DNA from: Vreelandella azerica
GTDB taxonomy: Bacteria > Pseudomonadota > Gammaproteobacteria > Pseudomonadales > Halomonadaceae
Length of the DNA: 64,000 nt
Direction of reading: 5' to 3'
Assembly: GCF_013112225.1 (NCBI RefSeq)
Contig: NZ_JABFHI010000004.1
Coordinates: forward strand, 186,001 to 250,000
A program made the position numbers and the translations under genes. Positions 1 to 64,000 of the stretch are shown here, piece by piece (positions within the stretch are counted from its first letter, which is position 1; each line of letters starts with the position of its first letter). A model generated the notes under the pieces. The model searched no databases, had not been told where the DNA came from, and saw nothing but the letters and a program-made list of their open reading frames with translations.

Positions 1-218
1 GGTTGATCACGATCCTCCCCCTGCAAAAAGCGACAGTTACGCCCCAGAATTTCTTCCTGGCTATAGCCGGTCAGCCGCTCGAAAATGCTGTTGGCATAAA
101 CAATCGGGGTATCCGGCTGATCCGGGTCAGAGAGCGTGACGCCATTGACGCAGGTATTCAGAATCTGTGTCAGTACATGTGGAATAACGCCAGTATCTTT
201 ATCAGGGATAAATAGCAT
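1..218 (-). CDS. LOV/PAS-domain blue-light photoreceptor, N-terminal part (cut by left edge)
   Basis: Read on the minus strand from an ATG at 218, the first 72 codons encode the start of a PAS fold and run off the window. The motif GRNCRFLQG near residue 62 is the LOV signature; its Cys forms the flavin-C4a adduct in blue light, and the Asn, Arg and Gln residues contact flavin. The start lies in a purine-rich context (GGAGAAACC before ATG). It follows the SRPBCC gene by 36 bp, so the two are probably co-transcribed. Whether this is a short LOV protein or a LOV-kinase/GGDEF/STAS protein cannot be told because the effector part is outside the window. The LOV call is firm; output function is unknown. 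Confidence 0.85.
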   Translation of the reverse strand, partial: MLFIPDKDTGVIPHVLTQILNTCVNGVTLSDPDQPDTPIVYANSIFERLTGYSQEEILGRNCRFLQGEDRDQ

Positions 219-254
219 GGTTTCTCCAGCCGAGGGGGTGCGTTATCAAACCTA

Positions 255-713
255 TTAGTCTGTTTTCTGTTGACCAAGTTCTCGTTCGGCCAGTGTTTTC
301 AGATCGCGCACAACGCGATCCGTACCATCCTTGACGGCAACACGGATAAGTTTTTCAAATGGCCGCAACCCAAGGCTCAGGCGTGCCATTTCGAAACTGA
401 AGGTGAGCCGCGTGTAATCAAAGTGCGGCTCAAAAAAGTAGTTGATTTCAAAAGGGTCTTTGATCCCTTTAAAACACACCCGACGTTCAGGCTCTAGTGC
501 AATGACCTTAAAATCGGCCTCGGAACGGCGCCCTTGATCTATTCTCACCTGCCGCGCCGTCCATCCGACGGCCAGCGGCCCGCTGCTTAAAGGGGTCAGC
601 GATTGAACTTCAGGCGACCACCGCGGATAGTTGCGGACAAAATCGGTCACCACGAAGTGAAAGATATCAGACACCGAACAGCGAATCAGGATACTGGATT
701 GAGACTTCACCAT
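255..713 (-). CDS. SRPBCC (START/polyketide-cyclase-like) family protein
   Basis: A 152-residue protein without signal peptide or membrane segment. The pattern of an N-terminal beta strand with a 'V.DIFHFV.DF..YP.W.PEV' segment, a run of beta strands with FKVIALEPERRV, and a long C-terminal amphipathic helix (GLRPFEKLIRVAVKDGTDRV) fits the SRPBCC helix-grip fold, which encloses a hydrophobic ligand pocket. The ligand is unknown. It lies immediately upstream of the LOV gene on the same strand with no visible terminator, which suggests a light-related role, but that is inference from position only. Family assignment is by fold pattern. Confidence 0.65.
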   Translation of the reverse strand: MVKSQSSILIRCSVSDIFHFVVTDFVRNYPRWSPEVQSLTPLSSGPLAVGWTARQVRIDQGRRSEADFKVIALEPERRVCFKGIKDPFEINYFFEPHFDYTRLTFSFEMARLSLGLRPFEKLIRVAVKDGTDRVVRDLKTLAERELGQQKTD

Positions 714-1053
714 CGTTCAAACACTTCCTATGAGGACGGTTGACGGTAGTTCGCCATGCTGCGGGCATTTGCGCGAACAGGATCATCACCAGGCCCTGTT
801 GCAGGTAATCATCACAACACGCTAGCAGAAAGCCTGGCAGACCCTCAAGGCATTATTTGCCCGAGTGGCTGATATCATCAGATCCACGGTTGCATGCGAC
901 CAGAAGGCCTTAGGCCACCGTCCAGTAACTGTAGGCAACCCAAAGGATTGTCATTGTTTTTTTGCATCTCTTTCAGGCGTGTTTTTGTCATCGATGACGC
1001 TCCCATAATCTGCCTTTTGCCTTGAACGCATCACGCCCAGAGAGTGATGGCGC
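714..1053. other. Intergenic stretch, no gene recognised
   Basis: About 340 bp between the SRPBCC gene and the brxL remnant. No convincing coding frame, RNA gene or hairpin with T-tract was found. Two TGTCAT hexamers occur near 949 and 986, but they are 37 bp apart and in the wrong orientation to be the missing left end of the Tn7-like element. The former left boundary of the accessory island probably lay somewhere in this stretch; it cannot be placed. Confidence 0.4.
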
Positions 1054-1626
1054 TTACTCCACCCCCAATGCTTTCACCACGGCATCCACGGGTTCCGAGT
1101 AGAAGCTGGTCTGGAACTTGGTGAACAGCTCACCGGGAATGGTCGGGATATCCACGGCGCTGCTCATCGGCAGGGTGACGCGCTTGCCACTTCATCAAAG
1201 GCTACCAGATCCCACATGCCGACCAGGCCAATCCGCCGAGAACTCATGTTGTAAAAGAGATTGGCCACCGTGGTCTGTCCGCCAGAAACCAGAATGCTGT
1301 TGGGCGAGCATTCCTTGTAAATATGGCTCTTACCGGTACCCCTCGGGCCCAGTTCGCAGACGTTATAGTTATTCTCGACAAAAGGAATCATCCGCGCCAG
1401 CAGGTGCCATTGTACGTTTTCGTCCAGCTCAGCGGGTTCCATGCCAATCGAGCGGATCAACATCTCGCGCCACTGGGCCGTGGTAAAGCCGCGCCGCCCT
1501 TCAAACAGCTCATCCATGTTCATGTGAGGCATCTGGATCGGCTTGAGCAGGCTGACGCCAAACGGTGATGCGGATTGGCCTTCCTCATGGAAATAACTCA
1601 GGGTAGCAATCACCCAGATGCCACCG
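1054..1626 (-). pseudogene. brxL: brxL remnant (BREX Lon-like AAA+ protein) with large internal deletion
   Basis: The 5' part (minus strand from about 1626) gives a BrxL central segment: SPFGVSLLKPIQMP, DELFEGRRGFTTAQWREML, then ELGPRGTGKSHIYKE (Walker A) and GLVGMWDLVAFDEVA. At about 1190 it jumps to the extreme BrxL C-terminus, ending DIPTIPGELFTKFQTSFYS...VVKALGVE and a TAA at 1054-1056. Intact BrxL is roughly 680 residues; here the N-terminal domain, most of the AAA+ core after Walker B and the Lon protease-like domain are missing. The surviving blocks are close to consensus, so the deletions look recent. The frame changes by one at the internal junction. It cannot make a working BrxL. 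Confidence 0.88.
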
Positions 1627-2252
1627 AACGTTTCTTGGTCTTGAAGGCAGTGATGGGTTTATCGCCCAGCACCGTCTTATCGGTGGCGTCCAGGGCGCTG
1701 CGCTGAAACAGAAAGCCGTGGTCCGCCGTTACCAGTACGGTACTGGTGTTCAGGTGCATCAGGACCTTGCGGGTCAGCTGATCCAGCTCTTCAATGGCAT
1801 CCTCCACGGCAGCGAAGGTCTCGCTTTCGGTGCTGGCGGAATCACCCCGAGCATCCACCACGTTGTGGTAGACATACATCAGCTGAACGCCCTTGATCTT
1901 CTCGCGACCCTGCTCCAGCGACCAGCACGCTATCACTACCCGGCTGATAGGCCAGTTCACGATGAGAAAAGAGCGCCGCCATGCCCAGGGTGGTGTAGCT
2001 GGGCACCACCCCCAGCTGGCTGCTCAGGCTGGCCTGACTGTAACGCTTGGTATTGATGCGCTCGCCCAGCTCCAGCTGCAGCTTCACCCCCAGGGTGGAT
2101 CTGCCACCCATATTGATGACCTGCACCCCCTCCAGACCCAAGGTATCCAGGGTTTCAACAAAGTGGCCGGGGGTGTCGCACCAGAACACAATGCGGTGGC
2201 CATCCTGGAAAAACGCCTTGCGCAAGCCCTGCTGAAGTTGTTCGAGCTGCAT
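1627..2252 (-). pseudogene. pglZ: pglZ remnant (BREX-1 alkaline-phosphatase-like protein), several internal deletions
   Basis: Starts at an ATG at 2252 behind a good ribosome site (AAGGAGG, 5 nt spacing): MQLEQLQQGLRKAFF, then FWCDTPGHFVETLDTLGLEGVQ, the PglZ N-terminus. After about residue 60 it jumps to a mid-protein block (SSQLGVVPSYTTLGMAALF). A further deletion and frame change leads to YVYHNVVDARGDSASTE and VLVTADHGFLFQ, the metal-binding core block of PglZ. It then runs into brxL sequence with no intergenic space. Intact PglZ is about 850 residues; roughly 200 codons remain here. The order pglZ then brxL matches the 3' end of type 1 BREX operons. brxA, brxB, brxC and pglX are absent from the window. 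Confidence 0.88.
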
Positions 2253-2358
2253 CAGGCCTCCTTGCCGGTTCAGGAACAAACATCATGGCTTGTCTAAAAA
2301 GACAGGCATAACGAGAAATGAAGAAATATTATCATGCCAAGCATAATGGAGCCTGCCC

Positions 2359-2391
2359 GTCGTTCCCGCATGTTTTTAGCGGGAATGACAG
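2359..2391. repeat. Small imperfect inverted repeat
   Basis: GTCGTTCCCGC and GCGGGAATGAC arms flank a 9-10 nt loop rich in T. The arms resemble the dispersed CATTCCCGC repeats common in proteobacterial genomes. It lies exactly at the break of the DUF262 stub and could mark the recombination point. Function is unknown. Confidence 0.4.
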
Positions 2392-2392
2392 A

Positions 2393-2503
2393 TTAACGCT
2401 CCACCACAAAAGGCCGCTGTAGCTCGGGGATGGCGATCTTGTCGGTGCGCATATCGGCCAGCACCCGGCTGACGGCGGTTTGTTTGACTTCGTACTTGGC
2501 CAT
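2393..2503 (-). pseudogene. Truncated DUF262 (GmrS/BrxU-type) N-terminal stub
   Basis: A 36-codon frame from ATG 2503 to TAA 2393. It contains VSRVLADMRTDKIAIPELQRPFVV, matching the N-terminal hallmark of DUF262 ParB-like NTPase proteins, where I-P-x-x-Q-R-x-F/Y begins the nucleotide-binding site. GmrSD-type modification-dependent restriction enzymes, including BrxU found in some BREX islands, begin this way. The remaining several hundred residues are missing; just downstream lies an imperfect inverted repeat (about 2359-2391). It sits next to the pglZ remnant on the same strand, so it is read as debris of the same defence cargo. Confidence 0.6.
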
Positions 2504-2536
2504 GTAACGTCCTTGTTGTCTCTTTTGAAAACCGCT

Positions 2537-2803
2537 TTAACCGGGCTTGCCCATTGCTGCTTCCAGGGTATACCAAATAGCGTCCAGCTCCTCCTGTAAC
2601 GCTAGGCTTTTTACCTCTTTTATTGATATTGATAGATCGCCAACGATCAACTCCAGCCATGTCTCCTCGACAGTTACGCGATGGAAGCCATCAACACCCG
2701 CCACTTTCTCAAAAATAGCCTCTACGTCGGGAAAAGGATACCCGTACTTTAAGATCAGGCTCGCCTCTCTGCCAGTGATCTCCACCACTATGCTGTTTGA
2801 CAC
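2537..2803 (-). CDS. Small hypothetical protein in defence-gene debris
   Basis: An 88-residue acidic protein with no signal peptide, membrane segment or cysteines. It contains ITGREASLILKYGYPFP near the N-terminus, a central WLELIVGDLSISIKE block and a C-terminal helix (LALQEELDAIWYTLEAAM). It resembles small uncharacterised proteins that occur beside restriction-type loci, but I cannot name the family. Unlike its neighbours it seems complete, with an ATG start at 2803 and a TAA stop. It is codirectional with the DUF262 stub, 33 bp upstream of it. It might be an accessory or antitoxin-like gene of the former island; that is speculation. Confidence 0.5.
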   Translation of the reverse strand: MSNSIVVEITGREASLILKYGYPFPDVEAIFEKVAGVDGFHRVTVEETWLELIVGDLSISIKEVKSLALQEELDAIWYTLEAAMGKPG

Positions 2804-2973
2804 GTTGGCTCTCTGGTTTGTGACTGTAAAATTTTTTAAATGCGGTATGTTGAGGGTGCTGTTTCTGTTTCGTCGATCCTAAAAAAACGGGTTTCAATGG
2901 CAATTTTCTACAAACTCGTTAGGTGTTACCTAAAAAATAACGAATTTTCGCGGCTGCTCTTTGGCTAATATTA

Positions 2974-4048
2974 AGTAGTTATGCAAAAGTTATCGTGTTA
3001 TCTACGCCATAACCGTTACAGACGCCTTTCACCGCCTGACAGAGCCTATCGAAAGAGCTATAGGCCGTCAGTGGTAACCAGCGATATTTGATTTCACGCC
3101 AAAGAATTTCGATCAGATTCAACTCAGGCGAGTATGGCGACAGATAAATCAGGTGAATACGGTGGGTCATCCAATCAATGATTTTCCGTCGAAATGCCTT
3201 GGAGTGATGCATTTTGGCATTGTCTAGCACAACAACAGCGAAGGCATCAGGATCTTTCTGTGCTGCAAATTGGTCAAACGCCTCTATAACCGTTTCACTA
3301 TTCACCGTGTCCATTGTCATATGATGAAAGAACATCCCTTTTCTGGATAAAAAACCTAATACATTCAATCTCTTGCTATGAGAGTAAGCAGTGACTTCCC
3401 AGGGTTGCCCTATTGGGCTCCATGCATAAGGCAGTGATGAAGACTGCGAAAATCCAGTTTCATCAAAGAAGTAAAGATCACAGGTGCCGCTGTCTTCCCA
3501 TTCTTTCAATGCGTTGATCAGGCCTTGCGTATTGCGGAAATCTGTCTCGTCACGCCGTGCCTTCAGCGAGTAGCGAACACGTTTACAACTGTTACCGTTT
3601 TTTTAGAGCACGACGTAGGGTATCTCGACTGACCACTTTCCCGGTTTTTCTTGAAACTTGGCATGCAGCACCGGCAACTGATGAGGATGATCTTCAACAA
3701 GCTGCTGCAATAACGCTATCTCGCCATCATTGAGAAGGTTTGGCCGCCCGTCGCGGGGTTTGTCTTGCAGACCGTCAATACCGTCTGCTTCCCACTGGGA
3801 TAGCCATGTCGATACCGTATCGCGCTTGACCCCGAGAATGTCACGAATTTGATTGATCGTGTGCCCTTTATGGCTCAATAAGATGGCATGAGCGCGACGG
3901 CGTAAGGCTCGCTTTTCACCGTACTGATAAGCGTTATTTACAATGCGCTGTTGGTCTGGTGTCAAAGAGATGAAGCGTAACGGCTTGGACATGATGTATC
4001 TCCTCGTTGAGTTACATCTTTATACCCTATAATTATTGCATAGGCACT
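2974..4048 (-). mobile_element. IS630-family insertion sequence with TIRs and TA target duplication
   Basis: About 1.08 kb bounded by imperfect terminal inverted repeats of about 24 bp. The left end (2972 on) reads TAAGTAGTTATGCAAAAGTT and the right end (complement from 4050) reads TAAGTGCCTATGCAATAATT. The flanking TA dinucleotides at 2972-2973 and 4049-4050 match the TA target duplication of the IS630/Tc1-mariner superfamily. It carries one transposase gene on the minus strand. It interrupts tnsC on its right side. The sequence to its left is not the rest of tnsC, so an adjacent deletion followed or accompanied the insertion. Confidence 0.88.
2979..3992 (-). CDS. IS630-family transposase (frame broken at two homopolymers)
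   Basis: The N-terminal part (3992 to about 3640) has a Homeodomain-like HTH: HTINQIRDILGVKRDTVSTWLSQW. The catalytic part shows LYFFDETGF, VVVLDNAKMHHSKAF and SPELNLIEILWREIK, the D-D-E residues of the superfamily. As given, the frame shifts near 3637-3639 and again at the A7 run 3598-3604, leaving a TAA at 3603. Adding one base at the first and two at the second restores VSRDTLRRALKKNGNS and a 338-residue protein, the usual IS630 length. The same type of missing base recurs through the window, so the gene is probably intact in the organism. Confidence 0.85.
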
Positions 4049-4266
4049 TAGCTTGGAAATTCTGAAGCAAACTCAGTAATCAATTTGCTTTTACCACTGC
4101 CTGTATCTCCCACGAGCAGCATGCATTGTTGTTCACCACCCAATAGCTGGTTGTTTTTTAAACGATGCAAAGAGTTCATTGCTTTAATTAAAGCCGCATG
4201 TTTAACAAAACAATTTCTAAATTTAACCAGTTGAGAGCGACTATTTTCAGGAAGCATAGCATTCAT
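4048..4266 (-). pseudogene. tnsC: tnsC-like AAA+ transposition regulator, truncated by IS630
   Basis: Only the first 72 codons remain. The Walker A loop LLVGDTGSGKSKLI is present at about residues 51-64, preceded by a helical segment like that of TnsC/TniB. The reading frame then enters the IS630 inverted repeat, whose TAA stops it at 4048-4050. The ATG at 4266 overlaps the tnsB stop by four bases (ATGA), the usual coupling in tnsABC operons. Walker B, the sensor motifs and the TniQ-contact regions are lost. TnsC selects targets and activates the TnsAB transposase, so the element should no longer transpose by itself. Confidence 0.85.
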
Positions 4267-6170
4267 TCGTAAGGCTCCACATCATCAGCAATATTGTGCC
4301 AATCATCAACATGTTCAAAAATTTTTGAATCTGTCAAGCCGACTTCTGAAGAGTCACACATAGCATTATCTCTACTTTTCAAGTCACGATGCACACTTTC
4401 AAAAGTCGTATCACCATCAGTATCCACGCCTATGAAAGCAGCAACGCTTTTCATTCCTTTTAGGTTACTTTTCTTCTTGGCTAAAGCATTTTCCTTTATA
4501 TCATCCATTCTCTCGCTGAGCTTCATATTTGCAAGTGCAAGCCCCTCATAATCGGTATTAATTTCTATATAATTATTCAACAACCTTCTCATGACTTGGT
4601 ACTGGAAAATAGAGACGCCCTCTAACTGAAACTCCTGGCTAGTAGCATTAACCTTAATATACTTCTCCAATTCAGGTAAGAATACATACACAAAAGAAAC
4701 ATCAGACGGGTCTCGCTTAACACAAAGCTTATGCTTTTTCTGACCAGGAGGCGGGGGATGATTTTTTCTGAACTCTACTAGCATTTCGCTGCTATAGCTT
4801 ATATGATCTACCTCTATCCCAATTGGTCGTAAATCGCGATAGACGGTAGGAAAACTTTCGATTTTAAATCTTTGTTTTTCAGCTCCTTGGTAAACAACTG
4901 GTGGAAAATCTTGACACCCAATCTGCCAAGATAAAGCAGGTATATTGGTTCTACGTTTATTTGGCTGCTGATTATAAATATCTACAACCCATATATGAAG
5001 CAGATGTAAAAATCTGTCAAATGGTAATAGCGCATCTTTCTCAGGGTCATAACCTTCTAAATCTTTTGCACTTGAGAAAGTTTTTCCCGGTATTTGATGA
5101 ATAAACTCTGTATTGTAGGTGTTAAATATTCTCTCGACTAAAGGTTTTTTCCATGGCTGTCCAACTGGATTGTACTCAACGCTCATTCCTATTGAGGCAG
5201 AAAATCTCTCAAGATCTTTCGACCAAAACTCTGCGCCGTTATCAACAACAAGTGTTTCAATACGCCCTTGACATGGCCAATCTTTTTCGATATCGGGGTA
5301 CTTTTCCAACAAGTCTTTTTTGTCCAAACACGCATTTAATACTGCACACCTGACAGAATTATAGCTCGGCCCTCTAAAGCTTAAATAAAAACCTACGATA
5401 CATTTACTAAATGTATCAACCAAAACAGTTATAAATGGCCTTCCAATAGGGACATTCAAGTTATCATCAAGCAAGATCAAATCAAGAGCGGTATGATCGA
5501 TTTCAACACGCTCCATAACCCTAGTAGATTTTGTAAAGCTATTGATCAATCGATACTTTTTATCTGCATATCGTTTACCATAACGCTTCAAATCACAAAT
5601 ATAAGGTGGAAGCTTTTTAACCCTATCGTAAAAGGCACTTTGCCCAACAGCTACAAACTTATCATCTGGATTTTCATTGTTATGGACTATTATTAAATCC
5701 TTGTAAAATTGATAAGTGGTCGCAACAGACCCCCTCACTCTTGTAAGATATTTCTTTTCGATTGCGTCCCAAAAAAGTATCTTTTGAAAAAGATTCAAAA
5801 TCACAAAAATTATTTTTTATAGCTCTCACATCAACCAAGGAAAGCAAATCTTTACCGGCACGATACTTTGCATTCCATCTAGCTACGCTTTGCCAACCAG
5901 GCTTTTTATCTATAACACCTTCATTATACAATTCATAGATAATTGGCTCTATATTCTTCTTCGTCCAGCCTCCATTAAGCTTTTTATTGACCAATTTTAT
6001 TACTTTATACCTGAACAAAGCTTTATCGGCGCACTCCTCATCAAGATCATCTATTGTTATGAATGCCACATCCTCAATTTCATCACGGCTTTTCTTATTC
6101 TCTGTATGAGAGAAATCTATGCCTGCTAAAGACTCATCAAAAAAGGATCTTCCAACATATGCCACCTCAT
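4263..6170 (-). CDS. tnsB: TnsB-like DDE transposase of a Tn7-like element (two homopolymer frame breaks)
   Basis: The rve-type catalytic core shows VEIDHTALDLILLDD (first Asp), TLVVDNGAEFWS (second Asp) and GQPWKKPLVERIFNTYNTEF (catalytic Glu), followed by a beta-barrel region and a charged C-terminal tail such as TnsB uses to contact TnsC. The N-terminal part (GWTKKNIEPIIYELYNEGVI, GWQSVARWNAKY) holds the HTH DNA-binding domains. As printed, the frame breaks at the A6 run 5771-5776 (two bases short) and the A6 run 6139-6144 (one short). With these restored the gene is 636 residues from the ATG at 6170, which overlaps the tnsA stop by ATGA. TnsB binds the end repeats and joins the 3' ends to target. 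It is AT-rich compared with flanking chromosome. Confidence 0.86.
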
Positions 6171-6788
6171 GCCCAAAGAAGCAAATCGTCACCAATTTCT
6201 TTTTCCAATATATTGGCCTTTAATTTCCCAGAGGCTATTAACGAAACCAGTGAGCTAATAACTCTAGGACGGAAACTGATTTCATATAGAGCACAAATTT
6301 CATGCACGAAAATGGGGAGTGTGTTTTTACAAGGTCATAAACACTATCATACAACTCACAATGGCTTTGAAAACCAGCGTAACGATGTAGCAGCTTAAAA
6401 TTATTCAAGACTGGATATTTTCTGATTTGAAGCTCAGTTACTAAGCTCAGCTCGAAACCTAACTGGCATGCTGCTTCTTTTTTTGCCTGGAATTTTTGAA
6501 CAAATTCTGGATGGAGGGTTTTACTATGGGGTTTGACCTCAATAAAGGCTACTTTTTGATTATTATTTATTATCTTAAAATCAGGAGTATAAGGGTTAGT
6601 TTTCCCGTGAATTGAGTAAGTAAAGCCTATAGGCTGGGCAATGAAAGACTTAACTTGGGGGAGTATTCAAAATGGTAGCAGGCATCAAATTCTAGGGAAG
6701 ACTCTACAGTGTGAGCAGAAGCAGTTTTGAAGCTAGCAAATTTGTAGAGGTTCTTGACACGGGAATGACGGAGCTTACGCCTGTACAT
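6167..6788 (-). CDS. tnsA: TnsA-like endonuclease of a Tn7-like element (two homopolymer frame breaks)
   Basis: Translation from the ATG at 6788 gives ESSLEFDACYHFEYSP (catalytic Glu), then TNPYTPDFKI (Asp) and KVAFIEVKPHSK (E-x-K), the restriction-enzyme-like active site of TnsA. The C-terminal half (ALYEISFRPRVISSLVSLIA, GKLKANILEKEIGDDLLLWA) resembles the winged-helix portion that contacts TnsC. The frame is lost at the G5 run 6657-6661 and the A4 run 6309-6312; one base added at each gives a 207-residue protein. TnsA cuts the 5' ends so that the element moves by cut and paste. The identification is from these motifs plus operon position directly before tnsB. Confidence 0.8.
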
Positions 6789-6822
6789 GACAACACCCCA
6801 TTTCGTAGGTTTACTACAAAAA

Positions 6823-6896
6823 TAGGTTATGTCACGAGAAACCGCAAATTATGTCATTTTATCCGGAATTTATGTCAAAACAGACCGGAAACGACA
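6823..6896. repeat. Right end of the Tn7-like element with three TnsB-type binding repeats
   Basis: TTATGTCA occurs three times in the same orientation at 6827-6834, 6849-6856 and 6870-6877, a spacing of 22 and 21 bp, with partly conserved CCGGAA flanks. The element end is read as ACGACA at 6891-6896; on the complement this is a 5'-TGTCG terminus. Tn7-like ends carry such directly repeated TnsB sites of about 20-22 bp and start with TGT. The end lies 35 bp outside the tnsA start, the expected place for the right end. GAAAT (6897-6901) would be the 5-bp target duplication, but its partner at the left end cannot be found. Confidence 0.78.
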
Positions 6897-6902
6897 GAAA
6901 TG

Positions 6903-7013
6903 GAGGCGGCCCCAAAAGCCACATCCCGGCACACGCAGCCACCACTACCGTTGCTCCCTTCCGGGCCTGGCGGGGTTTGCAGTTTAGCGTTGCGGGAGGA
7001 CCTAAGGGGCCAC
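6903..7013 (-). ncRNA. ffs: 4.5S RNA, RNA component of the signal recognition particle
   Basis: The complement reads GGCCCCTTAGGTCCTCCCGC at the 5' side and holds the conserved domain IV hairpin (CAGGCCCGGAAGGGAGCA, with the GGAA loop and the asymmetric AGCA internal loop bound by Ffh). It closes with GTGTGCCGGGATGTGGC and GGGGCCGCC, which pairs with the 5' end. Length of about 111 nt matches the proteobacterial 4.5S RNA (114 nt in E. coli). It targets ribosome-nascent chains to the inner membrane with Ffh. The Tn7-like right end lies just beyond its 3' end. Confidence 0.9.
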
Positions 7014-7049
7014 CATAACGGCGCTGTGTAGAAGAGTGCGCCTACGCTG

Positions 7050-7126
7050 TGGTGGCTACGCCCTGATTTGAACAGGGGACCCCATCATTATGAGTGATGT
7101 GCTCTAACCAGCTGAGCTACGTAGCC
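7050..7126 (-). tRNA. tRNA-Met (CAT), elongator, CCA encoded
   Basis: The complement folds as a standard 77-nt tRNA beginning GGCTACGTAGCTCAGCTGG. The anticodon loop is CTCATAA (anticodon CAT) on a CATCA/TGATG stem. The T-loop is TTCAAAT and the 3' end is GGCGTAGCCACCA. The first base pair is a normal G-C pair rather than the mismatch of initiator tRNA, and the 5' half matches the elongator Met family of E. coli. Confidence 0.95.
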
Positions 7127-7260
7127 TTTTCCCTCACAGCGGGTGCAGATTATGCATGCTTGGTTAACGAAAGGCAAGCCTTGCATGTGAAGAATCTTTG
7201 GCCTTGCTCATGGGAAGAACCGACATTCCAGGCAGGACTTGCTGAACGCCGCACTATTTT

Positions 7261-7280
7261 ATTGATTGAACGTTCAATAA
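7261..7280. promoter_or_regulatory. BetI operator (palindrome) upstream of betI
   Basis: ATTGAACGTTCAAT at 7265-7278 is a perfect 14-bp palindrome extended by AT-rich flanks, 84 bp before the betI start. It matches the TTGAACGTTCAA type of BetI/TetR operator found upstream of bet operons. BetI binds without choline and releases when choline is present, so the operon should be self-regulated. Confidence 0.8.
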
Positions 7281-7361
7281 AAAAATGCCACCATATGGCT
7301 TTCATTTACGCCCGGATGGCAGACCTGCCTTTAGGGTGTTTCAGGTTATCAGGAGATTGCT

Positions 7362-7985
7362 GTGCCTAAGGTAGGAATGGAGCCAATACGCCGTCAACAG
7401 TTGATCAAGGCCACCATGGAAGCCATTGACGAAGTGGGCCTGGCGGAAGCTACTGTTATTCAGATTGCCCGCCGTGCGGGCGTCTCCGCTGGCATTATTA
7501 GCCATTATTTCGGTGGCAAGAATGGCCTTTTAGAGGCCACCATGCGCCAGATTCTGACAGACCTTAACAATGCCGTGGCAGCGCGGCGCAAGGCGCTGGA
7601 AGACGATACGCCCCGCGCCCATATCGGCGCCATTATTGAAGGCAACTTCGACCGCACCCAGGTCACTGGCCCTGCGGCCAAAACCTGGCTGGCATTCTGG
7701 GCCAGCAGCATGCACAAGCCTCTGCTGCAACGCTTGCAGTACGTCAATGATCGCCGCCTATATGCCAACCTCTGCTACCAGTTTCAGCGGGTAATGCCCC
7801 GCCGTGATGCCAAAAACGCCGCCCATGGCCTGGCGGCCATGATCGACGGCCTGTGGTTGCGCGGTGCGTTGGCACCCGAAGGACTTGATGCCGCCGAAGC
7901 ACGCTATCTGGCCCATACCTACCTTGATCAATTACTGCGTCATCATGGCTGCCACCAGTCGGCCTCTACCACCCCCACGTATTAA
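7362..7985 (+). CDS. betI: TetR-family choline-responsive repressor BetI
   Basis: A 207-residue protein with an N-terminal TetR HTH (ATVIQIARRAGVSAGIISHYFGGKNGLLEAT, read as consecutive shorter blocks, residues 28-58) and a helical ligand domain ending in WLRGAL and a His-rich tail. The GTG start at 7362 is preceded by AGGAGATTGCT, a good ribosome site. BetI represses betIBA until choline binds. The gene is first in the operon, 12 bp before betB, and has its palindromic operator upstream. Length and gene order are as expected for the family. Confidence 0.93.
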   Translation: MPKVGMEPIRRQQLIKATMEAIDEVGLAEATVIQIARRAGVSAGIISHYFGGKNGLLEATMRQILTDLNNAVAARRKALEDDTPRAHIGAIIEGNFDRTQVTGPAAKTWLAFWASSMHKPLLQRLQYVNDRRLYANLCYQFQRVMPRRDAKNAAHGLAAMIDGLWLRGALAPEGLDAAEARYLAHTYLDQLLRHHGCHQSASTTPTY

Positions 7986-7997
7986 CAGGAGACCAAC

Positions 7998-9467
7998 ATG
8001 GCCACTCAGGAGATTCAGCCGCTTTATATCAACGGTCGCCCAGTAAGCGCCACTTCCGGCGAAACTTTCAGTGTTTCCAACCCCTACGATGGCAGCCATC
8101 TGGCCACCATCGGCCAGGCAAGCCAGGCCGATGTAGATAGCGCCGTGGAAGCGGCCCAGCGCGGCCAGCGCGAGTGGGCCACCATGAGCGGCATGCAGCG
8201 CGCACGCATCATGCTGCGCGCCGTTGAGCTACTGCGCGAGCACAACGATGAACTGGCCGAGCTGGAAACCCGCAACACCGGCAAACCGATCAGCGAAACC
8301 GCCAGCGTCGATATTGTGACCGGTGCCGATGCGCTGGAATATTACGCGGGCCTGGCTCCGGCGATTGAAGGCAGCCAGATTCCGCTGCGCGATAGCTCTT
8401 TTGTCTATACCCGTCGTGAGCCACTCGGTGTGATTGGGGCGATTGGCGCCTGGAATTACCCCATCCAGATCGCCTGCTGGAAAGCTGCCCCTGCCCTGGC
8501 AGTCGGTAACGCCATTGTTTTCAAGCCCAGCGAAGTGACCCCGCTGACCGCCATCCGGCTGGCGGAGATTTTCACCCAGGCAGGCCTGCCGGATGGCGTA
8601 TTCAACGTGGTACAGGGCGATGGTCGCGTAGGCGCCATGCTGACTGAACACCCGGGCATCGATAAGGTTTCCTTTACCGGTGAAGTGGGTACAGGCAAGA
8701 AGGTCATGGCCGCTGCCGGTGGCTCGACGCTTAAAGACGTCACCATGGAGCTGGGCGGAAAATCACCACTGATTGTGTTTGCTGACGCCGATCTTAACCG
8801 TGCTGCGGACGCTGCCATGATGGCCAACTTCTATTCCAGCGGCCAGATCTGTACCAACGGCACCCGAGTATTTGTTGAGCGCAGCGCCAAAGAAGCTTTT
8901 GAGGCCAAGCTGGTTGAGCGAGTCAAGCGTATCAAGGCCGGCGACCCCATGGATCCAGAGGTCAACTTCGGCCCCCTGGTCAGCTTTGAGCATCAGGAAA
9001 AAGTGCTTTCTTATATTGCCATCGGCCAACAGGAAGGCGCCCGCACCCTGGTCGGCGGGGAAAACTGGGACAGCGGCGACTGGGCCAAAGGTGCCTGGGC
9101 TTCCCCGACGGTGTTCACCGACTGCACTGACGAGATGCGTATTGTTAAAGAAGAGATTTTCGGCCCGGTGATGTCCGTGCTGGCCTTTGATGATGAAGAC
9201 GAGGTGATTGAGCGCGCCAACAATACTCATTACGGCCTGGCCGCTGGGGTATTCAGTGAAAGCCTCAACCGTGCGCATCGGGTTATTCATCAGTTGCAAG
9301 CTGGTATCTGCTGGGTCAATACCTGGGGCGAGTCACCGTCTGAAATGCCGGTGGGTGGCTACAAGCAATCAGGCATTGGCCGCGAAAACGGTATCGAAAC
9401 CCTTAACCACTACACCCAGACCAAGTCTGTGCAGGTTGAGATGGGTCCGTTTGAGTCAGTGTTTTAA
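7998..9467 (+). CDS. betB: Betaine aldehyde dehydrogenase
   Basis: NAD(P)-dependent oxidation of betaine aldehyde to glycine betaine in the cytoplasm, the second step of betaine synthesis. The 489-residue protein is a typical aldehyde dehydrogenase. It has the NAD-binding GAIGAWNYP and FTGEVGTG segments, the general-base Glu in MELGGKSP, the catalytic Cys at about residue 285 in [10 protein letters not shown], and [10 protein letters not shown] near the C-terminus. The ATG at 7998 follows AGGAGACCAAC. It lies between betI and betA with 12 and 9 bp gaps, so it is translated from the same message. Confidence 0.95.
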
Positions 9468-9476
9468 GGAGACCCC

Positions 9477-11149
9477 ATGTCTGAACTACGTGAATTTGAC
9501 TACATCATTATTGGCGCAGGCTCGGCGGGTAACGTTTTGGCCTCTCGGCTGACCGAAGACAGCGACGTCAGCGTCCTGCTGCTGGAAGCCGGCGGCCCCG
9601 ATTACCGTTTCGATTTTCGCACCCAGATGCCTGCGGCGCTGGCCTACCCGCTGCAGGGCAAGCGCTATAACTGGGCCTTTGAGACCGACCCGGAACCGCA
9701 CATGGATGGACGACGCATGGAATGCGGCCGCGGCAAAGGGCTGGGCGGTTCCTCGCTAATCAACGGCATGTGCTACATTCGCGGCAATGCCCTGGACTAC
9801 GACAACTGGGCCAAACAACCTGGCCTGGAAGACTGGGATTACCTCAGCTGCCTGCCCTACTTCAAAAAGTGCGAAAACCGCGATATCGGCCCTAACGACT
9901 ATCACGGTGGCGACGGCCCGGTCAGTGTGGCCACGCCAAAAGCGGGCAACAACCCGCTGTATCGCACCTTTATTGAGGCTGGCAAGCAGGCTGGTTACCC
10001 GGAAACCGAGGACGTCAACGGCTACCTGCAGGAAGGCTTCGGCCCTATGGACCGTTTTGTCACTCCTAAGGGGCGGCGGGCATCCACCGCACGCGGCTAT
10101 CTGGATATCGCCAAACAGCGCAGCAACCTGACCATCGAAACCCATGCGGTCACTGATGTGATCGAGTTTGAGGACAAGCGTGCCGTGGGCGTGCGTTACC
10201 AGCGTAAAGGCCAGACGCACCAGGTGCGCGCTCGCCGCGAGGTCTTGCTGTGTGGCGGGGCGATTGCCTCGCCGCAGATCCTGCAGCGCTCTGGGGTGGG
10301 TAACCCTGACTGGCTGAAAGAGCTGGATATCCCAGTGGTTCATGATCTGCCAGGCGTGGGTGAGAACCTGCAGGATCACCTTGAAATGTACATTCAGTAT
10401 GAGTGCAAGGAACCGATCTCCCTCTACCCGGCGCTGAAATGGCACAACCAGCCCAAGATTGGCGCGCAGTGGCTGTTTAATGGCACAGGGGTCGGCGCCA
10501 GCAACCAGTTCGAAGCCTGTGGCTTTATACGCAGCGATGATGCGGAGGAGTGGCCGAACCTGCAGTACCACTTCCTGCCCATCGCAATCAGCTACAATGG
10601 CAAAAGTGCCGTTCAGGCCCATGGCTTTCAGGCTCATGTGGGCTCGATGCGCTCCCAAGCCGCGGGCGTATCCGCTTGACCTCTAAAGACCCTCATGCGG
10701 CGCCCAGCATTCTGTTCAACTATATGTCCCAGGAAAAAGACTGGCAGGAATTTCGCGATGCCATTCGCCTGACCCGGGATATCATCGCCCAGCCGGCGTT
10801 TGACAAGTACCGTGGCCGTGAAATTGCCCCCGGCCCGGATGTACAGAGCGACCAGGAACTCGACAGCTTCGTCAAGCAGCATGCCGAAACCGCTTATCAC
10901 CCCTGTGGCAGCTGCCGCATGGGAGAAGACGAGATGGCGGTGACCGACGGCCAGGGGCGCGTTCATGGCCTTGAAGGCCTGCGGGTGGTAGATGCTTCCC
11001 TGTTCCCGGTGATTCCCACCGGCAACCTTAATGCCCCGACTATCATGCTGGCGGAAAAGATTGCCGACCAGGTGCGCGGCAAGACGCCCCTGCCCCGTGC
11101 TCAGGTCGATTACTACGTTGCCAGCGGCGCGCCTGCCAAACAGACCTGA
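9477..11149 (+). CDS. betA: Choline dehydrogenase (GMC flavoprotein), frame broken at one C-run
   Basis: FAD-dependent oxidation of choline to betaine aldehyde at the membrane. The N-terminus has the dinucleotide-binding motif [20 protein letters not shown] signature 1 ([13 protein letters not shown]), signature 2 ([15 protein letters not shown]), and the C-terminal active-site block HPCGSCRMG followed by [15 protein letters not shown]. As printed, the frame is lost at CCC 10654-10656 and stops at 10679; one more C restores [14 protein letters not shown] and gives 557 residues, the normal BetA size. Both halves are fully conserved, so I read it as an intact gene with a base-call deletion. It is last in the betIBA operon and is followed by a terminator. 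Confidence 0.9.
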
Positions 11150-11183
11150 AAAATACGCACTTTCTGGTCAAAATCGCGGTCAA

Positions 11184-11215
11184 AACGCCATGGCATCTTG
11201 TCATGGCGTTTTTTT
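11184..11215 (+). terminator. Rho-independent terminator of betIBA
   Basis: AACGCCATG (11184-11192) pairs with CATGGCGTT (11202-11210) around a 9-nt loop, followed directly by a run of seven T. It lies 35 bp after the betA stop. Confidence 0.9.
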
Positions 11216-11270
11216 GTTGCCGGTAAATAACACCAAAAAACTTGCACTCGCCGCCCGGCCTCTGCCAGTA

Positions 11271-11288
11271 TTCAAACATGCGTTTAAA
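11271..11288. promoter_or_regulatory. Possible PsrA-type operator upstream of fadE
   Basis: TTCAAACATGCGTTTAAA contains CAAAC-N4-GTTTA, close to the C/GAAAC-N(2-4)-GTTTG/C consensus bound by PsrA, the long-chain fatty-acid-responsive TetR repressor of beta-oxidation genes in pseudomonads. It is 56 bp before the fadE start. No psrA gene is in the window, so this is a motif-level suggestion. Confidence 0.45.
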
Positions 11289-11343
11289 TTCTTCATTTCA
11301 CAATGACCCTGACGCTACCTAACTCAAATAACAGGAGTGCGCT

Positions 11344-13830
11344 ATGTCCACTTTACTAATCATCCTCTTGGCGATTATCGGCCTGCTGGTGGTGATGCGC
11401 CGCGAAGCAGGCGCCAAGGCCGCCCTGGCAGTGCTGGTGGTGCTCGGTGTTGTCGGCCTGGCGCTGGGGGCAGCCGTCATCGGCACCGTCCTGCTGATAG
11501 GCGCCGCAGTCACGGCCATCGCCGGTCTCCCCGCCCTGCGCCGTCAATGGCTGACGCCGCGAATCTTTGCGATTTTCAAGAAGGTCGCGCCCAAGGTCTC
11601 GGATACCGAACGCACCGCGCTGGAAGCCGGCAGCGTTTCCTGGGATGGCGAGCTGTTTTCCGGCAAGCCCCAATGGGAAAACCTGCTGGCCTTCAAGGAT
11701 GACGGCCTGCGCGATGACGAACAGGCGTTTCTGGATAAGCAGTGCACCCAGGCAGCAGGTATGTGCAACGCCTGGGATATCGCCCGTGAGCGCGCCGACC
11801 TGCCTCAGGCGCTTTGGGACTATCTGAAGAAGGAAGGCTTCTTCGGTATGATCATTCCCAAGGAATACGGCGGCCTGGGCTTCTCAGCCAAGGCACAGTC
11901 CATGGTGCTGCAAAAGCTTTCTTTCAATGAAACCCTGATGGTTACCGTCGGCGTACCTAACTCCCTCGGCCCAGGTGAGTTGCTGCTTAAATACGGTACG
12001 GATGAGCAGAAAAACCATTATCTGCCGCGCCTGGCCGATGGACGTGAAATCCCCTGCTTTGGCCTGACAGGCCCGCGTGCAGGCTCGGATGCCACCTCCC
12101 TGCCGGATACCGGCATCGTCTGCAAGCAGATAGTGGATGGCAAAGAAGTGTTGGGCGTACGCCTGAATTTTGAAAAGCGCTGGATCACTCTGGCACCGAT
12201 TGCCACCGTGGTTGGCCTGGCGTTTCGTCTGTTTGACCCGGACAAGCTGATCAGTGAGGAAGAAGATCGCGGTATTACCCTGGCGCTGATTCCGCGTGAA
12301 ACCGAAGGCATGGACATTGGCCGTCGTCACCATCCGATTGGCAGCCCCTTCATGAACGGCCCGATCAAGGGCAAGGATGTCTTTGTCCCGCTGGATACCA
12401 TTATCGGTGGCAAGGAAATGGTTGGTGAAGGCTGGCGCATGCTGGTGGAGTGCCTTTCCATTGGGCGCTGCATCACCCTGCCCTCCGGCGCAACAGGAAT
12501 TGGCCGCTATGCCCTGGGCTGGAGCGGTGGCTTTACCCGCATTCGCCGCCAGTTCAACGTGCCGGTGGCAGAAATGGAAGGCGTTCAGGAACCCCTGGCG
12601 CGAATTGCCTCGCTGGCCTATATCTCGGCAGCGACCGTCTATCAGACCGCCAACCTGATCGATCATGGCGAAAAGCCGGCGGTACCCTCGGCGATACTGA
12701 AAAGCCAGTTGACCGAGTTCCAGCGCGTGCTGCTTAGTGATGCCATGGATGTTCACGGCGGCAAGGCCGTCACCCTGGGGCCACGTAACTATATCGGCAT
12801 TGGCTACAGTGCCAACCCGGTGGCGATTACCGTGGAAGGCGCCAATATCATGACCCGTAACCTGATGATCTTTGGTCAGGGAGCGATTCGTTGCCATCCT
12901 TATGTGCTTGAAGAATTGGCCGCGAAAGATGCCAACGACGTCAAGGCCTTTGATAACGCCTTCTTTGGCCATGCCGGCATGATTTTTGGCAATGCTGCTC
13001 GCGCCTTCACCCAAGGGCTGGGGCTGGGCAAACCGGCGGTTCCCTTTGAAGGTCCAGCCAAGGCCTATGCCGAGGATATTGCCCGGCTTTCTGCAGGCTT
13101 CAGCCTGTGTGCCGATGCGGCCATGGCCAGCCTGGGGTCATCCCTGAAGAAACGCGAAATGATCTCGGCACGCCTGGGAGATGTACTCTCCAACCTTTAC
13201 CTGGCGTCCATGGTACTCAAGCAGTGGCAAAGCAGCGACAAGGTAGACGGTGAAGAAGCCCTGCTGCATTACAGCTGCCGTTTCCTGTTGCAGCGTGCCG
13301 AGCAGGCGTTTGTGGAAATTTTCGACAACCTGCCCAACCGTGCGCTTGGCAAGGCGCTGAAGGTTATGGTCATGCCCACCGGTCGGCGCTGGAATAAACC
13401 CCATGACGATCTGGCGCGTGCGATTGCCCAGCGGGTCTCCACCCATAGCGCTCTGCGCAGCAAGCTGATCGACAACACCTGGAGCCAGGATGGCGAGGTG
13501 CGCAACCCGCTGGCCCGCTATAACGCCTTGCTGGCGGACTATGAACGGGCTGAAGCCCTATATCGCACTGTTAATAAGGCCTATGCCAAGGGTGAACTTC
13601 CGCCAACCGCCTTGCACCCTGAACAGCGGATAGAAGCCGGCCTGGAAAAGGGCTTGATCAGTGCAGAGGATGCTCAGTTCATGCGCACTTTCGAAGCTGA
13701 AGTACTGGAAATGCTGACCGTCGATGACTTCGCCTATGACGCTTTTGCCAACGACAAGTCCACCCTGATTGATCACAACGCTAAAGTGTCCAAAAGCGCG
13801 GCGGCTCAACCCGAGGCTGAGACCAGCTAG
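11344..13830 (+). CDS. fadE: Acyl-CoA dehydrogenase FadE (membrane-anchored type)
   Basis: First step of fatty acid beta-oxidation: FAD-dependent desaturation of acyl-CoA to trans-2-enoyl-CoA. The 828-residue length is that of the FadE type, much longer than ordinary acyl-CoA dehydrogenases. Residues 3-20 and about 25-62 form two hydrophobic segments that anchor it to the inner membrane. The catalytic and substrate part includes YGGLGFSAKAQS, GLTGPRAGSDATSLPD (FAD contact) and SDAMDVHGGKAV, and the C-terminal helical domain (DUF1974 region) follows. The start ATG at 11344 has AGGAGTGCGCT before it. It is monocistronic between two terminators. Confidence 0.93.
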   Translation: MSTLLIILLAIIGLLVVMRREAGAKAALAVLVVLGVVGLALGAAVIGTVLLIGAAVTAIAGLPALRRQWLTPRIFAIFKKVAPKVSDTERTALEAGSVSWDGELFSGKPQWENLLAFKDDGLRDDEQAFLDKQCTQAAGMCNAWDIARERADLPQALWDYLKKEGFFGMIIPKEYGGLGFSAKAQSMVLQKLSFNETLMVTVGVPNSLGPGELLLKYGTDEQKNHYLPRLADGREIPCFGLTGPRAGSDATSLPDTGIVCKQIVDGKEVLGVRLNFEKRWITLAPIATVVGLAFRLFDPDKLISEEEDRGITLALIPRETEGMDIGRRHHPIGSPFMNGPIKGKDVFVPLDTIIGGKEMVGEGWRMLVECLSIGRCITLPSGATGIGRYALGWSGGFTRIRRQFNVPVAEMEGVQEPLARIASLAYISAATVYQTANLIDHGEKPAVPSAILKSQLTEFQRVLLSDAMDVHGGKAVTLGPRNYIGIGYSANPVAITVEGANIMTRNLMIFGQGAIRCHPYVLEELAAKDANDVKAFDNAFFGHAGMIFGNAARAFTQGLGLGKPAVPFEGPAKAYAEDIARLSAGFSLCADAAMASLGSSLKKREMISARLGDVLSNLYLASMVLKQWQSSDKVDGEEALLHYSCRFLLQRAEQAFVEIFDNLPNRALGKALKVMVMPTGRRWNKPHDDLARAIAQRVSTHSALRSKLIDNTWSQDGEVRNPLARYNALLADYERAEALYRTVNKAYAKGELPPTALHPEQRIEAGLEKGLISAEDAQFMRTFEAEVLEMLTVDDFAYDAFANDKSTLIDHNAKVSKSAAAQPEAETS

Positions 13831-13870
13831 GAAGCCGCGAGCGCTCAATCGCTTTAATTGATCAACCTTT

Positions 13871-13897
13871 AGCCCCGGAGAAATCCGGGGCTTTTTT
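13871..13897 (+). terminator. Rho-independent terminator of fadE
   Basis: AGCCCCGGA pairs with TCCGGGGCT around a 4-nt loop, followed by TTTTTT; it lies 40 bp after the fadE stop. Confidence 0.9.
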
Positions 13898-14316
13898 GTG
13901 CGTGATCGTCGTCTTTATTTCTACATACTCATCAGATAACGATAATTGAAAGTGTTTGGTTTCGAACATTGGTATTAAGACGATAGTCTAAACAAGCTCT
14001 CAAGAACCTTTCATTCCAATGCTTTTATAACAACTTATGCATTTAAAACAACCACTTGTTTTGAAAACAAGCCACATGGTCGAAGGCTTTCATAAAGTGA
14101 CAGTCAGGCGTAAAAACGTGTTGCAGGTTCAATTACGATCAACTAGGCTTTCGTTTATGAAAAAATCGATCACAAAAACATTTCAAGCTTCTAACCGAAC
14201 CTGAAAACAGCACAGCAGCAACATAAAAACGCCATTCTGGTTAACAACCATAAAATTCAATCACCAGAAAACCTAACAACCCGATAACGAACAACAACGA
14301 CGTCAGCGAGATTTGC
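13898..14316 (+). promoter_or_regulatory. AT-rich leader of the glpSTPQUV operon with possible GlpR sites
   Basis: About 420 bp without a coding frame, notably AT-rich compared with the genes on both sides. TTTCGAACATT at 13960-13970 resembles half of a classical GlpR operator (AATGTTCGAAA on the complement). TTTCGTTTAT at 14149-14158 matches a motif repeated upstream of glpK and glpR. A CTTGTTTTGAAAACAAG palindrome lies near 14052-14068. I cannot place the promoter with confidence. Confidence 0.45.
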
Positions 14317-15414
14317 ATGTCATTACACCTGCAACACATCGATCATATCGTCGGTGCTGAAACCCATATAAGTGGCATTGATCTGGAGCTCCAACCGGGC
14401 TCTTTCAATGTCCTTCTGGGGAGAACACTGGCGGGTAAAACGACTTTGATGCGCCTGATGGCTGGCCTTGAGCCACCTACTCGTGGGCGGATCAAAATGG
14501 ATGGTAAGGATGTGACCGGGGTTTCGGTGCGTCATCGCAACGTTTCCATGGTTTACCAACAGTTCATCAATTACCCAAGCCTTAACGTCTATGACAACAT
14601 CGCCTCGCCGCTCAAACTGGCCAAGGCCTCCAAGCAAGAAATCGACAAGCGGGTGCGCGAAACAGCTGCCATGCTGGGGATTGATCACCTGCTGGACCGC
14701 CTGCCGCTGGAGCTTTCCGGTGGCCAGCAGCAGCGCACCGCCATGGGCCGCGCCCTGGTCAAGGATGCCGATCTGATCCTGTTTGACGAGCCTTTGGTCA
14801 ACCTGGACTACAAGCTGCGCGAAGACCTGCGCGACGAGTTGCGCGAGCTGTTCAAGGCGCGGAACTGCATTGCGGTTTATGCCACCACTGAGCCTAACGA
14901 GGCGCTGGCCCTGGGCGGTAACACGGCTGTTCTACATGAAGGCAAACTGCTGCAATACGGCCCAACGGAACAGGTCTACCGCGAGCCCAACGGTATCCTC
15001 AGCGCTGAAATGTTTTCTGAACCGCCGATCAATATCGTGCCGGGCCACCTTACCGACAATGAAATCACCTTTGATAAGGATATTCATTTCCCTTGCGATG
15101 AAGGTCTGCGCAACCTGCCCGCCGGTGAATACCGTTTTGGCGTGCGCGCCTCCCACGTCAGCCTGAAGCCCAATGCGGCGGATGACCTGGAACTGGAAGT
15201 GGCCGTTGATGTGGCCGAAATCAGCGGTTCTGAAACCTTTCTCCACGTCCGCCACAAACTGTTCCCCCTGGTGCTTCACCTGCTGGGCATTCAAACGCCT
15301 GAGGTGAACCAGCGCATCAAGGTCTACTTCCCCACCCATAAGCTGTTTGTGTTTGATCAGCAGGGCAATATCGTTCATACGCCGGAAACACGGGGAGGCA
15401 GCCAGCATGTCTGA
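14317..15414 (+). CDS. glpS: Glycerol-3-phosphate/glycerol ABC importer, ATP-binding protein GlpS
   Basis: A 365-residue ABC ATPase of the MalK/UgpC class with a C-terminal OB-like regulatory domain (from about residue 240). The Walker A loop is [15 protein letters not shown], which lacks the usual G-P-S-G-S/C start yet keeps GKTT. The signature [15 protein letters not shown] and Walker [18 protein letters not shown] are canonical. GlpS pairs with GlpT to power import through GlpP/GlpQ. This odd Walker A is a feature I associate with the GlpS subfamily of the rhizobial glpSTPQUV system. It is first in the operon and overlaps glpT by 8 bp. Confidence 0.85.
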
Positions 15415-16504
15415 GATCGTACTCAAAACCCTTGCGCATACTTACAGCGCTAATCCGCAGTCGCCTGAGGATTATGCCATCCGCAAGATGGAACACGTCT
15501 GGCATCAGGGCGGTGCCTATGCCCTGCTGGGGCCATCCGGGTGTGGCAAATCCACCCTGCTGAATATTATTTCTGGCCTGCTGGAGCCTTCCGAAGGAGA
15601 TGTGCTGTTTGACGGCCAACGGGTAAACGAACTGCCACCTGAAGAGCGCAACATTGCGCAGGTTTTCCAGTTCCCGGTGATCTACGACACCATGACGGTG
15701 TTTGATAATCTGGCGTTTCCGCTGCGCAACATCAATATTCCTGACCACCGCATCACCCCCAAGGTCGAGGAAGTCGCCGATATCCTGGAGTTGACCCCAC
15801 TGCTCAAGCGCAAGGCCAAGGGGCTGACGGCAGACGAGAAACAGAAGGTCTCCATGGGCCGTGGTCTGGTGCGTGACGATGTCTCGGCGATTCTGTTCGA
15901 TGAGCCGCTGACGGTGATTGACCCTCAGCTCAAGTGGAAGCTGCGCCGCAAGCTGAAGGAGATTCACCAGCGCTTCAATATCACCATGATCTACGTCACC
16001 CACGATCAGCTCGAAGCCTCCACCTTTGCCGACAAGATTGCGGTGATGTATGAAGGCCAGGTGGTCCAGTTCGGTACGCCTCAGGAGCTGTTTGAAGTTC
16101 CTGCCCACACCTTTGTTGGCTACTTTATCGGCAGCCCCGGCATGAACTTCATGGATGCCACCTATCGCGCCGGTGAGGTCATCTTTGCGGATATGGCACT
16201 GCCTGTCCCGCAGAAGTTTGTTGATGCCGTTGCCAATACTGAAAGTTCGAATGTGAAAATCGGTATTCGCCCCGAGTTTGTCTCCGTGCATGCGGCCAAA
16301 CGTGATGGTGCCCTGCCTGCGCGCATGCGTCAGGTGCAGGATTTGGGCACCTATTCCATCGTCACCTTTGAGCTGGGCGGCCAGACGTTCAAGGCGCGCC
16401 TGTCCGAAGGTCACCCAGCGTTCGGGGAAGATATCTATCTCACCTTTGACCCCGACCAGCTGGGGCTGTTTGTTGACGAATACCGGGTGGAGGTTACCTC
16501 ATGA
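15407..16504 (+). CDS. glpT: Glycerol-3-phosphate/glycerol ABC importer, ATP-binding protein GlpT
   Basis: Second ATPase of the importer, 365 residues from the ATG at 15407; an upstream in-frame start is less likely because it lies inside glpS. Walker A is canonical (LLGPSGCGKSTLLNII) and Walker B is AILFDEPLTVIDPQLKW. The signature is degenerate: LTADEKQKVSMGRGL replaces LSGGQ. Together with the unusual Walker A of GlpS this suggests an asymmetric heterodimer with one standard and one altered ATP site. The stop overlaps the glpP start by ATGA. The name follows the rhizobial glpSTPQUV operon and is unrelated to the E. coli GlpT antiporter. Confidence 0.85.
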   Translation: MSEIVLKTLAHTYSANPQSPEDYAIRKMEHVWHQGGAYALLGPSGCGKSTLLNIISGLLEPSEGDVLFDGQRVNELPPEERNIAQVFQFPVIYDTMTVFDNLAFPLRNINIPDHRITPKVEEVADILELTPLLKRKAKGLTADEKQKVSMGRGLVRDDVSAILFDEPLTVIDPQLKWKLRRKLKEIHQRFNITMIYVTHDQLEASTFADKIAVMYEGQVVQFGTPQELFEVPAHTFVGYFIGSPGMNFMDATYRAGEVIFADMALPVPQKFVDAVANTESSNVKIGIRPEFVSVHAAKRDGALPARMRQVQDLGTYSIVTFELGGQTFKARLSEGHPAFGEDIYLTFDPDQLGLFVDEYRVEVTS

Positions 16505-17388
16505 ATAATAAAGTCCAAAATAACCGCGCCTGGCTACTGGTACTGCCAATGCTGGTGCTGGTGGCATTTTCCGCCATCATTCCCCTGATGACGGTGGTGA
16601 ACTATTCCGTGCAGGATGTACTCGGCCCGAATGCCAGTTTCTTTACCGGTACCGAGTGGTTCCGCACCATGCTCAACGACCCGGCCCTGCATGCGGCCTT
16701 TGGTCGGCAGGTCGCCTTTTCACTGATCATTCTAGCCATTCAGGTGCCGCTGGGCATCGGCATTGCGCTGTTGATGCCGAAGAAAGGCTGGCAGGCGTCT
16801 GCCGTGCTGATCCTGATTACCCTACCCTTGCTGATCCCATGGAACGTGGTAGGCAGCATCTGGCAGATCTTCACGCGTAATGACATTGGTCTGATGGGCT
16901 GGAGCCTGAGCGAGCTCGGCCTTGACTACAACCTTACCCGTAATGCCGGTGATGCCTGGTTCACCATCATCCTGATGGATGTGTGGCACTGGACGCCCCT
17001 GGTGGCGATGCTTTGCTACAGCGGTTTGCGTTCGATCCCGGAAGCTTACTATCAGGCAGCGCGCATTGACCGCGCTTCCAAGTGGGCGGTGTTCCGCTAT
17101 ATCCAGCTACCCAAGCTGACCAACGTCCTGGTCATAGCGGTACTGCTGCGCTTTATGCACTCCTTCATGATCTACGCCGAGCCCTTCGTGCTGACCGGCG
17201 GTGGCCCAGGCAGCTCAACCACCTTCCTGAGCCAGTCGCTGACCACCATGGCCATCGGCCAACAGGATCTTGGGCCTTCAGCCGCCTTCTCGATCATCTA
17301 CTTCCTCGTCATCCTGCTGGTGAGCTGGGTGTTCTACACCACCATCATGCATATGCAGAAAGACAAGAATTCACAGGGAGGCGCGTAA
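16501..17388 (+). CDS. glpP: Glycerol-3-phosphate/glycerol ABC importer, permease GlpP
   Basis: Inner-membrane permease of 295 residues with about six membrane helices (first at residues 10-34). The EAA loop that docks on the ATPases is EAYYQAARIDRASKWAVFRYIQLPKL near residues 180-205, quoted here only as its key residues EAYYQAARID and IQLPKL. It belongs to the MalF/UgpA type. The ATG overlaps the glpT stop by four bases, and glpQ follows after one base, so all are translated together. Confidence 0.88.
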   Translation: MNNKVQNNRAWLLVLPMLVLVAFSAIIPLMTVVNYSVQDVLGPNASFFTGTEWFRTMLNDPALHAAFGRQVAFSLIILAIQVPLGIGIALLMPKKGWQASAVLILITLPLLIPWNVVGSIWQIFTRNDIGLMGWSLSELGLDYNLTRNAGDAWFTIILMDVWHWTPLVAMLCYSGLRSIPEAYYQAARIDRASKWAVFRYIQLPKLTNVLVIAVLLRFMHSFMIYAEPFVLTGGGPGSSTTFLSQSLTTMAIGQQDLGPSAAFSIIYFLVILLVSWVFYTTIMHMQKDKNSQGGA

Positions 17389-17389
17389 G

Positions 17390-18286
17390 ATGGCTTACCA
17401 GATTGAAAACACCCAGCAGGGTGAAAAGTACAATACTATTTTCAGCAAGGTACCGGCCGCCGAGCGGCGCAAGCGTAACTCTCGCTCCCGGCTGCGCAAG
17501 CGGATTCTGCTGGGCACCTATATTGTGCTTCTGATGCTGCCGATCTACTGGCTGCTCAATATGTCGCTGCAGACCAATAGCGAGATTCTGGGTTCGATGA
17601 CCCTATGGCCGCAGAACCTGACGTTTGACAACTACATCGGCATCTTTACCGACTCCAGCTGGTACATGGGGTACGTCAACTCCATCCTGTATGTAGTGAT
17701 GAACATGATCATCACCATGCTGGTGGCGCTACCTGCGGCTTATGCGTTCAGTCGCTACAAGTTCATCGGTGACAAGCACCTGTTCTTCTGGCTGCTGACT
17801 AACCTGATGGCGCCGCCGGCGGTCTTCCTGCTGCCCTACTTCCAGCTTTATTACTCGGTCGGGCTGTTTGACACCCATATCGCTGTGGCCCTGGCCCACT
17901 GCCTGTTCAATATTCCGCTGGCGATCTGGATTCTGGAAGGCTTCATGAGCAGCGTACCCAAGGAAATTGACGAAACGGCGTATATCGACGGCTACAGCTT
18001 TCCCAAGTTTTTCGTCAAGATCTTTATCCCCATGATCAGTTCGGGTATCGGCGTCGTCCTGTTCTTCCTGTTTATGTTCTCCTGGGTGGAGCTGCTGCTG
18101 GCCCGTACCCTGACGTCGACCGACGCTCAGCCTATCGGGATGATCATGACACGTACGTCAACGGCATCAGGGATTGACTGGGGCACGCTGGCCGCTGCCG
18201 GTATGCTGACCATCATCCCCGGTATCCTGGTGGTTTACTTCGTTCGCAACCATATCGCCAAGGGCTTTGCCCTGGGCCGCACCTAA
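17390..18286 (+). CDS. glpQ: Glycerol-3-phosphate/glycerol ABC importer, permease GlpQ
   Basis: Second permease, 298 residues, MalG/UgpE type. It has an N-terminal cytoplasmic stretch rich in Arg/Lys, a first helix at about residues 40-57 (YIVLLMLPIYWLLNMSL) and roughly five further helices. The ATPase-docking loop is EIDETAYIDGYSFPKFFVKI. It partners with GlpP. The start lies 1 bp after glpP; the stop is followed by a very strong ribosome site for glpU. Confidence 0.88.
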   Translation: MAYQIENTQQGEKYNTIFSKVPAAERRKRNSRSRLRKRILLGTYIVLLMLPIYWLLNMSLQTNSEILGSMTLWPQNLTFDNYIGIFTDSSWYMGYVNSILYVVMNMIITMLVALPAAYAFSRYKFIGDKHLFFWLLTNLMAPPAVFLLPYFQLYYSVGLFDTHIAVALAHCLFNIPLAIWILEGFMSSVPKEIDETAYIDGYSFPKFFVKIFIPMISSGIGVVLFFLFMFSWVELLLARTLTSTDAQPIGMIMTRTSTASGIDWGTLAAAGMLTIIPGILVVYFVRNHIAKGFALGRT

Positions 18287-18300
18287 GAGGAGGAAATCTC

Positions 18301-18573
18301 ATGACTTGGATGGTATGGACCTTACCCACGGCTATTTTCTTTTCTTCGATTGCGGCCATGCTGGCTGGCATGACGATCTGGGAGCTGCGTTCTCCTACGG
18401 TCGAAAGAAAAGGCTTTTTACCGATTTCAACCACCCGGGGTGACCGCCTCTTTGTCAGCTTGCTGTCAGCGGCTTTTATTCACCTGGGGATTATCGGCTT
18501 TACGACATTGCCCCTTCTGGTGGCATCCGCCATTTCAGTTTTATGGCTGCTTATATTGATGCGCTGGGGCTAA
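18301..18573 (+). CDS. glpU: Small membrane protein GlpU (DUF2160)
   Basis: A 90-residue protein with three hydrophobic segments (about residues 5-24, 51-68 and 71-87) around a polar loop with SPTVERKGFLPISTTRGDRL. This matches DUF2160, the small membrane subunit found only in glpSTPQUV-type importers. Its exact part in transport is not established. AGAGGAGGAAATCTC before the ATG is one of the strongest ribosome sites in the window. Confidence 0.82.
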   Translation: MTWMVWTLPTAIFFSSIAAMLAGMTIWELRSPTVERKGFLPISTTRGDRLFVSLLSAAFIHLGIIGFTTLPLLVASAISVLWLLILMRWG

Positions 18574-18657
18574 GCCCTTCGGCCAACTGGCACTGCGCAT
18601 CTGAAACAGCCTTAAGTTCAGGAAAGACCCAAGCGGCAAGGATGCCAAGTAGTTATT

Positions 18658-18683
18658 GAAAGTAGCGATAGAAAGTAGCGATA
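18658..18683. repeat. 13-bp tandem repeat in the glpU-glpV gap
   Basis: GAAAGTAGCGATA occurs twice in direct tandem (18658-18670 and 18671-18683), about 70 bp before glpV. It may be simple sequence duplication or a regulator site; nothing else supports a function. Confidence 0.5.
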
Positions 18684-18752
18684 AAAAGCAGTACCAACGC
18701 CAGTCTTGCTAAAAGCCTGGTTGATAACTCCTCAACGTAAAACGAGGTCATC

Positions 18753-20519
18753 ATGCAACACAATAATTTCAACAAGCACGTCAACATCAGCCCGTTCAAA
18801 CTCACCACGCTGGCGGCGAGTCTGATGCTGGCTTCCGGTTCTCTCTCCGCTGACGACCACGATGCTCGTGCTATTGCGGAGCGCCTGGTTGACGAGCATT
18901 TCCAGAACTCGACCCTCACCCGCGAAGAGCAGATCGAGGAGCTGGTGTGGTTTGCTGAAGCCGCTGAGCCTTTCCGCGACATGGAGATTCAGACTGTCGC
19001 TGAAGGTCTGACCACCCACGTCTATGAAAGTGAAGTGTTAGCTGAGGCGTTCAGTGAACTTACCGGTATCAATATTACCCACAACATCATCGGCGAAGGT
19101 GATGTGGTTGATACCATGCAGAACCAGATGCAGTCGGGTAACAGCATCTATGATGGTTTCGTCAACGATACCGATGCCATCGGCACCCATATCCGCTATG
19201 GCACCACCATCAACCTGAGCAATGCCATGGAAAACGAGTGGGCGGACTACACCCTGCCAACGCTCGACCTGGATGACTTTATTGGCCTGCAATACGGTAC
19301 TGGCCCGGATGGTAGCCTCTACCAGTTGCCTACCCAGCAGTTCGCCAACCTTTACTGGTTCCGCTATGACTGGTTCCAGCGTGAAGATTTCCAGGAACAG
19401 TTCCGTGAAATCTACGGTTACGACCTGGGTGTACCCACCAACTGGACGGCTTACGAAGATATCGCCGAGTTCTTCAGCGTCCACGTTGATGAAATCGATG
19501 GTACCAAGGTGTATGGCCACATGGACTATGGCCGCCGTGACCCGTCACTGGGCTGGCGCTTCCATGACTCCTGGCTCTCCATGGCTGGCATGGGTAGCCC
19601 GGGCGTACCATCAGGCAACCCGGTGGATGACTGGGGTATCCGCGTCAATGAAGATAGCCAACCGGTCGGCGCCAGCGTCAGCCGTGGCGGTGCCACCAAC
19701 TCACCGGCGTCTGTGTTTGCCATGCAGAAAGCGGTTGACTGGCTGGGCGATTACGCGCCGCCGGAAGCTCAGGGCATGACCTTTGGTGAAGCAGGCCCGG
19801 TACCGTCGCAGGGTCATATTGCCCAGCAGATCTTCTGGTACACCGCCTTCACTGCGGATATGACCGAACCTTCCTTGCCGGTCACCGATGACGAGGGTAA
19901 CCCGCTGTGGCGCATGGCGCCGTCTCCCACTGGCCCGTATTGGGAAGAAGGCATGAAAGTCGGCTATCAGGATGTGGGCGGCTGGACCTTCTTTGATTCC
20001 ACGCCTGAAGACCGCCGTACTGCTGCCTGGCTGTTTGCACAGTTTACGGTTGCCAAGAGTACGTCTCTTGAAAAACTGATGGCTGGCCTGACGCCTATTC
20101 GTGAATCTGACATCTTCTCTGAGCAGATGACCGAAATGGCCCCCAAACTGGGTGGTCTGGTGGAATTCTACCGCAGCCCCAACGAATCCAACTGGACGCC
20201 AACGGGTACCAACGTACCTGACTATCCGCGTCTGGCACCGCTATGGTGGCAGAACCTGGCACCAGTCATGAGCGGTGATATGACGGCTCAGGAAGGTCTG
20301 GACAATCTGGCAGCCGATATGGATAACACCATGTTCCGTCTGGCACGTGCCAACGTCTTTGACACCTATGCACCGAACCTCAATGAAGAGCGCGATCCTG
20401 AGTACTGGCTGAATATGGAAGGCTCACCCAAGGCGAAACTCGACAACGAAATGCCACAGGGCGAGACCGTTCCCTATGACGAAATGATGGAAGCCTGGAT
20501 GTCAGCCGGTACGCGCTGA
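18753..20519 (+). CDS. glpV: Periplasmic substrate-binding protein GlpV
   Basis: A 588-residue extracellular solute-binding protein. Residues 1-33 are a Sec signal peptide with an unusually long n-region, a hydrophobic core (LTTLAASLMLASGSL) and cleavage near SLSADD. The mature protein has the features of a large type-1 binding protein (LAEAFSELTGINITH, NIIGEGDVVDTMQNQM, GWTFFDSTPEDRRTAAWLFA), longer than MalE/UgpB, which is typical of GlpV. It delivers glycerol or glycerol-3-phosphate to GlpPQ. A 180-bp gap separates it from glpU; high binding-protein expression often comes from such an internal signal. Confidence 0.86.
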   Translation: MQHNNFNKHVNISPFKLTTLAASLMLASGSLSADDHDARAIAERLVDEHFQNSTLTREEQIEELVWFAEAAEPFRDMEIQTVAEGLTTHVYESEVLAEAFSELTGINITHNIIGEGDVVDTMQNQMQSGNSIYDGFVNDTDAIGTHIRYGTTINLSNAMENEWADYTLPTLDLDDFIGLQYGTGPDGSLYQLPTQQFANLYWFRYDWFQREDFQEQFREIYGYDLGVPTNWTAYEDIAEFFSVHVDEIDGTKVYGHMDYGRRDPSLGWRFHDSWLSMAGMGSPGVPSGNPVDDWGIRVNEDSQPVGASVSRGGATNSPASVFAMQKAVDWLGDYAPPEAQGMTFGEAGPVPSQGHIAQQIFWYTAFTADMTEPSLPVTDDEGNPLWRMAPSPTGPYWEEGMKVGYQDVGGWTFFDSTPEDRRTAAWLFAQFTVAKSTSLEKLMAGLTPIRESDIFSEQMTEMAPKLGGLVEFYRSPNESNWTPTGTNVPDYPRLAPLWWQNLAPVMSGDMTAQEGLDNLAADMDNTMFRLARANVFDTYAPNLNEERDPEYWLNMEGSPKAKLDNEMPQGETVPYDEMMEAWMSAGTR

Positions 20520-20527
20520 TTCCTGGA

Positions 20528-20551
20528 TGGCGAACCCTGCGGGGTTCGCCA
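20528..20551 (+). terminator. Hairpin after glpV, weak terminator or mRNA stabiliser
   Basis: TGGCGAACCC pairs with GGGTTCGCCA around a 4-nt loop, 8 bp after the glpV stop. No T-run follows, so it is more likely a stabilising or partially terminating hairpin between the transporter and glpD. Confidence 0.5.
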
Positions 20552-20718
20552 GTATGCCTTCGTACATTGAGGAAGATGAACTGACTTGAATTGCACTGCT
20601 GTTCAAGGCGAATTGTTAATGCCCAAAAGTCGCCTTTTCAGCCCTGATTTGCTCGCAAAAACACCATGCCCTCGTTGGGCAGAACAAACGAGGCTTCTTT
20701 ATCTGTAATGGGTCACTT

Positions 20719-22371
20719 ATGAAACTTCGCAATAGCAATCTTGATAAGCTGGCTAACGATGATTTCGACGTCCTGATTATCGGCGGCGGAATCAACGGTG
20801 CCTCAGCGGCGGCAGCGCTGGCGGGCAAAGGGGCCAGAGTAGGTCTGATTGACCGCGGCGATTTTGCTGGCAGTACCAGCATGCACTCCTCCAACTTGGT
20901 TTGGGGTGGCATCAAGTATATGGAGAGTAAGGATTTCGGCTTGGTGCGTAAATTATGCAAAAGCCGTAATCATCTGATCAAAAACTATCCTTCCACCGTG
21001 GAAGAGATCCGCTTTCTGACCACCATCAGCAAAGGGTTTCGCCATCACCCCAGCTACCTTTACGCGGGCACTTGGCTTTACTGGCTGATGGGCAATGCGT
21101 TTACCAAGATTCCCAAGCTGTTTACTCCCAAGGGAATCAAGAATTCTGAACCTATCGTTAATACCGAGAATGCCGTGGGTGGTTTTGAGTATTCCGATGC
21201 CATTTTGCACGACAATGATGCACGCTTTGTTTTCAACTTTATCCGGCATGCCATCGACTATGGCGCCAGCATTGCCAACTATGTGGAGTCCAACGGGGCG
21301 TCCTATGAAGATGGCCGCTGGGTAGTACAGGCGCGTAACGTGATTGACGGCTCAACCTTCCCGATCCGTGCCAAGGTACTGGTCAACGCGGCAGGCCCCT
21401 GGGTGGATCATCACAACAAGCTCACCGGCCAGCAGACCCAGCATCAGCACCTGTATTCCAAGGGTATCCACCTGATCGTACCCCAGCTGACGGACTCCAA
21501 GCGGGTACTGGCATTTTTTGCCAACGATGGCCGGCTGTTCTTCGTCATCCCCATGGGTAACCGTACCTGCATTGGTACGACCGATACGCATATGGAACAA
21601 CCGGAAGTCGATGTCACTCAGGAAGATATCGATTTCGTGTTGGAGAATATCAATACGCGTCTAACACTGGAAAAACCCATTACTACGGCGGACATTATTT
21701 CTACCCGTTGCGGCGTTCGCCCGCTGGCCATCAAGTCAAGTAAAGGCAAAGACCGGGATTTCCAGCAGTTATCGCGTAAACATGTGGTGGACACCAATGC
21801 CGACAGCGCTCACATCAGCATTTTTGGCGGCAAGCTGACCGACTGTCTTAATGTGGGTGATGAAATTAGCGATGAAGTAAGCAAGCTCGGCATTGATATC
21901 CCCTTCCCGGACTATAAGTGGTACGGCGAACCTTCCGAGGACGTCAAGCGCGAGTTCATGCAGCAGGCCGAGCGTATGGGGCTTGACGAGATGACGCCTG
22001 AAACATCGTCTGAGCCGCTCAGCAAGCGCCTGTGGCGACGTTATGCGGCCCAGTCGCTGGATATGCTTGAGCAGATTCGCCAGGACCCACGTGAGGCCGA
22101 ATTGCTGATTGAGGGCACCGAATATATCCGCTGCGAACTACGCCAGACGCACCGCAGTGAAATGGTCACCAAGCTTGACGACTTCCTGCGCAGACGTGCC
22201 AAGGTATCCCTGGTGGTTCCCCATGAAGAGCTGCGCCACTCTGAAGGATTGAAAGAAGCCTGCCACATGCTGTTCGGCGATCAGGCAGAAGAACGCTTCA
22301 ATGAATATTTCGATAAAGTACCGGATACTGCGCGCTTTACTGAAAATAACCAGAATCGCGTTAGTGCTTGA
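20719..22371 (+). CDS. glpD: FAD-dependent glycerol-3-phosphate dehydrogenase
   Basis: Oxidises glycerol-3-phosphate to dihydroxyacetone phosphate at the inner membrane, passing electrons to quinone. The 550-residue protein has the FAD motif DVLIIGGGINGASAAAALAG at residues 17-36, the DAO-domain segments STSMHSSNLVWGGIKYME and VLVNAAGPWVDH, and CIGTTDTHMEQPE before the C-terminal cap domain. It is about 50 residues longer than E. coli GlpD. It follows the glp importer, so imported glycerol-3-phosphate or GlpK product feeds directly into it. A convergent terminator separates it from glpK. Confidence 0.93.
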   Translation: MKLRNSNLDKLANDDFDVLIIGGGINGASAAAALAGKGARVGLIDRGDFAGSTSMHSSNLVWGGIKYMESKDFGLVRKLCKSRNHLIKNYPSTVEEIRFLTTISKGFRHHPSYLYAGTWLYWLMGNAFTKIPKLFTPKGIKNSEPIVNTENAVGGFEYSDAILHDNDARFVFNFIRHAIDYGASIANYVESNGASYEDGRWVVQARNVIDGSTFPIRAKVLVNAAGPWVDHHNKLTGQQTQHQHLYSKGIHLIVPQLTDSKRVLAFFANDGRLFFVIPMGNRTCIGTTDTHMEQPEVDVTQEDIDFVLENINTRLTLEKPITTADIISTRCGVRPLAIKSSKGKDRDFQQLSRKHVVDTNADSAHISIFGGKLTDCLNVGDEISDEVSKLGIDIPFPDYKWYGEPSEDVKREFMQQAERMGLDEMTPETSSEPLSKRLWRRYAAQSLDMLEQIRQDPREAELLIEGTEYIRCELRQTHRSEMVTKLDDFLRRRAKVSLVVPHEELRHSEGLKEACHMLFGDQAEERFNEYFDKVPDTARFTENNQNRVSA

Positions 22372-22408
22372 GCCCTTTATAGCCGAGCGCCAGCGCTAAG
22401 GCCTAATA

Positions 22409-22445
22409 AAAAACCCCACCGGCATTTCACTGCCCGTGGGGTTTT
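22409..22445. terminator. Bidirectional terminator between glpD and glpK
   Basis: AAAACCCCAC pairs with GTGGGGTTTT around a GC-containing loop; A-rich on the left and T-rich on the right, so it can serve both convergent genes. Confidence 0.85.
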
Positions 22446-22465
22446 ATGTTGCGGATATGTTCAGA

Positions 22466-23950
22466 TCAGTTTGATTTGACCCGTGCTACCGCATCCAGCC
22501 AGCCTTGATACAGATCTTCCCGGGTAGCTTCATCCATTTTGGGAGTAAAGCTCGACTCGCAGCGCCACAGCCCCTGAATTTCTTCCAGGTTGGCGTACCA
22601 GCCCAGGCGCAGCCCCGCCAGGTAGGCGACACCCAGCGCCGTGGTTTCCAACACCGCTGGGCGGTCGACTTCAACCCCTAGCATATCGGCAAGAAACTGC
22701 ATTACCCAGCTGTTTTTGACCATGCCGCCATCAACCCGCAGCTTACCGGGCGTGGCCGCCATATCGTCGTTCATGCAGTGCTGAAGGTCACGGGTCTGAT
22801 AGCAGACGGCCTGCAAGCCTGCCGCAACGATCTCGGCAATGCCGGTATCCCGGGTCAGGCCGAAGATGGCACCGCGCGCTTTAGGGTCCCAGTGAGGTGC
22901 GCCCAGGCCGGTAAAGGCAGGCACCAGATAAACGCTGTGACCGCTGCGGGTTTCCCGGGCCAGCGCCTCGGTTTCGGCTGCATCGGCAAACAGGTTGAGA
23001 CCATCCCTGAGCCACTGTACGGTCGCTCCGGCCACAAAGATACTGCCTTCCATGGCATAGGTTGGTTTACCGTTCAAACGGTAGCCGATGGTCGTCAGCA
23101 GGCGGTTGCGTGATGTGGCGGGTTCATCACCCGTATTGACGATCATGAAACACCCGGTGCCATAGGTGCTCTTGCCCATACCGGGAGTAAAACAGGCTTG
23201 CCCGAACAAGGCGGCCTGCTGGTCACCGGCAACCCCGGCAATGGGTAGTTCCGCGCCCAACCACTCCTTGGCAATGCTGCCAAAATCGTCGCTGGAGTCT
23301 TTGACCTCTGGCAGCAGACTGGCAGGTATACGGAACAGCGCCAGCAGCGCTTCATCCCACTGTTGCTCATGAATATTGAACAGCGCCGTGCGCGAGGCGT
23401 TGGTCGCATCGGTGACGTGGTGCTGGCCGTTGGTCAGGCGCCAGATCAGAAAGCTGTCGACGGTACCAAACGCCAGCTCGCCGCGTTCTGCACGCTCACG
23501 GGCGCCGTCAACGTTATCCAGAATCCAGGCAATCTTGGTGGCGGAAAAATACGGATCAATCAACAGCCCGGTACTGGCTTGAACGGCCTCGGTATGCCCT
23601 TCATCGCGCAAGCTTTCACACAGCTGAGAGGTACGACGATCCTGCCAGACAATCGCATTATAAAGCGGCTTTCCGGTCTGGCGATCCCACACTATGGTGG
23701 TTTCACGCTGGTTGGTAATCCCGACCCCCGCAATGTCCTGAATATCAATACCCGTCTTGGCAATCACATCCCGACAGGTTGCAATGACGGTATCCCAGAT
23801 ATTTTCCGGGTTGTGTTCTATCCAGCCGTCGTTGGGAAAGTGCTGAGGAAATTCCTGCTGGGCAACGCTGACAACTTGACCCTGGCGGTCAAACAGAATA
23901 GCCCGTGAGCTGGTCGTGCCTTGATCGATAGCGAGTATGTAAGATGGCAT
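22466..23950 (-). CDS. glpK: Glycerol kinase
   Basis: ATP-dependent phosphorylation of glycerol to glycerol-3-phosphate in the cytosol. The 494-residue FGGY-family protein begins [19 protein letters not shown] (phosphate 1 loop). It has [16 protein letters not shown], the FGGY signature regions ([12 protein letters not shown] and [19 protein letters not shown]) and a complete C-terminus. It is transcribed opposite to the importer and glpD. The 147-bp gap to glpR carries three copies of the GlpR-like motif, indicating its own repressed promoter. Confidence 0.95.
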
Positions 23951-24097
23951 GGAAAGTTTCGCTTTATTTTGTTGGTTTTCGTTTTACGACACTACAAGGC
24001 TACTTTACTGCCTCTAAAGGCTCAAGTACGAAAATATACCTGAGCAATATTATAGCCTGTCATTATGAATTTTAGTTAAGGACAACGTTAGATGTGT
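23951..24097 (-). promoter_or_regulatory. glpK promoter region with GlpR-like repeats
   Basis: TTTCGCTTTA (23957-23966) and TTTTCGTTTTA (23976-23986) are direct repeats about 20 bp apart. TACGAAAATA (24027-24036) is the same motif on the other strand. Repeated TTCG-T/A-rich elements fit a DeoR-family GlpR operator array. The spacing of two helical turns supports cooperative binding. Confidence 0.55.
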
Positions 24098-24880
24098 CTA
24101 CAGGGTGCGTTGGTTATCAGCTTTGGCAATATGCAGGGCCACATCATGCTGGGTGAGCAGGCGCATGATTGCCTCAGGGGGATGACGATCGGTAAAGAGT
24201 GCATCCAGCTGAGCGATATTGCCCTGGCGAACCACGGGGTTACGATGAAACTTGGAATAGTCGGCGGCCAGGTAGACGCGTCGTGAATTGGCAATAATGG
24301 CCTGCGCCACTCTCACTTCCTGGTAGTCAAACTCCAGCAGTGAGCCATCCTCATCAATGCCGCTGATACCGATAATGCCGTAATCAACCTTGAACTGATT
24401 GATAAAGTCGATGGTGGCCTCGCCAATGATACCGCCATCTCGGGAGCGAACCTGGCCGCCAGCAACAATCACCGTAAAATCTTCCTTATGCTGCAGAATG
24501 GCTGCAACGCTCAGATTGTTGGTGATAATTTCCAGCCCATGATGATCAAGCAGCGCCTTGGCAATGATCTCGTTACTGGTGCCGATATTGATAAACAGCG
24601 AGGCATGGTCAGGGATGTGAGCAGCCAGGGTGCGGGCAATGCGTTCCTTTTCTTCAAGGTGCAGGGTTTTGCGCGTGCTGTAGGCGGTATTGACGGTGCT
24701 TGACTCTATGCCCGCCCCACCGTGAACCCGGCGGATACGACCTTCTTCGGCCAGAGTATTCAGATCACGCCGGATGGTTTGCGGCGTGACAGCAAAGTGT
24801 TCGGTCAGCTGTTCAATGCTGACGTAACCGTGCTGGCGCACCAGTTCTACGATCGCGTCTTGTCGGTAATGTTGGTTCAT
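24098..24880 (-). CDS. glpR: DeoR-family glycerol-3-phosphate regulon repressor GlpR
   Basis: A 260-residue DeoR-type regulator. The N-terminal HTH is [20 protein letters not shown] and [20 protein letters not shown] (residues 6-47), followed by RRVHGGA, the family hallmark linking to the sugar-phosphate-binding DeoRC domain ([35 protein letters not shown]). It should repress glp genes until glycerol-3-phosphate binds. Divergence of motif copies upstream of glpK, glpR itself and the importer supports a local regulon with autoregulation. Confidence 0.9.
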
Positions 24881-24897
24881 GGCCAGGCCCGTTGATA

Positions 24898-24912
24898 ATT
24901 TTCGCTTTTAAT
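24898..24912 (-). promoter_or_regulatory. GlpR-like site upstream of glpR
   Basis: ATTTTCGCTTTTAAT lies 18 bp before the glpR start and repeats the TTTCG(C/T)TTT core seen at the glpK and importer promoters. It suggests autoregulation. Confidence 0.5.
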
Positions 24913-24942
24913 GACTGCAAGCCTAGCAAAATTTTCATACAT

Positions 24943-26772
24943 TTATAGCGGCCAACGCCAAAGTATCATAGGAATACCCACCAGCATGACCACCAGGGAA
25001 AGCGGTAAGCCCAGTTTCCAGTAGTCGCTGAACCGATAGCCTCCCGGCCCCAGCACCAGGGTATTGGACTGATGACCTATCGGGGTAAGAAACGCACAGG
25101 AAGCGCTGACAGCCACCACCATCAGAAACGGGTCGAGCGACACTTCAAACCCTCTTGCCAGGCTGGTGGCAATCGGTGCCATCAATAAAGCAGCAGCGGC
25201 GTTATTGATCACGTTGGAAAGCAGCATGCTAAGCAGAAAAAGCCCTACCAACGTCGCCGGTATGGGCCAACTGCTGCCCAGCTGGAGCAAACCGTCAGCG
25301 ATCAGCGCTGCCCCACCGCTGGTTTCCAGTGCCTGCCCAACGGGAATCATGGCACCCAGCAGCACAATCACTGGGCCATCAATCGCCTGGTAGGCTTCTC
25401 GTAGAGGCAGAATACCAATCAGCAAGGAAACCAGTGCCGCCGTGCTTAACGCCACGGCCGCTGGTAACAGATCCAGCAGCATCGCAACAATCGCCAAGGC
25501 AAAGATAGTCACTGAAAGCAGCAGCTTGCGCGGCTGGCCAAGCTGAAGCTCACGGCTGGCTAATGGTAGACAACCGAGGGTCGCCAGGCTTTCATGCATT
25601 TCTTCTTCATCACCTTGTAGCAGCACCACGTCACCCGCCTGAAAACGAATATCCCGCAGACGCTGCTTGAGGCGTTCACCATCTCTGGCAACGGCCACCA
25701 GATGCATATCAAACTGATGATGCAACCTGAGCCGGCGAACGCTGCGATTAATCATTATTGAATCATTGCGTATGACAGCTTCTACCAGCTGCAAGCCTTC
25801 TGTGTCTACCTGTTTGTCAGCATCTTCCTCTTCGCTTTCATCTTCCTGGTCAGCACTGATGACACTTAGCCCCAGCTTGTCTTCCAGCTGCTTGAGTTCT
25901 TCTGGTCCAGCTTCCAACAGCAAAATGTCGCCTGGCTTAAGGGCCGCATAGAAGGCATTGCCCGTGCGCCGCTGCTCATCGCGTACCACAGCCAGAATAG
26001 GCAGAGACTCCTCAAGTTCATGGCGTAGCTGTTGCAAGGTCATGCCATTAGCCTTGGCATCTTCGTCTACTTTGAGTTCAACCAAATAATGAGCGGTATC
26101 AAACATTCCTTCTGTAGAAGCACTGCCAGCACGCTTGGGCGTTAGCCGCCAACCAATCAGGACAATAAACACAAGCCCAGCAAGCGCCACCACCGCCCCC
26201 ACCGGAAAGAAGCTGAACATACTGAAGGCTTCACCGGTGACGCTGCCGCGATAACTGGAAATGATAATATTGGGAGGCGTTCCAATCAGGGTGGTCAGAC
26301 CACCTAGCAGGGATCCAAAAGCCAGCGGCATCAACAACAGTGACGGCGAGGTATTATGCTCGCGAGCAAGACGCAGAGCGACAGGCAACAACAAGGCCAG
26401 CGCGCCCACGTTATTCATTATGCCGGAAAGCACCACCACGGTGCCGACCAGTACCGCCAACTGCAGTATCAGGCGCTCGCCCGCTTTAAGTACCTGTTCC
26501 GAAATGGCATCGACCACACCAGAACGTTCAAAACCACGACTCAACACCAGCACGGCGGCCACGGTAATCACCGCCGGGTGGCCAAAACCGCTAAACGCCT
26601 CATCCGCGGGTACCAGCCCTAACATCACCGAGCCCAGCAGAGCGGACAGCGCCACCAGGTCGTAGCGAAATCGCCCCCAGATAAATGCCAATAGCGTTAA
26701 TCCCAACACGCCAAACACCAGGGTGCTGGGTGCTATCCCGTTGACACTTATTGTCGGTACACTGATATCCAT
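24943..26772 (-). CDS. SLC13-family permease with two TrkA-C (RCK_C) domains
   Basis: A 609-residue inner-membrane transporter. N-terminal helices (about residues 17-205) include the SNNA-like NNVGALALLLPVA and IGTPPNIIISSYRG motifs of the DASS/arsenite-permease fold. Residues about 225-395 form a cytoplasmic insert with two TrkA_C-like domains (LKPGDILLLEAGPEEL and FQAGDVVLLQGDEEEM) split by a Glu/Asp-rich linker. The second membrane half repeats the motif (NVINNAAAALLMAP, FLTPIGHQSNTLVLGPGGY). Homologues are annotated as sulfate or dicarboxylate/sodium symporters; the substrate cannot be told here. It is 62 bp upstream of glpR on the same strand. Confidence 0.85.
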   Translation of the reverse strand: MDISVPTISVNGIAPSTLVFGVLGLTLLAFIWGRFRYDLVALSALLGSVMLGLVPADEAFSGFGHPAVITVAAVLVLSRGFERSGVVDAISEQVLKAGERLILQLAVLVGTVVVLSGIMNNVGALALLLPVALRLAREHNTSPSLLLMPLAFGSLLGGLTTLIGTPPNIIISSYRGSVTGEAFSMFSFFPVGAVVALAGLVFIVLIGWRLTPKRAGSASTEGMFDTAHYLVELKVDEDAKANGMTLQQLRHELEESLPILAVVRDEQRRTGNAFYAALKPGDILLLEAGPEELKQLEDKLGLSVISADQEDESEEEDADKQVDTEGLQLVEAVIRNDSIMINRSVRRLRLHHQFDMHLVAVARDGERLKQRLRDIRFQAGDVVLLQGDEEEMHESLATLGCLPLASRELQLGQPRKLLLSVTIFALAIVAMLLDLLPAAVALSTAALVSLLIGILPLREAYQAIDGPVIVLLGAMIPVGQALETSGGAALIADGLLQLGSSWPIPATLVGLFLLSMLLSNVINNAAAALLMAPIATSLARGFEVSLDPFLMVVAVSASCAFLTPIGHQSNTLVLGPGGYRFSDYWKLGLPLSLVVMLVGIPMILWRWPL

Positions 26773-26810
26773 GTGTAATCACTTTGCGAAAAAACAAACT
26801 TTAAACACAA

Positions 26811-26841
26811 AGCGGGCATCTGCGCAATGCAGATGCCCGCT
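26811..26841 (-). terminator. Strong hairpin after the coiled-coil gene
   Basis: AGCGGGCATCTGC pairs perfectly with GCAGATGCCCGCT around a 5-nt loop. On the minus strand it is followed by TTTGTGTTT, so it probably ends the coiled-coil transcript that lies upstream on that strand. Confidence 0.75.
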
Positions 26842-26914
26842 GATCAGTGCTTTTAACGCCTGCCTATCAAGCCGAGTGAATCACGTGCTTGCCAAGCGTA
26901 AAAACAGAACTGGA

Positions 26915-28171
26915 TTATACTTCAGTTTCTGCGGCGTCCTGTTGATTTTCAGTATCCTGCTCAGGCGTTGCTTTTGACTCATCTTCCGCGGCTTCGTCTT
27001 CAGCGGCCTCGTCCTGTGTGGTGTCTTCAACGGCGGCTTCGCTTTCAGCAGCCTCTTCCCCGGCAGCGGCCTCTTCGCCTGCAGATCCTTCTGCACTTAC
27101 AGATGCATCGTCGCTGGCTTCTACTGGCATGTCAGTGGCTTCAGCATCCGTCGTATCATCGACTTCCGCCATACGCGATTCCAGAGAGTTTAGCTCTTCA
27201 CGCCAATTGTTCAGCTGTGTCTCAAGGCGTTCCAGCTGCGATTCACGCTGGTCAATATTGTCATTGACCGACGTCAGCTCTTCACGACCGATCTCAAGCG
27301 CTACCTGCAGGTCGCCAAACTCGGTGCGCACCTCTTCAAGGCTGGCCTGCTCGTCTTCACGTTGCGCAGTCAAGCCTTCGATTTCTTCCTGCAGTGCATC
27401 ACGCTCATTGGTCAGGGTATCGCGTTCCTCCACCAGGGCGTCACGCTCTTGCTGGGTGGCAGCAATTTCTTCCTGAAGGGCTTCCAGATGGGTATTGGCT
27501 TCTTCAATCTGACCATTAAGGCTCTCAAGGTCAGCTTCCGCCTGCTCGCGAGCCTCTACCGCAGAGGCACGTTCCTGCTCAGCCTGCTGGCGTGCTTCTT
27601 CGGCTTCCTGGCGGTCAGCTTGCGCTGCCTGAAGCGCTTCTTCAGCTTCCTGACGCGCCGCTTGTGCCTCGTCTCGCGCCTGTTCTACCTCGGCAAGCTC
27701 GCTGTTAAGTTCTTCCAGGCGGGCTTCATGGGTTTCAACTTCACCCGTCAGTGACTCAATTTGCTGCTCCAGAGATTCCCGCTGTTCATCCAGTGATGCC
27801 AACGTTTCCTCTGCTGCGCTGATTGCTGCTTGAGTTGATTCCAGTTCTGACTGCGTTGACGCCTGCTGCTCTTCAAGTGCGGCCATTTCTTCTTGCATGG
27901 CAGCCAGGTTCATCTCAGCTTCTTCAAGCTCGCTGAGCTGGGCACTCAGTTCCTGGCGTGACTGCTCAGCTTCGGCCAACTGGCCTTCTACCATATCAAT
28001 GCGGTCTGCCCGGGAACCGGCGCTGGATTGAGCGATCACTGCCCAGATAACCGCAATCGCCGCAATACCGGCGATGCCTCTCACACGGTTATCCTGCATC
28101 AGGGTTTTCATATCAGGCTTGGAAGCGGAAGTTGAGCTGCTGCCTTCGGATGGTTTGTTCGTATCTGACAT
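26915..28171 (-). CDS. Membrane-anchored coiled-coil protein with acidic tail, function unknown
   Basis: A 418-residue protein. A short cytoplasmic N-terminus (Ser/Lys-rich) is followed by one membrane helix at about residues 33-49 (IAGIAAIAVIWAVIAQS). Then comes an almost unbroken heptad-rich coiled coil from about residue 60 to 340 (QLAEAEQSRQELSAQLSELE and many EAEEARQQAEQERA-type runs). The last 75 residues are an Ala/Glu/Asp low-complexity tail. The layout suggests a periplasmic or cytoplasmic spacer/scaffold like those of cell-envelope or chromosome organisation proteins, but I recognise no named family. It is monocistronic, with a hairpin after it. Confidence 0.75.
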   Translation of the reverse strand: MSDTNKPSEGSSSTSASKPDMKTLMQDNRVRGIAGIAAIAVIWAVIAQSSAGSRADRIDMVEGQLAEAEQSRQELSAQLSELEEAEMNLAAMQEEMAALEEQQASTQSELESTQAAISAAEETLASLDEQRESLEQQIESLTGEVETHEARLEELNSELAEVEQARDEAQAARQEAEEALQAAQADRQEAEEARQQAEQERASAVEAREQAEADLESLNGQIEEANTHLEALQEEIAATQQERDALVEERDTLTNERDALQEEIEGLTAQREDEQASLEEVRTEFGDLQVALEIGREELTSVNDNIDQRESQLERLETQLNNWREELNSLESRMAEVDDTTDAEATDMPVEASDDASVSAEGSAGEEAAAGEEAAESEAAVEDTTQDEAAEDEAAEDESKATPEQDTENQQDAAETEV

Positions 28172-28322
28172 GGATGCTTCTCTCTCTCGAAAGCGCTGTT
28201 AATTATTGCCATTATGCATGACAGCGGACGGTGATTGGCAAACGAAAAAAGCGTTACCCTTACAGCATACACAGCTGTGTGCATCTGGCTAGTCACACAA
28301 GCAAGCTGAACGTTGAAATACC

Positions 28323-29179
28323 TTATGCTAAAGATGTGACAGCTCTGTTGACATTCTCATTAGCGTACCCAGTCGTGCCCGCTTTGCCAGGGTCAAACCA
28401 GTCAAGCTGAGCATTAAGCGCCACCACATCGCCAATCACAATCAAGGCAGGTGAACTGATTTCACCGCTGTAAAAGCCAGGCGGTAGCGAAGTCAGGGTT
28501 CCAATATGAACCTGCTGGTGGCGGGTAGTTCCCTGAGCGATCAAGGCCATTGGCGTATCTGCCGACAAACCATGAGCCATCAGTGAAGAGCAGATGTGCA
28601 GCAGATTCCCGAGCCCCATATAGAAAACCAGGGTCTGGCCTGGCTGTGCCAGGCAAGGCCAATCCATTTCGCCCCCTGCTTAAGGTGGCCGGTCACAAAA
28701 CGCACAGACTGGGCATAATCGCGGTGGGTTAACGGGATGCCAGCATAAGCAGCACAACCGGAGGCAGCTGTGATGCCTGGAATCACTTCAACGCTGACAT
28801 TGTTGGTTACCAGGGTTTCCATTTCTTCTCCGCCACGCCCAAAAATAAACGGGTCTCCCCCTTTTAGGCGAACCACCGTGCGGCCAGCCTGGGCCCAATC
28901 CACCAATGCCTGATTGATATCCTGCTGTGCTACGCTGTGGTTAGAGCAGGCTTTACCGACATAGTATTTTTGCGCGCTCGCTGGGATAAGCGCCAAGATT
29001 TCTTCGCTGACCAGACGGTCATAAAGGACAACGTCGGCGGCGATGATCCGTCGATAGGCTTTCAAAGTGAGCAGTTCGGGGTCACCCGGGCCTGCGCCCA
29101 CAAGGCTGACGCTTCCCGGACGCTGCACAGGAATGCGGTCTAGAAAGGTAGCGTCCACAACAGTACGATCAGGAAACAA
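28323..29179 (-). CDS. cobA: Uroporphyrinogen-III C-methyltransferase (SUMT), frame broken at a C-run
   Basis: SAM-dependent methylation of uroporphyrinogen III to precorrin-2 for siroheme or cobalamin. Motifs are [43 protein letters not shown] and [21 protein letters not shown], then [10 protein letters not shown] and [12 protein letters not shown]. The frame breaks at CCCCC 28672-28676; one more base restores [17 protein letters not shown] and a 285-residue enzyme. An ATG at 29272 is in frame but would add a 31-residue hydrophobic leader from AT-rich spacer, so I prefer the TTG at 29179 behind GTGAGG. It is divergent from phhB. Confidence 0.88.
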
Positions 29180-29313
29180 CAGCCGATACCTCACAAACAA
29201 AAAAACGTTAGGGATAACGGTAGCCAATATTTTAAAGAATAAAAAAGAATATATAATAAGATTTATATTCAATTAAAGAATATAAGAAGCCAACTAACGC
29301 GAGGAGGCACATC

Positions 29314-29640
29314 ATGGCCGACCATGAAACATCACCCAGCCAGGCGGCAGAACCCATGACGCTGGAAGCTTGCATGAAAGAGGCAGAAGCGCTTCCAGAG
29401 TGGCAGATTATCGACCGCGATGGCATCATGAAGCTGACACGCCGCTTTACCTTTAGCGACTTTGCCCAAGCGCTGGCATTCACCCAGCGGGTGGGGGATC
29501 TGGCCGAACAGGCCAACCATCATCCCAAAATCACCACTCAGTGGGGCGAAGCAAGGGTAACCTGGTGGTCCCACGATAAAGGTGGCCTGTGTCATGACGA
29601 TTTCACTCTTGCCGCCAGAACTGACGAGGTAGCCAAATAA
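29314..29640 (+). CDS. phhB: Pterin-4a-carbinolamine dehydratase
   Basis: A 108-residue protein of the DCoH/PhhB family, which dehydrates 4a-hydroxytetrahydrobiopterin made by phenylalanine hydroxylase. The family core is visible: [21 protein letters not shown], then [24 protein letters not shown], with the His-His-Pro catalytic segment. It starts behind GAGGAGGCACATC. Its stop is immediately followed by the phhC ATG, so the pair is one operon. No phenylalanine hydroxylase gene (phhA) is visible in the window, so the usual phhABC order is incomplete here. Confidence 0.92.
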
Positions 29641-30831
29641 ATGTTTGAGCATATTGAGCGAGTCCCTGGAGATGCCATTCTCGGGCTGATCGAAGCTTTC
29701 AAGAAAGATACCAACCCCCAGAAGGTCGACCTTGGCGTCGGGGTTTATCGCGATGAAAACGGCACTACGCCGGTAATGCGCGCTGTCAAGGAAGCGGAAG
29801 CTCGCCTGCTCAAGAATGAAACCACCAAGACCTACATTGGTTCCCACGGTGCGCCTGAGTATGGCAAGGCCGTTCTGCCCATGGTGCTGGGCGCCAGTTC
29901 ACCAGTACTGGAAGCCAATCGTGCCAGCGCCACCCAGTCACCCGGCGGCACCGGTGCCTTGCGCCTGGCGGCAGACTTCATTGCTGCTCAGCTGCCGGAT
30001 AAAGGTATCTGGGTCAGCGACCCTACCTGGCCGAACCATCTGGGCATTTTCTCGGCAGCCGGCATAAAGCTGCAGAAATACCCCTATGTAGACGCTGATA
30101 ACCGTCTCGACTTTGATGGCATGCTGGCAGCCATCAAGCAGATTCCACAAGGCGATGTTGTTGTGCTGCATGCCTGCTGCCACAACCCGACCGGCTTTGA
30201 CCTTTCCCAGCAGCAGTGGCAAACCGTGCTGGACGTCGTTCGCGAGCGCCAGTTGCTACCGCTGATTGATTTTGCCTACCAGGGATTTGGTGCGGGGCTT
30301 GACGAAGATGCCTACGGCGTTCGCCTGATGGCGGAACAGCTGGATGAAGTCATCATTACCAGCTCATGTTCCAAGAACTTTGGTATCTATTGCGAGCGTA
30401 CCGGCTGCCTGATCATGGTCGCCAAGGATGCTGAACAGATGGAGAACGTGCGCTCCCAGGTGGCCATCGTTGCCCGTGAGAACTACTCCAACCCGCCGGC
30501 CCATGGCGGTTCGATTGTCAGTGAAATCCTTCACGACCCAGAACTGACTGCCATGTGGCGCGAAGAGCTGACTGAAATGCGCGACCGCATCAATACCCTG
30601 CGGCGCGATTTCGTCGAGGCCCTCAAGCCTTATGGGCTGGCTGAGAAATATGCCTGCGTTGCTGAACAGCAGGGCATGTTCTCGTACACTGGGTTGACCC
30701 CAGAACAGGTTGACCGCCTGCGCGATGAATTCGGTATCTATATGGTGCGCTCTGGTCGCGCCAATGTGGCTGGATTCTCCCATGCAAACCTGCCCTACCT
30801 TGCCAAGGCGATTGCGGCTGTTAACGACTAG
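29641..30831 (+). CDS. phhC: Aromatic/aspartate aminotransferase, class I
   Basis: A PLP-dependent aminotransferase of 396 residues. It has the N-terminal DLGVGVYRDENGTTPVM substrate loop, GGTGALRLAADFI, WPNHLGIF, CCHNPTGFDLS (PLP Asn), DFAYQGFG and SSCSKNFGIYCERTG, with the PLP-binding Lys. The Arg that binds the substrate carboxylate lies in VRSGRANVAGF near the C-terminus. The enzyme type is AspC/TyrB; the tight coupling to phhB favours an aromatic amino acid role (PhhC) in phenylalanine/tyrosine breakdown. Substrate preference is inferred from the neighbour. Confidence 0.9.
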   Translation: MFEHIERVPGDAILGLIEAFKKDTNPQKVDLGVGVYRDENGTTPVMRAVKEAEARLLKNETTKTYIGSHGAPEYGKAVLPMVLGASSPVLEANRASATQSPGGTGALRLAADFIAAQLPDKGIWVSDPTWPNHLGIFSAAGIKLQKYPYVDADNRLDFDGMLAAIKQIPQGDVVVLHACCHNPTGFDLSQQQWQTVLDVVRERQLLPLIDFAYQGFGAGLDEDAYGVRLMAEQLDEVIITSSCSKNFGIYCERTGCLIMVAKDAEQMENVRSQVAIVARENYSNPPAHGGSIVSEILHDPELTAMWREELTEMRDRINTLRRDFVEALKPYGLAEKYACVAEQQGMFSYTGLTPEQVDRLRDEFGIYMVRSGRANVAGFSHANLPYLAKAIAAVND

Positions 30832-30850
30832 ACGCCAACATTGAGCCTGA

Positions 30851-30884
30851 AAGCGCCCAGGGGGAGACTCCTGGGCGTTTTTTT
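30851..30884 (+). terminator. Rho-independent terminator of phhBC
   Basis: CGCCCAGG pairs with CCTGGGCG around a GGGAGACT-type loop, followed by seven T, about 20 bp after the phhC stop. Confidence 0.9.
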
Positions 30885-30930
30885 GCGTAGAATCACCGCC
30901 TTTGCAATCCTCCAGACAGCGAGACTGACG

Positions 30931-32510
30931 ATGGCAGTAAACACGTCCTACCCTTGGTATAAAAAGAAGATACGGACGCCTTCTTTGCACTTTTTCAGAA
31001 CAATATCGCCAACTTTGTGATTATTGCCATCACCATGCTTGGGATGGGTTTTCCCGCTGACATTGTCTATGGGCAGGTGCTGCCCGGAGCAGCGGTTGCC
31101 GTCATGGCGGGCAACTTCTACTATGCCTGGAGCGCATCGCGGCTGGCACGCAAGGAAAACCGCAACGATGTCACCGCCCTCTCCTACGGCATTTCCACCC
31201 CCGTGATGTTTGTATTTCTGTTTGGCGTGCTCTTGCCTGCCAAACAGTTGACCGGCGATGCGGAAATGGCCTGGAAGATTGCCGTTGCTGCCTGCTTTAT
31301 CAGCGGTGCCATTGAGACATCCATCAGCTTTATTGGCCGCTGGGTGCAGTACCACCTTCCCCGCGCCGCCATGCTGGGTGCAGTGGCAGGCGTGGCGCTG
31401 ACCTTTATCGCCGGTGAGATGCTGTTCAAGACCCTGGAAATGCCGATTATCGGCCTGGTTGTGCTAACCCTGATTATTGTTGGCCTGGTGGCACGGGTCA
31501 GCATGCCTTTCCGCATCCCGACCTCCCTGTTTGCGATTATTGTCGGCACCCTGATGGCCTACCTGATTGGCGATGCAGGAAGTGAGCGTTTCAGCGATGC
31601 CTTCACTCATCTGGGCTTTTACCCGCTAGTACCGGGACTGGACTGGTATGAAGGGCTAGGGCTGCTGTTTACCAGCATGCTGGCGGTATTGACCGTGGTG
31701 CTACCCATCACTCTTTACAACGCCATCGAAACCATCAACAACGTAGAAGCCATGGAAGCCGCGGGCGATGGCTATGATGTCAGGGAGTGCCAGGCTGTGG
31801 ATGGTGCCGGTACCATGCTGGGCGCCCTGTTTGGCGGGGTCTTTCCGACCACGGTGTATATTGCCACCGTGGGTGCCAAGTGGATGGGCGCCGGACGCGG
31901 TTACAGCCTGTTAAACGGCGCTGTTTACGCCATCGCCACCATGTTTGGCCTGATTGCAGCGCTGGCAGCGATCATTCCGGTTTCCGTAGTGGCGCCTATT
32001 CTGGTATTTGTCGGCATTTCGATGATTGCCACGGCCTTCCAGGCCAACGACACGCGTTACTATCCCGCCGTTGCCCTGGCCATGCTGCCCTACTTTGCCA
32101 ACTACGTGATGACCCGCTTTAACCGTGGCGCGGAGGAGGTGGTCAGTGACATCTCCAACGCCATTGTACTGATGGGCCAGGGCGCCATGTTCATGGCGAT
32201 TTTCCTGGGTGCCATTACCGTCTCAGTGATCGACCATCAGTTCCGGCGCGCCGCCGCCTTCGCGCTGACGGCGGCGGGCTTCTCTTTTGTCGGCCTGATG
32301 CATGCGCCCAAGCTGACTCTGAATGCTGCCCCGGATTTTGTGATTGGCTATCTGGTCATGGCGGCCATGCTGGTCTATTTCAGTGGCAGCAACGCCGCAG
32401 CCTGTAAAGCCCTTGGACTATCGATCACCCCGGTGAGCGCGCCTCGCCGGGGTGATCTTCTTCTGGCAGATCCTTGCCGGGTTTACGCTTGGGGCTGGAA
32501 AGAATACTGA
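30931..32510 (+). CDS. NCS2/AGZA-like xanthine-uracil permease family protein, frame broken near the start
   Basis: Polytopic membrane protein with about 12-14 helices. The ATG at 30931 gives MAVNTSYPWYKK; the frame is then lost at AAAAA 30961-30965. One more A leads into EDTDAFFALFQNNIANFVI and the long frame, for about 526 residues. Motifs include TALSYGISTPVMFVFLFG, MLGAVAGVALTFIAGEM, LPITLYNAIETINNVEAMEA and GGVFPTTVYI, which resemble purine/pyrimidine permeases. The substrate is unknown. The last 28 codons run across the hairpin shared with the convergent MATE gene, an 86-bp tail overlap, so the true stop may be earlier if another base is missing. Confidence 0.75.
32423..32457. terminator. 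Hairpin between the convergent permease and MATE genes
   Basis: GATCACCCCGG pairs with CCGGGGTGATC around a 13-nt loop. It falls inside the last codons of both convergent frames, so it probably ends both transcripts. Confidence 0.65.
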
Positions 32511-33842
32511 CCAGCACCCGCCAGGCGACCAAACCGGCCAACACATTCCCCACGGCGGCTCCCATGGCAATGCCCAACCAACCGCCTAGCACCGAGCCTA
32601 GCCAGATGCATGGCAGGTAGCAGATAAATAACCGCGCGGCTGACAGCAGCATGGAACGTAAAGGCCAGCCCAGCGCATTGCCCGCTGACACCACCAGCAT
32701 GCAGATACCCAGAGCCGCATAGCTGGGTAACAGAAAACGGATCAACAGGATCAGGGCATCCTGTACCGCTTTTTCGCTGGTCAGGGCGGCGGCTACCCAA
32801 GGCGCCAACAATGCCAGCGCAATGCCCAAACCAAGTTGCCAGACCAGCGCCACTTTGAGGGCCAGCCGCATCAAGCGATGTATCTGCCCCCAATCACCGG
32901 CCCCGTAACAGCGCCCGAGCCAGGGCGGTAACGACATCGTCATGGCCAGAATCACCATCAGTGAGACCGTTTCCAGACGGCTTGCCAATCCCCAGGCCGC
33001 CACATGGGTTTCGCCCATGGACGCCACCACCGTAATCGCCAGCATGGCAGCCAAGGGGGCATTAACTGGCCAATCATCGCCGGCCCGGCTATCTGCATGA
33101 AGGGCCGCGATGAAACTAAAGCCTCTTTATAAAGCCCCGTCATCTCCAGCCATTGGCGCAGGATCAGCCGTCGGCCAGTAATCACCAGGCCAGTAGAGAA
33201 AGCAAGGGTTGTCGCCCAAGCAGCCCCGGGCAGGCCCAGGCCTTCCCAGGGGCCAACCCCGAAAATCAGCAAAGGGTCCAGCGCCAGATTGACGGCACTG
33301 CTGAGTACCATCATCTTACCAGGCAGTTGGGTGTCGCCGTGGGCGCGAAAAACGCTGTATACGAAATACAACAGCGCGCCCAGCCAGGCGGCAAGCAGCT
33401 GCGGCCACCAATAACGGTTGATGTAGCTCAGGGTCGTCTCATCGGCGCCTAGCTGGGTGAAAATAACGTTCTGAAATATCCCCAGCAACAGCGCCAGCAG
33501 GGCAATCACGCCGCTTCCCATCATCAATACCATGCTACCAAGGCGTTTGGCACGCTCGTTTTCACCCGCGCCGATTGTCCGCGAAATCAGTGCGGCAATC
33601 GCAATCCCCATCCCGACCTGAACACCAATAATCAGAAAGGATAGCGGGAAGGTAAAGGATTGTGCGGCCAAGGGCGCTGTGCCCAGGCGGGCAATAAAGG
33701 CACTATCAACCAGCTGGAAGCCCAGCAGCGCCAGCACCCCAATCGCCATTGGCCAGGTTTGCTGCCATAGGGTTTTACCTAAGCCATGCTGCAATGCGAT
33801 CTTGATGGCACAACCTCCAGACCTTGATGGATAAAGCCACAA
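32425..33842 (-). CDS. MATE-family multidrug/cation exporter, frame broken at a G-run
   Basis: Twelve-helix exporter of about 472 residues. The first half has MAIGVLALLGFQLVDSAFIA, LSFLIIGVQVGMGIAIAALI and NERAKRLGSMVLMMGSGVI; the second half has SMGETHVAAWGLASRLETVS and GRCYGAGDWGQIHRLMRLAL, the repeated MatE domain. The frame breaks at GGGGG 33055-33059; adding one base joins MIGQLMPPLAAML to AITVVASMGETHV. A TTG at 33842 is the first in-frame start; a start nearer residue 13 is possible behind GGAGG. MATE proteins export drugs or organic cations against Na+ or H+; the substrate is not known. Confidence 0.82.
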
Positions 33843-33843
33843 A

Positions 33844-33872
33844 AGCCACCCCAGTCTTTGACTGAGGTGGCT
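33844..33872 (-). terminator. Terminator downstream of yceI
   Basis: AGCCACCCCAGTC pairs with GACTGAGGTGGCT with one mismatch around a 3-nt loop; on the minus strand it is followed by TTTT. It separates yceI from the MATE gene. Confidence 0.78.
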
Positions 33873-33905
33873 ATCATTATGGCATCTTAAAACATGCTAA
33901 AGAGA

Positions 33906-34490
33906 TTACTGACGAACACCTTCAAACGTCACGTAAAGTTCCAGGGTATGCATGGCCTCCGGAAAGCTGCTCATATCAATACCGTAATCAGCCAGGGTTA
34001 ATTCAGTGCTGCCTTCAAAACCAGCGCGATAGTTACCCCAGGGGTCTTCGCCCTCACCCATCAGGGTCACCGGCATTTCAAAGTTCTGGGTTTCACCGCG
34101 CAGAGTCAACTCACCCGTTAGTACGCCAGAGTTTTCATCCGTTGGCTCAAAACCGGTTGATGTGAAGGTTGCCGTTGGATATTCACTGGCGTCGAGGAAG
34201 TCTTCACTGAGAATATGACGATCACGTTCAGCATGATTGGAATTCAGACTGTTAACCTGTACTTCCATATCAATTGAAGATGCTTCCAAGTCTTCCGGAT
34301 CATAAAAGAATTCGCCATCAAAGTTTTCAAAGCTACCCAGAATATATGAAAACCCCAGATGATTGATCTTGAACTGGATAAACGCATGCTGACCTTCAAT
34401 ATCAACAGCATAAGTATCCGCCTGGGCCTGACTAAGCGGTACCAGACTAACAGCGGCAATAGCAGCAGCAATGGCAGTTTTATTCAACAT
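33906..34490 (-). CDS. yceI: YceI-family periplasmic lipocalin-like protein
   Basis: A 194-residue protein with a signal peptide (residues 1-24, cleavage after AQA). The family features are HAFIQFKINHLGFSYILGSF, the AERDRHILSEDFLDASEYP block and LTLRGETQNFEMPVTLMG. YceI proteins form a beta-barrel that binds polyprenoid molecules such as isoprenoid quinones. It lies 47 bp downstream of the cytochrome b561 gene on the same strand, a common pairing that hints at quinone or redox homeostasis in the envelope. Confidence 0.92.
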   Translation of the reverse strand: MLNKTAIAAAIAAVSLVPLSQAQADTYAVDIEGQHAFIQFKINHLGFSYILGSFENFDGEFFYDPEDLEASSIDMEVQVNSLNSNHAERDRHILSEDFLDASEYPTATFTSTGFEPTDENSGVLTGELTLRGETQNFEMPVTLMGEGEDPWGNYRAGFEGSTELTLADYGIDMSSFPEAMHTLELYVTFEGVRQ

Positions 34491-34537
34491 AATAAACTTC
34501 CTTTCGCAGATTTATAGAATCGTTATTTAAACAAGGG

Positions 34538-35095
34538 TTATTTATCGCGCAATGAATAACGCGGGTCGAGCATACGTTTCAAGGTCGCTTGACGATCAAC
34601 CCAATGGTGCTTGAGAGCGGCCAGCATATGGCCTGAGGCCAAAATGATCAGCGCCAGAGCGCTGTACCAGTGAATATCTCCCGCTAAGCTCGCCTGGTTG
34701 GGTAAATCATGCAGGGTGGCGGGAAGATCAAACCAGCCAAAGACATCAATCGGGCTGCCTTTCGCCGTTGACATTAAATAGCCACTAACAAACACCGTCA
34801 GTAACAGCACGTAAAGCAGTAAATGGCCTGCATGGGCAGCAATGTTTTCCCAGCGTTTACCCTCGGCAACAGGTGTTGGTTGAACAAGACGCCAAAAGAT
34901 TCTGAATAGAATAAAACCTAATAGCAGAACACCCAGCGAACGGTGAATCCAGGGGGCCTGATTATACCATGGGTCATAATACCCGAGCTCCGTCATCCAC
35001 CAGCCCAATATAAAAAGGCCAATAATCACAACGGCACTCACCCAGTGCATAAAAATGGCGATAAGACCCCAGCCCGCCTGACTGTTTTTCAACAT
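34538..35095 (-). CDS. cybB: Cytochrome b561 (CybB-type) membrane protein
   Basis: A four-helix diheme b-type cytochrome of 185 residues. His ligands are visible in IAIFMHWVSAVVIIGLF (helix 1), PWIHRSLGVLLL (helix 2), HAGHLLLYVLLLTVFVSGYL (helix 3) and GDIHWYSALALIILASGHML (helix 4). It exchanges electrons with quinol in the inner membrane. I chose the ATG at 35095 (MLKNSQ, behind AAGGG); longer in-frame starts add an unrelated leader. It is probably co-transcribed with yceI. Confidence 0.88.
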   Translation of the reverse strand: MLKNSQAGWGLIAIFMHWVSAVVIIGLFILGWWMTELGYYDPWYNQAPWIHRSLGVLLLGFILFRIFWRLVQPTPVAEGKRWENIAAHAGHLLLYVLLLTVFVSGYLMSTAKGSPIDVFGWFDLPATLHDLPNQASLAGDIHWYSALALIILASGHMLAALKHHWVDRQATLKRMLDPRYSLRDK

Positions 35096-35292
35096 AATGT
35101 TGCCCTTATTCAATGTCATAGTGCTGCCGAAATCCAACATGCCTGAAAATATAAACGTGCAACCACAAGACTGAATTAGCTGACTCAACAACATGCGAAG
35201 CTATGATAGCGTTTAAAAAAGAATTTAACTGCTGAAAAAAGCTGAACACTTCATTCGGAAAAAATACCGCTCACAAAACAATATGGCAGAAA

Positions 35293-35324
35293 TAACAACC
35301 GGGCAGTGGCGCCCGGTTGTTGTG
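35293..35324 (-). terminator. Terminator of the accD-purF-metZ transcript
   Basis: ACAACCGGGC pairs with GCCCGGTTGT around a 6-nt loop, about 20 bp beyond the metZ stop; the minus-strand continuation is T-rich. Confidence 0.82.
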
Positions 35325-35344
35325 CCTTTGCAGACGTCGTGTGA

Positions 35345-36607
35345 TTAACCAGCCAAGGCATCCAGGCCACGGGCCAGATCACGTTGAATATCATCCAGGT
35401 GCTCAAGCCCGACCGCAACGCGAATAAGCCCCGAAGTAATGCCGACGGCCTCCCGCTGTGCCTCGGAAAGGCGACCATGGGTAGTGGTAGCAGGATGAGT
35501 GATGGTGGTTTTGACATCGCCGAGGTTACCGGTAATCGACAGCATTCGGGTCGCATCAATCACCTGCCAGGCACCCTGCTGACCATTGATGACTTCAAAG
35601 CCCAAAACGGCCCCAAAGCCCTTTTGCTGTCGGCGTGCCAGTGCATGTTGAGGATGATCCTCAAGGCCACTGTAGTAAACACGGCTGACGGCCGGATGCT
35701 GTTGCAGCCACCTGGCAAGGCTTAACGCCTGTTCGCAGTGCGCTTTCATGCGCAGCGACAGGGTTTCCAACCCCTTGGTAAACACCCAGGCATTAAAGGG
35801 GCTCATGCAAGGTCCACAGGTGCGCACCACACCGAATACCTCTTCCAACAGCGCATGGCTACCCACTACAGCACCGCCCACGGCACGCCCCTGGCCATCA
35901 AGATACTTGGTGGCCGAATGGATGATCAGATCGGCTCCCAGCGCCAAAGGCTGCTGTAACGCTGGTGTCAGAAAGCAGTTATCAATTGCCAACAAAACGC
36001 CATGCCGCCTGGCCAGTGCCGCCAGGGCAGGCACATCAGCAATTTCAGACAGCGGATTGGATGGCGTTTCGGCAAACAACATTTTGGTCGCTGGGGTGAT
36101 AGCATCCTCCCAGGCCTTCAGGTCTGAAAGTTCTACGTAACGGGTGACAATCCCGAACTTGCCGAGATACTTATCAAACAGGCTGACCGTTGAACCAAAC
36201 AGCGAGCGCGAAGCAACAATTTCATCCCCGGCATTCAGTAGTGCCATGGCCGTCGCAAGAATTGCCGACATGCCAGAACTGGTCGCCACACAGCGCTCAC
36301 CGCCTTCCATTGCCGCCAGGCGTTGCTCAAAGGTGCGCACTGTTGGGTTGGTAAAACGTGAGTAGACGTTACCGACTTCTTCCCCGCTGAACTTGCGTGC
36401 CGCCTCAGCGGCACTGGAGTATACAAAGCTTGAGGTGGGAAAGATGGGCTCGGAATGCTCCTGCTCAGCCGTGCGATCATGGCCAGCACGCACTGCCAGG
36501 GTTTCAAGCGACATACCCTCTAGCGACGCCTCATCCAACGACTGAGACCACTCTTCATCTTGCCCAGTTTTTTTGAATAGGGTCTTTATGCTTAGTAAGC
36601 CCATCAT
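35345..36607 (-). CDS. metZ: O-succinylhomoserine sulfhydrylase
   Basis: PLP-dependent direct sulfhydrylation of O-succinylhomoserine to homocysteine in methionine synthesis. The Cys/Met-metabolism fold is clear: RFTNPTVRTFEQRLAAMEGG, SGMSAILATAMALL, FAETPSNPL, LAIDNCFLTPALQQPL and the PLP lysine in HSATKYLDGQGR. From the ATG at 36607 it has 420 residues, about 25-30 more than usual; a start at MSLETLAVRAG (36514) would give the normal length. It follows purF, the order seen in pseudomonads. Confidence 0.92.
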   Translation of the reverse strand: MMGLLSIKTLFKKTGQDEEWSQSLDEASLEGMSLETLAVRAGHDRTAEQEHSEPIFPTSSFVYSSAAEAARKFSGEEVGNVYSRFTNPTVRTFEQRLAAMEGGERCVATSSGMSAILATAMALLNAGDEIVASRSLFGSTVSLFDKYLGKFGIVTRYVELSDLKAWEDAITPATKMLFAETPSNPLSEIADVPALAALARRHGVLLAIDNCFLTPALQQPLALGADLIIHSATKYLDGQGRAVGGAVVGSHALLEEVFGVVRTCGPCMSPFNAWVFTKGLETLSLRMKAHCEQALSLARWLQQHPAVSRVYYSGLEDHPQHALARRQQKGFGAVLGFEVINGQQGAWQVIDATRMLSITGNLGDVKTTITHPATTTHGRLSEAQREAVGITSGLIRVAVGLEHLDDIQRDLARGLDALAG

Positions 36608-36634
36608 GCATAGGAAGCTCCTCTTGCTCGGCCA

Positions 36635-38155
36635 TCAGTCATCCAGATCGTCATCCTGGTTATGCATATCCACCAGGGCATGATCACCGGCACTATGATC
36701 TTTGGCGGAATCACTGCGACTTTCCTCAAGCGCTTGCAGATAAGCGCTATCGATATCGCCGGTCACATAGTTGCCATCAAACACCGAGCAATCAAATCCG
36801 TCAAAAGCCGGATTAACCTCACGACAGGCTTCTTTCAGGTCTTCAAGGTCCTGATAGAACATGCGATCAGCACCGATCAGCTCCCCAACTTCCTCTTCAC
36901 TGCGGCCATGGGCGATCAACTCTGACGCCGCAGGCATATCAATGCCGTACACGTTCGGGTAGCGTACCGGCGGTGCCGCCGAGGCAAAATAGACGTTGCG
37001 CGCCCCAGCATCCCGGGCCATCTGGATAATCTGCTTACAGGTCGTACCGCGCACGATGGAGTCATCGACCAACAGGACATTCTTGTCCTTGAACTCCACA
37101 TCAATGGCGTTCAGCTTCTGGCGCACGGATTTCTTGCGCTGGGTCTGCCCCGGCATGATAAAGGTGCGGCCAATATAGCGGTTCTTCATGAAGCCTTCAC
37201 GGTAGGTCACGCCCAGATGCTGGGCCATTTCCAGTGCTGAAGTGCGTGACGTATCGGGAATCGGGATGACCACATCGATATCGTGATCAGGCCATTCACT
37301 CAACACCCGATCGCCCAGCTTGCGGCCCATCTGCATGCGGGTGCCATAGACGTAGGCACCGTCCAGGATCGAGTCAGGGCGCGCCAGATAGACGTGCTCA
37401 AAAATGCATGAACGCAAGACCGGACGATCAGCACATACCTGAGTGTGTATCTTGCCTTGCATATCGACAAAAATCGCTTCGCCGGGCGCCAGATCCCGCA
37501 CCAGCTCAAAACCACCCACGTCAAGCGCCACTGATTCAGAGGCAATCATCACTTCCTGCTGGCCCTCTACCTGACGAGTGCCAAATACCACCGGACGAAT
37601 GCCAAAGGGATCGCGAAAGGCCACCATACCAAAGCCATTGATGATGGCGACTGCCGCGTAGCCGCCCTTGCAGCGACGATGCACACGACGCACTGAGTCA
37701 AAAATGTCTTCCGCTTCCAGATGCAATCCCTGCTTGCCCAGTTCATGAGCAAACACGTTGAGCAACACTTCTGAATCGGAACTGGTATTGATATGACGCA
37801 GATCGGTCGAGAACAGCTCCTGCTTCAGCTGGTCTGAATTGGTGAGATTACCATTGTGCGCCAGGGCAATGCCGTAGGGCGAGTTCACATAAAAAGGCTG
37901 TGATTCTGCCTCACTGGACGAGCCAGCTGTCGGGTAGCGAACGTGGCCAATACCCAGGTTACCCTTCAAGCGAGCCATATGGCGGGTATGGAACACATCG
38001 CGCACCAAGCCGTTGCTCTTGCGCAGTAGAAAGCGTCCTTCGCTCCAGGTCATCATGCCCGCAGCGTCCTGGCCTCGGTGCTGAAGTACGGTCAAGGCAT
38101 CATAAATCGCCTGATTCACCGTTTGCTTGGCCAGAAGGCCCACTATACCGCACAT
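36635..38155 (-). CDS. purF: Amidophosphoribosyltransferase
   Basis: First committed step of purine synthesis: PRPP and glutamine to phosphoribosylamine. The 506-residue protein starts [11 protein letters not shown], with Cys as the N-terminal glutaminase nucleophile after Met removal. Glutaminase motifs are [27 protein letters not shown] and AHNGNLTN. The phosphoribosyltransferase part has the PRPP loop [14 protein letters not shown]. There is no propeptide or Fe-S Cys set, as in the E. coli type. It lies between cvpA and metZ. Confidence 0.96.
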
Positions 38156-38276
38156 ACTCTATACCTCACTCGATACGATAACACAGGTAACCAGAAGCAC
38201 TGAGATTCGGCACCCTAGCTATACAGACAATGGCAATCAGCCGGTTGTTAACGCTTACTCGCTTGCTATCAGCCGC

Positions 38277-38825
38277 TTATCCAGCATTGCGCTGAGGTAG
38301 CTGGGGCAGAGGAATATCCTTTAATGAATCTGGCGCCTGTGGCAGACGGCCTTCCCACTGGTCGAGCTGACTCAATGCCCACTCGCGCAGCTGCTCAAAT
38401 GTCGGCCTCAAGGTGGCTTCCTGCCAGGCCTCAAGTTCGACCAGTGGGGTCAGGGTAATCATCACCGTCACCACCACCAGAATCGCCGCGCCACGGGCAG
38501 CACCGAAGGCAGCCCCTGCCAACCGATTCAAGAACCCCATGCCGACCCAGACAATGGCGGCATGCACAAGGCGGATGACAATACCACACAGCAAAATTAC
38601 TGCAAAAATCACCAGCACAAAGGCCAGCACCAAACGTGCATCGGCGTTGTCGATAAACTCCGCCAGCAAATCGGCTACCGGCTCCGCCAACACCCTTGCA
38701 ACCAAAAGGGCAACCACCCAGGCCGCCAGACCCAGGGCTTCGCGTATCAGGCCACGTGCAAACCCCGCCAGCGTGGAAAGCGCCAGCACGGCCAGAAACA
38801 ACGCATCAATCCAGGTTAACGCCAT
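38277..38825 (-). CDS. cvpA: CvpA family inner-membrane protein
   Basis: A 182-residue protein with four hydrophobic segments (about residues 4-20, 28-45, 63-90 and 102-125), starting MALTWIDALFLAVLALSTLAG, typical of CvpA. It is needed for colicin V production in E. coli and linked to envelope stress and bile resistance; the molecular role is not settled. It sits between dedD and purF, as in most gammaproteobacteria, and is followed by a 121-bp gap before purF. Confidence 0.9.
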   Translation of the reverse strand: MALTWIDALFLAVLALSTLAGFARGLIREALGLAAWVVALLVARVLAEPVADLLAEFIDNADARLVLAFVLVIFAVILLCGIVIRLVHAAIVWVGMGFLNRLAGAAFGAARGAAILVVVTVMITLTPLVELEAWQEATLRPTFEQLREWALSQLDQWEGRLPQAPDSLKDIPLPQLPQRNAG

Positions 38826-38828
38826 AAA

Positions 38829-39400
38829 TTAGTCTCTCACCCGCACCAGCAGGCCCTGATAATTGACCCGCTCTTTTACCAGGGCCATGGCGCGCTCACC
38901 CTGTGCGGAAGTTTCAAAAGGCCCCACCAGAACCGCCGTCAGCTCTTCGTTGCGTTCACGGGTAAAAACGCTGAACCCCTGCTCTTCCAGTTCGGTTCTC
39001 AAACGCTCAACGTTTTCAGGGTTGCCAAAACTACCGATCTGCACCCCCATTCGCCTTCAGCGTTGGCTGCGGGCATGGCATCGTTACTGCTGGTTTCACC
39101 AGCGTCTTCTGAACGGCTGGGTGATACAGTATTCAAAGGCTCAGGGCTTGAGATATCGTCTGGTGCTTCCACGGCAACTGATGAAACAGGCGCTGGCTCA
39201 TTGGCCAGCTGAATACTTTCTGGCTGCTCAGGGGCCACCACTTCACGGCGCGGCACATCGATTGGCCGCTCTATAGTGAAAGAAGGCTGCTGGCGATCTG
39301 CCCTGGGTTCAGGCTCGCTCATTAACCAGGGCAGTAGAATAATGGCCAGAGCCACTAGAATGACCGCACCGCTGATGCGTTCTGTTTTGCCGTATTTCAT
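38829..39400 (-). CDS. dedD: SPOR-domain protein DedD, frame broken at a C-run
   Basis: Septal peptidoglycan-binding protein. The chosen ATG at 39400 (MKYGKTERISG, behind GAGGGAGAAAGAC) is followed by one membrane helix (AVILVALAIILLPWLM), a Pro/Glu-rich periplasmic linker and a C-terminal SPOR domain (VQIGSFGNPENVERLRTELE, LVGPFETSAQGERAM). The frame is lost at CCCCC 39044-39048 between linker and SPOR domain; one more base restores EGEWGVQIGSF and a 190-residue protein. It lies four bases from cvpA. Confidence 0.9.
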
Positions 39401-39438
39401 GTCTTTCTCCCTCCTCTCAGCATGCGCCTGCGATGTGG

Positions 39439-40722
39439 TCACACCGGCTTAGCGCACGTCGCCTGTGGCAGATCAATTGCCAACAGTTCCCCTACGGTAA
39501 AAAAGCCAGTGGCAAGTACGCGATCTTCGGGCATCAGCTTGCCTTTCAATCCTTCAGCCCCAAGCACTGGCGTTGCAGCACACCCATGCACAAAACCGCC
39601 CTGGCGTTCAATTTCTACTGCCAGTGATTGTGCCGAACGCCCTCTTGGCCCCGACAAGCCAACACAAATCCAATCGGTCACCACTGGGATCAAATGCGCC
39701 ACAACGCCTTCGATATCTTTGTCATCCAGCATGCCAATCACACACCAGAGCCTGCCGTTTGCCTGCGCCCCAAGGCGTTTTGCCAGGTAGGCTGCCGCAT
39801 GCGGATTGTGCCCGACGTCCAGGCACCATTGGCCTATCCATTGCATTCGCCCGGAAAGCACAACCTTGCCCAGCGCTTGCCGGGTTGTCTCAGCGTTGAG
39901 ATCACAGCCTGCCAGCATCAGCGCCTGTAGCGCCGTGGCGGCGTTATCCAGCGGTAACCCAGGGTCAGGCAAGTTATACAGGGTTAACCGCTGGCCATCA
40001 GGGTTCTCGCCCTGCCACTGCCAAAGTTCGCTTTCAACCGACGAACGCTCAAAGGTAGAACCCAATTCGTACAAAGGGGCACCCAGCTTGCGGGCGGTGT
40101 CTGCCACGCTGCCGGGCAGGCATTGGCTCCCCAACACTGCTGGTCGGCCAGAACGGAAGACACCTGCCTTCTCGCGCCCTATCTGGGCCAGATCAGTTCC
40201 CAGAAAGTTGGCGTGATCCAGGGCAATGGTGGTGACGATGGCGACATCAGCATCAATGATATTGACCGCATCCAGGCGCCCACCCAGCCCGACTTCGAGA
40301 AAGACGATATCCAGCCTGGCCTGGGCCAGACACCAGAGCGCACACAGGGTGCCGGCCTCAAAATACGTCAGGCTGATTTCAGGCGAGCGGCAGCGCGCTG
40401 CTTCAACCTGTTCAAAACCGGCCACCAGCTGCTCATCGCTGGCTTCGTTACCCAGTAGCGTCACCCTTTCGTTGTAGCGTACCAGGTGAGGTGAGGTATA
40501 AGTGCCCACTCGCATGCCGTGGGCGGCGGCGACAGCTGTCATCATGGCAAGCGTTGACCCCTTGCCGTTAGTACCAGCGACGGTAACTACTCTGGGGGCA
40601 ATCGGATGGTCGAGCAACTGCATACGCCGAGCGACATCCGCTACCCTCTCCAACCCCATATCAATGCCGACAGGGTGAAGTTGCTCAAGATAGTCGAGCC
40701 ATGCGGCAAGCGACCTAGCCAT
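39439..40722 (-). CDS. folC: Bifunctional folylpolyglutamate/dihydrofolate synthase
   Basis: Adds glutamate to dihydropteroate and folates. Mur-ligase-like ATPase motifs are [18 protein letters not shown] (P-loop), [25 protein letters not shown] and [14 protein letters not shown]. From the ATG at 40722 the protein has 427 residues, the normal FolC length. As printed it is in one frame with accD, giving an apparent 784-residue fusion. I annotate two genes because one added base in the G5 run 40726-40730 would give accD a TAG stop at 40715-40717 that overlaps this ATG. Confidence 0.9.
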
Positions 40723-41766
40723 GACGGGGGTGTCATCCCCATGGCCAGAGGAGTTGGACGCTGCCCCTTGCTCAGGCGCTGAATCCTGAGCGACCGGCTT
40801 GGCCCCCTCCTCTGGCGAAGCTGGCTCAGCAGCAACAGACGCTTCATCCACAACAGGTTCGCTAATATCAGCCGCCGCCAATGGCTCTTCAGCCGGCACC
40901 TCGCTCAAGGCTTGATGATGGGTCAGCTTGCGCAGAATGCCGCCCAGGCGCTCACGCATCGCATGGCGATGCACGATCATGTCGACGGTGCCATGCTCAA
41001 GCAGGAACTCGCTGCGCTGGAAGCCCTCAGGCAGGGTCTCACGCACGGTCTGTTCAATCACCCTGGGGCCAGCAAAGCCGATCAGGGCATTCGGTTCGGC
41101 GACATTCAGATCACCAAGCATCGCCAATGACGCTGAAACACCCCCGAACACCGGATCAGTCAGCACCGAAATATACGGCACCCCTGCCTGCTTGAGTTTT
41201 TCCAGTGCCGCTGAGGTCTTGGCCATCTGCATCAGAGAGAACAGCGCTTCCTGCATGCGCGCGCCGCCCGAGGCAGAAAAGCACACCAAAGGAATCTGCT
41301 CTTTCAGCGCCAGGCTTGCCGCGCGCACAAACTTCTCGCCAACCACCGCGCCCATGGAGCCGCCCATAAAGGTGAACTCAAAGGCAACGGCAACAATCGG
41401 CAGGCCATCCAGCTGACCCTTGAAGGCCACCAGGGCGTCATTTTCACCGGTTTCCTTCTGTGCCGCGGTCAGACGATCCTTGTATTTCTTAGAATCACGG
41501 AACTTGAGGCGGTCATTAGGCGCGATGTCCTTGGCGACTTCTTCACGGCCTTCCTTGTCCAGAAACCAATCAAGGCGCTTGCGCGCGGTCAGGCGCAGAT
41601 GGTGGTCGCACTTGGGGCAGACGCTCTGATGCTTATCCAGTTCAGGAAGATAGAGCACTCCCTCGCATTTCGGACACTTACGCCACAGGCCGTCTGGCAC
41701 GCTGGCGCGGCGGTCTTTGCGCTGTATACGCCCCATGGAGGGAACAATCTTATCTAGCCAGCTCAT
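40715..41766 (-). CDS. accD: Acetyl-CoA carboxylase carboxyltransferase subunit beta
   Basis: With AccA transfers the carboxyl group from carboxybiotin to acetyl-CoA, making malonyl-CoA. The start is [11 protein letters not shown] at 41766. A C4 zinc finger ([20 protein letters not shown] and PKCDHH) lies at residues 25-55, then the crotonase-like core ([46 protein letters not shown]). From about residue 285 there is an Ala/Glu/Pro-rich tail. As printed the frame continues into folC. The end at 40715 (about 350 residues) assumes one missing base at 40726-40730 and is an inference. Confidence 0.88.
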
Positions 41767-41933
41767 ATCAAAAAGGCTTCCATTATACGTCAATGCCCGG
41801 CATGGCCAGGCGCTGATAGGTTGTCAGACGTTAATACCCGGTGATTGACAACATGGATACACCCACGCGGGTAAAACAACGTAACGCCTGTGATTAAATG
41901 TCAACTGCAACAATCTACCTAGCCATTCATCAA

Positions 41934-42737
41934 CTAGGCATCCATGGCCGTGCGCATCTCGTTGAGCACGGTTTTAAGCTGCCCGGCGATGGTTTCAGGG
42001 GCATCGGCACTGGCGGCTATGCGTGATACCAGCGCGCTGCCCACTATCACGCCATCCGCTACCTTGGACACCTCTGCGGCAGTCACGCCATCGCGAATGC
42101 CGAACCCGACGCATAGCGGCAGATCGGTCATTTCACGCAGCGGCGCCAGATGCTCCGCCACATCGTCTGCATTCAGAGTGGCGGCTCCAGTCACCCCTTT
42201 CAGGGAGACGTAATAGAGGTAACCTTCACCGTGGGCGCATATTGTAGCGGCACGCTCATGGGAGGTGGTAGGGGCTACCAGAAAGATGGCGTCCAGCTGA
42301 TGCGATTTAAGCAGCGGGCCGATTTCTTCCGCTTCTTCAGGCGGCATATCCACAATCAGCACCCCGTCTACCCCGGCGCGGGCAGCCTGGTCAGCAAAGG
42401 CCTGATAGCCGATACGTTCGATCGGGTTCAGGTACCCCATCAGCACGATAGGCGTTGTGGTATCGGTCTGGCGGAAGGTGGTGATCATGTCAAACAGATC
42501 CACCAGACGGGTGCCTTGCTTGAGCGCCCGCTCGCAGGCTTTCTGGATCACTGGCCCATCGGCCATGGGGTCGGAAAAGGGTACACCCAGCTCGATGATG
42601 TCAGCACCGGCTTCTACCAGGGCATGCATAAAGCCGACGGTATGCTCAGGCGCCGGGTCACCGGCGGTGATATAAGGGATCAGGGCCTTGCGGCCCTGCT
42701 GCTGAAGGTCACTGAAACGTTGTTTGATGCGGCTCAT
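41934..42737 (-). CDS. trpA: Tryptophan synthase alpha chain
   Basis: Cleaves indole-3-glycerol phosphate to indole and glyceraldehyde-3-phosphate; indole is channelled to TrpB. The 267-residue TIM barrel shows [10 protein letters not shown], the catalytic Glu in [34 protein letters not shown] and the phosphate-binding CVGFGIRDG and VIVGSALV segments. It follows trpB by 9 bp and is the last trp gene in the cluster before accD. Confidence 0.95.
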
Positions 42738-42746
42738 TACTATCCC

Positions 42747-44009
42747 TTAAATTTCGATACCGTCGAGCTTGGCGACCGTCATGATGTCTTTATCGCCACG
42801 GCCTGAAAGATTCACCACAATATGTTGATCAGTGCGCATGGTGGGTGCCAACACCTTGGCATGCGCCAGGGCGTGCGCGGTTTCCAACGCAGGCATGATG
42901 CCTTCCATCCGCGTCAGCTCACGGAAGGCTTCCAGCACCGCATCATCGTTGGCGGCAACATAGTTGACCCGCCCGACGTCTTTCCACAGCGCATGTTCCG
43001 GGCCGACACCTGGGTAGTCCAGGCCAGCAGAAATCGAGTGGGTATCCGACACCTGACCCGCCTCGTCCGACATCAGGTAGGTACGGTTACCATGCAGGAC
43101 ACCGCGCGGCGCATTGGATGACAAAGGTGCGGCGTGACGACCGGTTTCAACTCCGTCACCACCGGCTTCCACGCCGTACATGGCCACTTCTTCGTCTTCC
43201 ACGAACGGATAGAAAAGCCCCAAGGCGTTGGAGCCGCCGCCCACACAGGCAATCAGGGCGTCCGGCAGGCGGCCAATCTGTTCCATTGACTGGATACGCG
43301 CTTCACGCCCCACCACGCTGTTGAAGTCACGCACCAGCTGCGGATAAGGATGCGGACCTGCCACCGTGCCAATGATATAGAAGGTGTTATCGACGTTGGT
43401 AACCCAGTCGCGCAGGGCTTCATTCATGGCATCCTTGAGCGTGCGCGTGCCGGATTCGACCGGAATAACCCGCGCGCCAAGCAGACGCATACGGTAAACA
43501 TTCAACTTCTGACGCTGCACATCGGCCGCGCCCATGTAGACATCGCACTCCAGCCCCAGGCGGGCGGCGACCGTTGCCGTTGCGACCCCGTGCTGGCCGG
43601 CACCGGTTTCCGCAATGACCCTGGGTTTGCCAGTCTTCTTGGCGAGCAGTGCCTGGCCGATGGTGTTGTTTACCTTATGGGCGCCGGTGTGGTTCAGGTC
43701 TTCACGCTTTAGCCAGATCTGGGCACCGCCGAGTTTTTGCGACCAGCGCTCGGCATGATAAAGCGGCGAGGGGCGGCCAACAAAATAGGCAAGATCACGA
43801 TCAAATTCTGCCTGAAAGGCAGGATCATTGCGCATGCTGGCATAGGTGTTTTCCAGGTCTTCCAGCGCGAAACTCAGCGTCTCCGACACAAAACGCCCAC
43901 CGTAAGGACCAAAATGGCCACGGGCATCCGGCATTTGCGTCAGGTCGCTGAACCTGGTCTTGGTACCAGCCTGGGAAGCGGTGTTGGAGACGGTTGCAGA
44001 GACAGTCAC
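42747..44009 (-). CDS. trpB: Tryptophan synthase beta chain
   Basis: PLP enzyme that joins indole and serine. The PLP lysine is in [18 protein letters not shown], the phosphate loop is [12 protein letters not shown], and [20 protein letters not shown] forms the COMM region. I chose the GTG at 44009 (VTVSATVS) because AGAGGTATCCTT precedes it; the longer ATG start would add 11 residues unlike TrpB. It lies 62 bp after trpF. trpF-trpB-trpA here is the split arrangement of pseudomonads, with trpEGDC elsewhere. Confidence 0.95.
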
Positions 44010-44071
44010 AAGGATACCTCTCAAGATTGCCCGAACGGGCAAAAGTAGATGAAATATATACTATCTGGCAG

Positions 44072-44710
44072 TCAGGACGGCGTTTGGTTCGCCGTTTGCA
44101 CGGCATCCACAAAGGCTTGCATTCTGGTGACATCCTTGATGCCTGGGGCACTTTCAATTCCACCCGAAACATCAAGCGCATAGGGAGCCACCCGATGAAC
44201 CGCATAGCCTGCATTATCTGCCACTAAGCCACCTGCGAGGATAACAGGTTTTGTCAGGTTTGCGGGAATTCTCGACCAGTCAAAGGTGTCCCCGGTACCA
44301 CCCGGAACGCCTGGACGATATGCGTCCAGCAGCAGCCCGCTGGCATTGCCGTAGCGCTTGGCAGCGGCAGTCAGATCCAACCCGTCACGCATGCGTAACG
44401 CCTTGATCCAGGGGCGGTCATAACGTTCGCACACGTCCGCTGGCTCATCACCATGAAACTGCAGCAGATCAAGGTAGGGCAAACAGGCGGCTATGGTGTC
44501 TTCAGGCTGATCGACAAAGAGACCAACGCGGGTCACAAACGCCGGCACATCAGCGGCCAACTCGGCAAGCTGTTCAACGTTGATAGCGCGTTTACTGTCG
44601 GGCCACATCACGAAACCGATGGCATCAACGCCCATGGCAACCGCGGCGGCTACGTCCTGACGACGGGTTAACCCGCAGAACTTGATTCGCGTTCGCTGAA
44701 TAGGCATCAC
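44072..44710 (-). CDS. trpF: Phosphoribosylanthranilate isomerase
   Basis: Amadori rearrangement in tryptophan synthesis. The 212-residue TIM barrel begins RIKFCGLTRRQDVAAAVAMG with the catalytic Cys, then LLQFHGDEPADVC, PVILAGGLVADN with the catalytic Asp region replaced in the usual place, and ALDVSGGIESAPGIKD. The start (GTG 44710 or ATG 44707) overlaps the end of truA, so translation is coupled. Confidence 0.94.
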   Translation of the reverse strand: MMPIQRTRIKFCGLTRRQDVAAAVAMGVDAIGFVMWPDSKRAINVEQLAELAADVPAFVTRVGLFVDQPEDTIAACLPYLDLLQFHGDEPADVCERYDRPWIKALRMRDGLDLTAAAKRYGNASGLLLDAYRPGVPGGTGDTFDWSRIPANLTKPVILAGGLVADNAGYAVHRVAPYALDVSGGIESAPGIKDVTRMQAFVDAVQTANQTPS

Positions 44711-45643
44711 AATACTGGCTTCTCCGCAGTGGGGACATTGAGCAGGCCGCTGACCTGTTCACGACGCAGGCGCACCATGGCGTTATCGGGAATTTCCCGC
44801 TCGCCGGTCCACTCCCCGTAAAGGCAAGAAGGTTGGGACCAAGCGGTTCGCGGGGCAAGTCAAAGGCGTCATCATAACAGGAATCAACAAAGTGCAGGCC
44901 GCAGGCTGGGGCTGTCACATCGCCCTGCTTGCGATCACGCAGCGCCAGCAAGCGCTCGATATAGCCTTCATCCTCGGTTCCTCGCCCAACACTGACCAGC
45001 GCCCCGACGATATTGCGAATCATGTGATGCAAAAAGGCATTGCCCTGCACATCCACCATCACCAGAGGGCCGAAACGCTTGACGTCAATGAAGTGCATGA
45101 AACGCCGTGGCGTTCTGGAACGACAGCCAGCAGCGCGGAAACTGGAGAAGTCGTGCTCCCCCACCAACGCCTGGGCCGCCCGGTGCATGGCATCGGTATC
45201 CAGAGGGTCACGGCACCAGGTGACATTTGCCCTTTCCAGCACTGGCCGGTTCATCTGGTTAATCAGCAGGTAGCGATAACGACGGGCCAGGGCATGCAGG
45301 CGGGAATGAAAAAGTCCGGCACCTGCTTTACCCAACGAATGGCAATATCTCGGGGCAGATGGGTATTGGCACCGAAGATCCAGGCTTTCTCACTACGCTT
45401 GACCGGCGCATCGAAATGGATGACCTGACGGGTCGCGTGGACGCCGGAATCGGTACGCCCGCTGGCATGTACCCTGATCGGCTCGCTGGCGACCCGTGAA
45501 AGCCCCTCTTCCAGGCTGGCCTGAACGGAAGCTGCGTGACTCAGGCGCTGAAAGCCACAGTAATGGGTACCGTCATACTCGATACCCATGGCGAGACGGC
45601 CTGTCAGCGGCGTTTTTTCATCAAAGCGATCAAACAGCGACAT
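44707..45643 (-). CDS. truA: tRNA pseudouridine(38-40) synthase, two homopolymer frame breaks
   Basis: Converts uridines 38-40 of tRNA anticodon stems to pseudouridine. Motifs are GIEYDGTHYCGFQRL, the catalytic Asp in HASGRTDSGVHAT, RRYRYLLIN, HDFSSFRAAGCRSRTPRR and FLHHMIRNIVGALVSVGRG. The frame is lost at AAAAA 45309-45313 and at CCCC 44814-44817. One base at each gives a 312-residue protein ending GERE...NVPTAEKPVL with its TGA at 44707-44709. Both breaks flank fully conserved sequence, so the gene is taken as intact. It lies between fimV and trpF as in Pseudomonas. Confidence 0.9.
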
Positions 45644-45663
45644 CAGTTCACATAATTATCAGG

Positions 45664-47799
45664 TTAGGAAGACCGCATATTATCCCGACCTGGGCGCTGG
45701 AATGCCACCTCTTCTATTTCCCAATCATCATTCAGATCCACTTTCTGGTTTGCCGCCTGGGTATTGGCACGCTTCTGATCACGGCTAGACGATTGCTTTT
45801 CAGCCTGATCATTTGCGTCCCCAGGCGCCTCAAATTCCACGGTGGGCTGCATCAGCGTTTCCGTATCTTTGTCACTTTGCGGCTCTGCACTGAGAGATGG
45901 CGGCTGGTAATCGATAAAATGCTTGCGCTCATCGTTGCCGTGGCGCTGCTGTCCTGTTTCAGCGGATTCGTCAGCTTGTGTATCGCCTTCTGCTTCAGCT
46001 TTCTTAGTCGCCTCGTTTTTTTCCTCTGGCTCTTGGCTGCTTACTATTGCCTGATCAAGCGGTTCCGAATCAGGCGAGGCCTTGCCAAAAAGCCCAGAGG
46101 CCTGGCTGCGCCTCAGATCTGCAGGTTGTGATTCGAGTGTGTCGGCAGCATTTTCAGGTGTGTCTTCGTGGCGGGTCTTTACCTGCACTGTTTCTCGCGC
46201 CTCTTCAATGGCACTAAAGCGGCTGGGATTATCGCGCGTGACTGTCTGACTTGACTCACTTGCCTTGCTTGACTCACTTATTCCGCTTGTTTTACTTGCC
46301 TCACCTGTCTCGCTTGCCTGGGTACTGGCAGGCGTGACAGCCGCCGCAGACTGGGCCGTTTCTGGTGGCACATAGGCTGCCTTTGGTGCTGGCTGAACGA
46401 CGTTGGTGGCGCCAGAGGGTTCAGCATCAGCCTGATGGGTTTTGACTTCCTGCCACTCCTTGGCCTGGCGGCGGCGTATCATCAGCAATAACACTAATAG
46501 CAAGAGAACCGCGGCAGCGGCCAGAGGCCAGCGGCTGTCGCGCAGTGATTGCGAATAAAAATCCTGGCTCCAAGCCATCGCCTGGGCCAAAGCACCAGGT
46601 TGATCAGCGGGCGAATCTTCCGTAACAGCCGTTTGCTCGTCTGGCTGGCTGGAGGGTGAACCCTGAGGCGCAAGGCTTTGCGCCGCCGCCAAGGCTTGAT
46701 TCAGACTCGCCACCTCGTTACGAAGTGCTTCAATTTCAGCCTGCATCAACTCACGCTCCTGGCGTAACTGGTCAAGCTGCTGGCGCTGCTCATCCAGACG
46801 CATGTCGCGTAACTGGCGGTTCAGGGCCTGCGCAACCTCAAGCGCCTGAGGCGAAATAACGACGTCGGAATCATTACTATCAGCGGCGCTTCCACCTTCC
46901 ACGGCAGCTTCAGCAAGCGCTACATCCGCAAGCGGCGTATCTTCAGACGGCGTAGCGGATTCACTAGGTTCACCCGACTCGGTGGCCGCCGTTTGTGATG
47001 ATGAAGCAGAGGAAGAGGACGCAGTGGATACTGGCTGCGCTGACTCATTACTACGATTACGCCAGGCGGTGTTCATGGTATCTATGATACGGGCTGCATT
47101 TGCAGGTGACTGACTGAAGACCTCTGCATCACTGGGCATTTCCAGGGTATATCCCGCCCGCATATCGTTGATATTGCCAGATGGAAAGCGGCTTTCATTG
47201 GCTTCAAGCAGGGCCAACATCATCTGCTGAACACTGGCTTGGGGTGGCTTGACGCGTTCAGCCACGCTCCACAGGGTATCGCCACTATTGATGTAGGCAG
47301 GCTCACGGGAGCTTACTGAGTCTGCAGAGCTTTGCGGGCTTGTTGGCGCTGATACCGGCGTGCTGCTGACCACTCTGGATGAGCCAGCCTCAGATGCTTG
47401 TGCGGATGGCGTGCCGGGTGGATCAAATAATAGCGTCAGCACCTGAGACTGGCGGCCATCAGGCGTTTCCAGGGTTAACAGCAAATCCAGCCAGGGGTCG
47501 TTTACCGGGGTCGATGAGGTCAACTGCAAATAGGGCCGCGAACCGCCCTCCAGCGATATAGACACATTCTCTGTCAAAGACGTCCAGTCAAGGCCAAGGG
47601 CTCGAAAAGCGGAAGGCTCGGCAAGGCCAACACGAATATCATCGGTACTAAAACCACTGGTATCGGTCAGTGGTACTGTCGCCCTCAGCGGAGAATCAAG
47701 AGAAGATTCAACGTTTGGCTCACCGATATCCAGCGCCATTGCCAAAGGGCTTACGGCTCCCCATGCTGCCAGCACCGCCAGTAAGATTAATCGTTTCAT
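45664..47799 (-). CDS. fimV: FimV/HubP-like polar landmark protein
   Basis: A 711-residue envelope protein. A signal peptide (1-22, ending AMA) is followed by the conserved FimV N-terminal domain (DIGEPNVESSLDSPLRA), a LysM peptidoglycan-binding motif (YINSGDTLWSVAERVKP and GYTLEMPS), a coiled coil around residues 320-365, a membrane helix (WPLAAAAVLLLLVLLLMI) and a Glu/Ser-rich cytoplasmic part. The C-terminal TPR-like FimV domain, usual in Pseudomonas FimV, is not evident; the protein ends WEIEEVAFQRPGRDNMRSS. FimV/HubP proteins organise the cell pole and type IV pili. Position between asd and truA is the classical fimV locus. Confidence 0.85.
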   Translation of the reverse strand: MKRLILLAVLAAWGAVSPLAMALDIGEPNVESSLDSPLRATVPLTDTSGFSTDDIRVGLAEPSAFRALGLDWTSLTENVSISLEGGSRPYLQLTSSTPVNDPWLDLLLTLETPDGRQSQVLTLLFDPPGTPSAQASEAGSSRVVSSTPVSAPTSPQSSADSVSSREPAYINSGDTLWSVAERVKPPQASVQQMMLALLEANESRFPSGNINDMRAGYTLEMPSDAEVFSQSPANAARIIDTMNTAWRNRSNESAQPVSTASSSSASSSQTAATESGEPSESATPSEDTPLADVALAEAAVEGGSAADSNDSDVVISPQALEVAQALNRQLRDMRLDEQRQQLDQLRQERELMQAEIEALRNEVASLNQALAAAQSLAPQGSPSSQPDEQTAVTEDSPADQPGALAQAMAWSQDFYSQSLRDSRWPLAAAAVLLLLVLLLMIRRRQAKEWQEVKTHQADAEPSGATNVVQPAPKAAYVPPETAQSAAAVTPASTQASETGEASKTSGISESSKASESSQTVTRDNPSRFSAIEEARETVQVKTRHEDTPENAADTLESQPADLRRSQASGLFGKASPDSEPLDQAIVSSQEPEEKNEATKKAEAEGDTQADESAETGQQRHGNDERKHFIDYQPPSLSAEPQSDKDTETLMQPTVEFEAPGDANDQAEKQSSSRDQKRANTQAANQKVDLNDDWEIEEVAFQRPGRDNMRSS

Positions 47800-48017
47800 T
47801 GAACCCCCTTTTGACTCGCGCCATCATGGCTTAAGAACCCATGGTCAATAACTCTTAGCTACTGACTCAGTCTCCAATCCTAGCTTATTTTTAATACAAA
47901 TTAACTTTTTTCAGCGCCCTACCAAAATGAAAACCATAACCCAAAAAATTAAGCACCTACTTAAACAATAAAAGCTTAAACGAATTGATGCATAAAAAGA
48001 TTGCAAAAACTGAACAT

Positions 48018-48048
48018 AAAAAAAAGGGGCTATCGAGATAGCCCCTTT
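48018..48048 (-). terminator. Rho-independent terminator of asd
   Basis: AAAGGGGCTATC pairs with GATAGCCCCTTT around a 2-nt loop. On the minus strand it is followed by a long T-run. It lies 38 bp beyond the asd stop and isolates it from fimV. Confidence 0.9.
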
Positions 48049-48085
48049 CCTGATTGTTGCGTTTTATCGACTCGCAAATGCGAAA

Positions 48086-49197
48086 TTACTGCTCGCGCAG
48101 AATCTTCAACATCCGCTTGAGCGGCTCTGCGGCGCCCCACAGCAATTGATCACCCACGCTGAAGGCTGACAGGTATTCACCGCCCATGGCCAGTTTGCGC
48201 AAGCGGCCTACCGGCACCTGAAGCGTGCCTGTGGCGGCGGTCGGCGTCAGGCCGTCAATGGTGGCGTCCTTGTCATTGGGGATCACCTTGACCCACTCAT
48301 TGTGCTTGGCAATGCGCTCTTCGATTTCATCCATCGGCACGTCCTGCTTGAGCTTGATGGTGAATGCCTGGCTGTGCGAACGCATGGCACCGATACGCAC
48401 ACACAGGCCGTCAATCGGGATAGGGTTGTTATCGAGGCCCAGAATCTTGTTGGTCTCGACCGACCCCTTCCACTCTTCACGGCTCTGGCCGTTATCGAGC
48501 TTGGTATCGATCCACGGCAGCAGGCTGCCTGCCAGGGGGCGCCGAAGTTATCGGTGGGGAAGTCACCCGAACGCATGGCGGCGGTGACCTTGCGGTCGAT
48601 ATCCAGAATCGCGCTGGAAGTATCTTTCAGCTCTGCGCCGACACAGTCATGCAGGCTACCCATCTGGTTGAGTAGTTCGCGCATGTGCTTGGCGCCGGAG
48701 CCAGAAGCTGCCTGATAGGTCATCGAGGTCATCCACTCGATCATATCGGCTTCAAACAGGCCACCCAGGCCCATCAGCATCAGGCTGACGGTGCAGTTGC
48801 CACCCACAAATGTCTTGGCGCCCTTGGCCAGCTGGGCATCGATAACCTTGCGATTGGCTGGGTCCAGTACGATGGTGGCGTCGTCTTCCATACGTAGCGA
48901 GCTGGCGGCGTCGATCCAGTAGCCTTTCCAGCCGCTATTGCGCAGATCACTGTAGACAGCCTTGGTGTAGTCGCCACCCTGGCAGGTGACAATCACATCC
49001 AACGGCTTGAGTTCGTCCAGTGAATGGGCGTCCTTGAGCGGAGGTACGTCAACGCCGATATCGGGACCCGGCTGGCCAACCTGGGAAGTGGTGAAGAAAA
49101 TCGGCTCAATGCCGTTAAAATCACCGTCTTCCTGCATGCGCTGCATCAGCACAGAACCGACCATACCGCGCCATCCTACGAAACCGACTTTCAACAT
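48086..49197 (-). CDS. asd: Aspartate-semialdehyde dehydrogenase, frame broken at a G-run
   Basis: NADPH reduction of aspartyl phosphate to the semialdehyde, leading to lysine, diaminopimelate, threonine and methionine. The start is [21 protein letters not shown] at 49197 behind GGAGGACTTCACG. The catalytic Cys is in [14 protein letters not shown], and [14 protein letters not shown] follows. The C-terminus has [18 protein letters not shown] with the substrate-binding Arg and the general-base His. The frame is lost at GGGGG 48535-48539; one more base restores [15 protein letters not shown] and 370 residues. Because asd is normally essential for cell-wall synthesis, a real frameshift is unlikely. 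Confidence 0.92.
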
Positions 49198-49262
49198 CGT
49201 GAAGTCCTCCAATAAAGAATGAACCGCCCATTATACACAACTATTAAAAATAATTTTTCCGA

Positions 49263-49283
49263 CCATTGGCTCAGGGCCAATGG
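49263..49283 (-). terminator. Possible hairpin after leuB
   Basis: CCATTGGC pairs with GCCAATGG around a 5-nt loop 24 bp beyond the leuB stop. The minus-strand continuation GGAAAAATTATTTTT is T-rich but not a clean run, so termination is only probable. Confidence 0.5.
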
Positions 49284-49306
49284 CTCTGGATGCCGATCCT
49301 ACTGCA

Positions 49307-50389
49307 CTACTGCTGTTTGGCAAAAGCGGCAAGCACCGCATCGCCCATGGCATCGGTACCGACTGTCTGCATGCCTTCAGAGGCAATATCAGCGGTGCGT
49401 AGACCATCATCCAGTACCTGACCGACCGCTGCTTCAATGCGCTCGGCCATGGCCGCCTCACCCAGTGAGTAGCGCATCATCATCGCCACTGACAGCATCA
49501 TTGCCAAAGGGTTGGCCATATTCTGTCCGGCGATATCCGGGGCGCTGCCATGGCAGGGTTCGTACATGCCCTGGCCGCTTTCGTTAAGCGATGCCGACGG
49601 CAGCATGCCAATCGAACCGGTCAGCATGGCTGCCGCGTCGGAAAGAATATCGCCAAACATGTTGCCCGTTACCATCACATCAAACTGCTTGGGCGCGCGC
49701 ACCAGCTGCATGGCGGCGTTATCCACATACATATGGGAAAGCTCGACATCCGGGTATTCCGGCGCCAGCCGGTTCATCACCTCACGCCACAGTATAGTCA
49801 CTTCAAGGACGTTGGCCTTGTCCACGGAGCACAGCTTCTTGCCACGTTTCTGGGCCATTTCAAAAGCCACCCGGCCAATCCGCTCAATTTCGCTTTCTGA
49901 ATACACATAGGTGTTAAAGCCGACGCGTTCGCCGTTGCGCTCTTCAATGCCCCGAGGCTGACCAAAATAGATGCCGCCGGTCAGTTCGCGCACGATCATG
50001 ATATCCAGACCCGCCACCAGCTCTGGCTTAAGGCTGGAGGCGCTGGCCAGCTGAGGGTACAACATGGCCGGGCGCAGGTTGCCAAACAAGCCAAGGTTCT
50101 TGCGCAGCCCCAGTAGGCCCTTTTCCGGGCGTTTAGACAGATCTTCCAGGGTATCCCACTGAGGACCGCCCACTGCGCCGAGCAGGATGGCGTCGGCCGC
50201 CTTGGCCTTGGCCAGGGTCTCTTCGGGTAGCGGTTCACCGTGAGCATCATAGGCGCATCCCCCTACCAGACCTTCTTCCAGCTGGATATCCAGCCCGGCG
50301 TCCTGGCAGGCACGCAGCAAGCGCTTGGCCTGGGCAGCAATTTCGGGGCCGATACCATCACCTGGCAGAAGTAAAACGTTGTGCGTCAT
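49307..50389 (-). CDS. leuB: 3-isopropylmalate dehydrogenase
   Basis: NAD-dependent oxidative decarboxylation in leucine synthesis. The start [20 protein letters not shown] at 50389 follows AAGGATCCTGTA; a second start five codons upstream is weaker. Other features are [33 protein letters not shown], the metal-site Asp residues in [15 protein letters not shown] and [18 protein letters not shown]. The 360-residue length is standard. It follows leuD by about 65 bp in the leuCDB order. Confidence 0.95.
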
Positions 50390-50454
50390 TACAGGATCCT
50401 TCAATCATGAGTCAGGCTGAACACGGTTATTCAGCCAGGAAGACAACCAACCGC

Positions 50455-51093
50455 CTAGCGGAAAAGCCAGGGGCGCTGTTCACGGTGCTGCTGTTCAAAC
50501 TGACGAATCACGGCGTCATCCTGCAGGGTGATGCCAATATCATCCAGGCCTTCCAGCAGGCAGTGTTTGCGAAACTCGTCCACGTCAAACTCAAGGATCT
50601 CACCGCGTGGCGTAATAATGCGCTGGTTTTCCAGATCCACATCCAGCGCATAGCCTTCGCGCTCTTCGGTTTCCTGGAACAGACGCTCAATCTCGTCTTC
50701 TTCCAGGCGCACCAGCAAGAGGCCGTTCTTGAAGGCGTTGTTATAGAAGATGTCGGCAAAGCTCGGCGCGATAACTACCTTGAAACCAAAATCTTCCAGC
50801 GCCCAAGGGGCATGCTCCCTGGAGCTGCCGCAGCCAAAGTTACGCCGGGTCAGCAGGATTTCGGCATTCTGATAACGGGGCTGATTGAGCACGAAATCAG
50901 GGTTCAGTGGCCGGTTCGAGCAATCCTGGCCCGGCTGGCCTTCGTCCAGATAGCGCAGTTCGTCAAACAGGTTAACCCCGAAGCCGGTGCGCTTGATGGA
51001 CTTGAGAAACTGCTTGGGGATGATCAGGTCGGTATCGACGTTAGCGCGATCCAGTGGTGCCACCACCCCTTCAAAACGTTCAAATTTTTTCAT
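50455..51093 (-). CDS. leuD: 3-isopropylmalate dehydratase small subunit
   Basis: Swivelling domain of isopropylmalate isomerase, partner of LeuC. The 212-residue protein contains [39 protein letters not shown] (active-site Ser-Arg loop) and [19 protein letters not shown]. It begins 4 bp after leuC, so the two subunits are translated together. Confidence 0.95.
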
Positions 51094-51096
51094 TCT

Positions 51097-52548
51097 TCAA
51101 GCCTCCTGGGCGTGGTTGGCATCGTTGGCAGGCAAGCTGCGTACATCCACAAAGTGGCCGGCAATCGCGGCAGCGGCGGCCATCGCCGGGCTGACCAGGT
51201 GCGTGCGGCCACCGTAGCCCTGACGACCTTCAAAGTTGCGGTTGGAGGTCGAGGCACAGTGCTCGCCTGCGCCCAGCTTGTCGGCATTCATCGCCAAGCA
51301 CATGGAGCAGCCCGGCTCGCGCCATTCAAAGCCTGCCTCGATAAAGATCTTGTCGAGGCCTTCTTCTTCCGCCTGACGCTTCACCAGGCCAGAACCCGGC
51401 ACCACCATGGCCAGCTGGATATTGCTGGCAACCTTCTTGCCCTTGGCCACCTTGGCGGCTTCACGCAGGTCTTCAATTCGCGAGTTGGTGCAGGAGCCAA
51501 TAAAGACTTTATCCAGCTGAATATCGGTGATTTTCTGGTTGGGCTGCAGGCCCATATATTCCAGAGCGCGTACATGGCTGCGTTTGATCGTTTCATCCAG
51601 AGCGGCTTCCGGGTCAGGCACCTGACCGGAAATGCCGGTCACCATCTCGGGGCTGGTGCCCCAGCTGACCTGCGGCTCAATCTCGTCGGCATCCAGCGTC
51701 ACGATCTTATCGAACTCGGCATCCGGGTCCGAGACCAGATTGCGCCAGTCGGCCACTGCTGCTTCCCACTGTTCAGCGGTGGGCGCGTAAGGACGGTTGC
51801 CAATGTAGTCAATGGTGGTTTCATCCACAGCAATCATGCCGACCCTTGCACCGGCTTCAATCGCCATGTTGCACACCGTCATGCGCCCTTCCATCGACAG
51901 CGACTCAATCGCACTGCCCGCAAATTCGATGGCATAGCCGGTGCCGCCCGCGGTGCCAATCTTGCCGATAATCGCCAGCACTACATCCTTGGCGGTCACG
52001 CCCAGGCCGAGTTCGCCTTCAACCCGCACCTGCATGTTTTTCATCTTCTGGGTCAGCAGGCACTGGGTCGCCAGCACGTGCTCGACTTCTGAGGTGCCAA
52101 TACCGTGGGCTAGCGCCCCAAAGGCACCGTGGGTAGCGGTGTGGGAATCGCCGCACACTACCGTCATACCTGGCAGCGTTGCGCCCTGCTCGGGGCCGAT
52201 GACGTGGACAATGCCCTGACGCGGGTCGTTGATGCCGAATTCGGTAATGCCGTACTCAAGGCAGTTATCGTCAAGAGTCTGCACCTGAATGAGGGACACT
52301 GGATCCTTGATGCCTTTATTGCCTTCGGCACGCTCGATCAAGGTCGTCGGAACGTTGTGATCCGCAGTCGCCAGGTTGGCATCCAGGCGCCAGGGCTTGC
52401 GCTTAGCCAGGCGCAGACCTTCAAAAGCCTGGGGCGAGGTGACTTCGTGGAGCATGTGGCGGTCGATGTAGATCAAGGCAGTACCGTCGTCACGCTGCTT
52501 GACCAGATGCTGATCCCACAGCTTGTCGTAAAGTGTTTTAGCTGACAT
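51097..52548 (-). CDS. leuC: 3-isopropylmalate dehydratase large subunit
   Basis: Aconitase-family isomerase converting 2- to 3-isopropylmalate. The start [16 protein letters not shown] at 52548 follows CGGGAGAGCAT. The [4Fe-4S] ligands are the Cys residues in [14 protein letters not shown] and [11 protein letters not shown]. Other family blocks are [19 protein letters not shown] (written here with the conserved Ser-His) and [17 protein letters not shown]. The 483-residue length is as expected. It is first in leuCDB and divergent from a LysR regulator. Confidence 0.95.
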
Positions 52549-52708
52549 ATGCTCTCCCGGGCCATGGCCCTGTGATTTTCCAGTGATGAGGTAACCCTGG
52601 ACGTGAACCTGACTGGGCGTGCTGCAGGGTAGTGAATGCAATGTTACCCCGCTCGCAGATAAAATCAATTCATGTTATTTATGGATTAGATTCCCAGCAG
52701 GAATACTA
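52549..52708. promoter_or_regulatory. Divergent leuC / LysR promoter region
   Basis: The 160-bp gap between the divergent leuC and LysR genes must hold both promoters. An AT-rich patch near 52660-52690 is the likeliest place for LysR binding (T-N11-A type), but I could not fix an operator. Confidence 0.5.
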
Positions 52709-53593
52709 ATGGACACTCAACATCTACAAGCCTTTTTGGCCGTAGCCGATACACAAAGTTTCTCCAAGGCCGCTGATCAGCTGTTTCTGACCCAACCCGC
52801 GGTCAGCAAACGTATCGCCATGCTGGAGCAGCAGCTCAATACCCGGCTGTTTGATCGCATCGGGCGGCGCATCGCCCTGACCGAAGCCGGTGAGCTGCTA
52901 TTGCCCCAGGCGCGCCATATCCTGCTCAGCGTGGAAGACAGCCGCCGTGCCCTGGCCAACCTGTCCGGCCAGGTCGGCGGACGTCTGACCATGGCCACCA
53001 GCCACCATATCGGCCTGCACCGCTTGCCGCCGATTCTCAAGGCCTATACCCAGCAACACCCTGAGGTGGATCTGGACTTGCGCTTTGTCGATTCCGAGCT
53101 TGCCTATCAGGGTGTGTTGAATGGCCATCTTGAGCTAGCGGTGGTCACCCTGGCGCCGCACCCGGTCGAGCAGCTCAGCGTCACCGAGCGCTGGCGCGAT
53201 CGCATGTGTTTTGTCAGTGCCCACGACCACCCACTGGCCAGGCAGGTCAGCCGCCCGGCCAAGCCATTGGCGCTTACCACGCTGTGCGAACACCCCTGCG
53301 TATTACCCGGCGCCCAGACCTTTACCCGCAGCCTGATAGAAGAGCGTTTCGCCCTTAAGGGGTTGGCGCTATCGGTGAGCATGTCGACCAATTACCTCGA
53401 AACCCTGAAGATGATGTGCAGCGTGGGGCTGGGCTGGAGCCTGCTGCCCGAAAGAATGCTGGATGAGGATCTGGTTGAACTACCCGTCGATACGCCGCCC
53501 TTTTACCGCCCGCTGGGCTACCTCACCCATAGCAACCGTACCCTTTCCAATGCCGCTCGCAAGATGATTGAGGCGCTAGAACAGGGCCGCTAG
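52709..53593 (+). CDS. LysR-family regulator, probable activator of leuCDB
   Basis: A 294-residue LysR protein. The HTH is FLAVADTQSFSKAADQLFLT and QPAVSKRIAMLEQQL (residues 9-44), followed by the periplasmic-binding-like effector domain (GGRLTMATSHHIGLHRLPPI, HPCVLPGAQTFTRSL, MMCSVGLGWSLLPERML). I chose the ATG at 52709 behind CAGGAATACTA; the upstream in-frame extension overlaps the leuC leader. Its divergent position beside leuC is the usual place of the leucine-pathway regulator, so it probably responds to a leucine-pathway intermediate. The target is an inference. Confidence 0.88.
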   Translation: MDTQHLQAFLAVADTQSFSKAADQLFLTQPAVSKRIAMLEQQLNTRLFDRIGRRIALTEAGELLLPQARHILLSVEDSRRALANLSGQVGGRLTMATSHHIGLHRLPPILKAYTQQHPEVDLDLRFVDSELAYQGVLNGHLELAVVTLAPHPVEQLSVTERWRDRMCFVSAHDHPLARQVSRPAKPLALTTLCEHPCVLPGAQTFTRSLIEERFALKGLALSVSMSTNYLETLKMMCSVGLGWSLLPERMLDEDLVELPVDTPPFYRPLGYLTHSNRTLSNAARKMIEALEQGR

Positions 53594-54066
53594 GCAGTCG
53601 GGTCAGTCTGGTAGCTATACACAATCGCTTCCTGCTTGCGCGGGCCCTGAATCGACCAGGCCACCCGGATCTGGGTACCTTCAATCGTGAGCGAGGCGGC
53701 ATACACATCCTGGCCGCATAGATGCGGGTCGACTTCCCGCCACTGCCCTGCCTCATCCGGGGCCATATCAAACAGCAACACCGGCTTATCCACACCAAAG
53801 CGCAAATGCTCCAGACGCAGCTGATGCCCTATTGCTGTCCAGCGGAAGGTGTTGGTGAAGGCAAACGCAGACGGATGCTCTGCGCTTTTGTGGTTCGGCT
53901 GCCAGTTGCCTGTTTCGTGAAATACCAGGCTGTTCTCCTGCGCTGCTGAGACCTTGACCTCCCCCTTGCCCACCCCTTCCCAGCCGGTACCTGCCTGACT
54001 TTGCGCGTTAAAATGCAGTACGCGCACACGGCGCAGACAGCTGAGCACCTCTTGAGAAGTTTGCAT
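53590..54066 (-). CDS. DUF6314-like protein, function unknown
   Basis: A 158-residue protein without signal peptide. It is a beta-rich lipocalin-like pattern: GWEGVGKGEVKVSA, LVFHETGNW, NTFRWTAIGHQLRLEHLRFG, then DPHLCGQDVYAASLTIEG and VAWSIQGPRKQEAIV. The H-x-C-x-x-D-x-Y and W-x-x-x-GPRK blocks match what I know of DUF6314 proteins. The biochemical function is not known. Its stop overlaps the end of the convergent LysR gene by 4 bp. Confidence 0.6.
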   Translation of the reverse strand: MQTSQEVLSCLRRVRVLHFNAQSQAGTGWEGVGKGEVKVSAAQENSLVFHETGNWQPNHKSAEHPSAFAFTNTFRWTAIGHQLRLEHLRFGVDKPVLLFDMAPDEAGQWREVDPHLCGQDVYAASLTIEGTQIRVAWSIQGPRKQEAIVYSYQTDPTA

Positions 54067-54166
54067 CTTTCTCTCCTTAACAACAGCGAGCCTGCAAAAT
54101 CGGGCTTGTCACTTTTATACAGTCGGTTAGGCTGAGGGTAAATTCACCCATAGAGGCGATTTTATC

Positions 54167-55243
54167 TTGGGTAACCTGCAGACACGCCTGGACGATACGT
54201 CTTCAACCATTCCTGCCATCGACCCGGTACACCTGTCACTGCTTGAGCAACACGGCCTGACGGCCACCGAGCTTGAACCACTGGGCATTGAAATCCGCGG
54301 CGCCGATGTGCGTTCAGCGCTGCCTGAGGCAGTGATCAAGGCGCTGGAAGTTGAAATGGCCCAGCGTGGCTTTATTGTCTTCAAGCACCAGACCGAGCTG
54401 TCCGCCAACGAACTGGTGGAAGCCAGCAAATGGTGGGGCGCCGGAGAAATCCACTCGACCCACGGCGTTCACCCCGCCACTCCGGATATGAACCGGGACA
54501 TCTTCCGCTGCTCCAACGATGACCGCTACGGCATTCTTGGCGTTGGCCCACAGTGGCACAACGACGGCAGCTTCGAGGCGGCGATTTTCTCCCACTCAGC
54601 CTATTATATGGCCCGCGCCCCAGAACACGGCGGCGGCACCCACTTTGCCCACCAGGGCGCCGCCTTTGATTCCCTGCCCGAAGAAAAGCAGGCTTACTGG
54701 GAACGCCTGGTATCGGTCAACTCCGCCTCCGGGGTCAGCCACCCTGTGGTGCATACTCACCCCATCTCCGGGCGCAAAAGCGTCTGGCTACACCTGGGCA
54801 TGACGGGGGCAGTGATTGAGCGCTTGCCAGAAGACGGCGTGCCCATTGAGGAGCTGCAGCGCCAGCCGGCGGATGTTGCCCAGATGCGCCTGCTCAATGC
54901 CGACGAACTCAAGCAGTTATTCAATGATTACAACGACCTGCTAAACGCCTCCTTCGACAAGGGCTACGGCATTCGTTACCACTACGACACCGGCGATCTG
55001 CTCTATGTGGATAACTGGGCGCTGGCCCACCGCGCAGCGCCAGAAGCGCATATGTCCGCTGAGCAGCAAGGCCTGCGCATCATGGATCGCGTCACGGTCA
55101 AGGCCAAACAGAATCTGGCGCCCCACTTCGGCCTGCCCCAACATATCAATCTTGCCGGGCCTCACCCCTTTAACCACGACGGCATATGGCAAGCCGGAGG
55201 GATCGGTTTTCGCTGGAAGGACGATATTCCAATGCAGAACTGA
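54167..55243 (+). CDS. TauD/TfdA-family Fe(II)/2-oxoglutarate dioxygenase
   Basis: A 358-residue enzyme with the metal triad HxD...H: QWHNDGSFEA supplies the first His and Asp (about residues 129-131), and NWALAHRAAPEAH supplies the distal His, followed by the 2-oxoglutarate-binding Arg in RIMDRVTV. TTG at 54167 is the first usable start. The length is greater than TauD (283). Substrates of such enzymes include taurine, aryloxyacids, carnitine precursors and alkyl sulfates; the substrate cannot be told. It stands alone between the DUF6314-like gene and the RND operon. Confidence 0.82.
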   Translation: MGNLQTRLDDTSSTIPAIDPVHLSLLEQHGLTATELEPLGIEIRGADVRSALPEAVIKALEVEMAQRGFIVFKHQTELSANELVEASKWWGAGEIHSTHGVHPATPDMNRDIFRCSNDDRYGILGVGPQWHNDGSFEAAIFSHSAYYMARAPEHGGGTHFAHQGAAFDSLPEEKQAYWERLVSVNSASGVSHPVVHTHPISGRKSVWLHLGMTGAVIERLPEDGVPIEELQRQPADVAQMRLLNADELKQLFNDYNDLLNASFDKGYGIRYHYDTGDLLYVDNWALAHRAAPEAHMSAEQQGLRIMDRVTVKAKQNLAPHFGLPQHINLAGPHPFNHDGIWQAGGIGFRWKDDIPMQN

Positions 55244-55278
55244 GGGCAAAGAGCTGTTGCCGCCACTTTCGGCAATGT

Positions 55279-58200
55279 TCAGACCTCTTTGCCATCCCTG
55301 GGGCTAAAGGCGTGGTAATAGAGGATTGGAATCAGCACCAGAGTCAATAAAGTGGATACCAGCACACCGCTGGCTAGGGTAAGGCCCAGCGGCTCCAAGG
55401 CTGGCTCAAAAATCAGCACACCGCTGCCGAACATCACCGTCGCAGCAGTCAGTAAAATCGGGCGGGTGCGCTGGGCACCCGCCTGGACTACTGCCTCTTT
55501 CAGCGCCATCCCCTCGTTAAGCCGCTGCTCAATAAAGTCCACCAGCAGAATAGCGTTGCGGGTCACGATGCCGCCAAGGGCAATCACTCCCAATACCCCA
55601 GTGCCGGCAATATTGATCCCCCATAGCCAATGGGCGGGTATCACCCCGATAAAGATCAGCGGAATGGGCAGCATGATCAACAGAGGTAGCGTGTAGGATC
55701 CAAACCAGCCGGCCAGCAGGACATAGATCAGCACCATCACCACCAGCCCGGCAACGGCCAGATCCCTGTAGACGCCTCGGGTCATTTCCCATTCACCCGA
55801 CCAGTAGAGCAAAGGCGAGGCGGCTTCATCCGGCGGCTGGCGCCAGCGAATCTCCGTGCCTGGCCATTGTTCACTCACCAGCGCTTCAAGCTGCACGCTC
55901 AGCGGCTGCGCCACGGAACGATCCAGATCAGCAAAGACGGTGGTTACCGGCATCAGATTGCGCCGATACCTGGCAGGTTCGCCATCGTCGTGGCTGAAAT
56001 CCAGCAACGACTCCAGCGGCACCGGCTGGCCGCTGGCGCTCAGGGTATAAAGGCTACGGATGGCCTGTTCGGAACCCCGGTCCTGCTTGGCCAGGCGCAG
56101 GATAATGGGCACTGAATCCCAGGCATATTGACTGCCGGACCAGTCGCCGAGGGTTTTGCCCGCAATGGCAAGCGACAGGGTGCGCGTCACCTCAGCCGGG
56201 ATGACCCCATAAGTCGCTGCCTGCTGCGGGTTAACGTTCAGGTTCAGAGACGGCAGGGCCGCCATGGGGCTCTGGCTGGTGGTGATCACTCCTTCTTGCT
56301 CGCCTAGCCATTGCTCAAGCTCGTCGGCCACGGCCTGACGCGCCTGCGGGCTTGGCCCGTAGATCTCGGCGGTAATGGCTCGGTCACTGGCGGGGCCGGA
56401 AGGAATCCGTGCTATATGGCCAGTGGCCTGGTGAGGCGCCAGCCAGCCGCCAAGCTGTTGAGCCACCTCCCGGCTGACCTGGTAGCTCTGGCGGTCACGC
56501 TGCTGTCAGGCACCAGGCTTACATGCAGGGTCAGATCCCGGGGCGCTTTATCAGTGGGGGCCGTAAGCGTTTCCGGCGGATAGATCATCGGCGGGGTCAG
56601 GCCGGCATACAGGGTGACCGCCCTGACTTCCGGCAATTGACGCAGCTGCCGGTTCAGATCAGAGGCCACGCCAAGCGACTCGGTCAGGGTAGCCGTAGCG
56701 GGCAGTTCCACCTTGACCGCAAACAGATTCCGGTCCAGCAAGGGCGTCAGGCCAATCTGCACGCTGCGTGTTGCCACCAACGCAAGACTTAACAGCAACA
56801 GGATCACCAGGCCCAGATAGAAAAACCAGCGCAATATGGCAGAGCGGACAAAGGGCGCCAGCAGGCAGCGATAGCGCACCACAAAGGGGCTGTCTTCTCC
56901 ACGCTCTTTGTGGCTTTGCTGCTCTTCTTTCTCATCGCTTTCGGATTGCTTCACTTTCAACAGGCGATAGCCGAAATAAGGCGTTATCGTCAGGGCGACC
57001 AAGAGGGAAAACAGCACGGCAGCCGAGGCGCCCAGTGGAATGGCGCGAATATACTGGCCCATTTCGCCTGTAATATAGGCGGTGGGCAACAGAGTCGCGA
57101 CCACCAGCAGATCTGCCAGTATGGTCGGATTACCCACCTCATTGACCGCCTTGACAGTAAGCTCACGACTTTTTCGCCCGCGCGCTGAAAATGCCTCGCG
57201 ACGTTTTCGAGTATGACCACGGCATCATCCGAGAGAATGCCGATGGCCAGAATCATGGCGGCAATCGATACCGGGTTCAGGGTGAACCCCAGGTGATGGT
57301 ACAGGTAGGGCACAATCGCCAGCGAAGACGGCATCATGATGGCGATCACCACGGCGGCCCGCCAGCCGAGACCCAGCCAGATAATCCCCACGACGACCAG
57401 GGTGCCGGTTAATAACTGCGACAGCACGCTGAAAACCCTGGCCGTGGCATCTTCCCCCGCATCCAGGATGATATCCAGGTGGACGTCCGACGGCAGGACC
57501 TCGTGCTGAAACTGCTCCAGCCGCGTGATGACGGCCTGTGTCACATTGCTAACGTTCCGGCCTTCCAGGGTGGTTACTGCCAGCGTCACGGCCGGGAAAG
57601 GCGCTGAATGGCCTTCCTGCCAGTGCAATACGGCCTGATTGTTTTCCACTCGGCCATGGCGAATATCCGCCACCTGGTCCAGATAAACCGGGCCTCCGCC
57701 ATCGCTACCGACGGGGATGCGCCCCAGCTGCTCAAGCTGATCCAGCTTCATTCCTGCCTGAAGATTGGTGACCGGCGGGCTTTCCAGGCGGCCGGTGGGC
57801 ACCTGCAGATTGGCACCCGCTACCGCCTCGGCCAACTGGTTCAGCGGGATCTTGCGGGCCGCCAATTGGTTTGGGTCCGGCAGGATTTCAACCGCAGCGC
57901 GGTCGCCGCCGAAACGTTCCACATCGCGCACGCCGGGAATACGCAGGACATCTGACGTCAGTTCAGCTGCCACCTCTTCCAACCCGGCCGGGCCCAGGGT
58001 CTTGCTGCTGAGGGTGGCCGTCAGCACTACCAGGCGCGAGGTCCCATAGGTCTCAATGGTGGCCGGGCCGGCGTTAGTGGGCAGATCATCACGACGGGCG
58101 CCAAACAGCTCACTCAGCTGCGAGAACGCCTTTTCCTTGGCCGTACCCGGAGTAAACTCTACTGATAGAAGCGCCGCATGGCTTGAGCTGCTACTGCGCA

Positions 58201-58462
58201 CATCACTGACATTGGGAAGTTCCCGCACCCAGCTGGCCGCTTTACGCGCCAGCTGATTATCAACGCGCTCAACGCCAGCTCCCGGCCAAGGGATGAGTAT
58301 CGTGGCAGTGGGCACATCAATATCCGGCCGGTCTTCCCGGGGCGTTACCAAAAGTGCATAGCCGCCTAGCAGCAAGCAGGCCACCACAAAAAGCGGCACG
58401 ATGGGCGAATCAAGCAGCCGATTGGCAATCCGCCCTGCCAGGCCCAGCTTACTCTCCTGCAT
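55279..58462 (-). CDS. RND efflux permease, two frame breaks
   Basis: Inner-membrane proton-driven pump of about 1061 residues. The start is MQESKLGLAGRIANR at 58462. TM4 carries the proton-relay Asp pair in ILAIGILSDDAVVILENVAR, and the second half has GVLGVIALGGIVTRNAILLVDFI and RPILLTAATVMFGSG, the duplicated HAE/AcrB-type pattern. The frame is lost at TTTTT 57170-57174 and near 56498. One base at each joins RAGEKSRELTVKAVNEVGN and SGDRQSYQVSREVAQQLGG. It is the last gene of an OMF-MFP-RND operon and overlaps its adaptor by 14 bp. Substrate unknown. Confidence 0.9.
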
Positions 58463-59575
58463 GTTGCGGCCCTGATGGCTTGATCGTGACCGTTTGCCCG
58501 TCCTCAAGTTTGACAGAAGGGTTCAATACCACCTTGTCGCCCACCGTTAAGCCCTGGGTCACGGGAATCAGCTCACTGTCATTAGCTGGTGGGTTAGCCA
58601 GCTTTATCCACTCAAGACGCACGACAGAGCCACTGCTGGTCTGCTCGACCACCAGCGTTCCGGTCAGCTGGCCTCTGCGCAATAGTGCCGCCTGGGGTAG
58701 CCCCACCCACTCGCTGGCCTGCGTCTGCTGCGCCCTGTCCGGCACCAGCACAGAGACGACCTGACCCGGCGCAAGCGGGTCATCGGCGGTTTCCAGGCTC
58801 AACCTCAGGCGCTGGCCGGTGGCCTCCTCCCCAGCGCTGGCACCACGCTGATCAGAGAGGCCGGCAGGCTTTTACCCTGCGGCCCAACAACCACGAAAAG
58901 CTGCTCACCGGGCGTAAGGCGCGAAGCCACCTGACTGGACACCGGAACGTCCACGCGTAACTGATCCCGGGATTCCATGATCACCAATGGCTGACCAGGC
59001 CCGACAAAGCTGCCAGTATCCACCGGCGTTTCGGTCACCCTGCCGTTGAAAGGTGCGGTTAACCGGGTATAGCTCAGGTTTGCCTGCTGGGCCTCCAGTT
59101 CGGATTCGGCGGCCTGGAGCTGGGCTTGCAGTTCCTGATACTTGACCTGGGCCCTTTCCATTTGAACACGGGCTATCAGGTCTTCGGCGTACAATCGCTC
59201 CAGCCGCTGGCTTTCCAGCCGGGCCTGTTCCACGCCAGCTTGAGTGGCGCTGATTTTAGTGCGTGTCGCCGCGATGGCGGCATTGACTTCCCTGGCATCC
59301 ACCTTGGCCAGCAGGTCGCCGGTGGTCACCCTGTCACCCGGCTCGACCTCGACTGACAGCAGGGTGCCAGCAAAACGGGTGCCCAGGACCGCACGCTTGC
59401 CGGGGCGCACCACGCCGGGCAGCTTCTGGCTGACCGCCCCCTGCCAGGCCTGAACCTCGGCAATCTGGACGTCGGGAATTTCGCTGGCGGTTTGCTTGGA
59501 TGGAGGCGCATCGCTGAAACAGCCGGTAAGCAACAGCATCGCTGCCAGCAGAGGTATTGAAACAAGCATCTTCAT
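58449..59575 (-). CDS. RND periplasmic adaptor (membrane fusion protein), frame broken at a C-run
   Basis: Lipoprotein adaptor of about 375 residues. The signal peptide ends in a lipobox (LLLTGC, lipidated Cys at residue 19). The barrel-sandwich hybrid has RPGKRAVLGTRFAGTLLSVE and GDLLAKVDAREVNAAIAATR, a coiled-coil hairpin spans about residues 105-165, and YTRLTAPFNGRVTETPVDTG follows. The frame is lost at CCCC 58829-58832; one more base restores VVPALGEEATGQRLRLSLET. It overlaps the OMF stop (ATGA) and the pump start, so the three are translated together. Confidence 0.9.
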
Positions 59576-60906
59576 GGTGACGGTTGACCAAGCGCGAGTA
59601 AGGGGTCACGGCCGTTCTGCAAATGGTAGTTCATACCGGCAAGCAGGGCCTTGTAACGGGCATCAATCAGGGTGGCTTGCTGCTGATCCAGGCGCGCCTG
59701 GGCAGCAAGCAGCTCTGTCATTGACCCCAGGCCTTCTTCGTAGCGTCGTATGGCCAGGCGTGCGGCACTTTCAGCGGCTTTTTCAGCGTTTTCAGCGGCC
59801 TGCCAGGCGGTGTATGCCGCCTGCCACTGGCGGGTGGCCACTGCCTGTTCCTGCTGAATCCGCCGCCGGGTATCCTCCATTTCAACCTTTGCCTGCCGGG
59901 CCTGGGCTCGGGATTCGGCCATTCGCCCTTCACGGCCAAAGCCATCAAACAGCGTCCATTGCAGATTGACCGCCACTAGCCAGCCATCGGCATGATCTTC
60001 CAGCGGCTGGTTGCCTTGCACCCACTGCTGCCTGGCCAGCAGGTTCACCCGGGGTAGCCACTCGGCTTGTGAGGCGCTGGCCCTGGCCTCTGCGGCATCA
60101 ACGGCCAGTTTGCGGGCCTGCAGGTCTCTGCGCGGCAAGCTATCGTCCCTTATGACCAGCGGATCGGGGCGCGGCATGGAGTCTGTCACGTGCAGCGGCT
60201 CCTGTGGTGCCATACCCAGCAGATTCTTTAGCTGGTATTCCGCTTCCATTGCGTTACTTTGCACCTGTGCAACACGAGCTTCGGCAGCCGCCCGCTGAGC
60301 ATTGGCCTGTTCGATGTCCAGACGCGCCGCCATTCCCTGTTGATAGCTTGCCTCAGCCAGCCGGGCAGCCTTTTGAGCCGCCGTGTGAGACAGGCGGGCA
60401 GCGCTTTCATGCTGCTGTAAGCGCAGGATATTGAAGTAGCGGCGCGCCACTTCCAGACGCAGGGCCTGCTGGCCCCATTGTTGCGCCTCTTGGCGGGCAT
60501 CGACATTCAAACGGGCTGCCTCACGCTGTTGCAGGGCATCGGCGTTGTAGACAGGCTGGATGAGCTGAAGCCCCACCATCGTACCTTCTACCGGCCCGAA
60601 ATCAGTGCTCTCGATACGCGGCGGTATCCCCAGCACCGGCACCGGTACACCGGTAATCAACGAGGAATCCGCCCGCAGCCACGCCGCATCCGTAGTAACA
60701 GTAGGCAGAAACGCCTGAGAAGACTGTTGATAGACGGCTTCCGCTTCCTGAGCCTCTGCCTCCAGGGTTTGTAGTTGGGTCGCCTCACGCTTGGCAGTGG
60801 CCAGCGCTTCATCCAGCGAAAATGCGCTGGCTACCCCTGGCAACATAAAGACAACAGCAATGAGTGCTCTTAGATTAAGCAAGCCAACTCCTGACCTTGC
60901 AACCAA
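59572..60906 (-). CDS. TolC-family outer-membrane efflux protein
   Basis: A 444-residue outer-membrane factor. A signal peptide (cleavage after VASA, about residue 28) is followed by two repeats of the OEP domain with long coiled helices (LEVARRYFNILRLQQHESAA and AAYTAWQAAENAEKAAESAA). The N-terminal SLDEALATAKREATQLQTLE and central LARQQWVQGNQPLEDHADGW segments are typical. It is first in the efflux operon. No regulator is adjacent. Confidence 0.92.
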   Translation of the reverse strand: MVARSGVGLLNLRALIAVVFMLPGVASAFSLDEALATAKREATQLQTLEAEAQEAEAVYQQSSQAFLPTVTTDAAWLRADSSLITGVPVPVLGIPPRIESTDFGPVEGTMVGLQLIQPVYNADALQQREAARLNVDARQEAQQWGQQALRLEVARRYFNILRLQQHESAARLSHTAAQKAARLAEASYQQGMAARLDIEQANAQRAAAEARVAQVQSNAMEAEYQLKNLLGMAPQEPLHVTDSMPRPDPLVIRDDSLPRRDLQARKLAVDAAEARASASQAEWLPRVNLLARQQWVQGNQPLEDHADGWLVAVNLQWTLFDGFGREGRMAESRAQARQAKVEMEDTRRRIQQEQAVATRQWQAAYTAWQAAENAEKAAESAARLAIRRYEEGLGSMTELLAAQARLDQQQATLIDARYKALLAGMNYHLQNGRDPLLALGQPSP

Positions 60907-61188
60907 TGGCTGAATGAATGAGACAAATCAGCTTAACACTTTATGGTTCAGGTGCGGAATTAGGCTTAATACTGCTAAAGCGGTGATAGGGTGATTACCC
61001 GAAGACGGCAACACTCGTGAGAAGCTGCGACGCAAGTAGGCGGCACAGGACTCTATTGGAAAGGCCCATTGAAAGACAAACTGAACGGGATGTATATCTG
61101 CGTACTAGCGGCGATGACGCCATTTGCAACGGTATCGATAGGCGCAGCACGCAAGCATGCTCAGCCGCGCCTTGGTTATTAACGGCCT
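60907..61188. other. Gap upstream of the efflux operon, no gene supported
   Basis: This gap must contain the efflux promoter on the minus strand (near 60930-60980, AT-rich). A 30-codon frame at 61090-61182 was considered and not accepted. No hairpin with T-run was seen. Confidence 0.4.
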
Positions 61189-61407
61189 TTATTTGCCGTT
61201 GACCATCTCTTCACATTCAGCGATCAAGTCATCCAGTACCTGGACTGACGTTTTCGCTTCAGCTTTGATTTCTTTCAGGAAATTCAGTTCGCTCTGACTT
61301 ACATGATCGTCCTTCAGGATCAGCTCGCGCAGCAAGTCCACTTCTTTAGTGCTAACGTGCCCGTCACCCAAGGCAAAGCCTTTCGCAACCTTACGCCACT
61401 CAGCCAT
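61189..61407 (-). CDS. Small helical protein with an internal duplicated motif
   Basis: A 72-residue cytoplasmic protein. GDGHVSTKEVDLLRELIL (about residues 14-31) is repeated as KDDHVSQSELNFLKEIKA (32-49), the pattern D-G/D-H-V-S-x-x-E-x-x-x-L-x-x-x-I. This resembles the helical repeats of TerB-like proteins, but I cannot assign the family firmly. A TAAATTACCTCCTGTC complement gives AGGAGG before the ATG, an excellent ribosome site, so the gene is real. It is alone on its strand between the efflux operon and the SatD-like gene. Confidence 0.72.
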   Translation of the reverse strand: MAEWRKVAKGFALGDGHVSTKEVDLLRELILKDDHVSQSELNFLKEIKAEAKTSVQVLDDLIAECEEMVNGK

Positions 61408-61602
61408 AAATTACCTCCTGTCGCTATCGTTGATATAGATACCTGTAGATACTTTCTATCTACAGGTACTAATTTAGCAGACACCAGGGGTTGTGGGCAC
61501 CCTTTTTCCCCAACACAAAAGCGTCTCCCGAGGATTTGTCTGACACGGCTTATAATCTCACTCAAATGCTTCATACTGAGGCAGGCCATCTGTACTTTCG
61601 AA

Positions 61603-62271
61603 CTAGTTCACTTTTCGTCGTACCCATATTTCATCGAAGCATGCCTGCCAAAGGCCAAGGTTTCTTCTGAAGCGGGAGTAGTCCATGGCAGACAGGCTGT
61701 GACTGATGGCCGACTGGTCGATGCCGAGATGCTTGGCCGCTGCCGATTGTGAGTCACGCTGCATATACTCACGGACGATCTCGTGCTGGCGGCGTGTCCA
61801 GCCCAGCATCTGCGCATACAGCTGATCACCCAGTGCGCTGATCAATTCGCTTTGCCAGGTCTCCAGGCTAGTGTGATGATAACAAAACAGTTGCCCGGTC
61901 TGTTGCATTCCGGCCAGTTGATCTGCGGCCTGATGAAAAGCGGGACCATCAAAGTGGTACACGGCTGGCGGCTGATCAACATCATTGGCAATGGCCTGAA
62001 TATCCAGATCACCAACCACCACCGAGCATCTGACTGCTTGGGGATAAAGCCCAAACCAGAGTTTTTGCATGATTCGACCACTGGCTGGATTGGTCACAAT
62101 ACCGGCGAATTCGTCAATTCCGGCCTGTACGGCAAATTTTGCAATCAGATCATCCGACTGTTCATTAAGCGCATCCATACAGTGGGATACCTGAGCGGCA
62201 AACGCTTGTCGATCTGATATCTTGCGAGAATCCCTGATATCGCACAGTACAACGGTAGCCCGCATTGCCAT
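61603..62271 (-). CDS. SatD-like protein with C-terminal helix-turn-helix
   Basis: A 222-residue protein. The N-terminal block VVLCDIRDSRKISDRQAFAA and the later GIDEFAGIV match the SatD family pattern (D-x-x-x-S-R-x-I-x-D-R, then DEF). Near the C-terminus QSAAAKHLGIDQSAISHSLSAM (residues about 177-198) is a clear HTH, so it probably binds DNA. SatD was named for a Streptococcus locus linked to SRP and acid tolerance; its biochemical role is not settled. Two AT-rich palindromes lie just upstream, suggesting autoregulation. No DUF3307 partner, often beside satD, is present. Confidence 0.68.
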   Translation of the reverse strand: MAMRATVVLCDIRDSRKISDRQAFAAQVSHCMDALNEQSDDLIAKFAVQAGIDEFAGIVTNPASGRIMQKLWFGLYPQAVRCSVVVGDLDIQAIANDVDQPPAVYHFDGPAFHQAADQLAGMQQTGQLFCYHHTSLETWQSELISALGDQLYAQMLGWTRRQHEIVREYMQRDSQSAAAKHLGIDQSAISHSLSAMDYSRFRRNLGLWQACFDEIWVRRKVN

Positions 62272-62313
62272 GAACCTTAATGATTTTAATGAACGTTAAT
62301 GTGCATAAATATA

Positions 62314-62361
62314 AATTATGAGTTATTTTGTTCATAATTACAATATATGAGTATATTCATA
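62314..62361. promoter_or_regulatory. Tandem TATGA...TCATA palindromes upstream of the SatD-like gene
   Basis: TATGA (62317-62321) and TCATA (62332-62336) form one inverted repeat within AATTATGA...TTCATAATT. TATGA (62346-62350) and TCATA (62357-62361) form a second. They lie 45-90 bp before the start of the HTH-containing gene, the typical place for a dimeric repressor operator. Confidence 0.5.
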
Positions 62362-62705
62362 CATTTTATAGCCGTAGCGTATCTTCATCCGTCTGTTGCC
62401 TGACAGGCATGTCAGTATCGTTGTGATTGGCGATCAAATCGTTCGGGAGCATAGGAAACTTATAGCAGACTCCCCAGCCACGCTATCGCCAGGACGCACC
62501 AGCCAGAAATGCAAAACCGGTAATCTTCACCCATACTGATTGAGCGCTTTCTAAACTATATTTTTGACTTTATCTGCCTCGCGCTCTCCTTGCAAAGCGC
62601 TCTAATCTTTTATCTGTCACGTAAATACCCGGTAGCTTGTGCCGGGTGACTGGTAAAGCATCGCAAACAATATTAGCCTGCTAACTCAACCATCAAGGGC
62701 ATGAG
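62362..62705. other. Intergenic stretch between divergent genes
   Basis: About 340 bp without a recognised gene. A hairpin (ACCCGG near 62627 with CCGGGT near 62642) lies some 60 bp before the right-hand membrane gene and could be a leader structure. Nothing else was seen. Confidence 0.4.
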
Positions 62706-64000
62706 ATGCAAGAGACAACCATCAGGCAGCGGTTGGCAGGTATATTGATCGCTTTGGCACTGCTGTTACAGATAGTCGGTTTTACCGGCTGGGTTTCCAC
62801 AATACTAGCTGTGAGTTATTTGCTATGGCTTGGGGTAGTGCTGCTGTGGCGAGATATTCCGCGTCGTTCACGCCTGCAGGCAGCAGCCTTGATAGCCCTT
62901 GGCCTGGGTATGCTGCTGATAGCGCGCTTTGTGTACGGTGCGGACATTGATTGGCCTGGCATGCTAACCGGCAACACCTTTGTGGTCGCCATGCTGGTAG
63001 GGGTGAGCTTTATCTCACTGATTGGTAAACAGCAGGGCCGCAAGGGCGTGCCAGGGCAATCAGTGACGGGTGCAGGCGGGATTTTACGTACCTGGTTGGG
63101 GGTGCATTTTCTTGGCACGATTCTCAACCTTTCAACGGTCTTCATGGTCGGAGACCGCCTGGCCCGCCATAATCCGCTGAGTACGCCACAGTTTCTGGCT
63201 CTGAACCGGGGGCTTTCCAGTGCGGCGCTGTGGTCGCCGTTTTTTGCTTCCATGGGGGTGGTGATGGCCTTGGTGCCGGAAATGAACTACCTGACCGTGG
63301 CGGTGGTAGGCTTTCCACTGGCCATGCTGGCCGGACTGTTCACGGCGCTGGAGCTGCGCCAGCGCTTTGACTTGAGCGATACCGTCGGCTTTTCGCTTTC
63401 ACCGCGCAGCCTACTGATGCCGGTTGGCATGGCTGCTTTGGTGATGCTGTTTCATTTTGTGCTGACGCCAGCGCTTTCCATTGTCAGCATTATTACCTTT
63501 CTGCTGCCGCTGGTGGCTATCGCCAGCAACCTGCCAGAAGGCCTGAAATGGACTCGTCGGCGGGTCAACCAGCATACCCTTAACCGCTTGCCAGCCATGC
63601 GCGGAGAGATTTCGCTATTCCTGGCCGCGGGTTTATTGACCCTGGGGCTGTCAACGCTGCTGGAGGCAGCCACCGGCGATAGCTGGTCGCTGTTTGCCGA
63701 GTTCAGCATCCCTCAGGCCTTGATCAGCTTTGCGACCATTTCCCTGAGCGCCCTGCTGGGTTTGCATCCGATTATCGGCGTCTCGGTACTGGCCTCAATG
63801 CTGCCCCTGGAAGGCGCTGAGCAGACTCTGTTTGCCTTTGTGGCTCTGTCTGCCTGGGCGGTGGGCACCAGCGTTGGCCCTCTGTCAGGCATCAACCTGT
63901 CATTGCAGGGCCGCTACGGGGTGAGTGGCTACCATATGATGAAGAACAACCTGATCTATGCCGCTGCGCTGAGCAGCGGCGTGGTGGTCATGATCAGCCT
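62706..64000 (+). CDS. Multipass membrane protein, transporter-like (cut by right edge)
   Basis: An open frame from ATG 62706 runs without a stop to the window edge (432 codons). It has about ten hydrophobic segments, beginning LAGILIALALLLQIVGFTGW and VSTILAVSYLLWLGVVLLW. Conserved-looking loops are LGTILNLSTVFMVGDRLARH, NRGLSSAALWSPFFASMG and WAVGTSVGPLSGINLSLQGR. The last region (Gly/Ser-rich re-entrant loop between helices) is reminiscent of ion-coupled permeases in the IT superfamily. I do not recognise the family. It is divergent from the SatD-like gene. Confidence 0.75.
   Translation, partial: MQETTIRQRLAGILIALALLLQIVGFTGWVSTILAVSYLLWLGVVLLWRDIPRRSRLQAAALIALGLGMLLIARFVYGADIDWPGMLTGNTFVVAMLVGVSFISLIGKQQGRKGVPGQSVTGAGGILRTWLGVHFLGTILNLSTVFMVGDRLARHNPLSTPQFLALNRGLSSAALWSPFFASMGVVMALVPEMNYLTVAVVGFPLAMLAGLFTALELRQRFDLSDTVGFSLSPRSLLMPVGMAALVMLFHFVLTPALSIVSIITFLLPLVAIASNLPEGLKWTRRRVNQHTLNRLPAMRGEISLFLAAGLLTLGLSTLLEAATGDSWSLFAEFSIPQALISFATISLSALLGLHPIIGVSVLASMLPLEGAEQTLFAFVALSAWAVGTSVGPLSGINLSLQGRYGVSGYHMMKNNLIYAAALSSGVVVMIS

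Follow-up and report, generated by a model that had tools for sequence, protein, structure and literature searches.

The window analysed here, i.e., the whole stretch of 64,000 nucleotides of a Vreelandella chromosome taken from a draft assembly (20 contigs, 89.46% completeness), carries the remains of a Tn7-like transposon at the 3' end of ffs, the gene for the SRP RNA. With the proteins of an intact relative as tblastn queries, tnsA (6788-6170), tnsB (6147-4269) and the start of tnsC (4266-4051) were recovered. Going away from the 3' end of ffs, the right end, tnsA, tnsB and the tnsC start follow in this order, and these three genes lie on the minus strand. The features are given below from ffs outwards; G387 is a member of the genus with a complete element.

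7053-7126, minus strand: tRNA gene adjoining ffs
6910-7006, minus strand: ffs, the SRP RNA gene and attachment gene (Rfam RF00169, Bacteria_small_SRP, 69.9 bits)
6937-6968, minus strand: part of ffs to which the terminal guide of each relative's array corresponds, its presumed target, with CC at the PAM position (6969-6970 on the complement)
6897-6901, no strand: GAAAT, a candidate for one copy of a 5-bp target duplication, the second copy not being found
6892-6896, minus strand: right terminus of the transposon, TGTCG on the complement (CGACA on the plus strand)
6827-6877, minus strand: three TnsB-site-like repeats, TTATGTCA, with plus-strand starts at 6827, 6849 and 6870
6170-6788, minus strand: tnsA relic with two frame breaks (three frames), 87-98% identity by tblastn with G387 TnsA
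4263-6159, minus strand: tnsB relic with one frame break near 5790 (two frames), 80-88% to G387 TnsB by tblastn
4263-5804, minus strand: open reading frame of 513 aa in the tnsB relic
4048-4266, minus strand: 5' part of tnsC, 72 codons and then cut, 67% to residues 1-72 of G387 TnsC (TniB/AAA)
2971-4049, minus strand: IS630-type insertion at the tnsC break, ends approximate and set by eye (DDE_3 at 2979-3509, HTH at 3603-3992)
1622-2252, minus strand: pglZ relic with a large internal deletion (Pfam PglZ; tblastn to residues 1-64, 502-564 and 583-686 of G387 PglZ)
1057-1625, minus strand: brxL relic with an internal deletion (Pfam BrxL_ATPase, 1.5e-58; tblastn to residues 159-308 and 659-702 of G387 BrxL)
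877, no strand: start of the flank common with genome G401, where this point lies 1.75 kb outside the left end of the element

The TnsA of G387, to which the tnsA relic was compared, matches PF08722. The insertion that interrupts tnsC, which we take to be of the IS630 type, has imperfect terminal inverted repeats. No further tnsC is found to its left; approx. 700 bp of unassigned sequence are followed by the pglZ and brxL pieces and then by the flank. Between the insertion and the pglZ relic lies a minus-strand open reading frame of 88 aa (2537-2803) that matches no Pfam family and, at the DNA level, none of the relatives compared.

The right end beside ffs

The first-pass annotation of this DNA had described a Tn7-like remnant at ffs, and its parts, i.e., the damaged tnsA and tnsB, the tnsC start and a right end adjoining ffs, have all been found. 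The three copies of TTATGTCA also stand as described, at spacings of 22 and 21. At least three copies anywhere in the 64 kb were reached in 17 of 100 shuffles, so their number is not rare alone; the repeats are taken as real because the same repeats occur beside ffs in four genus-mates (L035, L053, L040, and L057). The TGTCG terminus is likewise present, whereas its reported distance of 6 bp from ffs depends on where the mature RNA ends, the gap to the end of the Rfam match being 13 bp. As for the ATGA overlaps between genes, the one joining tnsB and tnsC is there (4263-4266), and a tnsA-tnsB overlap (6167-6170) is only possible.

The proposal that this end is foreign to the site could be judged from relatives that lack the insertion. 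A 1,096-bp query covering ffs, the tRNA gene and a regulator was partly matched in 61 of 61 genus genomes, though not always in its ffs part, and 30 returned loci, the window's own included, were aligned on the ffs 3' end and sorted by eye. The end seen in the window recurs in the four loci named above; diverged ends with transposase genes behind them are found at L046, L061, and L063, and two further loci (L052 and L045) look degenerate. No such end is present in the remaining 20 loci, among them that of the close relative G384 (L044). In addition, a search of 82 genus genomes returned the end pattern GAAACGACA-N(0-4)-AATGGAGG in 13, the window genome being one of them, and the reversed control in none. 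All 13 sites adjoin an ffs match, which in G397 is only a partial second copy of the gene. Since 20 of the 30 loci lack the ffs-side end and the pattern occurs in 13 of the 82 genomes, the DNA as far as 6896 is foreign to the site; the first-pass annotation would have been refuted by empty-site genomes in which this DNA is native, and that is not what the loci show. The partial ffs copy of G397 (L134, G397:C1:783713-783733) is situated 7 kb from the whole ffs on the same contig.

The TGT-type terminus and the repeated candidate TnsB-type sites are those of a Tn7-like element, and the end adjoins ffs, one of the two attachment genes (ffs or rsmJ) of the I-F3b subgroup. It is confirmed that a Tn7-like remnant, no longer complete, is docked at ffs.

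Complete relatives, transposase placement and BREX genes

The element of G387 is complete at ffs and extends over 35.2 kb from right end to left end in the order tnsA, tnsB, tnsC, BREX operon, other cargo, tniQ, cas8/5, cas7, cas6, CRISPR array, Xre-type gene and left end. That of G406 is also complete at ffs (26.5 kb), with only a partial BREX. Strong TniQ matches were obtained in 9 of the 82 genus genomes (eight full length and one split, 65-100% identity), and a match of any strength in 22. The tniQ, cas8/5, cas7 and cas6 genes and an array are present in all nine relatives examined; for G413 and G394, in which ffs and the cas genes fall on different contigs, a position at ffs is only presumed. 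NCBIfam and Pfam models identify Cas7 as Csy3, Cas6 as Csy4, a Csy2-like stretch in Cas8/5, TniQ, TnsA and a TniB-type ATPase. The best PDB matches of the relatives' Cas7 and TniQ are chains of 7u5d, in which TniQ is bound to Cascade and which we take to be an I-F3b Cascade. Six of the nine elements were read at both ends, and all six have identical 5-bp flanks (TTTCT in G387, G406, G393, and G375; ATTTC in G369; ATTTA in G401); G413, G385, and G394 are outside this count, as the stretches read hold no left end.

Several of these elements have features of their own. In G369, tnsA and tnsB form one open frame of 835 aa, a natural TnsAB fusion (L072:541-3048), whereas they are separate genes in G387 and G406. 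A more diverged tnsABC, with a TnsB 45% identical to that of G387, is found at ffs in G394 (L078, G394:C27:1-8700), and the tniQ-cas genes of this strain, with an ffs-type guide, are on another contig. Between array and left end, L071:14565-15071 encodes an Xre/MbcA/ParS-type antitoxin-like protein, possibly the regulator of the element. Within the G393 element, positions 51930-54909 of the joined stretch give weak matches of TniQ-like (32%) and TnsB-like (27%) character, both on the strand opposite, so that the cargo may itself harbour another, different Tn7-like element.

The TnsB of the window is closest in the PDB to PseTnsAB (1.5e-113), presumably an I-F3 protein, followed by the TnsB of Tn6677 (4.9e-71) and, far behind, that of Tn7 (1.8e-26); the relatives' TnsB gives the same order. 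In a tree of 79 named TnsB loci plus the window and G387, the window pairs with Vreelandella titanicae BH1 (93% identity, SH-aLRT 100) inside a Vreelandella-Halomonas group of eight rows, all with ffs upstream. The tree was built by a quick method, with a midpoint root for drawing only, and came with a warning that some long branches, including L145 and L146, join one another, so that only close grouping is used. An ffs match accompanies 51 of the 79 named loci, in 50 of them approx. 0.75-1.0 kb before tnsB and in L178 approx. 1.9 kb before it. Mapped on the tree, the ffs label requires six changes, a number as low as which was not reached in any of 500 shuffles; attachment at ffs is clustered, though not confined to one clade.

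The known systems can be ranked against the locus in the same way. Elements of type I-F3b at ffs (the Tn6900/AsCAST branch) share with the window the attachment gene and the tnsA-tnsB-tnsC order, and with the relatives the tniQ-cas8/5-cas7-cas6 block, the atypical last guide and the Xre-type gene near the left end (G387, G406, and G401). The window differs from them in that no more than the right end, the tnsC start and a damaged tnsA and tnsB are left, and the genus differs in a guide-to-end distance of 40-44 bp. Tn7 itself (TnsABC+D at glmS) resembles the window's element in its ends, in its heteromeric TnsA-TnsB transposase and in its insertion beside a conserved gene; however, it is guided by a protein, TnsD, and the similarity of its TnsB is far lower. 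The I-F3a element Tn6677 (VchCAST) has a homologous TnsB, to which that of the window is nonetheless less similar than to PseTnsAB. The accessible part of PMC11406308 gives guaC or yciA as the attachment sites of I-F3a elements.

The BREX genes require separate treatment. Full-length brxC, pglX, pglZ and brxL (tblastn) lie behind tnsC in G387, G369, G393, and G385, the first three of which were read at both ends, and some of these genes are present in the stretches read of G406, G375, G413, and V. rituensis (L143). PADLOC names all six BREX genes in G387, with pglZ taken from G369; the pglX protein scores slightly higher against a type IIG restriction-methylase model than against PglX. From the BREX type 1 set (brxA-brxB-brxC-pglX-pglZ-brxL), the window retains pieces of pglZ and brxL only, and a 22-residue bit of pglX lies approx. 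740-805 bp to its left.

The debris at 1057-2252 might be decayed cargo of the same transposon instead of a separate BREX copy, an explanation that we find rather doubtful. Its order and strand agree with those of the four relatives that carry the four genes behind tnsC, and element-borne BREX evidently varies, since G375 (taken as V. titanicae BH1), the nearest relative by TnsB, has only a partial brxL, 70-72% identical to that of G387. However, the tnsABC genes of the window show 92-97% DNA identity to those of G393, whereas the debris reaches only 75-86%. Moreover, its largest piece is as close to the BREX of G432 and G376, two genomes with no TniQ match (83%), as to the element-borne copies (81-84%), and BREX bits are also found in the G401 flank outside the left end of the element. 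The evidence leans towards a separate copy.

BREX matches are found elsewhere at this site as well: in G382 they lie approx. 14 kb from ffs on the insertion side (C97:568-5370, with ffs at C97:19196), with no right end at ffs, and perhaps represent an older relic devoid of ends. In the literature, BREX is listed in 40 Tn7-like transposons in the portion of PMC8649781 at hand, which does not state whether these are of type I-F. A survey of titles and abstract openings yielded no paper on I-F3 elements paired with BREX, and the part of PMC12452197 that was available, on I-F3 elements of Shewanella, mentions neither BREX nor ffs. Literature listings with Halomonas contained no paper on such elements in that genus, which is weak evidence.

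The guide matching ffs

All nine arrays end in nearly the same guide, which is held in an atypical unit of 54 or 56 bp, as compared with 60 bp for the others in the arrays measured. This guide agrees with the ffs of the window at 22 of 28 nt in eight arrays and at 21 of 28 in G394. None of 25 other spacers from these arrays exceeds 18 of 28, and only 1 of 200 shuffled guides attained 22 anywhere in the window. The match of guide and ffs is therefore well above chance, though imperfect. Of the six mismatches in the 28 nt, three (6, 12, and 24) fall at positions divisible by six, and every sixth base is flipped out in Cascade according to an excerpt of PMC12774636. Some of the mismatches are PAM-distal, and the same excerpt describes such mismatches as poorly tolerated in VpCAST, a I-F3 system. 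By our own count, the distance from protospacer to element end is 40 bp for a 32-nt protospacer or 44 bp for a 28-nt guide; the excerpt gives an insertion distance of 49 bp for VpCAST.

These data bear on how the element reached ffs. The first-pass annotation had proposed an ffs-specific TniQ, since deleted, which amounts to placement by a dedicated ffs-binding TniQ/TnsD protein. Such att-site elements do exist, and the sections of PMC11406308 at hand include a branch of I-F3 whose TniQ targets parE. All that came after tnsC is missing from the relic, and a second TniQ-like frame, of approx. 367 aa, is weakly matched (E 8e-7 to 1e-3) in other genomes of the genus and inside the G393 element. 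Nonetheless, it is highly improbable that a protein of this kind placed the element: where relatives share this end and transposase, they encode an I-F Cascade and a TniQ that best matches the Cascade-bound chains, and the last guide matches ffs in nine of nine arrays. Furthermore, the G387 and G406 genomes have a single TniQ match each, beside the cas genes, in a search that a very different TniQ could escape.

The expectation that the locus would extend the group of ffs-attached elements did not hold, as ffs is already a published I-F3b site. In the part of PMC11406308 available, ffs and rsmJ are the guide-recognised sites of I-F3b elements, for which atypical guides, mismatch tolerance and Xre regulators are described, and according to the corresponding part of PMC12774636, 94% of events go to four loci, of which ffs is one. 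The host genus may be a new entry among ffs-attached hosts.

With tniQ, the cas genes, the array and the left end all missing from the relic, its class is deduced from its transposase and right end and from the relatives. The tnsA-tnsB-tnsC genes are those of the I-F3 lineage, though damaged and with only 72 codons of tnsC, and the TnsB groups with elements that carry tniQ and cas genes; the relic is filed as a truncated derivative of a type I-F3 CRISPR-associated transposon, not as a working member. More specifically, we consider it very probable (approx. 0.92) that what remains in this Vreelandella (Halomonas-group) chromosome is the right end of a Tn7-like, CRISPR-associated transposon of type I-F3b, from a family apparently guided to ffs.

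Loss of the targeting half and history of the site

No tniQ, cas gene or array was found inside the relic. Searches of the window's assembly returned neither Cas7 nor TniQ, the latter with a relative's TniQ as query, which was matched in genus-mates, and the array repeat gave a single repeat-like site with three mismatches on another contig. A left end, or second TGTCG end, had been anticipated to the left of the window; none is present in the 80 kb to the left, in the window itself or elsewhere in the assembly. The assembly searches for Cas7 and the left end had no positive control of their own, although the same sequences were found in relatives (tblastn and blastn). Nothing at this locus yields a date, and the description of the relic as a datable fossil had to be dropped.

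The flank common with G401 starts at 877, a point 1.75 kb outside the left end in G401, and the loss thus seems to have begun in tnsC and to have extended beyond the left end. The left flanks of the window genome and of G401 contain no further element end, and the outer flank of G401 resembles sequence beside ffs in G384. Around ffs, the window genome and G401 share 95% DNA identity. This identity does not decide between one insertion common to both and separate ones: the junction bases differ (GAAAT vs. TAAAT), and G384 is near the window genome yet empty at ffs.

It could be argued that the frame breaks are errors of a draft, incomplete assembly and that the element is intact in the real strain, but this is most improbable, as an insertion sequence interrupts tnsC and the DNA on its far side is unrelated, and no full-length TniQ, Cas7, array or left end was found in the assembly.

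The complete relatives suggest how such an element would act. Cas8/5-Cas7-Cas6 and TniQ would carry the crRNA from the last, atypical repeat-spacer unit; the guide would pair with ffs, and TniQ would recruit TnsC. TnsA-TnsB would then insert the element, with its right end leading, immediately beyond the ffs 3' end; the RNA gene would stay whole and 5 bp would be duplicated. The data show the relic, its junction, relatives that lack it and complete relatives with guides and 5-bp repeats; we infer that this copy was placed by an ffs guide, the molecular steps being modelled on published work on other I-F3 elements. Later decay here comprised the frame breaks in tnsA and tnsB, the IS630-type insertion in tnsC, and what seems to be the loss of everything from tnsC through tniQ, cas genes, array and left end into the flank.

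The site may also have been used more than once. In G369, the left end of the first element (53067 of L072+L073+L087+L088 joined, in L087) and ATTTC are followed by a second TGTCG right-end-like sequence and a diverged tnsA fragment, so that two elements apparently lie in tandem behind one ffs. Tentatively, and at somewhat less than even odds, the DNA past ffs in Vreelandella might be seen as a serial dock, at which one I-F3b lineage inserts repeatedly between ffs and older copies. Several transposons of the lineage would carry a whole BREX phage-defence operon next to tnsC, and decaying remains of the older copies, as in the window and G369, would pile up as a graveyard of defence genes. On this view, two events or more have left traces in the window, with the source of the BREX pieces older than the transposon.

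The relic illustrates one death route of a guide-directed transposon, in which the targeting half is lost and the right end stays at the attachment gene. It also points to Vreelandella relatives that pair the genes of CRISPR-guided transposition with a full BREX operon. In itself, it is an ordinary fossil of a known kind of transposon that its relatives resolve well; what is fresh is the lineage that carries BREX, together with the tandem copy of G369.
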